Assembly (NCBI RefSeq): GCF_009846755.1
Contig: NZ_AQOR01000036.1
Coordinates: 1 to 35,769 of the forward strand
Direction of reading: 5' to 3'
Source: Alcanivorax sp. S71-1-4
GTDB taxonomy: Bacteria > Pseudomonadota > Gammaproteobacteria > Pseudomonadales > Alcanivoracaceae
DNA: 35,769 nt
This document shows positions 1 to 35,769 of the stretch, piece after piece. A program made the position numbers and the translations under genes. The notes beneath the pieces were generated by a model. That model made no database searches and had not been told where the DNA came from. It saw only the letters and a program-made list of their open reading frames with translations. Every line of letters begins with the position of its first letter. Within the stretch, counting starts at the first letter, position 1.

Positions 1-16
1 GCTCTACCCACCCTAC
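1..16. repeat. Right end of a family-1 palindromic repeat (cut by window start)
   Basis: The first bases, GCTCTACCCACCCTAC, match the right terminus of the three complete family-1 repeats at 1353, 12580 and 34231. It ends in the usual flanking TAC and lies about 10 bases from the stop codon of the small minus-strand gene at 26..175, so it sits at a gene 3' end like the other copies. Confidence 0.8.
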
Positions 17-25
17 CCCCCTTTC

Positions 26-175
26 CTAGAAATAGACCAACAGACCGGATAGCCCGACCAGGATCAGATAGAAGGCCACGATGTAATTCAGCAGGCGTGG
101 CACGATCAGGATCAGCACCCCCGCCAGCAGCGACAGCAGGGCAACGATAAATGCGGTATCCACGTTAATGGTCAC
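26..175 (-). CDS. Small DUF3096-like membrane protein (49 aa)
   Basis: A 49-codon frame starts at GTG (175) and stops at TAG (26-28). An AAGGAGG Shine-Dalgarno lies about 7 bases upstream, which decides the start. The product begins VTINVDTAFIVALL, then has a hydrophobic segment, a short break at VPRLLNYI and a second hydrophobic segment ending in GLLVYF, so it should be a two-helix membrane miniprotein. The segment with ILIVPRLLNYIVAFYLI looks like the DUF3096 family as I remember it; the function of that family is unknown. It is transcribed divergently from pyrC. The strong ribosome site and the family-like motif argue that it is real despite its size. Confidence 0.75.
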   Translation of the reverse strand: MTINVDTAFIVALLSLLAGVLILIVPRLLNYIVAFYLILVGLSGLLVYF

Positions 176-321
176 GGAAAGCCTCCTTCATTCCGGCGTC
201 TTCACCCCCAGCATGCCGCAATCCGGCAGGCGTCTTTGCAAAAGGGGTTAAAATCTGCCCTTATCGACCGCTGCCGGGGGATGTATCCTTGGCACCCCCA
301 GAGCGCGCCTGCGAGGTTTCC

Positions 322-1356
322 ATGTCCGAGACGTTGACCATCACCCGCCCCGATGACTGGCATCTGCATTTCCGCGACGGCGGCATGCTCAACGGGACCG
401 TCCCGGCCACCGCGCGCGTGTTTCGCCGCGCCATCGTCATGCCGAATACCGTGCCCCCCGTCATCAACGCCGGCCACGCCGCCGCCTACCGCGAGCGCAT
501 TCTCAACGCCGTGCCAGCGGGCGTGGACTTCGAGCCACTGATGGTGATCTACCTTACCGACGCGACCACGGCCCGGGACATTGCCGACGCCGCCGCCAGC
601 GGCATCGTGTTCGGCGCCAAACTGTATCCGGCCGGTGCCACCACCAATTCCGACAGCGGCGTGCGCGACCCGGCCGGCATCATGCACCTGTACGAAGCGC
701 TGGAAAAACACGACCTGCCGCTGCTGTTGCACGCAGAAGTCACCGAGTCAGAGATTGATGTCTTTGACCGCGAAAAGGTCTTTATCGACCGTTACCTGAA
801 CGACATCCGCACACGTTTCCCGGCACTGCGCATCGTGTTCGAGCATGTCACCACCCTGGAAGGCGTGCAGTTTGTCCGTGACGCCGGCGACCTGACCGCC
901 GCCAGCGTGACCCCGCAGCACCTGATGATGAACCGCAACGATCTGCTGGTGGGCGGCGTGCACACGCACAACTACTGCCTGCCGGTGCTCAAGCGCCGCG
1001 ATCACCAGCAGGTGATCCAGCAGGTGGTCCTCAGCGGCCACCCGCGCTTTTTCCTCGGCACCGATTCCGCGCCGCACGCACGGCACCGCAAGGAAGCCGC
1101 CTGCGGCTGCGCCGGTTGCTATTCCGCGCCGGCGGCACTGGAGCTGTACGCCACCTTCTTCGAGGAATTCAACGCCCTGGACAAGCTGGAAGCCTTCGCC
1201 AGCCACTTCGGCCCGGATTTCTACCGGTTGCCGCGCAACAGCGATACGGTGACGCTGGTGCGCGAGAGCTGGCAGGTGCCTGACGCCCAGGAAATGGACG
1301 GCCAGCCAGTCGTACCCTGGCAAGCAGGCCGCACCCTGCACTGGAAATTGCGGTAG
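322..1356 (+). CDS. pyrC: Dihydroorotase, homodimeric type
   Basis: Cytosolic zinc enzyme of de novo pyrimidine synthesis; it interconverts carbamoyl-aspartate and dihydroorotate. The 344-residue product has the class II dihydroorotase length. Visible signature residues are the HxH motif WHLHFRDG (H14, H16), the lysine in GAKLYPAGATTN that is carboxylated in the family, histidines in LLLHAEV and FEHVTT, and the aspartate in GTDSAPH. I chose ATG 322 (preceded by GCGAGG) over an in-frame TTG at 289 because the family starts just before the TRPDDWHLH segment. The stop codon TAG (1354-1356) is formed by the first bases of the family-1 repeat that follows, and the gene converges on the ABC exporter at 1517. 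Confidence 0.97.
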   Translation: MSETLTITRPDDWHLHFRDGGMLNGTVPATARVFRRAIVMPNTVPPVINAGHAAAYRERILNAVPAGVDFEPLMVIYLTDATTARDIADAAASGIVFGAKLYPAGATTNSDSGVRDPAGIMHLYEALEKHDLPLLLHAEVTESEIDVFDREKVFIDRYLNDIRTRFPALRIVFEHVTTLEGVQFVRDAGDLTAASVTPQHLMMNRNDLLVGGVHTHNYCLPVLKRRDHQQVIQQVVLSGHPRFFLGTDSAPHARHRKEAACGCAGCYSAPAALELYATFFEEFNALDKLEAFASHFGPDFYRLPRNSDTVTLVRESWQVPDAQEMDGQPVVPWQAGRTLHWKLR

Positions 1357-1520
1357 GGTGGGTAGAGCCAAAGGCGAAACCCACAATGTCCATGTAGCGC
1401 ACTGCTCGCACAAAATCAGCGGAACTGCCCGGCTCCGCGCAGGTCAGTTTCGATGATTTTGCGGGAGTGAATAAGGGGCATGGGCCCGGTGGGTTTCGCC
1501 TTTGGCTCTACCCACCCTAC
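1353..1520. repeat. Family-1 palindromic (MITE-like) repeat, copy A, 168 bp
   Basis: Perfect 32-bp terminal inverted repeats (1353-1384 and 1489-1520) begin GTAGGGTGGGTAGAGC and continue through GGCGAAACCCAC. An imperfect inner stem pairs CACTGCTCGCACAAAATCA with TGATTTTGCGGGAGTG. No coding capacity. The TA next to each outer G could be a duplicated TA target. The left TAG is the pyrC stop and the right one (read on the minus strand) is the ABC-exporter stop. As a hairpin between convergent genes it may also terminate transcription from both sides. Confidence 0.88.
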
Positions 1521-3313
1521 GGCGCACTTTCGGCAGGTTCTCGTGACTGTTGTTGCCACAGGCGCGCATACACGCCCTGCTCCGCCAGCAACTGCTCATG
1601 CGTGCCGCGCTCGACAATGCGGCCCTGTTCCATCACCAGGATCTGCTCGGCATCCCGTACAGTGGAAAGCCGGTGGGCAATCACCAGCGTGGTGCGCTGC
1701 CGCGCCACTTCGTTGAGCGCACCAAGCACCGCCTGTTCCGACACCGAATCCAGTGATGAGGTTGCCTCGTCCAGCAGCAGGATCGGCGGGTTCTTCAGCA
1801 GCACCCGCGCCAGCGCGATACGCTGCTTCTCACCACCGGACAGCTTCAGCCCCCGCTCGCCCACTTTGGTCTGCACTCCTTCCGGCAACGCTTCGATAAA
1901 CTGCGCCAGATGCGCCAGCCGTATCGCGTCCTGGACTTCTTCGTCGCTGGCCCCCGGCCGGCCGTAGGCCACGTTGTTATAAATGGTGTCGTTGAACAGC
2001 ACGGTATCCTGCGGCACCACACCGATGGCCGCACGCAGGCTCTGTTGTGTCACGTCGCGCAGGTCAGCCCCGTTGATGCGGATGGCGCCGGCATCCACGT
2101 CAAAGAAGCGGAACAACAGACGCCCCAGGGTGGATTTGCCCGCGCCGCTGCTGCCTACCACCGCCACCTTGTGGCCGGTGGGTACGGTGAAACTGACGTC
2201 GCGCAGAATCTGGCGGTCAGGGTGGTAACCGAAACGCACCTGTTCAAAACGAATGCCTTCACCGCACTCCGGCAGTGGTCCTGCGTCGGGTCGGTCCACC
2301 ACTTTCGGGGGCTGTTGCAGCAGCGAAAACATGCGCTCCACATTCACCAGCGCCTGGCGGATTTCGCGGTAAATAAACCCCAGCGCATTGAGTGGAATGA
2401 ACAACTGGATCAGGTAGGCATTGATCATGGTCAGGTCACCCAGGCTGATCTCACCACTCTGCACCTGCCGCACCGCCATCCACATCATCACCGTCATGGT
2501 CACGGCAATGATCAACGCCTGCCCGGCATTCAGCGCTGCCAGCGACAGCCGGTTCTTCATGCGCGCCTGTTCCCAGTCGGCCAGGTCAACGTCATAGCGG
2601 CGTGATTCGAACGCCTCGTTGCCGAAGTACTTCACCGTTTCGAAATTCAGCAGGCTGTCGACGGCGCGCGTGTTCGAGCGATTGTCCATCTCGTTGGATT
2701 CACGCACGAAGCGCGTGCGCCATTCCGTCACCCGCACCGAGAACAGCACATAGATCACCACCGCCAGCAGCACCACGGTCACATAGCCGGGTGAAAACAC
2801 GGCAAACAGAATGCCGGCTACCAGCACGATCTCCAGCAACGTCGGCACAATATTGAACAGGGTAAAACGCAGCAGAAAACTGATACCGCTGGTGCCCCGC
2901 TCGATATCCCGCGCCAGCCCGCCGGTGCGGCGCGACAAGTGAAAATCCAGTTCCAGTTGATGCAGGTGCTCGAAAACTTCCAGCGACACCCGCCGCATGG
3001 CGCGCTCGGCCACGCGGGCGAAGACCGCGTCACGCAGTTCACTGAACAGCGTCGACGCCAGCCGCAGCAGCCCGTACGCCACCACCAGCAACGCCGGCAC
3101 TGCCAGCAGGCCAGTGGCACGGTCACCCGCTTCCAGCGCATCGACGATGTATTTCAGCGCCACCGGCATCGCCACCATGGCCAGCTTGGCAGCCACCAGC
3201 AGGGCCAGCGCCAGCAGCACACGCCCGCGGAATTCCATCAGGTAAGGCCACAGACGGCGCACAATGCGCCAGTCGGGGCGCGTGTCGATCTCGGTATCCT
3301 GCAAACGGTGCAA
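1517..3313 (-). CDS. Atm1-like ABC exporter (permease-ATPase fusion)
   Basis: 598-residue half-transporter expected to dimerise in the inner membrane. Residues about 25-330 form a six-helix ABC-exporter domain containing LLNFETVKYFGNE, a segment typical of the Atm1/HMT1 branch (mitochondrial Atm1, bacterial Atm1-like exporters of glutathione conjugates or metal-thiol complexes). The nucleotide-binding domain follows: Walker A GSSGAGKST (387-395), signature LSGGEKQR (from 491), Walker B ILLLDE (511-516) and H-loop H547. The Atm1 branch is clear; the exact cargo is inference. Transcription is divergent from the monooxygenase at 3426. The TAG stop (1517-1519) is formed by the right end of the family-1 repeat. 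Confidence 0.92.
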   Translation of the reverse strand: MHRLQDTEIDTRPDWRIVRRLWPYLMEFRGRVLLALALLVAAKLAMVAMPVALKYIVDALEAGDRATGLLAVPALLVVAYGLLRLASTLFSELRDAVFARVAERAMRRVSLEVFEHLHQLELDFHLSRRTGGLARDIERGTSGISFLLRFTLFNIVPTLLEIVLVAGILFAVFSPGYVTVVLLAVVIYVLFSVRVTEWRTRFVRESNEMDNRSNTRAVDSLLNFETVKYFGNEAFESRRYDVDLADWEQARMKNRLSLAALNAGQALIIAVTMTVMMWMAVRQVQSGEISLGDLTMINAYLIQLFIPLNALGFIYREIRQALVNVERMFSLLQQPPKVVDRPDAGPLPECGEGIRFEQVRFGYHPDRQILRDVSFTVPTGHKVAVVGSSGAGKSTLGRLLFRFFDVDAGAIRINGADLRDVTQQSLRAAIGVVPQDTVLFNDTIYNNVAYGRPGASDEEVQDAIRLAHLAQFIEALPEGVQTKVGERGLKLSGGEKQRIALARVLLKNPPILLLDEATSSLDSVSEQAVLGALNEVARQRTTLVIAHRLSTVRDAEQILVMEQGRIVERGTHEQLLAEQGVYARLWQQQSREPAESAP

Positions 3314-3425
3314 AACAGTCTCTCTCTGTCCGGGGCGGGCGCGTCATCATACTCCGCCGGGGCTTGAACCGGTGACCTGGTGCCCACATTAACGGAGCAC
3401 TTTATGCCCCCAACGGGAGCCGTGC

Positions 3426-4421
3426 ATGACCCGCCTGCAAGACACCGCCTTCTCCATGCTCGATCTGGTACCGATCCGGGACACCGGCACCGAAGCCGAG
3501 GCCCTGGCCAATTCACTGCAACTGGCGCGCCACGTGGAAGCCCTGGGCTTCCAGCGCTTCTGGCTCGCCGAACACCACAACATGGACGGTGTGGCCAGCT
3601 CTGCCACTGCGGTGCTGGTGGGTTATATTGCCGCCGGCACGTCTCGCATCCGCGTCGGCTCCGGCGGCGTGATGCTGCCAAACCACGCGCCACTGGTGGT
3701 GGCGGAGCAGTTCGGTACGCTGGCGACACTGTACCCCGGCCGCATTGACCTGGGGCTGGGCCGCGCGCCCGGTGCGGACCGCACTACGCTGATGGCGTTG
3801 CGGCGCAGCGCAGACGATGGCGAGGATTTCCCCGAGCACGTCAGCACATTGCAGGCCCTGCTTGGCCCGGCGCAGCCCGGCCAGAAGCTGTTCGCCGTAC
3901 CGGGCACCGACACCCGCGTGCCCATCTGGCTGCTGGGTTCCAGCCTGTTCAGCGCGCAGCTCGCCGCGCAGCGCGGCCTGCCTTATGCCTTCGCCTCGCA
4001 CTTCGCGCCGCGCATGCTGCATCAGGCGCTGCGCATCTACCGCGACAATTTCCAGCCGTCCGCCACCCTGGACAAACCCTACGTGATGGTGGGCGTGCCG
4101 TTACAGGCCGCCCCCACCAACGAGGAAGCCGAATACATCGCCACCACCGCCTACCAGCGCGCGCTGGCGCTGATTCGCGGGCACAGCCTGAAACTGGTGC
4201 CGCCCGTGCCAAGCATGGCCTCGCGATGGCTGCCACATGAGCAGGACGCGGTGGGCAACCTGTATGGACTGGCGGTGATTGGCGGGCCGGAGCGGGTGAA
4301 ACAGCGGCTGGACATGATCGTCGAGCAAACCCAGGCGGATGAGATCATCTTCACCTGCGACATGTACGACCAGGCACACCGGTTGCGCGCCTGCGAGATC
4401 GTGGCCGCGCTGCGGGACTAG
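3426..4421 (+). CDS. Luciferase-like (LLM class) flavin-dependent monooxygenase
   Basis: 331-residue TIM-barrel oxidoreductase of the bacterial luciferase-like family, closest in style to the YhbW/MsnO8 subgroup of single-subunit alkanal monooxygenase homologues. Typical segments are [10 protein letters not shown] at the N-terminus, FWLAEHHNM, the flavin-pocket strand [16 protein letters not shown], and [16 protein letters not shown]. It should use reduced FMN from a separate reductase; the substrate cannot be inferred. The chosen ATG has GGGAG about 8 bases upstream; an in-frame start further up is not needed. The 112-bp gap to the divergent ABC exporter must hold both promoters. The TAG stop (4419-4421) lies at the left junction of a family-2 repeat, the G being the first base of the repeat. 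Confidence 0.88.
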
Positions 4422-4573
4422 CAGGCTGCTGAAAAACAGCCTGTGCAGACAGCTTGATCAAGCTGTCTGCACATCAGGCGCGGCAAGCGATTGATTTTTC
4501 GCGCCCACCTTTGCGGACCTGCGCCGCAAAGGTGGCCTGGAAAAACCTCGAAGAGGCTTTTTCAACACTCTGC
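4421..4573. repeat. Family-2 palindromic (MITE-like) repeat, copy 1, 153 bp
   Basis: Begins GCAGGCTGCTGAAAAACAGC and ends CTTTTTCAACACTCTGC, giving imperfect terminal inverted repeats. Inside are a palindrome centred on TTGATCAA (GCAGACAGCTTGATCAAGC and its complement) and a second stem, CCACCTTTGCGG / CCGCAAAGGTGG. Flanks are CTA on the left and TAG on the right. The copy at 7346 has exactly the same length. The two TAG codons at its borders are the stops of the convergent genes on each side. Confidence 0.85.
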
Positions 4574-4869
4574 TAGGCGCGCTGACGCTGGCGCTTGAGA
4601 AACAGAATGCAGGCCGCCGGCACGTGCGTGATACCGAAGGCACTGACGAACACCAGCCAGGGCGTCAGGCCCGGCTGAACGCCCGCCAGCGGCCCGGCAT
4701 CGCTGAACAGATAGCTCATCATGAGACCGAACGCCGTGCCGACGCCAATCAGGATCAGGCGCGTGGCGCGGCGTTGCAGCACCGTATCACTGTGAAAGCG
4801 CAGCCGCAGGTGGGTGTACCACACCGCCACGAGGCCCATCAGCGCCATCAGTACCAGTAATATCTGCAT
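4573..4869 (-). CDS. Small membrane protein of unknown function (98 aa)
   Basis: 98 residues with three hydrophobic stretches (about 2-18, 36-52 and 68-91) separated by basic loops such as RLRF and QRRATR, and a basic tail LKRQRQRA; most likely a three-helix inner-membrane protein. AGGAG lies about 7 bases before the ATG. I do not recognise the family. The TAG stop (4573-4575) is built by the right end of the family-2 repeat, so the C-terminus may not be ancestral. Downstream on the other strand is the monooxygenase; nothing links their functions. Confidence 0.7.
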   Translation of the reverse strand: MQILLVLMALMGLVAVWYTHLRLRFHSDTVLQRRATRLILIGVGTAFGLMMSYLFSDAGPLAGVQPGLTPWLVFVSAFGITHVPAACILFLKRQRQRA

Positions 4870-5099
4870 TGCATTCTCCTGCCAGCAGCCGTCACCAGCA
4901 TGTCATAGGCTCAAGTCAGCCTTCATCCCTGGACACCACCGGCGCCGGGCCTCTGGCGTAAAACCGCGTAAAACCAGCGCGCCACCCGACGCAATCCGTT
5001 GCCCGTCTCGCCTGCGGCTGGGCATAGTCCGGGAGGAACACAGGGATACCGGCTCTTGAGCACCACCATCAGCGCCACACGGCCACCTGAGGAGGGACC
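4870..5099. other. Intergenic region upstream of egtB (230 bp)
   Basis: Lies between the divergent small membrane gene and egtB and should contain both promoters. I see a strong ribosome site (GAGGAGGGACC before the egtB ATG) but no convincing promoter pair, operator or RNA gene. Confidence 0.4.
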
Positions 5100-6383
5100 A
5101 TGCAGCACCGGCAAGCCAGCACGGCCGAGGACGCCAAGCGCTCACTCACAGCACACTTCAATGCCGTGCGTGCCCGTTCGGAAGAGGCCTGCGCGCCGCT
5201 GGACATCGAGGATTATTCGCTTCAGGCGATGCCCGAAACCAGCCCGCCGAAATGGCATCTGGCGCACACCACCTGGTTTTTCGAGACGTTCCTGCTGGCA
5301 CCCTGTGTGCCCGGCTATACGCCCTTCAATCCCGCCTTCCGTTACCTGTTCAATTCCTACTACAACGGCATTGGTGCCCAGTTCAGCCGCGCACAGCGCG
5401 GCCTGCTGTCACGGCCCACTCTGGCTGAGGTGCTGGCCTGGCGGGAAACCGTCAACCAGGGAGTGCGCGGCCTGCTCGCGCGCGGGCTGGACGAGGACAT
5501 GCAACGCCGTCTGCTCACCGGCCTGCACCACGAGCAGCAACACCAGGAACTGTTCTTCACCGACATCCAGTACAGCCTCTCCTGCAATCCGCTCAAGCCA
5601 GCCTATCGTACGCATCCGGGGGCCTGGCTCAGCGGCGACGACATTCCGCCGCTGCAATGGCACGCCCTGCCGGAAGGTCTGTACGCGCTCGGCGCCACCG
5701 GTGCGGAGGACTTTGCCTTCGACAACGAGACACCCCGCCACCGCGCCTTCCTGCCCGCGTTCGAGCTGGCCTCGCGCCCGGTCACCAACGGCGAATGGCT
5801 GGCGTTCATGGCCGACGGCGGCTACGACGACCCGGCCCTGTGGCTGTCCGACGGCTGGACAGCCCGCCAGCAGCAAGGCTGGCAGGCGCCACTGTACTGG
5901 CAGCATGACGAACACACCGGCTGGCAGAGTTTCACCCTGTACGGCATGCAGCCCATCGATCCGGCGCGGCCGGTATGCCACGTCAGTGCGTATGAAGCCG
6001 ACGCCTTCGCGCGCTGGGCCGGCGCACGCCTGCCCACCGAATACGAGTGGGAAGCCGCTGCGCAACACCTCGGCGCGCGGGTCGACGACGGCCACTTTGC
6101 CGACGACGGCCACTATCACCCGCGCCCGGTGCGCGCCACCCAACTGCTGGGCAGCGTCTGGGAATGGACCGCCAGCAGCTACGGCCCCTACCCCGGCTAC
6201 CAGCCACCGGCCGGCGCCCTGGGCGAATACAACGGCAAATTCATGTGTAACCAGCTGGTGCTGCGCGGTGGCAGTTGCGTGTCCGCCGCCGCCCATATCC
6301 GCACCAGCTACCGCAACTTCTTTTACCCGCCGGATCGCTGGCAGTTCAGCGGCCTGCGCCTGGCCAGAGGGAAACAGCCATGA
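5100..6383 (+). CDS. egtB: Ergothioneine biosynthesis sulfoxide synthase EgtB
   Basis: 427 residues. An N-terminal DinB-type four-helix domain (about 15-165) carries the three-histidine iron site expected of EgtB: H56 in WHLAHTTWFFE, and H144 and H148 in GLHHEQQHQE. The C-terminal half is a formylglycine-generating-enzyme-like (C-type lectin) domain with VTNGEWLAFMADGG, LPTEYEWEAAA, LGSVWEWT and VLRGGSCVS. The enzyme couples hercynine to a thiol (cysteine or gamma-glutamylcysteine) using O2 and Fe(II). No egtA or egtC is present beside it, so direct use of cysteine is possible but is inference. A strong GGAGG precedes the ATG. The stop overlaps the egtD start (ATGA), which predicts translational coupling. 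Confidence 0.94.
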   Translation: MQHRQASTAEDAKRSLTAHFNAVRARSEEACAPLDIEDYSLQAMPETSPPKWHLAHTTWFFETFLLAPCVPGYTPFNPAFRYLFNSYYNGIGAQFSRAQRGLLSRPTLAEVLAWRETVNQGVRGLLARGLDEDMQRRLLTGLHHEQQHQELFFTDIQYSLSCNPLKPAYRTHPGAWLSGDDIPPLQWHALPEGLYALGATGAEDFAFDNETPRHRAFLPAFELASRPVTNGEWLAFMADGGYDDPALWLSDGWTARQQQGWQAPLYWQHDEHTGWQSFTLYGMQPIDPARPVCHVSAYEADAFARWAGARLPTEYEWEAAAQHLGARVDDGHFADDGHYHPRPVRATQLLGSVWEWTASSYGPYPGYQPPAGALGEYNGKFMCNQLVLRGGSCVSAAAHIRTSYRNFFYPPDRWQFSGLRLARGKQP

Positions 6384-7357
6384 CCGCCCAGCCGCAACTG
6401 CACGCCCCGACTTTCGACTATATCGACAGCGGCCCGCCGCCCGACAACAGTGTGGCCGAGCTGATGGCCGGGCTGAGCGGCCCGCGCAAACGTGTCAGCC
6501 CCAAGTACTTCTATGACGAGCGCGGTTCCGAACTGTTCGAACAGATCACCGAGCAACCGGAGTACTACCCCACCCGCACCGAGCGCAGCATCCTGCGCCA
6601 GCACTGCGGCGACATCGCCAGACGGCTTGGCCGCCGGCAATTGCTGCTGGAACCCGGCGCCGGCAGTTGCGAAAAAGTGCGCCTGCTGCTGGACAGCCTG
6701 CAACCCGCCGCCTATGTCCCGATGGATATCAGCGGCGAGTTCCTGTGCCAGTCCGCGCAACGGCTTACGGAGGAATATCCCTGGCTGCCGGTCACCGCGC
6801 TACGGGCCGATTTCACCCGCATGCCGGCCCTGCCCCGGGCGCTGCCGCCGGCACCACGCTGCCTGTTTTATCCCGGCTCCACACTCGGCAATTTCACCCC
6901 GGCAGAGGCACGACGCTTTCTCTGCCACGCCGCCCGGCTGACCGGTCCCGGCGGACAACTCCTGCTCGGCATCGACCTGCACAAGGATCACGACGTACTG
7001 CATGCAGCCTATAACGACGCAGCCGGTGTCACTGCCGCCTTTAACCTGAACCTGCTCAATCACCTGAACCGATTGCTCGACGGCGAGTTCGACCCCGGCG
7101 CCTTCCGCCATGTGGCCGGCTACCACCGTGGGCGGCGGCGCATCGAAATGTATCTGGAAAGCCGCCATGCACAGCACGTGCGCTGCGGCGGCCGTACGGT
7201 GCAGTTCCGTCGTGGCGAGCGCATACTGACCGAGTACTCCTGCAAGTACACCCGGCACAGTTTCAGCCGGCTGGCCCGCCAGGCCGGCCTGGCCATCACC
7301 GGGCACTGGCAGGACGACGCCGGCCTGTTCGCGGTGTTTGCGCTGGCAGGCTGTTGA
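6380..7357 (+). CDS. egtD: L-histidine N-alpha-methyltransferase EgtD
   Basis: SAM-dependent enzyme that trimethylates histidine to hercynine, the first step of ergothioneine synthesis. 325 residues starting at the ATG that overlaps the egtB stop; upstream in-frame starts would lie inside egtB. Visible motifs: SPKYFYDERGSELFEQIT, the SAM loop LLLEPGAGSCEKVRLLLD, the acidic strand end YVPMDISGEFL, YPGSTLGNF and FNLNLLNHLNRLL, all in family order. Length matches characterised EgtD (about 320). Oddity: the last residues (AGC) and the TGA stop (7355-7357) are encoded by the left end of the family-2 repeat that starts at 7346, so the native C-terminus was probably replaced or trimmed by the repeat. 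Confidence 0.94.
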   Translation: MTAQPQLHAPTFDYIDSGPPPDNSVAELMAGLSGPRKRVSPKYFYDERGSELFEQITEQPEYYPTRTERSILRQHCGDIARRLGRRQLLLEPGAGSCEKVRLLLDSLQPAAYVPMDISGEFLCQSAQRLTEEYPWLPVTALRADFTRMPALPRALPPAPRCLFYPGSTLGNFTPAEARRFLCHAARLTGPGGQLLLGIDLHKDHDVLHAAYNDAAGVTAAFNLNLLNHLNRLLDGEFDPGAFRHVAGYHRGRRRIEMYLESRHAQHVRCGGRTVQFRRGERILTEYSCKYTRHSFSRLARQAGLAITGHWQDDAGLFAVFALAGC

Positions 7358-7498
7358 AAACAGCCTGTGCTGACGGCTTAATCAAGCCGTCAGCCAAATC
7401 AAGCGCCATCAGCGATTGATTTGGCGTGTCCACCTTTGCGGACCCGCGCCGCAAAGGTGGCTTGAAAAAGCCTCTTTGAGGCTTTTTCAACACCCCGC
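7346..7498. repeat. Family-2 palindromic (MITE-like) repeat, copy 2, 153 bp
   Basis: Same architecture and exactly the same length as the copy at 4421: left end GCAGGCTGTTGAAAACAGCC, palindrome around CGGCTTAATCAAGCCG, inner stem CCACCTTTGCGG / CCGCAAAGGTGG, right end GAGGCTTTTTCAACACC. It contains the egtD stop codon and separates egtD from the coiled-coil gene. I see no clear target duplication. Open frames crossing it are not genes. Confidence 0.85.
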
Positions 7499-7544
7499 AA
7501 AAGGTCAGCGCAGAGCAGCGGGCACCGTAACGGAGGAGGTATCC

Positions 7545-7841
7545 ATGGCAGAGCGCAAGGAATACATCGAACGCATCCGGGAAAAACTCGAGCAATGGAA
7601 CACTGAACTGACGCGGCTGGAACAACAGGCCCGCGACGCTGGCGAGGAGGCGCGACGCAACTGGGAAACGCGCAAACCGGAACTGGAGCAGGTGCTGGCC
7701 GACATGGAACAGCGCGTGCGCGAGGCGCGTGACCATGCCGGCGACACCTGGGACGCCACCCGCGCCCGGCTGGAACAGGGCTGGCAGAAAATCAACCGCG
7801 AGCTGCACGAACTGACCGAGCGGCTGTTCCCCGGCAATTGA
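7545..7841 (+). CDS. Short coiled-coil protein, sll1863-type stress-response family
   Basis: 98 residues, almost entirely charged heptad sequence (MAERKEYIERIREKLEQWN, then ETRKPELEQVLADMEQ and ARLEQGWQKINRELHELTERL), predicting a continuous helical coiled coil with no signal peptide or membrane segment. The opening 'xYIExIxxxLxxWNxEL' resembles the sll1863-type family as I recall it; the molecular role is unknown. ATG 7545 is chosen because GGAGGAGG lies 4-8 bases upstream; an upstream in-frame extension would run through the family-2 repeat. It has its own ribosome site after the repeat, so it is probably not part of egtBD. Confidence 0.75.
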   Translation: MAERKEYIERIREKLEQWNTELTRLEQQARDAGEEARRNWETRKPELEQVLADMEQRVREARDHAGDTWDATRARLEQGWQKINRELHELTERLFPGN

Positions 7842-7849
7842 CCCTGGCG

Positions 7850-7879
7850 CCGGGCGTTGCGCGGCGCCGCAACGCCCGG
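7850..7879. terminator. GC-rich hairpin between coiled-coil gene and secreted-protein gene
   Basis: CCGGGCGTTGCG (7850-7861) pairs perfectly with CGCAACGCCCGG (7868-7879) around a 6-base loop, 9 bases after the stop at 7841. There is no T-run, so it may be an attenuating or mRNA-stabilising hairpin and not a classical intrinsic terminator. Confidence 0.45.
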
Positions 7880-7937
7880 TACCGCTTGCCTTCCCTGCTA
7901 CGCTTGCCGCTTTCCGGGGATGCAAGAAGACCACACC

Positions 7938-8684
7938 ATGACCTATAAAAACCACGCCAGGCAGCTGCTGGCGAGCCTGCTGCTGTGCTGCGCCAGCGCG
8001 GCCCTTGCCCAGACACCCGCCGCACCAGACAGCCTCGACATGGCCGGGCAACTGGCCCTGCTGATCGCCGACGTCGGCATGATGCACTACGAGCCGGACA
8101 ACGGCGCCCATGTCGCCGGGGTCAAGGCGCGCATGCAGCGGTTATCACCCCTGATGGACCGCTATCTGGCGGCACAACCGTCTGCGGAGCGCCAGCGCCT
8201 GACACCGGAATGGCGGGCCATGCGCACGCTGTTGCTGGGCGACGATACCCAGGCCGGCCTTGTCGACGGCTACGACAGTTATCTGCATGCCACCTACTCG
8301 GCGCACCGCGACATCCTGCGTGACGCCATCTTCCGCGATGCCCGCCAGCAGGCCCGGGACGTGCCGGAACAGGCCACCCTGCAGGTGGCCCGCATCCTCA
8401 GCGGCTACATGCTGGTGGCCGCCAGCCCGTTCGGTTCGTTCGCCATGAGCAGCGAGGATGAAGACGCCGACCTGTCCCGACTGAGCCAGGACATGGACAC
8501 CCTGTGGCAGCAGTTGCTGGCCGACGCCCCGGCACAGAGCCCGCTGCGCGAGGCACAGACCAAATGGCTGTTCATTCGCGGCAGCGTGCTGCACGCCACC
8601 GAACAATCCCTGCCTTACATCGTCAGCCGCAACGCCCGGCAGATTCTGCTGACGCTGGCACGCCACGCACAGATAGCGTTGTAA
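7938..8684 (+). CDS. Secreted or periplasmic protein of unknown function (248 aa)
   Basis: MTYKNHARQLLASLLLCC followed by ASAALAQ is a clear Sec signal peptide, with likely signal-peptidase I cleavage after ALA near residue 24. The mature part is helical, rich in alanine, leucine and arginine, with no cysteine pattern or metal motif that I recognise. The C-terminal stretch SLPYIVSRNARQILLTLARH vaguely resembles the end of a periplasmic four-helix sensor domain, but I would not assign it. Start at ATG 7938 because upstream in-frame codons do not give a signal peptide. A hairpin terminator follows the gene. Neighbours give no functional hint. Confidence 0.75.
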   Translation: MTYKNHARQLLASLLLCCASAALAQTPAAPDSLDMAGQLALLIADVGMMHYEPDNGAHVAGVKARMQRLSPLMDRYLAAQPSAERQRLTPEWRAMRTLLLGDDTQAGLVDGYDSYLHATYSAHRDILRDAIFRDARQQARDVPEQATLQVARILSGYMLVAASPFGSFAMSSEDEDADLSRLSQDMDTLWQQLLADAPAQSPLREAQTKWLFIRGSVLHATEQSLPYIVSRNARQILLTLARHAQIAL

Positions 8685-8702
8685 GCACGCCACGCGGACA
8701 CA

Positions 8703-8725
8703 AAAAATGGCCGGGAGCCATTTTT
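8703..8725. terminator. Intrinsic terminator after the secreted-protein gene
   Basis: AAAAATGGC (8703-8711) and GCCATTTTT (8717-8725) form a 9-bp stem with a CGGGA loop and five T residues, 19 bases after the stop at 8684. The A-tract makes it usable from the other strand as well. Confidence 0.75.
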
Positions 8726-8780
8726 GACGTCGCGTTAGCGACGGCCCGAAGGGTGGCGGCCATGGATGGCACGCCACAAA

Positions 8781-8811
8781 AAAAAGCCCGCGGATCCACC
8801 GCGGGCTTTTT
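8781..8811. terminator. Bidirectional intrinsic terminator before nhaD
   Basis: AAAAAGCCCGCGG (8781-8793) pairs perfectly with CCGCGGGCTTTTT (8799-8811). Flanking A- and T-tracts make it a strong terminator in both directions. It lies 16 bases beyond the minus-strand nhaD stop (8827) and is the likely end of the nhaD transcript. Confidence 0.85.
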
Positions 8812-8826
8812 GCTGCCTGATTCAGA

Positions 8827-10281
8827 TCAGAGAATATGGAACAGGCTGTCGTTCAGCCAGATATGCGCCAGCACACTGGCGATATAGCCCAGCATGATTA
8901 CCGGCGCCCAGCGCAGATGGCCCATGAACGTATAGTGACCACGCGCCTGGCCCATCAGCGCCACACCGGCGGCGGAACCGATCGACAGCAGACTGCCACC
9001 GACACCGGCCGTGAGCGTAATCAGCAACCAGTGGCCGTGCGACATCTCTGGCGACATGGTCAGCACCGCGAACATCACCGGGATGTTGTCGATCACCGCC
9101 GACATGATGCCCAGGAAGACGTTGGCATAGGTGGCATTCCACTGCGTGAACAGCGTTTCCGACAGCAGCGCCAGATAGCCCATGAAGCCCAGGCCACCCA
9201 CGCACATCACCACGCCGTAGAAAAACAGCAGTGTGTCCCACTCGGCGCGCGCCACCCGGTTGAAGACATCGAACGGCACCACGCCACCCAGGCGCTTGAG
9301 CGCTTCCTCATCCCCTTTCTGTTCTGCCAGCGCACGTTTGCGTTCCAGCGAGCGCGGCAACGTGCGGCGCAGGAAATAACCAAAGAACTGCAGGTAACCC
9401 AGGCCCGTCATCATGCCCAGCACCGGCGGCAGGCCCAGTACGCTGTGACAGGCCACGGCGGTCGCCACGGTGAGCAGAAACAGTGCCAGGATGCGGAAGG
9501 CGCCGCGCTTGAGCTCCACCGCTTCGTACACGGTGTCCGGTTTGCGATTGGGAATGAACAGGCTCATCACCACCGCCGGCACCAGGAAATTGACCACCGA
9601 CGGCAGGAACAACGCGAAGAACTCGTAGAACTGCACCTTGCCGGCCTGCCACACCATCAGCGTGGTGATGTCGCCGAACGGGCTGAAGGCGCCGCCGGCA
9701 TTGGCGGCCACCACGATGTTGATACAGCAGAGATTGATGAAGCGGCTGTCGTTCTCGGCCACCTTCACCACCACCGCACACATCAGCAGCGCGGTGGTCA
9801 GGTTGTCGGCCACCGGCGAAATGAAGAACGCCAGCAGGCCAGTCAGCCAGAACAGCGTGCGGTAGCTGAAGCCCTTGCGGACCATCCAGGCACGCAGCGC
9901 ATCAAATAACCGGCGTTCTTCCAGCGCGTTGATGTAGGTCATCGCCACCAGCAGGAACAACATCAGCTCGGCGAATTCCAGCAGCGTGTGCCGGAACGCA
10001 TGCTCGGAGGCTTCGGTCATGCCGTGGTTCACGTACACGGCGCCGATCAGCACCCAGATGATACCGGCCGCCACCAGCACCGGCTTGGACTTGCGCAGGT
10101 GCAGCTTTTCCTCGGCCATCACCAGGGCATAGGCGAGCACGAAAATCACCAGGGCGATATAACCGGTCCAGGTCTGGGTCAGGTCAAGCTGGCCTTCAGC
10201 GGCCAGGGCGGGGGTACTCAGCAACGAAAGGAACAGAACGGATAAGGCGGAAACAACAGCCGGCCATAACGTGCGGTGCAT
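8827..10281 (-). CDS. nhaD: Na+/H+ antiporter, NhaD family
   Basis: 484-residue inner-membrane antiporter of the ion-transporter superfamily. An N-terminal hydrophobic segment ending STPALAAEG looks like the cleavable or first helix of NhaD proteins. NhaD-like segments follow: AEEKLHLRKSKPVL, LLEFAELMLFLLVAMTYINALEE, FISPVADNLTTALL, NIVVAANAGGAFSPFGDITTLMVW, DNIPVMFAVLTMSPEM and GVGGSLLSIGSAAGVALMG. The paired DN/GDITT segments are the conserved ion-binding half-helices. Start ATG 10281 was chosen because residues further upstream are not family-like. Role: Na+ or Li+ extrusion at alkaline pH. The leader upstream is long and can fold (see the 10282-10376 entry). Confidence 0.93.
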   Translation of the reverse strand: MHRTLWPAVVSALSVLFLSLLSTPALAAEGQLDLTQTWTGYIALVIFVLAYALVMAEEKLHLRKSKPVLVAAGIIWVLIGAVYVNHGMTEASEHAFRHTLLEFAELMLFLLVAMTYINALEERRLFDALRAWMVRKGFSYRTLFWLTGLLAFFISPVADNLTTALLMCAVVVKVAENDSRFINLCCINIVVAANAGGAFSPFGDITTLMVWQAGKVQFYEFFALFLPSVVNFLVPAVVMSLFIPNRKPDTVYEAVELKRGAFRILALFLLTVATAVACHSVLGLPPVLGMMTGLGYLQFFGYFLRRTLPRSLERKRALAEQKGDEEALKRLGGVVPFDVFNRVARAEWDTLLFFYGVVMCVGGLGFMGYLALLSETLFTQWNATYANVFLGIMSAVIDNIPVMFAVLTMSPEMSHGHWLLITLTAGVGGSLLSIGSAAGVALMGQARGHYTFMGHLRWAPVIMLGYIASVLAHIWLNDSLFHIL

Positions 10282-10376
10282 GACAGTCTCGCTCGACGAA
10301 CAACAGGGAGAAGAGAAGTGACCCGGCCGTGTCTGGCGATGTTTCCCGACCATCCCGGCGGGAGCCTCCGCTGTCG
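10282..10376 (-). promoter_or_regulatory. Candidate structured 5' leader (possible riboswitch) of nhaD
   Basis: In the nhaD leader GAUG (10354-10351) can pair with CAUC (10341-10338), and CGGGA/UCCCG (10363-10359 with 10348-10344) pair across it, which would give a compact H-type pseudoknot; GGC/GCC (10366-10364 with 10337-10335) could close it. A further stem pairs GACAG (10375-10371) with CUGUC (10286-10282), directly before the AUG. Na+/H+ antiporter genes in other bacteria are known riboswitch targets (Na+-I/DUF1646-type; nhaA-I and nhaA-II RNAs). I cannot confirm a match to any of them; this is a structural suggestion only. Confidence 0.35.
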
Positions 10377-10416
10377 AACCCATGAACGGTCGAGCCATGG
10401 AACGAACGGCGCGCAT

Positions 10417-10577
10417 GGTAGCACGGCGGGGCGCCGGACTGTAGCCGTTTGATCGAGGGAATTGACGTGGATCAGGCGGCGTTCTCTGCGGTTATTCGCC
10501 GCACTGACACAGGAAAATCGCTGAACCTGTTTCATTCGGACGATCGCCCTGCGACCAAGGTCGCAGAGTGGTTGAAC
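10417..10577. other. Non-coding stretch upstream of nhaD
   Basis: Part of a gap of about 470 bases between the nhaD start and the EamA gene. It has no credible gene; open frames here are short and not protein-like. GCGACCAAGGTCGC (near 10550) is a small palindrome. It probably holds the nhaD promoter, though no strong -35/-10 pair stands out. Confidence 0.35.
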
Positions 10578-10580
10578 TAA

Positions 10581-10753
10581 GGGCCTGTTTACACTAAATC
10601 CATCGGCCCTGTTGAGCCTGAAGGGCTGGCCCTGTTTTGCCACCCCGCCGCGTTAGCCTCTTCTCGTGTGGACCCACCACACTACGCATCGGCTGCCTTG
10701 CGGGGCGGCAAAACAGGGCCAGCAGGGCCGATGGATTTGGTGTAAACAGGCCC
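10581..10753. repeat. Palindromic MITE-like element, 173 bp, GGGCCTGTTTACAC ends
   Basis: 31-bp terminal inverted repeats (10581-10611 and 10723-10753) with one mismatch start GGGCCTGTTTACAC. A second inverted pair inside, CTGGCCCTGTTTTGCC (10626-10641) / GGCAAAACAGGGCCAG (10707-10722), extends the palindrome. The element is flanked by a direct TAA (10578-10580 and 10754-10756), a 3-base target duplication as found for some IS5-group elements. There is no transposase. Its right end plus the TA of the duplication forms the EamA stop codon. Confidence 0.85.
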
Positions 10754-11625
10754 TAAAGTACGAACGATCGTCGCCGCAACAACCCGGACGCCAGCACTGC
10801 CCCGGCGCTGGCCACCACCAGCGCAATTGCCTCGACGCCCGACAGCGACTCACCCAGCACCGGCACTGCCAGCAGGCCACTGATCACCGGCACCAGCGCC
10901 ATCAGCGCGCCCATCGCGGACGGACCAATGCTGCTCACCGCGCGCAGGTACAGCAGCATCGCCACTACCGTGGCGATCAGCCCCTGATAAACGCACTGCA
11001 ACAGGATGTCGCCGGTGGTAGCCGCCGCCAGATTGCCGGGCAGCCACAGCACGTATACCGGCAGGAACAATGCCGCCGACCACAGCGCGGTGGTGATGGC
11101 ACCGGTCCAGGCCGGCACCTGCCAGCGGCGCGCCAGCACGGTATACAGCGACCAGCACAACACCGCCGCCACCAGCCACAGATCACCGGCAGGGTCGCCG
11201 TGCCCGCCGGTACTGGCGAGCATCAGCGCGCCGCCCACGGCGATCGCCAGCAAGCCGAGCCAGCGCAACGGTGATGGCCGGTCGCCCAGTATCAGTGCGG
11301 CGAACAGTGCGGCGCCGAAAGGGATCAGCCCCGGCAGCATCACGGCAGCATGCACTGCCGAGGTCAGGCGGAAGCCCTGGTACACGGCCAGCCCATAACC
11401 AATGCCGCCGACCAGCGCCAGCGTCAGGCCACGCAGATTCCACCACAACCGCCCCGATCGCAGGAACGGCAGCAACAACAGGCTGCCAACGCCAAAACGG
11501 ATCGCCATGATGTCCCAGGGCGTGAGCGGGCTGCGCCCGCCCGCGCGGGACACCAGTACAAACCCTGCCCAGCAGGCGACAGCCAGCAGGCCGGCAATCA
11601 GGCCCTGTCGTTCTGTGTGCGTCAT
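10753..11625 (-). CDS. EamA/DMT-superfamily membrane transporter
   Basis: 290 residues with about ten hydrophobic helices in two similar halves, typical of EamA (drug/metabolite transporter) permeases; LLAVACWAGFVLVSRAG and the second-half VLCWSLYTVLARRW fit the repeat pattern. These are usually exporters of amino acids, metabolites or drugs; the substrate is not inferable. Start ATG 11625 has GGGAG about 8 bases upstream. It is divergent from the LysR regulator at 11720, the usual layout when the regulator controls the permease. The TAG stop (10753-10755) is made from the last base of the MITE-like element and its TA target duplication, so the natural end may have been altered. Confidence 0.87.
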   Translation of the reverse strand: MTHTERQGLIAGLLAVACWAGFVLVSRAGGRSPLTPWDIMAIRFGVGSLLLLPFLRSGRLWWNLRGLTLALVGGIGYGLAVYQGFRLTSAVHAAVMLPGLIPFGAALFAALILGDRPSPLRWLGLLAIAVGGALMLASTGGHGDPAGDLWLVAAVLCWSLYTVLARRWQVPAWTGAITTALWSAALFLPVYVLWLPGNLAAATTGDILLQCVYQGLIATVVAMLLYLRAVSSIGPSAMGALMALVPVISGLLAVPVLGESLSGVEAIALVVASAGAVLASGLLRRRSFVL

Positions 11626-11668
11626 GCGGTTCTCCCTATGGCCGGGCAGTATTCTGGGCGGGCTGGCC

Positions 11669-11685
11669 ATTCAGGTAAATTGAAT
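11669..11685. promoter_or_regulatory. Candidate LysR-type operator in the divergent promoter region
   Basis: ATTCA-N7-TGAAT is an inverted repeat between the divergent EamA and LysR genes, consistent with the dyad binding sites of LysR-family regulators (T-N11-A class in a broad sense). It lies 35 bases before the LysR start codon used here and about 45 before the EamA start. Inference from position and symmetry only. Confidence 0.4.
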
Positions 11686-11719
11686 TATCATGAACGCACT
11701 CATCATCAATGGTGAATTC

Positions 11720-12583
11720 ATGAATCTGCGTGACCTGGACTGCTTTGTGGCCGTGGCAGAGACCGGCTCCGTAGTGGCCGCCAGCCGGCGGCTGAACCGG
11801 GTGCAGTCGGGCATTTCCGTACGGCTCCGGCAACTGGAGCATGATCTCGGGCAGCCGCTGTTCGACCGCCGCGGGCGTGGCCTCACCCTGAACAGCGCCG
11901 GGGAGCGTTTCCTCGATGCGGCACGCGACCTGCTGCAGCGCGCCGAGCAGGCCCGCGACCTGCTGCGCGACCCGCGACCGGCCGGGCTGTTTCGCCTGGG
12001 CAGCATGGAAAGCACCATCGCCGCCCGGCTGCCTGCCCTGTTGAGCCGGTTCCATGTGGACTACCCGGCGGTGCAGCTGGAGCTGGTCAGCCAGCCATCG
12101 TGGACCACCCTGCGTGCCGTGGAACGCGGTGAACTGGACGCCGCCTTCGTCTCCGCCGATGCCGTCAGCGACCAGCTCAGCCGGCAGCCGGTATTTCGTG
12201 AGGAACTGGTGCTGGTGTCTGCGCGCGATCACCGCCCGATCAAAAAACCCGCCGATCTCGGCGACACGCCCCTGCTGGTGTTCTCACCGGACTGCGCCTA
12301 CCGCGCGCGGCTGGAGCGCTGGGCGCAGCAGGACGGCGGCGCGCCACGCCGCCGCATCGAGCTGCATTCGTATCATGTGATGCTCAGTTGCGCGGCGGCG
12401 GGCACCGGCGTCGGGCTGGTGCCGCAATCGGTGCTGGATGTGTTCGCCGACCGCGACAGGCTGGCACTGCACAGGCTGCCGAAAGCCATTGCGCGGGATG
12501 ACACCTGTCTGGTCTGGCATCCCGCGCGCTGCGGGGCAAACCTGGCAGCGCTGCGGGCGGTGATCAAGCCAATGTTACCGTAG
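11720..12583 (+). CDS. LysR-family transcriptional regulator
   Basis: 287 residues. The N-terminal winged helix-turn-helix (MNLRDLDCFVAVAETGSVVAASRRLN, then VQSGISVRLRQLEHDLGQPLFDRRGRGLTLNSAG) is typical of LysR regulators, followed by a periplasmic-binding-like effector domain (LFRLGSMESTIAARLPALLSRF, DAAFVSADAV, GTGVGLVPQSVLD). ATG 11720 is preferred to ATG 11690 because family members begin right at the NLRDL segment and GGTGA precedes it. It probably controls the divergent EamA permease. The TAG stop (12581-12583) is formed by the left end of a family-1 repeat. Confidence 0.93.
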   Translation: MNLRDLDCFVAVAETGSVVAASRRLNRVQSGISVRLRQLEHDLGQPLFDRRGRGLTLNSAGERFLDAARDLLQRAEQARDLLRDPRPAGLFRLGSMESTIAARLPALLSRFHVDYPAVQLELVSQPSWTTLRAVERGELDAAFVSADAVSDQLSRQPVFREELVLVSARDHRPIKKPADLGDTPLLVFSPDCAYRARLERWAQQDGGAPRRRIELHSYHVMLSCAAAGTGVGLVPQSVLDVFADRDRLALHRLPKAIARDDTCLVWHPARCGANLAALRAVIKPMLP

Positions 12584-12855
12584 GGTGGGTAGAGCCAAAG
12601 GCGAAACCCACCGGGTCCATGTTGCGCACTGCTCGCACAAAACCATCGAAACTACCTGCCACCCAAGCAGGGCAGTTTCGATGGTTTTGCGGGAGTGATT
12701 AACAGGCATGGACGTTGCGCGCTGCTCGCACAAAACCAGCGAAACTACACCATCGAAACTACCTGCCTGCCAAGCAAGGCAGTTTCGATGGTTTTGCGGG
12801 AGTGATTAACAGGCATGGACGTGGTGGGTTTCGCCGTTGGCTCTACCCACCCTAC
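12580..12855. repeat. Family-1 palindromic repeat, copy B, 276 bp, with internal tandem duplication
   Basis: Terminal inverted repeats 12580-12612 and 12823-12855 (GTAGGGTGGGTAGAGC ends, one mismatch in the AAAGG region). The inner module (CTCGCACAAAACC ... GGTTTTGCGGGAGTGATTAA) is present twice with a 107-base period, whereas copies A and 34231 have it once. The second module also has a short internal duplication (GCGAAACTAC / TCGAAACTAC). The TAG at the left end is the LysR stop; the TAG at the right end, read on the minus strand, is the BCCT stop. Confidence 0.88.
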
Positions 12856-14474
12856 TTTAACCTCGGGTTTGTGACTTTCATGCGCCGCTTGATGCGCTCT
12901 TCCACGCTCAGTTCGCAAATCTCGTCGGCCTCGAAAATATCACCGCCCACCGGCGTGCCATCGGCACGGTGATACAGGTCCAGCAGCATCTGCCGACGAT
13001 CATCCGCCAGCTCCCGCAGCAACACGATCATGATCATGAACAGGACAATGGCGAACGGCAGCGCCACCAGCAGCGACGCCGATTGCAGCCCGCGCAGGCC
13101 ACTGGCGGCAATCAGTGTGATACAGATGGCGGAGATCAGCACACCCCAGCTCAGGCGTTTGTACAGCGGCGGCTCCAGCGACCCTTCATCGGTCATCTGC
13201 GCGACAATATAAGTGGCAGAATCCGCAGAGGTCACCAGGAAGGTGAAAATCAGAAACAGCGAAATGCTCGACAGTATCAGCGATCCCGGCAAGGCGGCGT
13301 ACAGGGCAAACAGACCGCTGGCCACATCCTCCGCCACGGCCGACGCCAGGGGGGCCACGGCGTTGGTTTCCATGTACAGGGCGTAACCACCAAAAATGGC
13401 AATCCAGAGGCAGGCAAACAGCGGCGGCACCACCATCACGCCGATCACAAATTCCTGAATGGTGCGGCCACGGGAAATCCGCGCGATGAACGTGCCCACA
13501 AACGGCGACCAGGCAATCACCCAGGCCCAATAGAACACCGTGAATTCATTCATCCAGCCACTTTTGTCAGCGGGCGGCAGGGTCAGGCTCATTTCGATGA
13601 AATTGCCCAGGTACCCGGCCATGCCGTTGACGAAGCCGTCGATGATGTACACGGTCGGCCCGGTGACCAGCAGATACAGCATCAGCAACAGCGCCATGCC
13701 CACGTTCAGGTTACTGAGCCACTTGATGCCGCGGTCCAGCCCGGAGTACGAGGACAGTGTGTAGACCACGAACATGGCGCCCAGAATAGACAGCTTGGTC
13801 CAAAAGGTGGCGGGCACACCGAACACGCTGCTCATGCCGCTGTTGATCTGCAATACACCCAGGCCAATGGAGGTGGCAATGCCCATCACCGTGGCCACGA
13901 CCGCCAGCACATCCAGTGCGTTCAGAATCGGCTTCTGATAACGCACCTTGCGCAACACCGGTTCGACCATGTTCGACACCAGGCCGGGGCGGTCTTTACG
14001 GAACTGGAAAAACGCGATGATCAATCCCACCAGCGCAAACGCGGCCCATTGATTGACACCCCAATGGAAAAAACTGTAGCGCATCGCCAGTTCCGCTGCC
14101 TCCGGCGACGATGCCTCGGCCAGCGCGTGCGGCGGTGTCAGGTAATGCTGCATCGGCTCGGCCATGCCGTAGAACACCAGCCCAACGCCAAAGCCGGCGG
14201 AAAGCAGCATGCTGATCCAGGAAAAAAAGGAATAATCCGGCGTACTGTCCTGCGGCCCCAGACGGATCTTGCCATAACGTCCGAAGGCCAGGCACAGCAA
14301 AAACACGATGAAGACGAAAATCGCCAACAGATAAAACCAGCCGAAATAATAACTCAGGCGATCCAGAATCAGGCCGGCAGAGCTGGCAAACTGCGCCGGC
14401 CACAGCGCACCGGCAATGACCAGCAGGACAATGATGCTGGCGGAAATCAGGTAAACCCGTTGTCTGGCAAGCAT
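12852..14474 (-). CDS. BCCT-family osmolyte transporter (betaine/choline/carnitine type)
   Basis: 540 residues with twelve hydrophobic helices. Family signatures: the glycine-rich helix LLSAGFGVGLVFYGMAEPMQ, then FFHWGVNQWA, and the highly conserved FYWAWVIAWSPFVGTFIARI-SRGRTIQEF block, with VTSADSATYIVAQM near the C-terminus. BCCT carriers usually use Na+ or H+ symport; choline, glycine betaine or ectoine are plausible substrates, but sequence alone does not decide. Start ATG 14474 (GGAG 4 bases upstream) was chosen over an upstream in-frame start that adds a non-family basic segment. The protein ends PRLK, then a TAG (12852-12854) supplied by the repeat. Confidence 0.92.
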   Translation of the reverse strand: MLARQRVYLISASIIVLLVIAGALWPAQFASSAGLILDRLSYYFGWFYLLAIFVFIVFLLCLAFGRYGKIRLGPQDSTPDYSFFSWISMLLSAGFGVGLVFYGMAEPMQHYLTPPHALAEASSPEAAELAMRYSFFHWGVNQWAAFALVGLIIAFFQFRKDRPGLVSNMVEPVLRKVRYQKPILNALDVLAVVATVMGIATSIGLGVLQINSGMSSVFGVPATFWTKLSILGAMFVVYTLSSYSGLDRGIKWLSNLNVGMALLLMLYLLVTGPTVYIIDGFVNGMAGYLGNFIEMSLTLPPADKSGWMNEFTVFYWAWVIAWSPFVGTFIARISRGRTIQEFVIGVMVVPPLFACLWIAIFGGYALYMETNAVAPLASAVAEDVASGLFALYAALPGSLILSSISLFLIFTFLVTSADSATYIVAQMTDEGSLEPPLYKRLSWGVLISAICITLIAASGLRGLQSASLLVALPFAIVLFMIMIVLLRELADDRRQMLLDLYHRADGTPVGGDIFEADEICELSVEERIKRRMKVTNPRLK

Positions 14475-14583
14475 GGCTCTCCACTCAATCGCCACCCTCG
14501 CCGCACAATACCGGCATGGTGACTTTCTCGTTGGTGAGCAGGCACCATAACCAACCCGGGCAGCAAGCGCCACCCGACACGGC

Positions 14584-16728
14584 TCAGACAGCGCGCGCCA
14601 GTGTCACCGGCACACCATTGAGTGCCGCATTGCCACTGAGCACATCAATGCGCTGATCGTCGGTGAGATCGTTCACACTGACACCGGCGTTGGCCTGGGC
14701 AATACGTTGCCGCACACCCTCACGCTGATGGCCCCAGCCATGCGGAATGCTGACCACACCGGGCATGATGGCGTCGGTGACTTCCGCCACCAGCGTCACC
14801 TGTCCCACTCGCGAGCGCACCTGTACCGGGTCCCCATCATTGATGCCCAGTTGTTGTGCATGCTGCGGATGCAACATCAGCGTGCAGCGCGACTTGCCCT
14901 TCACCAGACGATGGCTATTGTGCAGCCAAGAGTTATTACTGCGTACATGACGCCGGCCGATCAGCAATGTGGTGTCCGCGCCGGGGGCCTGCCCGGAGAA
15001 AAAGTGCTTCTGCAACCGCTCGATGTCCGGCAAATAGAAATCCGGGCGCAGCGTGATGCGCCGATGACGCAGCGTGTGCGGCAGCGAGGGTTTCAGTGGG
15101 CCAAGGTCCACACCGTGCGGCGTCCGGCGGAGTTTTTTCAGTGTCATGCCGCCGGGTTTCAGACCGCGGCCATAAGGGCCGTAACGCAGCATCATCCCCA
15201 GCAGCGCGTCCGGACCGCCGCGGCGCAGAAACGCCCGTGTCAGCTTGTCACGCAGTGAACGCGGCGGTTGCAGCCGGTCCGCCAGGCCCATGAATATCTG
15301 CCAGTCCTGCATCGCGCCTTCCGGCGGCGCAAACAGCGGCGGAGAGTATTTGGCCGTGTTGTGCACCGCCAGAAGATGGAAGACCAGATCGTAATGCGAG
15401 CGCTCCAGCGGGCTCACCGGCGGCAGGATCAGATCAGCGTGGCGCGTGGTTTCGTTGAGATAGAAATCAATCGAGACCATGAAATCCAGTTGCGTGAGCG
15501 CGCGGTCAAGCTGTTCGCCATTCGGCGTCGACAGCACCGGGTTGCCCGCCACTGTCACCAGCGCGCGTATCTGGCCTTCACCCGGCGTCAGCATTTCCTC
15601 GGCCATCGAGGACACCGGGAACTCGCTGCCGAAGTCCGGCAGGCCGCGCACGCGTGTGTGGTGCTTGCCGAGCCGGCCCGGGCCGGTGTAGCCAAGAATA
15701 TCCGCCGCCGGGCGGGTGAACATCACACCCCCCTCTTCATCCAGACGGCCCGTTACTATATTGAACAGGGTCACCAGATATTGCGTCAGCAGGCCGAACT
15801 CCTGCACCGACACGCCCAGACGGCCATAACAGACAGCACGCGGTGCGGCGCAGAAACGCGCCACCAGATCCCGGATCACCTCAGCGCTGATGCCGGTGTG
15901 TGCCGCCACTCGCTCCGGCGGCCAGTCGGCCACTGCCGCGGCGATCTCGTCCAGACCGTCGCACAGTTGCAGCGCGCGGCTGTCCTGTTTCACCCGGCCC
16001 GTGGCAAAGACCTCATGCAGCATCGCCAGCATCAGCAGCGCATCACTGCCCGGCCGGATGAAATGATGCGCACTGGCGATGTCAGCGGTTTCCGTGCGGC
16101 GCGGATCAATCACCACCACTTCACCGCCCCGGGCCAGAACGTCTTTCAGCTTCTGTTTCACATTGGCCACGGTCATCAGGCTGCCATTGGAGGCCACCGG
16201 ATTGGCGCCCAGTATCAGCATGAAATCCGTGCGGTTGATATCCGGCACCGGCAGGCGCAACTGATGGCCGAACAGATGGTGGGCAACGATATGGTGCGGC
16301 AGTTGATCCACCGATGTGGCCGAAAACCGCTGCCGGGACCGCAGCGCCTGATGCAGCGTGCGACCGAACAGCATGTTACCGAGGCTGTGCGCATTCGGAT
16401 TGCCGAGATAGGTGGCCACCGCATCGCGACCATGCCCCTGCTGCACTGCCCGCAGACCCTCGGCGGCGCGGTCCAGTGCCTCGGGCCAGCCAATCTCCCG
16501 CCAGCCGTCTTCGGTGCGCAACAACGGCTGGCGCAGCCGGTCCGGGTCTTCATGCAGGTCCTTGAGCGCTACCGCCTTGGGACAGATATGCCCGCGACTG
16601 AACGGGTCATGCTCGTCACCGCGAATGCTTTCGATCTGGCCGTCACGGTGGGTAATGGCAATGCCGCACATGGCCTCGCACAGATTGCAGGTGCGGTAGT
16701 GAACCTCTGGCGCTGCGTGTTGCGTCAT
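14584..16728 (-). CDS. Molybdopterin-dependent oxidoreductase (DMSO reductase superfamily)
   Basis: 714 residues, without a Tat signal, so presumably cytoplasmic. The N-terminus has a 4Fe-4S motif C14-x2-C17-x3-C21-x27-C49 followed by the conserved K of HICPKA. Molybdopterin-binding segments follow (DFMLILGANPVASNGS, VVVIDPRRTETADIA, HHFIRPGSDALLMLAML), and the C-terminal MGD-binding domain has LIGRRHVRSNNSWLHNSHRL and VSIPHGWGH. It resembles formate-dehydrogenase/nitrate-reductase-like proteins of unassigned substrate. Where many relatives carry Cys or Sec as Mo ligand (about residue 140) I see ATSVDQLPHH, so Ser or Asp would have to serve. It follows the amidase by 18 bases on the same strand, suggesting an operon. 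Confidence 0.88.
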   Translation of the reverse strand: MTQHAAPEVHYRTCNLCEAMCGIAITHRDGQIESIRGDEHDPFSRGHICPKAVALKDLHEDPDRLRQPLLRTEDGWREIGWPEALDRAAEGLRAVQQGHGRDAVATYLGNPNAHSLGNMLFGRTLHQALRSRQRFSATSVDQLPHHIVAHHLFGHQLRLPVPDINRTDFMLILGANPVASNGSLMTVANVKQKLKDVLARGGEVVVIDPRRTETADIASAHHFIRPGSDALLMLAMLHEVFATGRVKQDSRALQLCDGLDEIAAAVADWPPERVAAHTGISAEVIRDLVARFCAAPRAVCYGRLGVSVQEFGLLTQYLVTLFNIVTGRLDEEGGVMFTRPAADILGYTGPGRLGKHHTRVRGLPDFGSEFPVSSMAEEMLTPGEGQIRALVTVAGNPVLSTPNGEQLDRALTQLDFMVSIDFYLNETTRHADLILPPVSPLERSHYDLVFHLLAVHNTAKYSPPLFAPPEGAMQDWQIFMGLADRLQPPRSLRDKLTRAFLRRGGPDALLGMMLRYGPYGRGLKPGGMTLKKLRRTPHGVDLGPLKPSLPHTLRHRRITLRPDFYLPDIERLQKHFFSGQAPGADTTLLIGRRHVRSNNSWLHNSHRLVKGKSRCTLMLHPQHAQQLGINDGDPVQVRSRVGQVTLVAEVTDAIMPGVVSIPHGWGHQREGVRQRIAQANAGVSVNDLTDDQRIDVLSGNAALNGVPVTLARAV

Positions 16729-16746
16729 GGCGGCTTTTCCTGTTGT

Positions 16747-18231
16747 TCAGACCGGCGCCAGCCGATGCATCCATGGGCTGGCCTGCTCCAGTTGCGCGGC
16801 CAGACGAATCAGTTTGCCTTCATCGCCGTGATCCCCGATGAACTGCACGCCCAGGGGCAGGCCGTTATCACACCAGTGCAGCGGCACCGACATGGCCGGC
16901 ACCCCGGTGACATTGCTGATCTGCGTGAAGGGTGTATAGCGCAGGTTCTCGCGCGCCATCTTTTCCAACAGCCCCGATTTCAGGATCAGCCGCGATGCGC
17001 CCATGCGCAGGATCAGTTTCGAGCCGGCCTGCTGCCAGGCCGGTGTGGCCAGCTCGCCCACTTTGGCCGGGGGCATCGCCAACGTCGGTGTCATCCAGAA
17101 ATCGTAGCCTTGCAGGAACGCCGACAACTGCTGCGTGTAGAGCTGCCAGCGCTGATAGTTTTCCACGTACTCGCTGGCACGGGTGCTGCGGCCGAACGCC
17201 GCCATCACCAGGGTGTCGGGCTCAAAACCATCATCATCACAGCCGGTTTCACGACGCACAGCGTCCACTGTGGCCGCACAATGGGCAAACCACATCTGCA
17301 GCCAGTCCGCCGTCATCTGCTCGCTATCAATGGCTGGCTCGCCTTCTTCCACATGGTGCCCCAGCGACGTGAGCAGGCGCGCCGCGTTTTCCACCGCGCG
17401 CACCGCCTCCACATCGACCGGGGTACCGATCGGCGAGCGCGTGCTGAAGGCAATGCGCAACTTGCCCGGATCACGGCCCACCTCTTCCAGATAAGGGCGC
17501 TCCGGCGGCGCCAGATGAAACTGCACCCCCGGCTCATCGCCCTGGGTCGCATCCAGCAACGCGGCACTGTCACGCACGGACCGGGTCACCACATGGTTGA
17601 TCGACATGCCGTGCATGGCCTCGGTGAACTGCGGCCCCCAGGGTGTGCGCCCACGGCCTGGCTTGAGGCCGAACAGGCCACAGCAGGCCGCCGGAATACG
17701 GATGGAACCGCCCCCATCGTTGGCACCGGCAAACGGCACCACGCCCGCCGCCACCATCGCGGCAGAGCCGCCGGAGGAGCCGCCCGGTGTATGGTCCGTG
17801 TGCCAGGGGTTGCGCGTGGCACCCCAGGCCAGCGGCTCGGTGATGCCCTTGGCACCGAATTCCGGCGTATTGGTACGCCCGAAAATAATGACCCCGGCAT
17901 CCAGCCAGCGGCGCACCAGCTCGCTGTCTTCGGTGGCGCGACGGCCGATCTGCTTCAGCGCGCGGTTGCCGAGATAATGCGGTGCGCCGGCCATCTCCTG
18001 GAACAGGTCCTTGACCAGCATCGGCACGCCGGCAAACGGCCCGGAGAGGTGCTGCCCGGCCCGTCGCCGGGCCTGTTCATACAGGGGAATGATCAGGCCA
18101 TTGAGCGCCGGGTTGACCTGCTCGGCCCGGGCAATCGCCAGCTCCAGCAGTTCAGCAGGGGTCACTTCCCCCCGGTCCACCAGCGCCGCCAGCGCCAGGC
18201 CATCCAGTTTGCGATATTCCTCGAAATGCAT
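16747..18231 (-). CDS. Amidase (amidase-signature family)
   Basis: 494 residues. The amidase-signature Ser-cisSer-Lys triad is visible: K74 in PMLVKDL, the GGSSGGSAAM motif (residues 150-159, supplying the cis-serine) and nucleophile S176 in NDGGGSIRIPA. It hydrolyses a carboxylic amide to acid and ammonia; the family is too broad (aryl-acylamidases, fatty-acid amidases, 6-aminohexanoate cyclic dimer hydrolases) to name the substrate. It is not GatA-like in context, because no gatB or gatC is present. First gene of a probable two-gene operon with the molybdopterin oxidoreductase. AGGGAA lies just before the ATG. Confidence 0.9.
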   Translation of the reverse strand: MHFEEYRKLDGLALAALVDRGEVTPAELLELAIARAEQVNPALNGLIIPLYEQARRRAGQHLSGPFAGVPMLVKDLFQEMAGAPHYLGNRALKQIGRRATEDSELVRRWLDAGVIIFGRTNTPEFGAKGITEPLAWGATRNPWHTDHTPGGSSGGSAAMVAAGVVPFAGANDGGGSIRIPAACCGLFGLKPGRGRTPWGPQFTEAMHGMSINHVVTRSVRDSAALLDATQGDEPGVQFHLAPPERPYLEEVGRDPGKLRIAFSTRSPIGTPVDVEAVRAVENAARLLTSLGHHVEEGEPAIDSEQMTADWLQMWFAHCAATVDAVRRETGCDDDGFEPDTLVMAAFGRSTRASEYVENYQRWQLYTQQLSAFLQGYDFWMTPTLAMPPAKVGELATPAWQQAGSKLILRMGASRLILKSGLLEKMARENLRYTPFTQISNVTGVPAMSVPLHWCDNGLPLGVQFIGDHGDEGKLIRLAAQLEQASPWMHRLAPV

Positions 18232-18545
18232 GAGCGTTCCCTTTTGTCCTTATTCTTGTGCGTCCACAGGGTCATGGCCTGTGGGACATCCGTGCAGCGC
18301 AGCGAGACTCACCCGATCATACCCGTGCCGCCAGGCCGTCGCAGCCCCGCCTGAAAACTGTGCTGCCCCGTCCATCGGGACTGTCCGGCAGGGCCCGTCT
18401 CACGAGGCCACCGGCTTGAGTGACACCCGGTGCTGCCGCATACTACGCCCCCTGCCGTACTCCTGACCGGCAGGCATAGCCAGGCATCCGGAACAGGGGC
18501 CAGCCGTTGTGGCGGCCGGCCACAGCACCGATAACGTCACCGCCC
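18232..18545. other. Divergent intergenic region between amidase and rnfA (314 bp)
   Basis: No credible gene. It must contain the promoters of the amidase (leftward) and of rnfABCDGE (rightward); a candidate rnf promoter is listed separately. Confidence 0.5.
18416..18444 (+). promoter_or_regulatory. Candidate sigma-70 promoter of the rnf operon
   Basis: TTGAGT (18416-18421) and CATACT (18439-18444) are separated by exactly 17 bases, about 100 bases upstream of the rnfA ATG. Match quality is moderate; no other good pair is visible in the gap. Confidence 0.45.
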
Positions 18546-19130
18546 ATGACCGAATACGTTCTGATCCTTGTCAGCGCCGTGCTGGTGAACAACTTCGTGC
18601 TGGTTCAGTTCCTGGGCCTGTGCCCGTTCATGGGCGTCTCCAATAAAGTCGAGACGGCCATGGGCATGTCGCTGGCCACCACCTTCGTGCTGACGCTTTC
18701 CTCCGTGCTCGCCTACCTGACCTGGGACTGGATCCTGGTACCGCTGGAGCTGGAATACCTGCGCACGCTGTCCTTTATCCTGGTCATTGCCGTGGCCGTA
18801 CAGCTCACTGAAATGTTCGTGCGCAAGGCCAGCCCGTTGCTGTACAGGGTGCTGGGCGTGTTCCTGCCACTGATCACCTCCAACTGCGCGGTGCTCGGCG
18901 TGGCGCTGCTGAACGTGCGCAAGGAAGACGCCAGTTTCCTGAGTTCACTGACCTACGGCTTTGGCGCCGCCCTCGGCTTTTCGCTGGTGCTGGTGCTGTT
19001 TGCCGCCATGCGCGAGCGCATTGCCGTGGCCGATGTACCGGAAGCCTTTCGTGGCCCGGCCATCGGCCTGATCACCGCCGGCCTGATGTCGCTGGCATTC
19101 ATGGGCTTCAGCGGGCTGATCCGGCTATGA
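18546..19130 (+). CDS. rnfA: Rnf electron-transport complex subunit A
   Basis: 194-residue integral membrane subunit with six helices, beginning [19 protein letters not shown] and containing the conserved [12 protein letters not shown] and [14 protein letters not shown] segments, whose cysteines belong to the membrane iron-sulfur site shared by RnfA and RnfE. Start ATG 18546 matches the family N-terminus; an in-frame ATG 39 bases upstream would add a non-family segment. First gene of rnfABCDGE. The stop overlaps the rnfB start (ATGA). Rnf couples ferredoxin-NAD electron transfer to Na+ or H+ movement; in enteric relatives the homologue (Rsx) also resets SoxR. Confidence 0.96.
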
Positions 19131-19708
19131 CGATCCTGATCGCGGTATTGGCGCTGCTGGCGCTGGCCGTCGTGTTCGGCGCCCTGCTCGGCTTTGCCTC
19201 GGAAAAATTCCGGGTAGAAGGCGACCCCATCGTCGACCAGATCGACGCACTGCTGCCGCAGACCCAGTGCGGCCAGTGTGGCCATCCCGGCTGCCGGCCC
19301 TATGCCGAAGCCATCGCCGAAGGCGAAGATCACAACCGCTGCCCGCCCGGCGGCGAGCAGACCATCCAGGACCTGTCCGACCTGCTCGGCCGCGAGGTGC
19401 TGCCCCTGGACGGCGAGGCCGACAGCGCCGACGTGAAAAAAGTCGCCTTCATCCGCGAAGCGGAATGCATCGGTTGCACCAAGTGCATCCAGGCCTGCCC
19501 GGTGGACGCGATTGTCGGCGCCGCGCGGCAGATGCACACCGTGATCGCTGACGAATGCACCGGCTGCGACCTGTGCGTGGAGCCCTGCCCGGTGGACTGC
19601 ATCGACATGATCGAGGTGCCGCCGACACTCACGACCTGGGGCTGGTCACGGCCCGACGGCGTGGGCAAGACACCCGAACGACTGATCAATGTGGTGAATC
19701 TCCGGTGA
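19127..19708 (+). CDS. rnfB: Rnf complex iron-sulfur subunit B
   Basis: 193 residues: one N-terminal membrane anchor ([20 protein letters not shown]), the RnfB Fe-S domain with C48-GQ-C51 and C56 (CGQCGHPGC) plus the later cysteine in HNRCPPGG, and two ferredoxin-type 4Fe-4S sites starting at C114 ([12 protein letters not shown]) and C144 ([12 protein letters not shown]). It is the ferredoxin-side entry point of the complex. Translation is coupled on both sides: ATGA overlap with rnfA, GTGA overlap with rnfC. Confidence 0.96.
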
Positions 19709-21891
19709 GCCTGTTATCGCGCCTGCTGCCCCGCCGCCGCTTCGATTTCCACGGCGGCATTCATCCGCCGGAACGCAAGGCGCTGTCCAATGGCACGCCG
19801 ATCCGCCCCGGGCCGATGCCAGCGCAACTGATCCTGCCGCTGACCATGCATATCGGGGCGCCCGCACGGCCACTGGTGCAGGTGGGTGATCGGGTGCTCA
19901 AGGGCGAGAAAATCGCCGAGGCCAGCGGGCCGGTCAGCGTGCCGGTGCATGCCCCCTCCTCCGGCGTGATCAGCGCCATCGAACCGCGCCCGATCCAGCA
20001 TCCCTCCGGCCTGGATGCGCCCTGCATTGTGCTGGACACCGATGGCGAAGACCGCTGGACAGCGCTGCATCCGCACCCGGATTTTCGCGCCATCCCGCGC
20101 CCGGAACTGCTGGCGCTGATACGCGAAGCCGGTATCGCCGGCCTCGGCGGCGCCGGTTTCCCCACCGCCATCAAACTCAATCTGCGGGACAACCAGCGCA
20201 TCGAGCAGCTGATTCTCAATGCGGTGGAGTGCGAACCCTATATCACCGCCGACGACCGTCTGATGCGCGAGCGCGCCCCGGCGCTGATCCGGGGCATCGA
20301 GATATTGCGCTATCTGGTGCAACCGGCGGAGACCATCGTCGCGATCGAGGACAACAAGCCGGAAGCCATTGCCGCCATGCGTGCGGCTGCCGAAGGCACC
20401 GGCATCCGCATCATGACGGTGCCGACCAAATACCCCTCCGGCGGTGAAAAGCAGCTGATCCGTCTGGTCACCGGCAAGGAAGTCCGCTCCGGCGGCATTC
20501 CGGCGGAAATCGGCGTGGTGTGCCAGAACATCGGCACCGCCTACGCAGTGGAGCGCGCCGTGGTGCACGGTGAGCCGCTGATTCGCCGCATCACCACCCT
20601 GACCGGCGAAGCGTTCACCCAGCCCGGCAATGTGGAAACCCTGATCGGCACTCCGGTGCAGGCATTGCTGGAGGCCGGCGGCGTCACCCAGCCACATCGG
20701 GGCCGGCTGATCATGGGCGGCCCGATGATGGGGTTCTCCATCGACCACCCCATGTCGCCAGTGGTGAAAACCAGCAACTGCATCATCGCCGCGCCGCTGA
20801 CCGAGCTGCCGGAACCGGCGCCGGAACAATCCTGTATCCGTTGCGGCGCCTGCGCGGATGTCTGCCCCGCCGAACTGCTGCCGCAGCAACTGTACTGGTA
20901 CAGCAAGGCCGGCGAATTCGACCGGGCGCGGCACTACAACCTGCTCGACTGCATCGAGTGCGGCGCCTGCTCCTATGTCTGCCCGAGCAACATCCCGCTG
21001 GTGCAGTACTATCGCTATGCCAAGGCTGAACTGCGCAAGCAGGCCGCCGAGCACCAGAAGGCGGACCGTGCCCGCGAGCGCTTCGAGGCACGCACTGCCC
21101 GCATCGAAAAGGAAAAGGCCGAGAAAGAAGCGCGCCGCCAGGCGCGGCTGGCCGCCAACAGGGTGAAGCAGGCGCCGGATGCCGCAGCGCCACCCGCGCA
21201 GGCAGATCTGAAAAAAGCCGTCAACGATGCCTCCGCTGCCTACAAGACCGCCGTCAAGGCCGCCAAAGAAGCGGAAGCCAGCGGCGCGGACAACGCGGTG
21301 GCATTGCGCGCCGAAGCGGAACGCCTGAAAGCCCATGCCGACGCCCTCAAAGCCAACCTGCGCGATGCGAAAGCCGCCGGGCCAGCGGCGCCAGCACACG
21401 ACGATGGGCTGCCGGCACTGAAGAAAGCCGTCGCTGACGCCTCCGCCGCGTATAAAGCCGCCGTGAAGGCAATGAAAGACGTCGAGGCCGGCGGCGACGG
21501 TGACATTGATGCCCTGCGCGCCGACACCGAGCGCCTGAAAGCCGAGGCGGACAGATTGAAAGCCGCACTGCGTGACGCCAAGGCGGCCGCGCCTGCCGTG
21601 GTTGCCGCCCCGGTACAGGAAGACCCTGTCGCAGCACTGAAAAAAGCCGTCGCCGACGCCTCCTCCGCCTACAAAGCTGCCGTGAAAGCCGCCAAGGAAG
21701 CCGAGGCCAGCGGTGACGGGGACCTGGATGCCCTGCGCGCCGAGGCCGAGCGCCTGAAACCGACCGGCTCAAAGCCGAACTGCGTGACGCCAAGGCGACG
21801 GCCCCGGCCACACCACCACCAGCCCCACCGGCAGCCCCCGCGCCTGCGGCCACCGGCGATGACGAGATCGAAAAACGCAACCAGCGCATGA
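19705..21891 (+). CDS. rnfC: Rnf complex NADH-binding subunit C, frameshifted in its C-terminal repeat tail
   Basis: Starts at GTG 19705, overlapping the rnfB stop. The core is complete: [11 protein letters not shown] at the N-terminus, the nucleotide/FMN region [17 protein letters not shown], and two 4Fe-4S sites (C377-C380-C383-C387 and C416-C419-C422-C426). From about residue 440 comes a long Lys/Ala/Glu-rich tail with three near-identical repeats of about 70 residues (LKKAVxDASxAYKxAVK ... EAERLKA). In the third repeat, near 21760, GAAACCGACC replaces the expected GAAAGCCGAGGCCGACC, a net loss of 7 bases. The frame shifts and the product ends in a non-homologous Pro/Arg/His tail at 21891 (728 aa). 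The lost part remains open in the next frame (21888..22307). The electron-transfer core should be unaffected. Confidence 0.92.
21208..21780 (+). repeat. Tandem coding repeats in the rnfC tail
   Basis: Three direct repeats start with the LKKAV codons at 21208, 21418 and 21637, giving periods of 210 and 219 bases (70 and 73 residues). Each encodes a helix-rich Ala/Lys/Glu module. High identity between units makes the region prone to slippage, and the frameshift lies in the third unit. A more diverged fourth unit ([20 protein letters not shown]) follows beyond the frameshift. Confidence 0.85.
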
Positions 21892-22307
21892 AGGCGCTGA
21901 AGACCGCCTACAACATGGCCAACAAACAGTGGAAGGACGCCGCCGCCGCGTTGGAACGCGCCGAGCGCAGTGGCGACGTGGCCGAACTGGATGCCCTGCG
22001 CACGCGCGTGGACAAACTGCGCGACAAAGCCGACAAGGCCCGCGCCGCACTGGACGTGCTGGTGACGGCCGCCAAGGCCGGCATCCAGGCCCGCACCGGC
22101 ACCGACCTGAAAACCCTGAAACTCAACGCCGCCCGTGCCGAAAGCACGGTGCGCGAAAAAAGCGCCGCGCTGGCCGCCGCCCGCGAAGCCGGGGACGAAG
22201 AACAAATCAGCGTGCTGCAACAGGAGCTCACCGCGCTGGAGCAGACCGCGCTGGAAGCCGCTCGCACACTGAAGCAGGCCGTCGACGACGAGGGCCTGGG
22301 CGAATGA
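21888..22307 (+). pseudogene. rnfC: Detached C-terminal part of RnfC (139 codons from an internal ATG)
   Basis: Encodes [20 protein letters not shown] and further Ala/Glu-rich helical sequence, clearly the continuation of the RnfC tail: the frame is open back to the frameshift at about 21760 ([12 protein letters not shown], then a Pro/Ala linker). Restoring 7 bases gives one protein of about 869 residues ending at 22307. The premature stop and the internal ATG overlap as ATGA (21888-21891), the same junction type used between the other rnf genes, so this piece could still be made by re-initiation. Its stop overlaps the rnfD start. A sequencing error is also possible. Confidence 0.7.
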
Positions 22308-23326
22308 ACCTGATCAGCGTCACCTCTCCGCACACCACCGGCCCGTCACGCACCCAGCGCGTCATGGCGCAGGTGCTGCTGGCCACCCTGCCTGGCCTCG
22401 CCGTGCTGTGCGGGTTGTTCGGCTGGGGCAGCCTGATCAACGTGGTCTGGGCCTGCGCCGCCGCCCTCGCCTGCGAAGCAGCCGTGCTGCGTCTGCGCGG
22501 CAAGCCGGTCGGTTTCCATCTGGCCGATGGCAGCGCACTGGTGACCGCCGTGCTGCTGGCACTGGCGATCCCGCCCACCGCGCCCTGGTGGCTGACCCTG
22601 GTCGGCGTCGGCTTTGCGATCATTTTTGCCAAGCAGCTGTACGGCGGCCTGGGCATGAATCCGTTCAATCCGGCCATGGCCGGTTATGTGCTGTTGCTGA
22701 TTTCCTTTCCGGTGGACATGACGCGCTGGCTGCCACCGTTCGAGGCGCCGGACCTGGCCACCTCGCTGCAGTTGTTCCTGGGCCGTGACCACGGCATTGA
22801 TGCCCTCACCGGTGCCACCCCCCTGGACAGTCTCCGCACCTGGGCCGGCGATGCCGCCGCGCTGGCCGCACAGCCCGCGCTGCACGGCACGTTCGCGGGC
22901 CTGGGCTGGGAATGGGTCAACCTCGCCTTTCTTGCAGGGGGCCTGTGGCTGCTCTGGCGCCGCGTCATCACCTGGCATATTCCCGCCGCACTGCTGGGTG
23001 CCCTGGCCCTGTGTGCGCTGCCCTTCTGGCTGCATGACAGCGCGCGTTTCGCCAGCCCGCTGTTCCACCTGTTCAGTGGCGCGGCCATGTTCGGCGCATT
23101 CTTTATCGCCACCGACCCGGTCTCCGCCGCCACCAGCCGTACCGGCCGGCTGATCTACGCCGCGCTGATCGGCGTGCTGATCTGGGTCATCCGCAGTTTC
23201 GGTGGCTACCCGGATGCAATGGCGTTTGCCGTGCTGCTGCTGAACCTGGCCGCACCCACCATTGATTACTACACCCAGCCGCGCAGCTACGGCCACAGCA
23301 AACCGAAACGGGGCATCGGCGGATGA
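22304..23326 (+). CDS. rnfD: Rnf complex membrane subunit D
   Basis: 340-residue multi-spanning flavoprotein subunit. Typical segments: SPHTTGPSRTQRVMAQVLLA, FAKQLYGGLGMNPFNPAMAGY and FFIATDPVSAATSRTGRLIYA. The FMN is expected to be bound covalently to T172 in the TGAT motif of DALTGATPL. ATG 22304 overlaps the stop of the rnfC remnant (ATGA), which fits the operon's coupled design and means rnfD translation may depend on ribosomes leaving the detached rnfC tail. Confidence 0.95.
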   Translation: MNLISVTSPHTTGPSRTQRVMAQVLLATLPGLAVLCGLFGWGSLINVVWACAAALACEAAVLRLRGKPVGFHLADGSALVTAVLLALAIPPTAPWWLTLVGVGFAIIFAKQLYGGLGMNPFNPAMAGYVLLLISFPVDMTRWLPPFEAPDLATSLQLFLGRDHGIDALTGATPLDSLRTWAGDAAALAAQPALHGTFAGLGWEWVNLAFLAGGLWLLWRRVITWHIPAALLGALALCALPFWLHDSARFASPLFHLFSGAAMFGAFFIATDPVSAATSRTGRLIYAALIGVLIWVIRSFGGYPDAMAFAVLLLNLAAPTIDYYTQPRSYGHSKPKRGIGG

Positions 23327-23991
23327 GCGAGCAACCGAACCTGATCGGCCTGGCGATTTCCCGCAACGCCCTCATCCTCGGCCTGTTCGCCGTCGCCACC
23401 GCCGCCATGCTGGCGTTCACCAACGACCGCACCCGCGATCAGGTAGCCTGCAACCGGCAGCAGGCACTGGAAGCATCGCTGCACGAAGTGCTGCCCCCGT
23501 CGCTGGCCGACAACAACCTGCTCGCCGATCAGATCATCGTCACCGATGCCACGCTGGGCCGGGGTGAACGGCATATCTACCGCGCCCGCCAGGCCGGTGC
23601 GCCGAGCGGCGCGGTGCTGGAAACCGTGGCACCGGACGGCTACGGCGGCGCCATCGCCCTGCTGGTGGGCGTGACCGTGGATGGCGAGATCACCGGCGTA
23701 CGCGTGGTGCCGCCACACAATGAAACCCCGGGCCTGGGCGACAAGATCGAAACACGCAAATCCGACTGGATGCTCGGCTTCAACGGCCGCTCGCTGGCCA
23801 ACACCGCTGATGACGGCTGGGCCGTGCGAAAAGATGGCGGCGACTTCGATGCCTTCACCGGCGCCACGATCACCCCGCGTGCGGTGGTCGGCGCCGTGTA
23901 TCGCACGCTGAACTATTACCGCACCCACAGCGCTACACTGTTCGCCATGCCGGCGGCGGCGGCCGGCAGCCTGGAGCATTGCCATGAGTGA
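23323..23991 (+). CDS. rnfG: Rnf complex subunit G
   Basis: 222 residues with one N-terminal membrane helix ([17 protein letters not shown]) and a periplasmic FMN-binding domain; T182 in DAFTGATIT is the expected covalent FMN site. [11 protein letters not shown] is a family-typical segment. The start overlaps the rnfD stop (ATGA). A C-terminal Ala/Gly-rich stretch encodes the overlap with rnfE. Confidence 0.95.
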
Positions 23992-24697
23992 CATCGATTA
24001 TCGCGGCATCGCGCTGAACGGCCTGTGGAAAAACAACCCGGCCACCGTGCAGTTGCTCGGCCTGTGCCCGCTGCTGGCGGTTACCGGCTCGGTCGTGAAC
24101 GCCCTCGGCCTGGGCCTGGCAACGATGGCAGTGCTGATGCTGTCCAACCTGGCGGTGTCGCTGATCCGTGGCTTCGTCACCCCCGCCGTGCGCCTGCCGG
24201 CGTTCGTGATGATCATCGCTGCCGTGGTCACGGTGGTGGAAATGGTGATGCAGGCGTACACCTTTGAACTGTACGAAATCCTCGGCATTTTCATTCCGCT
24301 GATCGTGACCAACTGCGCCATCCTCGGCCGCGCCGACGCCTTCGCAGCGAAGCATCCGCCACTGCCGGCCATGCTGGACGGCATGATGATGGGCGCCGGC
24401 TTTCTGGTGGTGTTGCTGCTGCTGGGTGCGCTGCGCGAGCTGGTCGGCGAAGGCACCCTGCTTGCCAACATGCACCTGCTGTTCGGCGACGCCGCACGCG
24501 GCTGGCAGATCACCCTGATCGACGATTATCGCGGCTTCCTGGTCGCCATCCTGCCACCGGGCGCCTTCCTCGGACTGGGGCTGATCATTGCCGGCAAGAA
24601 CATCATCGACAAGCACTTGAAAGACGCTGCCAGACGACGGCAACCCGGGGATGCGGCCGCGTCCCGGCGAGTACGCACCACGGGCAAGGTCGCCTGA
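23984..24697 (+). CDS. rnfE: Rnf complex membrane subunit E
   Basis: 237-residue six-helix subunit, paralogous to RnfA. Conserved sequence: [43 protein letters not shown] and [20 protein letters not shown]; the cysteines in LGLCP and TNC correspond to those in RnfA. Overlaps rnfG by 8 bases. Last rnf gene; in enteric bacteria and many relatives nth follows directly, but here two glycine-zipper genes and an antisense HAD-like gene intervene. The basic tail ([14 protein letters not shown]) is longer than needed for the membrane core. Confidence 0.95.
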
Positions 24698-24796
24698 GCA
24701 CGTCCGCGAAAACCATTTTCCTTCCACATTTCCTGCACGATGCCGGCGCGCAATAACGCTGCGGGCCGGTTGCCCGCCTCGTACAGGAGCTTTCAC

Positions 24797-25480
24797 ATGG
24801 ACAATCGCATCGCTCTCCCTGCGCTGGCCGTGGCCAGCCTGCTCGGCCTCGCCGGATTTGGCTACGGGGCCTATCAGGCCGGCCTCAGCCGCACCCCGTT
24901 ACAGACCGACGTGACCACCACCGAACAACCCGCCACAGAAGCGCGCGCACCCGCTGTAGCCACAGCGCCAGCCCCTGCCGTGACAACGCCGGTGATGACC
25001 GCACCGGTGGTAGCGGCACCGGTGGTGGCCGCACCGGCACCACGTCTGCAGGTCGCACACGTCACCCATGTGGAACCGATCGTCACGACCTGGCAGGCGC
25101 CACGGCAGGTCTGCGAAGCGGTCACGGTGCAACGCCAGGCGCCGGTCCGGGACGAACGCCGTGTCGCCGGCACCCTGCTCGGCGCCGCCATCGGCGGCGT
25201 GGTGGGGCATCAGTTCGGCGGGGGCAGCGGCAAAGATGCAGCCACAGTGGCCGGCGCCATCGCCGGCGGTTATGCCGGCAACCGTGTGCAGGCCGGCCGC
25301 CAGCAGGCGAACACCTACACCACCACCGAACAGCAATGCCATACCGTGATGGAACCGCAAAGCCGCACCGACGGTTATCAGGTGACGTACCGGCTGGGCA
25401 ATGACACCGGCACGCTGCGCATGGACCAGCGGCCCGGCGACACATTGCCGGTGCGCAACGGCGTCGTGCGCGCCTATTGA
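24797..25480 (+). CDS. Glycine-zipper 2TM-domain envelope protein, paralogue 1
   Basis: 227 residues. N-terminal hydrophobic helix (ALPALAVASLLGLAGFGYGA) acting as anchor or signal, with no lipobox cysteine; then a low-complexity Ala/Pro/Val/Thr linker (about 40-85); then a domain with VTHVEPIV, a conserved cysteine (RQVCEAV), the glycine zipper GTLLGAAIGGVVGHQFGGG / AGAIAGGYAGN, a second cysteine (EQQCHTV) and a C-terminal strand domain (YQVTYRLGNDTGTLRMDQRP). It resembles SlyB/PCP-type rickettsial-17-kDa-like proteins. The two cysteines could form a disulfide. AGGAG lies before ATG 24797. Close paralogue at 26600 without the linker. Confidence 0.85.
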   Translation: MDNRIALPALAVASLLGLAGFGYGAYQAGLSRTPLQTDVTTTEQPATEARAPAVATAPAPAVTTPVMTAPVVAAPVVAAPAPRLQVAHVTHVEPIVTTWQAPRQVCEAVTVQRQAPVRDERRVAGTLLGAAIGGVVGHQFGGGSGKDAATVAGAIAGGYAGNRVQAGRQQANTYTTTEQQCHTVMEPQSRTDGYQVTYRLGNDTGTLRMDQRPGDTLPVRNGVVRAY

Positions 25481-25526
25481 GAGCGTAAAAGTCGGCGGGA
25501 AAAATCCATCGCGTACTGCGGCTGAT

Positions 25527-25576
25527 TGTGCTGACCGCTTGATCAAGCGGTCAGCACAGGCTGTTTTTCAACAGCC
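25527..25576. repeat. Fragment of a family-2 repeat (left-end module, inverted)
   Basis: A perfect 32-bp palindrome (25527-25558; half-site TGTGCTGACCGCTTGA) is followed by the hairpin GGCTGTTTTTCAACAGCC (25559-25576). Read on the minus strand this equals the first part of the family-2 copies at 4421 and 7346; the CCACCTTTGCGG stem and right end are missing. It lies between the convergent glycine-zipper and HAD-like genes and may act as their terminator. Confidence 0.75.
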
Positions 25577-25590
25577 CGTCAAGCCACACC

Positions 25591-26436
25591 TTACTGTGCT
25601 TTCGCGCGTGTCACGCGCATGTCCTGGGCCAGCATGTGCCGCGCCAGCGCCACCAGTTCGCCGAGATTGCCGACCACCGCATGCGGCCGGTGCGGGTGGC
25701 GCACCGTGCCGGGAAAGATCTTGTCCAGCCAGGCCTGATCCCACCCGGCGCCGTTATAGAACAAGGCGGTCACGCCCGCCTCGCGGGCGGCGATCACGTC
25801 GGTGGTGCTGTCGCCGAGATACCAGCAACTTTCACGACTGACCTCATGCCCCGCCTCGCGCAGGTTATCCAGCGCGCGCAGCAGCATGTCAGGTGCCGGC
25901 TTGCGGCGGCCACCGTCGCTGCCACAGACCACCGTATCGAACAGCGGAATCCAGCGCCCTCCTTCCAGCAGCGCCAGCTCATGTTCCATGAAGGCACGGT
26001 TGCGATTGGTGATGACGCCGAGCAGCACGCCCAGCGCACGCAGGTCCTGCAGATGATCGAGCGCGTCCGCTTCGAGCGGATGCACCGCGCCGACGTAGCG
26101 GTGGTAGGCGTCATCGAACGCCTGATGGGCCCGCAGTTTGGCGTCGCTGTCATCGCCGAACAGCACTTCAAAGATATCGGTACGGGAAATCTTGCGCTGG
26201 CTGATGATCTTCGGGTGGAGCCGGCGGTGCTGACGCACGTAATGCACCAGTTTGGCGTCCTCGAAGGTCTTCGAGGTCTCCGGGGTCAGCAGGCGTGACA
26301 ACAGGCCGAGTTCTTCCAGCCGGGGCAGCACATCGTCCACGGCGTGATACATGGCGTCGTGGGTATCGACCAGCGTGGCATGCCAATCGATCAGGATCAC
26401 CCTGGGACGAGCGTGCGGCATTTGCAGAATACCCAT
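25591..26436 (-). CDS. HAD-superfamily hydrolase-like protein with altered motif I
   Basis: 281 residues with a Rossmann-like HAD core and a helical cap (about 45-150). Motif I is VILIDWHATLVDT: D17 is the nucleophile, but the +2 position, Asp in phosphatases, is His19. Motif II is GVITNR, motif III the lysine in RRKPAPDML, motif IV YLGDSTTDVIAA (GDxxxD). The +2 residue is also non-Asp in HAD dehalogenases and phosphonatases, so the usual phosphomonoesterase activity should not be assumed. Start ATG 26436 is fixed by AGGAGGG 6 bases upstream. It lies antisense between the two glycine-zipper paralogues and within the otherwise typical rnf-nth neighbourhood. Confidence 0.85.
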   Translation of the reverse strand: MGILQMPHARPRVILIDWHATLVDTHDAMYHAVDDVLPRLEELGLLSRLLTPETSKTFEDAKLVHYVRQHRRLHPKIISQRKISRTDIFEVLFGDDSDAKLRAHQAFDDAYHRYVGAVHPLEADALDHLQDLRALGVLLGVITNRNRAFMEHELALLEGGRWIPLFDTVVCGSDGGRRKPAPDMLLRALDNLREAGHEVSRESCWYLGDSTTDVIAAREAGVTALFYNGAGWDQAWLDKIFPGTVRHPHRPHAVVGNLGELVALARHMLAQDMRVTRAKAQ

Positions 26437-26599
26437 GACAACCCTCCTGGAACGGGCTTTCAGTGTCCCGCTGCGGCGCAGGCCTGTGAAGCACCGCACG
26501 GCCATTTTACGAGCTTTGAAACTCTTCACAGCGAAAAGGCGCGAAGCTGGCAGTCAAAGCAGCACATCACAGAAAACGGACTGAAAGAGGAACGCAGCC

Positions 26600-27133
26600 A
26601 TGAACACCTCAGGCATCATTGCATTGACCGCGGTCGGCACGCTGGCCGTGGCCGGTATCGGCTATGGCGGTTACCAGGCCCTGCAGCAGAACGATGCCCC
26701 CGCCTTTGCCGACGTCACCCACGTGGAGCCGATCGTGCGCCAGGTGGACACCCCGCGCGAAGTCTGCCGCGATGTCGCCGTGCAACGACAGGCCGAACCC
26801 CGCGACGGCGCCCGCGCCACCGGCACCATCCTGGGTGCAGTGGTCGGCGGTGTGGTCGGCCACCAGTTCGGCGGTGGCAGTGGCAAGGACCTGGCTACCG
26901 CTGGCGGCGCCGTGGCTGGCGGCTATGCCGGCAACCAGATCCAGAAAGGCATGCAGGAACGCAACGTCGTCACCAGCACCGAGCAGCGCTGCGAGATGGT
27001 GAATGAAACCCGCAGCGAAACCGTCGGTTACGAGGTCACCTATCTGCTCGGCGACGAGGAAGGCACGGTGGAAATGAAGGAGCAGCCCGGCGACCGCCTG
27101 CGGGTGGAAAACGGCAAGGTGATCACGGACTGA
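26600..27133 (+). CDS. Glycine-zipper 2TM-domain envelope protein, paralogue 2
   Basis: 177 residues, with N-terminal hydrophobic helix (GIIALTAVGTLAVAGIGYGGY), the shared VTHVEPIV segment, conserved cysteine (REVCRDVAVQRQA), glycine zipper GTILGAVVGGVVGHQFGGG / GGAVAGGYAGNQ, second cysteine (EQRCEMV) and strand domain (YEVTYLLGDEEGTVEMKEQP). Strongly similar to paralogue 1 (24797) throughout except the Ala/Pro linker, so the pair arose by duplication and was then split by the HAD-like gene. A likely outer-membrane or periplasmic structural or stress protein; exact role unknown. Confidence 0.87.
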   Translation: MNTSGIIALTAVGTLAVAGIGYGGYQALQQNDAPAFADVTHVEPIVRQVDTPREVCRDVAVQRQAEPRDGARATGTILGAVVGGVVGHQFGGGSGKDLATAGGAVAGGYAGNQIQKGMQERNVVTSTEQRCEMVNETRSETVGYEVTYLLGDEEGTVEMKEQPGDRLRVENGKVITD

Positions 27134-27157
27134 TCCCGCCCACCGGGGGCGCGCGGC

Positions 27158-27166
27158 TGCTATACT
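27158..27166 (+). promoter_or_regulatory. Candidate extended -10 promoter for nth
   Basis: TGCTATACT is a good extended -10 element (TGn-TATACT) about 33 bases before the nth ATG; no matching -35 is evident, which extended -10 promoters tolerate. It would let nth be expressed separately from the upstream genes. Confidence 0.45.
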
Positions 27167-27198
27167 GGCGCCCTTGTGCAAGCCAGCCAGTAGAGCCG

Positions 27199-27840
27199 AT
27201 GAACCGGGAAAAACGGACAGAGATCTTCCGCCGCCTGCGTGCCCAGCGCCCCAACCCCACCACCGAACTGGAATACAGCAGCCCGTTCGAGCTGCTGATT
27301 GCGGTGATCCTCTCCGCGCAGGCCACCGATGTGGGCGTCAACAAGGCCACCGCGAAGCTGTACCCGGTGGCCAATACGCCGCAGGCCATCCTCGCCCTGG
27401 GCGTGGACGGGCTGAAGCAATACATCAAGACCATTGGCCTGTTCAACAGCAAGGCCGAGAATGTCATCAAGACCTGCCGCATCCTGGTCGAGCAGCATGC
27501 TGGCGAGGTACCTCGTGATCGTGCCGCACTGGAAGCCCTGCCCGGCGTCGGCCGCAAGACCGCCAACGTGGTGCTCAACACCGCCTTCGGTGAACCGACC
27601 ATGGCCGTGGACACCCACATCTTCCGCGTCTCCAACCGCACCCGCATCGCCCCCGGCAAGAACGTGCTGGAAGTGGAAAAGCGCCTGCTGCGCGTGGTAC
27701 CGGAGGAATTCCTCGTTGATGCCCACCACTGGCTGATCCTGCACGGCCGCTATACCTGCGTGGCGCGCAAGCCGAAATGCGGCAGTTGCATCATCGAGGA
27801 TCTGTGTGAACTGCCGATGAGCCAGCGACCGGAATATTGA
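27199..27840 (+). CDS. nth: Endonuclease III
   Basis: 213-residue DNA glycosylase/AP lyase of base excision repair (oxidised pyrimidines). Helix-hairpin-helix LPGVGRKTANVVLN with catalytic lysine K120, catalytic aspartate D138 in AVDTHIFRV, and the 4Fe-4S loop C187-x6-C194-x2-C197-x5-C203. These positions are identical in number to those of E. coli Nth. The classical rnf-nth link is preserved at a distance, with three genes inserted. Confidence 0.97.
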   Translation: MNREKRTEIFRRLRAQRPNPTTELEYSSPFELLIAVILSAQATDVGVNKATAKLYPVANTPQAILALGVDGLKQYIKTIGLFNSKAENVIKTCRILVEQHAGEVPRDRAALEALPGVGRKTANVVLNTAFGEPTMAVDTHIFRVSNRTRIAPGKNVLEVEKRLLRVVPEEFLVDAHHWLILHGRYTCVARKPKCGSCIIEDLCELPMSQRPEY

Positions 27841-27985
27841 CGCGGCAGGCAGGGCCGCGAGCTGCGGGCGGGTTAAAGTGCGTCGCTGCCGGCAGCCCTC
27901 CGTTAAAAAACCTCAACAAACCTGCAACAGTGTCTCCCCGCGCCGCCGTGAATAATTCCCTTATCACTTCGCGGAGCGCGCCCCC
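27841..27985. other. Intergenic region after nth
   Basis: First part of a 353-base gap between nth and the kinase-like gene. It contains GCTGCCGGCAGC and an A-rich stretch, but no strong terminator or gene. A possible -10 (AATAAT, near 27950) precedes the small ORF at 27986. Confidence 0.35.
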
Positions 27986-28117
27986 ATGGACGACAGCATC
28001 GAACAGTTCGACTGGATTCCGGAACAGCTCACCCAGGTGCTGGAAGATATTCTGGCTGACAGCGCCCTGCAGGCTGAGGTGGTGTCCTGTGACGCGACAG
28101 TTGCCGACAGAGTTTGA
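27986..28117 (+). CDS. Possible small acidic protein (43 aa)
   Basis: ATG-started frame of 43 codons: MDDSIEQFDWIPEQLTQVLE, then DILADSALQAEVVSC and a short tail ending DRV. It is strongly acidic and the first 30 residues look like an amphipathic helix, unlike random GC-rich frames, which are Arg/Pro-rich. The ribosome site is weak (GCGGAG about 9 bases upstream). I do not recognise it; no neighbour suggests a function. Confidence 0.4.
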   Translation: MDDSIEQFDWIPEQLTQVLEDILADSALQAEVVSCDATVADRV

Positions 28118-28193
28118 CCGATTTTTACAGGCCGGTACGAGGCCTGCTGCAGGCCAGGGGGTATCCTGAACGCTTATCGGGAGCCCCACCACC

Positions 28194-28883
28194 ATGCGCA
28201 TTCACCCGCTCAGCCGTGCCCAGCTCGACGGTCTCTGTGATCAGGGCCGTGTGATTGAGCAAGACCATCACGGCGTCAAGGTCCTGCACCTCGCTGACGG
28301 CCGTTTCCTCAAATTCTTTCGCCGCAAGCGCTGGCTGAACCGCGACCTGCTGGCACCTGCAGCGGTCCGCTTTGCGCACCACGCGGTGCAACTGAAACGG
28401 CTCGGCATCCCCACCCTGCAGGTGGACAGCCTGCACCGGATACCCGGCGAACCGCACAGCGTGGCAGTATACCGGCCCCTGCCCGGCCGCACGCTGCGGC
28501 AGTTGCTGGTCAGTGGCGAGGCCACCCCGCAACTGATGTACCGTATCGGCACCTTTCTGGCGCTATTGCATCGTCGGGGGGTGTATTTTCGCTCGGTGCA
28601 CCCGGGCAATATCGTCGTGACCGGGATGCAGCAGTTCGGCCTCATCGACCTGCTCGACATGAAGGTGCGCCCCTGGTCGATGTCGCGCTGGGCGCGGCGA
28701 CGCAACTGGCTGCATTTCCTGCGCACGCCACAGGACCGGCCATACCTGACACCGACGCTGATCGATGCGGTGATTCTGGGCTATCTGGACGATGCGGATT
28801 TGCCGCAGCGGGAACGGAACAATGTCAGCGGCCAGGTGCGACAAACCTATGAAAGCGTCAGACGTCTGACGTCGGACGTCTGA
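28194..28883 (+). CDS. Kinase-like toluene-tolerance/LPS-kinase-type protein
   Basis: 229 residues with a reduced protein-kinase-like fold. N-lobe strands include LADGRFLKFFRRK (K40 as candidate ATP lysine); the middle has YRPLPGRTLRQLL; then GTFLALLHRRGVYFRSVHPGN and FGLIDLLDM (D152 as DFG-like Asp). In LPS and small-molecule kinases the catalytic loop reads HxDLxxxN; here it is FRSVHPGN (132-139), keeping Asn but not the catalytic Asp. Pseudomonas 'toluene tolerance' proteins look similar as I remember them. So it may be a pseudokinase or use another base. The last codons and TGA lie inside the terminator hairpin shared with the convergent gene. Confidence 0.75.
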   Translation: MRIHPLSRAQLDGLCDQGRVIEQDHHGVKVLHLADGRFLKFFRRKRWLNRDLLAPAAVRFAHHAVQLKRLGIPTLQVDSLHRIPGEPHSVAVYRPLPGRTLRQLLVSGEATPQLMYRIGTFLALLHRRGVYFRSVHPGNIVVTGMQQFGLIDLLDMKVRPWSMSRWARRRNWLHFLRTPQDRPYLTPTLIDAVILGYLDDADLPQRERNNVSGQVRQTYESVRRLTSDV

Positions 28884-28890
28884 CGCTTTT
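28852..28890. terminator. Bidirectional terminator overlapping the stop of the kinase-like gene
   Basis: GCGTCAGACGTC (28855-28866) pairs perfectly with GACGTCTGACGC (28875-28886), with AAA before and TTTT after. The TGA of the kinase-like gene (28881-28883) is inside the 3' arm and the stop of the convergent aspartoacylase-like gene begins at 28890, so a single hairpin ends both genes. Confidence 0.85.
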
Positions 28891-29939
28891 CACGGCGCGA
28901 TCGGGCCGTCGCCCTCGGTGGAGGGTGGCGCTTCGAGAATATCGGCGGTAAACGCTTCCACCTGCTGCGCCACTTCCTTTACTTCTTCGAACCGGGCGAT
29001 GTGAAACAGCGCCTCGCCTTCGTTGACCAGCGGCAGGTTGTCACGCCCCACCAGCAAACCGGCACAGGGCGCCCGCACCTCGATTTCATCACTGGTGAAG
29101 GGGCTGCTGATACGGCCCAGTAACTGGTCTTTCTTGATCCGCTGCCCCAGTGTCACCAGTGACCGGAACACGCCATCGCGCTCCGCCCGCACCCAGGTCG
29201 AGCTGCCCGCCACGGCGGGCGTCACCGGCGCGTGCGGCAAGCGGCGCTCCGCCAGCATGTTCAGGTGCCGCATGACGTTGGTGATACCGCGCACGCCGAC
29301 GCGAATGCAGGCTTCTTCAAAGCGCAGGGCTTCGCCGGCTTCGTAGGTGATCACCGGAATATTCTGCGCCTCGGCCACCTCACGCAGGGTGCCGTCGCGC
29401 AGCACCGAGTTCAGCACCACCGGCACGCCAAAGGCGTTCGCCATCGCGGCGGTGTCCGGGCTGGCCAGGTTGGCACGGATCTGCGGCAGGTTCGAACGGT
29501 AGACGGCACCGGTGTGCAGGTCGATGGCATGGGTGGCGCGATCCAGTATCTGTGTCTTGAACAGCCATGCCATGCGCGCGCCAAGGCTGCCGGTTTCGGA
29601 ACCGGGAAAACAGCGGTTCAGGTCACGCCGGTCCGGCAGGTAACGCGACTTGTGAATAAAGCCGAACACGTTCACCACCGGCACGGCGATCAGCGTGCCC
29701 CGCAGTTTTTTCAGCGCGGTCAGGCGCAGCAGCCGGCGGATGATTTCCACACCATTGAGTTCGTCGCCGTGGATCGCCGCACAGACCAGCAATACCGGCC
29801 CCGGCTCACGGCCATGCACCACATGCACAGGAATGTTCAGCGGTGTCTGGGTGTATAACTGCGCTGCCGGCATTTCGACAATCGCACGGCGCCCCGGCGC
29901 GACACTGACGTTGCCCAGCTCGAACGGCGCCACACTCAT
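28890..29939 (-). CDS. Succinylglutamate desuccinylase/aspartoacylase-family (M14-fold) hydrolase
   Basis: 349 residues. Zinc site H57-x2-E60 in [10 protein letters not shown] and H142 in IDLHTG; the RDLNRCFPG and [13 protein letters not shown] segments match the aspartoacylase/AstE family, the latter supplying the expected general-base Glu. A C-terminal beta-barrel (about 245-325; [17 protein letters not shown], [18 protein letters not shown]) resembles the lipoyl-like domain of this subfamily. It cleaves an amide next to a carboxylate in known relatives. It is not in an arginine-succinyltransferase cluster; instead its ATG overlaps the rimK stop, so the substrate may be linked to RimK products. 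That link is inference. Confidence 0.88.
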
Positions 29940-30844
29940 CCCTTGATACCCTTGGTGGCGGTGCGGTGCGGCCGTGCTGATTTTTCCAGGAAATTGATGA
30001 TCATGCCGGCCACATCCTTGCCGGTGGCGCTCTCGATGCCTTCCAGGCCGGGCGAGGAATTCACTTCCATCACCAGCGGGCCGTGGTTGGAACGCAGGAT
30101 ATCCACACCGGCCACATTCAGGCCCATGATGCGCGCCGCCCGCACGGCGGTGGCCCGCTCTTCCGGTGTAATGCGAATCAGCGACGCGCTGCCGCCACGG
30201 TGCAGGTTGGAGCGGAACTCGCCGTCCTTTGCCTGGCGCTTCATCGAGGCCACGACCTTGCCGTCGACGACAAAACAGCGGATATCGGCACCGCCCGCTT
30301 CCTTGATGTATTCCTGCACCATGATGTTGGCGGACATGCCCATGAACGCCTCGATCACGGACTCCGCCGCCTGGCGCGTTTCCGCCAGCACCACGCCGAT
30401 CCCCTGGGTCCCTTCCAGCAACTTGATCACCAGCGGCGCACCGCCGACCATATTGATCAGGTCAGGAATGTCATCCGGCGCATTGGCAAAGCCGGTGACC
30501 GGCAGGCCAACACCTTTGCGCGCCAGCAATTGCAGCGAACGCAGTTTGTCGCGCGAGCGGGTGATGGCCACCGATTCGTTCACCGGGAACACGCCCATCA
30601 TTTCGAACTGACGCAATACGGCACAGCCGTAAAAGGTAATCGAGGCACCGATACGCGGAATCACCGCGTCGTACCCTTCCAGGGTGCGGCCCTTGAAGTG
30701 GATTTCCGGCTTGTGCGACACCATGCTCATATAGCAACGCAGCGTGTCGATCACGTGCACTTCGTGGCCTGCCTGCTCGCCCGCTTCCACCAGACGCCGT
30801 GTCGAGTACAGCCTGGGATTACGGGACAAAATGGCGATTTTCAT
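29936..30844 (-). CDS. rimK: Ribosomal protein S6--L-glutamate ligase
   Basis: 302-residue ATP-grasp ligase that adds glutamates to the C-terminus of ribosomal protein S6 in characterised relatives. Starts [23 protein letters not shown]-grasp segments follow: [57 protein letters not shown] and the metal-binding [15 protein letters not shown]. Length equals E. coli RimK (300). ATGA overlaps join it to rimB upstream and to the aspartoacylase-like gene downstream. Confidence 0.95.
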
Positions 30845-31290
30845 AATGACTCGCGTTGATTGCCGCCCAACAGAAAGGATGCCTGCGGGTCCACGTGCAG
30901 GCCCTTCATGGCCGTCCGTCCCAGCAGCATCCTGAATTTCATCGTTTCACGATCCGTCAGCGTGATCTCGATGGGCCAGCGGCGACCGCCCATGTCGATA
31001 TCGGCCTGGATCACCACACGTTCCTCACGGTGGCCACCGGAATCCGAGACCTGCCGCCGGTCCAGCACCGGGCAGACACATTCGCACTCCAGTTCGGTGT
31101 TGTTCTGCAGCGGGTGGATACGAAAACGCACCCACTCACGGCCGTCCTGCATGAAGGTCTTCACTTCGAACGCATGCAGCGCAGACGTGCGCGCACCGGT
31201 GTCTACCTTCACCTTGATGGCATCAATGCCCAGGCCCGGCAGGGAAGCCCATTCACGCCAGCCGATACGACCTGTTTCCGGCGCGCTCAT
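30841..31290 (-). CDS. rimB: RimB-type (retropepsin-like) putative ATP-dependent zinc protease
   Basis: 149 residues of the family annotated as ATP-dependent zinc protease, with a retropepsin-like fold; the single aspartic-protease-type motif [13 protein letters not shown] has D30. Relatives next to rimK are called RimB and are linked to S6 modification in Pseudomonas (rimABK). Short sequences [10 protein letters not shown] and [16 protein letters not shown] are also typical. Its start overlaps the gloA stop and its stop overlaps the rimK start, both as ATGA. Confidence 0.87.
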
Positions 31291-31676
31291 GCGGTCTTGC
31301 CGCCAAGCAGTTCGATCTTGTAACCATCCGGGTCTTCGACAAACGCCAGCAGCGTCGTGCCGTGCTTCATCGGTCCCGGCTCACGGGTAATACGACCACC
31401 CCGTTCACGGATGCGCTCGCAGGCGGCGTACACATCCTCCACCGCCAGCGCAATATGCCCGTAACCGGTGCCGAGGTCGTAGGCATCGGTATCCCAGTTA
31501 TGGGTCAACTCCAGCGCAGCGCCATGCTCCTCATCCTGGTAACCGACGAACACATTGGTGAAACGGCCGTCCGGGTAGTCCTTGCGGCGCAACAGGCGCA
31601 TGCCCAGCACATCGGTGTAAAAGGCGATGGATCGCTCCAGATCGCCAACGCGAATCATGGTGTGGAGTATGCGCAT
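31287..31676 (-). CDS. gloA: Lactoylglutathione lyase (glyoxalase I)
   Basis: 129 residues of a metal-dependent glyoxalase I converting the methylglyoxal-glutathione hemithioacetal to S-lactoylglutathione. Metal ligands H5, E56 (ALELTHN), H74 (YGHIALAV) and E122 (YKIELLG) fall at the same numbers as in E. coli Glo[13 protein letters not shown] is the usual segment. ATG 31676 is fixed by AAGGAG upstream and the family N-terminus [10 protein letters not shown]. First gene of a four-gene overlapping operon with rimB, rimK and the aspartoacylase-like gene. Confidence 0.96.
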
Positions 31677-31755
31677 GAATGCTCCTTCAACACTCGGCGG
31701 CCAGGCCGGACGCAAACCAGTATGTGCCCTGATTGTCTCCGCTGCATTACTGCAA

Positions 31756-32080
31756 GGGAACCTCTGAATAACTCCCCGGTGGTTCTGGCTTTCCGGGCGG
31801 CACCTGATCAAGGCGCGACTTCGAAGGCATAGCGGGCTACGTCGAGAAGTCGCAATACCCCATTCGGGGCACAGGCGAAGAGCAGGTGCCGCCCGGAAAG
31901 CCCCGCAGGGCGGGCGCTACAGCACGCATTAGCCGCGCCTGTGCCCCGAATGGGGTATTGCGTCGCTTGACAAGGGCGATGCCACTGCGTGCCCCGAATG
32001 GGGTATTGCCCGCGCGCCGCGCCTTGCTACTGCATGCTGTAGCGCCCGCAGAACCACCGGGGAGTTATTCAGAGGTTCCC
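31756..32080. repeat. Composite MITE-like element, 325 bp, GGGAACCTCTGAATAA ends
   Basis: Perfect 32-bp terminal inverted repeats (31756-31787 and 32049-32080) enclose two further palindromes: a 20-bp pair 31787-31806 / 31883-31902 (CTTTCCGGGCGGCACCTG) and a 15-bp pair 31910-31924 / 32035-32049 (GCGGGCGCTACAGCA). The motif GTGCCCCGAATGGGGTATTG occurs three times: inverted at 31852-31872, direct at 31941-31961 and 31989-32009. No transposase or credible ORF. It fills most of the 492-base gap between gloA and argG, about 80 bases upstream of the gloA start. Confidence 0.88.
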
Positions 32081-32098
32081 AAGCACAGATTTTGCAAA

Positions 32099-32131
32099 CT
32101 GAAATGCCCGGCAACATGCCGGGCATTTCAG
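32099..32131 (-). terminator. Hairpin terminator after argG
   Basis: CTGAAATGCCCGGCA (32099-32113) pairs perfectly with TGCCGGGCATTTCAG (32117-32131) around a 3-base loop, 37 bases beyond the argG stop. Only a short T-run (TTTGC) follows on the minus strand. Confidence 0.75.
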
Positions 32132-32168
32132 AGTGTAACGGTTCAGTCTGTCCCCAGACGCCGCGCGC

Positions 32169-33389
<1,221 letters not shown>

Positions 33390-33429
33390 GAAGACTCCGC
33401 GTTAAACAGTAAGCTGAAAAGTGGGCGCC

Positions 33430-33435
33430 ATTGTA
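33430..33435 (-). promoter_or_regulatory. Candidate -10 element of argG
   Basis: TACAAT on the minus strand, about 41 bases before the argG ATG. The -35 region is weak (CTGTCG-like), so the site is tentative. No ARG-box-like palindrome is obvious in the 150-base argG-rnt gap. Confidence 0.35.
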
Positions 33436-33539
33436 CCCCTGACGACGCACCCTCGACAGCCCCAGACAGGCCGGCGTGTGCGGGTGCCAACGCGGGCCGG
33501 ATTCCGGTAGCATTGCCCTCCAATCTGTGTGGAGCCCGC

Positions 33540-34214
33540 ATGTCTGACAATCGCCCTTCTCTCGCCCTGCGTTTTCGCGGCTACCTGCCGGTAGTAGTGG
33601 ATGTGGAAACCGGCGGTTTCAACGCCCACACCGATGCACTGCTGGAAATCGCGGCGGTAACACTGGAGATGGATCACGAGGGCATCCTGCGCCCCGCACA
33701 GCGGGTGCACTACCATGTGGACCCGTTCGAAGGTGCCAATATCGACCAGGCCGCGCTGGATTTCACCGGCATTGACCCCTGGAACCCGCTACGTGGCGCG
33801 GTACCCGAGGAAATGGCCCTGCGCGGCGTGTTCGAGGCTGTGCGCAAGGCGGTGAAGCACAATCACTGCAAGCGCGCCATTCTGGTCGGCCACAACGCCT
33901 TCTTCGACCATGATTTCCTCAAGGCCGCTGTGGTCCGCAACGACCTCAAGCGCGACCCCTTCCACCCGTTCTCCTGCTTTGATACAGCCAGCCTGGCCGG
34001 GTTGGCGCTGGGACAGACGGTGCTGGCGCGCGCCTGCGAGATGGCCGGCATCCCGTTCAGCCAGAGCCAGGCCCACTCGGCACTGTACGACGCCACCCGT
34101 ACTGCGGAACTGTTCTGCACCATCGTCAACCGCTGGCGCGACCTGGGCGGCTGGCCACCACCGCCAGCCAGCGAGATGCCGCCGACACTGGCAAGCAAGA
34201 GCGGCGATTTCTGA
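33540..34214 (+). CDS. rnt: Ribonuclease T
   Basis: 224-residue DEDDh exoribonuclease that trims tRNA and other stable-RNA 3' ends. Catalytic residues are visible in [10 protein letters not shown] (Asp, Glu), [10 protein letters not shown] (Asp) and [13 protein letters not shown] (His, Asp). [14 protein letters not shown] and [15 protein letters not shown] are typical RNase T segments. ATG 33540 has GGAG 5-8 bases upstream. Its stop lies 16 bases before a family-1 repeat. Confidence 0.96.
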
Positions 34215-34230
34215 AGCCGCCAAGCGGGCC

Positions 34231-34414
34231 GTAGGGTGGGTAGAGCGAACGCGAAACCCACCACGTCCAAGCGGCACACTGCTCCCACAAAACCATCGAA
34301 ACTTCCTACCTTCCTACCTTCCTACCTTCCGAAGCAGGGCAGTTTCGATGGTTTTGCGGGAGTGAATAACAGGCATGGACCCGGTGGGTTTCGCGTTCGC
34401 TCTACCCACCCTAC
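34231..34414. repeat. Family-1 palindromic repeat, copy C, 184 bp, with 8-base microsatellite
   Basis: Perfect 32-bp terminal inverted repeats, GTAGGGTGGGTAGAGC... and the complementary right end at 34383-34414. The arms read AGCGAACGCG where copies A and B read AGCCAAAGGCG, and both arms of this copy changed together. The loop holds the tandem 8-mer TTCCTACC (three perfect copies from 34303, then a partial one), absent from the other copies. It sits between the convergent rnt and CDF genes, 16 and 5 bases from their stops. Confidence 0.88.
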
Positions 34415-34419
34415 CGGTG

Positions 34420-35340
34420 TCAGACCTCCGACGTCCGGCCGCTCCCCACCGGCACCACCTTCGACAGTGGCACCGGGTCAGGGTGAATGATCACCTCGGC
34501 CGTCGGCATCGCCTCGCGCAGCGAGCGTCCCACATCGGCGATGATGGCGTGCGCCGCCTCCAGCGACAGGTCCTTGTCCAGTTCCACATGCACCTGGATG
34601 AACTGGGTGCGCCCGGATTGCCGGGTGCGCAGGTCATGGAAACCGAGCACGTCCGGATGGCTGGCCACCAGAGCACTGATCCGGGTGCGCTGGGCATCGT
34701 CCAGCTCACGGTCCAGCAGCAATTGCACGGCGGCAAAACCGATGCGCATTGCCGAAATAAAGATATACAGCCCGATCACCAGGGCCACCAGCGCGTCCAC
34801 GCGCAAGTAGCCAAAGCCGGCGGCGATGATGGCGACGATGATGGCCACATTCATGGCCAGATCGCTGGCGTAGTGCAGCGCATCGCCGGCCACCGCCGTG
34901 GAACCGGTGCGCCGTACCACGTGGCGCTGATAACCCACCAGCGCGATGGTCAGCGCGATCGACAGCAGCATCGCACCAATGGCCAGGCCGGTGGCCTCCA
35001 CCGGTTGCGGATGCAACAGCTTGCGCGTGCCCTCCACCACCAGCAGCACCGCCGACAGCGAGATAAACGCTGCCTGGCCCAGCCCGGCCAGTGCCTCGGC
35101 CTTGCCATGGCCGAAACGGTGTTCCGCGTCCGCGGGTTGCAGCGAATAACGCACCGCCAACAGCGTCACCAGCGAGGCGGCGCCGTCCATCAGGGAGTCC
35201 ATCAGCGAGGCCAGCAACGCCACCGAGCCACTGAGCCACCAGACCAGCGCCTTGGCGGTGATCAGGATCAGCGCCACGCACACGGAGGCCAGCGTGGCGC
35301 GGCGCAACAGGCGGGATGCTTCTTCCGGGGTGACGGTCAT
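34420..35340 (-). CDS. Cation diffusion facilitator (FieF/YiiP-like)
   Basis: 306-residue inner-membrane divalent-metal/proton antiporter. The transport site is D48-x3-D52 in SLMDSLMDG and H156-x3-D160 in ALHYASDLAMN, the DD-HD pattern of FieF/YiiP (Zn2+/Fe2+/Cd2+). HRFGHGKAEALA follows helix 2. The C-terminal cytoplasmic domain (about 210-290) has FHDLRTRQSG and the VIIHPDP metal-binding end. It starts 2 bases after the nlpD stop, so it is probably co-transcribed with nlpD. Confidence 0.93.
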   Translation of the reverse strand: MTVTPEEASRLLRRATLASVCVALILITAKALVWWLSGSVALLASLMDSLMDGAASLVTLLAVRYSLQPADAEHRFGHGKAEALAGLGQAAFISLSAVLLVVEGTRKLLHPQPVEATGLAIGAMLLSIALTIALVGYQRHVVRRTGSTAVAGDALHYASDLAMNVAIIVAIIAAGFGYLRVDALVALVIGLYIFISAMRIGFAAVQLLLDRELDDAQRTRISALVASHPDVLGFHDLRTRQSGRTQFIQVHVELDKDLSLEAAHAIIADVGRSLREAMPTAEVIIHPDPVPLSKVVPVGSGRTSEV

Positions 35341-35342
35341 GG

Positions 35343-35769
35343 TCAGGATCGCTTTGGCAACAGGCTGGTCGGGTCCACCGGCTGCCCATCGCGGCGGATT
35401 TCGAAATGCAGCTGGGTACGGAAGGTGCCGGTGGCACCCATGCTGGCAATGCGCTGGCCAATGCGCACGCGCTCGCCCTCGCGCACCAGCATGTCGTGGT
35501 TGTGCGCGTAGGCCGACAGCCAGCGGTCGTTGTGCTTGATGATCAGCAGGTTGCCGTAGCCGGTGAGGCCGTTACCGCGATACACCACCACCCCATCGGC
35601 GGCGGCCAGCACCGGGTCGCCCTCACGCCCGGCGATGGCAATGCCGCGCTGGCCGGCAGCGGAAAAGCCGCTGATCAACTGCCCGTTCGCCGGCCAGCGC
35701 CAGGTCACAGCGCCGGTGCCCGACGGTGTACTGGTGGCAGACGGGCTGCGCGCTGGCGGCGCCGGGGTG
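35343..35769 (-). CDS. nlpD: NlpD-type LytM (M23) murein-hydrolase activator, C-terminal part (cut by window end)
   Basis: The frame is open to the window end and lacks its N-terminus. Visible: a Pro/Ser/Thr-rich linker and then the LytM domain WRWPANGQLISGFS, ADGVVVYRGNGLTGYGN, LIIKHNDRWLSAYAHN, VRIGQRIASMGATGT and LHFEIRRDGQPVDP. The first zinc-histidine position reads QRGIAIAG, as in NlpD/EnvC activators that lost metal binding, so it should activate an amidase (AmiC) and not cut peptidoglycan itself. An internal GTG at about 35708 is not the start. The CDF gene follows by 2 bases. Confidence 0.88.
   Translation of the reverse strand, partial: TPAPPARSPSATSTPSGTGAVTWRWPANGQLISGFSAAGQRGIAIAGREGDPVLAAADGVVVYRGNGLTGYGNLLIIKHNDRWLSAYAHNHDMLVREGERVRIGQRIASMGATGTFRTQLHFEIRRDGQPVDPTSLLPKRS

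Follow-up and report, generated by a model that had tools for sequence, protein, structure and literature searches.

Mobile repeats in the genome studied here bear, or create at their borders, a TAG codon facing outwards, and we put the probability at roughly 80% that copies overlapping a gene survive almost only if this TAG stands in the gene's reading frame. Three such families, of at least two unrelated kinds, very probably occupy the short spacers between the 3' ends of neighbouring genes in this genome.

Repeat ends form stop codons in the window

The window, meaning the whole stretch of 35,769 nucleotides that was analysed, is the contig C30 in a genome of 4.18 Mb (G000). Its PyrC-like protein shows 69-78% identity to 32 records, mostly named Alcanivorax, Alloalcanivorax or Alcanivoracaceae, and 96% identity to the PyrC-like protein of a same-genus genome, G004. 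Genes were called with a home-made codon model from the sequence only. Pfam results were consistent with the gene labels, giving for pyrC the amidohydrolase family only; the 98-aa protein had no Pfam match, and an Rfam search of the window returned zero matches.

The first-pass annotation had described repeat ends as the stops of both genes at three convergent junctions and of the EamA gene, with two repeat families involved and a third at EamA. We confirmed every one of these stops in its place on a repeat end, as well as the three families. The features are as follows.

1353-1520, no strand: family 1 REPIN made of two GTAG REPs in inverted orientation, supplying the stops of the PyrC-like gene and the ABC exporter
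1354-1356, + strand: stop of the amidohydrolase/PyrC-like gene, on a family 1 REPIN end
1517-1519, - strand: stop of the ABC exporter, on a family 1 REPIN end
4418-4421, + strand: left CTAG target duplication, its TAG being the monooxygenase stop
4419-4421, + strand: stop of the luciferase-like monooxygenase, the TAG in the left CTAG duplication of family 2
4422-4572, no strand: family 2 MITE with IS5-family-type ends, CAGGCTGCTGAAAAA...TTTTTCAACACTCTG
4573-4576, - strand: right CTAG target duplication, its minus-strand TAG being the stop of the 98-aa protein
4573-4575, - strand: stop of the small protein (98 aa), the TAG in the right CTAG duplication of family 2
7347-7497 (right end approximate), no strand: family 2 copy with no YTAR flanks, common to G004
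10581-10753, no strand: family 3 inverted-repeat element GGGCCTGTTTACAC..., whose end forms the EamA stop
10753-10755, - strand: stop of EamA, made by the end of the family 3 element
12580-12855, no strand: longer family 1 REPIN with a duplicated core, supplying the stops of LysR and BCCT, common to G004
12581-12583, + strand: stop of LysR, on a family 1 REPIN end
12852-12854, - strand: stop of BCCT, on a family 1 REPIN end
25527-25577, - strand: partial family 2 copy, supplying no stop
34231-34414, no strand: family 1 REPIN between a convergent pair, supplying no stop

The genes flanking the REPIN at 34231-34414 each end with TGA, 19 and 8 nt ahead of the repeat. As a separate observation, the gene ending at 7357 enters the family 2 copy there and terminates at a TGA within the element, so that its last residues are element-encoded; the G004 sequence is the same.

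Family 1 is a GTAG-type REPIN

The family 1 end, GTAGGGTGGGTAGAGC, had 331 matches in G000 with at most 2 mismatches, compared with 1 for the reversed-pattern control, which gives about 165 copies when the ends are halved. G004 had 53 matches, or about 25 REPINs, and five other genus members examined had 0 to 3 matches each. Searches of plasmids gave no match for family 1 and one 38-base partial match for family 2. We read 91 of the approximately 165 copies with both ends, namely all 3 window copies plus a single copy from each of 88 among 93 fetched loci; five loci (L018, L068, L101, L124 and L129), where a single end was parsed, were dropped.

The border of the repeat is GTAG at 178 of 182 ends. 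Because some copies had been retrieved with a pattern containing GTAG, we recounted the 39 copies retrieved by an internal pattern lacking it, and 77 of their 78 ends had GTAG. In the first window copy, both arms fold into an unpaired GTAG plus an imperfect hairpin, and the family consists of inverted doublets that are extragenic and high in copy number. A single Y1_Tnp gene was found in G000 (25.2 bits, cut-off 23), with GTAGGGTGGGAAGAGC REP variants on either side that differ from family 1 by one base. G004 has two Y1_Tnp genes, one of which has two GTAGGGTGGGAAGAGC REPs on a single side. Judged by these sequence features, family 1 is a GTAG-type REPIN with a RAYT-like gene flanked by close variants, and it is presumably spread by this resident RAYT.

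The near-invariance of GTAG, together with the REP/RAYT identity, indicates that the tetranucleotide belongs to the repeat and is not a TA target. A TA target duplication was therefore rejected for this family. The proposal that insertion into TA makes the TAG thus fails for family 1, since the TAG arrives with the repeat. The companion statement that every family starts with G beside TA is incorrect for family 2, whose first bases are CAGG and whose TAG lies in the CTAG duplication. Insertion of REPINs into pre-existing palindromes was also rejected, as left and right flanks were no more complementary than shuffled pairs.

Several other features of the REPINs were observed. Outside the GTAG of all 91 copies (e.g. 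window 1344-1353) lies a degenerate GGKGCS at positions -9 to -4, with about 0.2-0.5 bit per position. GTGCG also occurs at the REPIN-free pyrC site in G004, so the motif may be a target preference. At locus L102 (1266-1878; G000 C13:26.6-27.2 kb) six right-type arms follow one another every 90 bp in a REPIN cluster, which points to local tandem amplification. Contigs C3, C4, C6, C7 and C9 of G000 start less than 20 bases from a REPIN end; the assembly therefore probably breaks at REPINs.

REPIN ends stop facing genes almost only in frame

We assessed how often REPIN ends supply stop codons. Among the 182 ends, 161 face the 3' end of a gene, 20 face a gene directed away and 1 has no gene. The results showed that 33 of the 161 facing genes stop exactly in the GTAG of the REPIN end, while 1 stops 41 nt inside the REPIN, out of frame, and 127 end ahead of it (78 at 0-30 nt, 49 further). 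The 34 overlaps between gene and REPIN thus split 33:1 in favour of the frame, compared with about 1:2 for a random frame (binomial P = 4e-15), so that in-frame stops at the ends, counted over the 91 copies, are above chance for family 1. In the 39 copies retrieved without GTAG in the pattern, 15 of 70 facing genes stop in GTAG. A second TAG lies 9 nt further in, in the same frame. We infer that the in-frame bias is due to selection rather than targeting. When 33 stops per 91 copies is scaled to the genome, about 60 G000 genes may end in a repeat-made amber stop, and many of these may have an altered C-terminal length, to judge by the 14 of 23 genes described below.

Convergent placement was seen for 71 of 91 REPINs; the corresponding background, from 400 kb of G004, was 44 of 310 junctions (P = 4e-30). 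Only 4 of the 71 convergent copies stop both genes, two of which are in the window. About 3 would be expected if the ends were independent (0.205 squared x 71), and an excess of double stops in family 1 was accordingly rejected.

REPIN junctions in a relative

We then compared the junctions with those of G004, a single relative with about 85-95% DNA identity at the compared loci, so that some C-terminal changes may be unrelated to repeats. All 26 pieces of one set and 28 of 30 in another had a match in G004, and loci without paired matches were excluded from the junction comparisons. All 33 REPIN-stopped genes had a G004 counterpart. In 10 of them the REPIN is common to both genomes and the length is equal; in the other 23 the REPIN was undetected in G004. 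For these 23 genes the C-terminal difference (G000 minus G004) was 0 in 9 and within 3 residues in 17, and the remaining 6 differed by -14, -6, -5, +6, +7 and +28 residues. As controls we used 70 facing gene stops located 1-60 nt before a REPIN absent from G004, of which 58 were unchanged in length and 69 were within 3 residues. C-terminal length was altered in 14 of 23 REPIN-stopped genes compared with 12 of 70 controls (P = 1e-4). A REPIN that supplies the stop often does so at or close to the former stop position, and the proteins are not spared as a rule; the first-pass view that both proteins stay intact is therefore true only sometimes for REPINs.

These lengths also bear on a neutral route, in which an upstream stop is lost by mutation and translation then ends in the repeat. 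Such read-through agrees with the 10 of 23 genes that are 1-28 residues longer than in G004, but length is unchanged in 9 of the 23 and reduced in 4. Moreover, it predicts that about two thirds of overlaps would be out of frame, against the 33 of 34 found in frame. The frame count speaks against read-through as the main route, and we regard it as very improbable.

The first-pass annotation had offered a more specific model, in which all families insert into the TA or YTAR of (overlapping) stops, duplicate the target and leave the proteins intact. In the relative, the stops of the 23 REPIN-stopped genes are TGA in 8, TAA in 8 and TAG in 7, and TAA/TAG is over-represented (15/23, compared with 23/70 other facing genes; P = 0.008), a result that tends to favour this model. 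The excess includes junctions that may carry decayed REPs in G004 (L133, L099 and L138) and one, L084, where a family 2 relic also gives both stops, at its two ends. At the pyrC/exporter site, G004 has no repeat and the two stops overlap in TTAA, as the model would have it; pyrC is equal in length in the two genomes, and the window's exporter has 3 additional residues. Across 38 loci (L140-L177), the exporter faces pyrC only in G004 (L140), L146 and L147, and in the latter two the pyrC stop is TGA.

Against the model stand the 8 of 23 relatives that stop with TGA, the excess of altered lengths over controls, and the near-invariant GTA at REPIN ends, with no duplicated TA seen. By eye, none of the G004 junctions viewed contained a clean TA or YTAR empty site for a REPIN, and the spacers at junctions without a REPIN were mostly different throughout from those of G000, so the insertion event itself was not seen. 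As an account of all families we consider the model unlikely: it is contradicted for family 1 as a general rule and stands for family 2, where the empty site at 4421 fits it.

Family 2 enters stop codons at YTAR targets

Family 2 elements, CAGGCTGTTGAAAAA...TTTTTCAACACCCTG, are usually about 152 bp long and flanked by YTAR. Some IS5-group elements follow a target rule of 4-bp YTAR duplication. We parsed 30 loci out of 44 places found in G000. YTAR stood on both flanks at 12 of these, 9 with identical 4-mers, and the remaining 18 were decayed, unparsed or had different flanks.

The empty site in G004 that corresponds to 4422-4572 is GACTAGCGC, where the convergent stops overlap in CTAG: the monooxygenase uses its TAG and the facing gene uses the TAG of the other strand. 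In the window, CTAG stands on either side of the element and both gene stops are retained. The monooxygenase tail has the same length in both genomes, and the small protein has one extra residue in the window (RQRA, compared with QQQR in G004). Stop codons kept across the insertion, as had been predicted, were thus observed once, at this site; for the REPINs the prediction mostly fails, with 14 altered lengths and 8 TGA stops among 23 genes.

Among the 12 YTAR-flanked copies, 9 have a stop on the YTAR, compared with 34 of 392 (8.7%) non-interior YTAR sites (P = 5e-8), a background drawn from 400 kb of G004, not G000, in which missed small genes would inflate the non-coding count. Counted by hand at ends with intact YTAR only, 11 of 18 facing genes end on it. 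Insertion at a YTAR stop is thus supported for family 2 by these copies and the 4421 site, but only 1 of the 12 copies gives stops to both genes; for family 1 the scheme is not supported.

A candidate full-length partner, the single copy examined, was found in G033: a 1.3-kb element that has the family 2 ends, is bordered by CTAG at left and right, and carries an IS5-family transposase (NF033581, 260.7 bits, cut-off 140). In nine G000 family 2 loci inspected by eye, most without a nearby right end, no transposase was recognised. The matching ends and target suggest that an IS5-type transposase moves family 2. In a side observation, G045, a distant genome of the family, had 128 matches to the YTARCAGGSTGTTGAAAAA end, compared with at most 38 in 45 other genomes searched.

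Family 3 and a further element

Family 3 is an inverted repeat, GGGCCTGTT..., whose GGGCCTGTTTACAC ends had 16 matches with at most 3 mismatches over 20 bases. Eight facing genes lie within 150 nt; counted by hand, with a contig-end row dropped, 5 of them have their stop in the family 3 end, and one copy (C19:41767-42031) stops the genes on both sides. The copy at 10581-10753 is flanked by TAA or CTAA on both sides, and other copies have unequal flanks. In G004, EamA ends at a family 2 relic (TAG followed by CAGGATGTTGAAA), with a tail one residue longer. Elsewhere in the window, at about 31756-32080, we observed an inverted-repeat element of 0.33 kb, GGGAACCTCTGAATAAC..., which contains repeats of CCCCGAATGGGGTATTGC; its empty site in G004 is clean.

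Possible terminator activity of the repeats

The strong convergent bias of REPINs would also be expected if they were retained as bidirectional terminators replacing ordinary ones, but avoidance of other places explains this bias equally well. Several REPIN-free G004 junctions have a stem-loop, in some cases with a T-run (L104, L105, L114 and L115). Of 54 convergent loci with both anchors, 11 share the REPIN with G004 and 43 do not; the folding counts cover 40 of these 43 and omit three loci with G004 spacers above 400 nt (L077, L130 and the third window copy). At -15 kcal/mol or below, 26 of 40 G004 spacers qualified, compared with a shuffle mean of 19.5 (40 shuffles, maximum 25), in favour of replacement. 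At -10 kcal/mol the 30 of 40 G004 spacers were near the shuffle mean of 28.8 (maximum 31), and the G000 flanks were similar to their shuffles (13 vs 11.2 and 5 vs 5.0). Loss of native terminators beside REPINs, which had looked strong at 30 vs 13 of 40, was rejected after the shuffles removed most of the difference.

The window contains 17 terminator-like sites, compared with a shuffle mean of 9.9 (sd 3.7). One of them (1438-1419, - strand) is in the first REPIN's core and another (4473-4442, - strand) in the family 2 copy at 4422-4572. No T-run accompanies the REP hairpin, nor did the scan place any terminator-like site at the REP arms. The folding comparison is weak. Terminator activity of REPINs is plausible, and its being the reason for their retention at convergent junctions seems somewhat doubtful.

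How the repeats may come to end genes

We favour the reading that reading frame decides which overlapping copies survive. Elements would land in many places, and copies in tight 3' spacers would persist best; among those overlapping a reading frame, the ones that give an immediate in-frame TAG would persist. In family 1, the GTAG needed by RAYTs would double as an amber stop that replaces the old one, often altering the last few residues. In family 2, the target itself would often be the stop, with harm avoided from the outset: YTAR has TAA or TAG on both strands, and a YTAR at a stop codon would be duplicated together with the stop. Two TAA/TAG stops that share four bases necessarily form a YTAR, and overlapping convergent stops (CTAG, TTAA, CTAA, TTAG) could therefore accept family 2 without loss of either stop, as at 4421. 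Family 3 ends would form TAG where the flank ends in TA.

A broader idea, which we advance tentatively and rate at somewhat less than even odds, is that stop codons form a systematic safe harbour. Mechanistically unrelated YTAR elements and GTAG REPINs would then converge on termini that restore a stop whichever way they are read, overlapping stops would be a damage-free niche, and waves of elements would rewrite stop usage. If so, such waves would also alter the final residues of dozens of proteins in a single species.

Relation to known systems

The core of the finding has already been described for one repeat class, and the present case mainly illustrates, at good resolution, how such repeats are known to behave. 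A 2013 paper (PMC3733652) states that GTAG REPs often provide TAG stops; here the effect is quantified by frame and against an orthologous genome, and Alcanivorax is absent from that paper's main text. GTAG REPs and REPINs, as portrayed in PMC3733652, PMC3116915 (2011) and PMC8266576 (2021), resemble family 1 in the GTAG plus imperfect palindrome, the inverted doublets, the repeat-flanked RAYT and the convergent preference. In Pseudomonas fluorescens, intergenic repeats likewise have a Tail-repeat-Tail bias, interpreted as the least-worst location, and the passages of PMC2718517 on this bias do not discuss stop codon supply.

For family 2, the nearest likeness is TnRErm46/ISRe46, where the targeted CTAG supplies stops so that some target genes are uninterrupted (2019, PMC6794481). 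It too duplicates its CTAG target, but it is of another family (IS481) and autonomous, and a CTAG shared by two convergent genes is not described in the sections concerned. MITEPsy1 of Pseudomonas syringae, reported to insert into and duplicate the 4 nt CTAG or YTAA, similarly has inverted repeats with TGAAAAAGCC; unlike here, the portions of PMC3189936 that treat it describe no link to stop codons. Among the openly licensed PMC papers listed in our searches, we found none on YTAR elements entering overlapping convergent stops.

Taken with the copy numbers of about 165 REPINs in G000 and about 25 in G004, the results show how compact bacterial genomes tolerate bursts of repeats. At 4421, an element has clearly entered a stop that two convergent genes shared, and each gene has kept its stop; this simple principle lends itself to testing wherever a genome contains YTAR elements.
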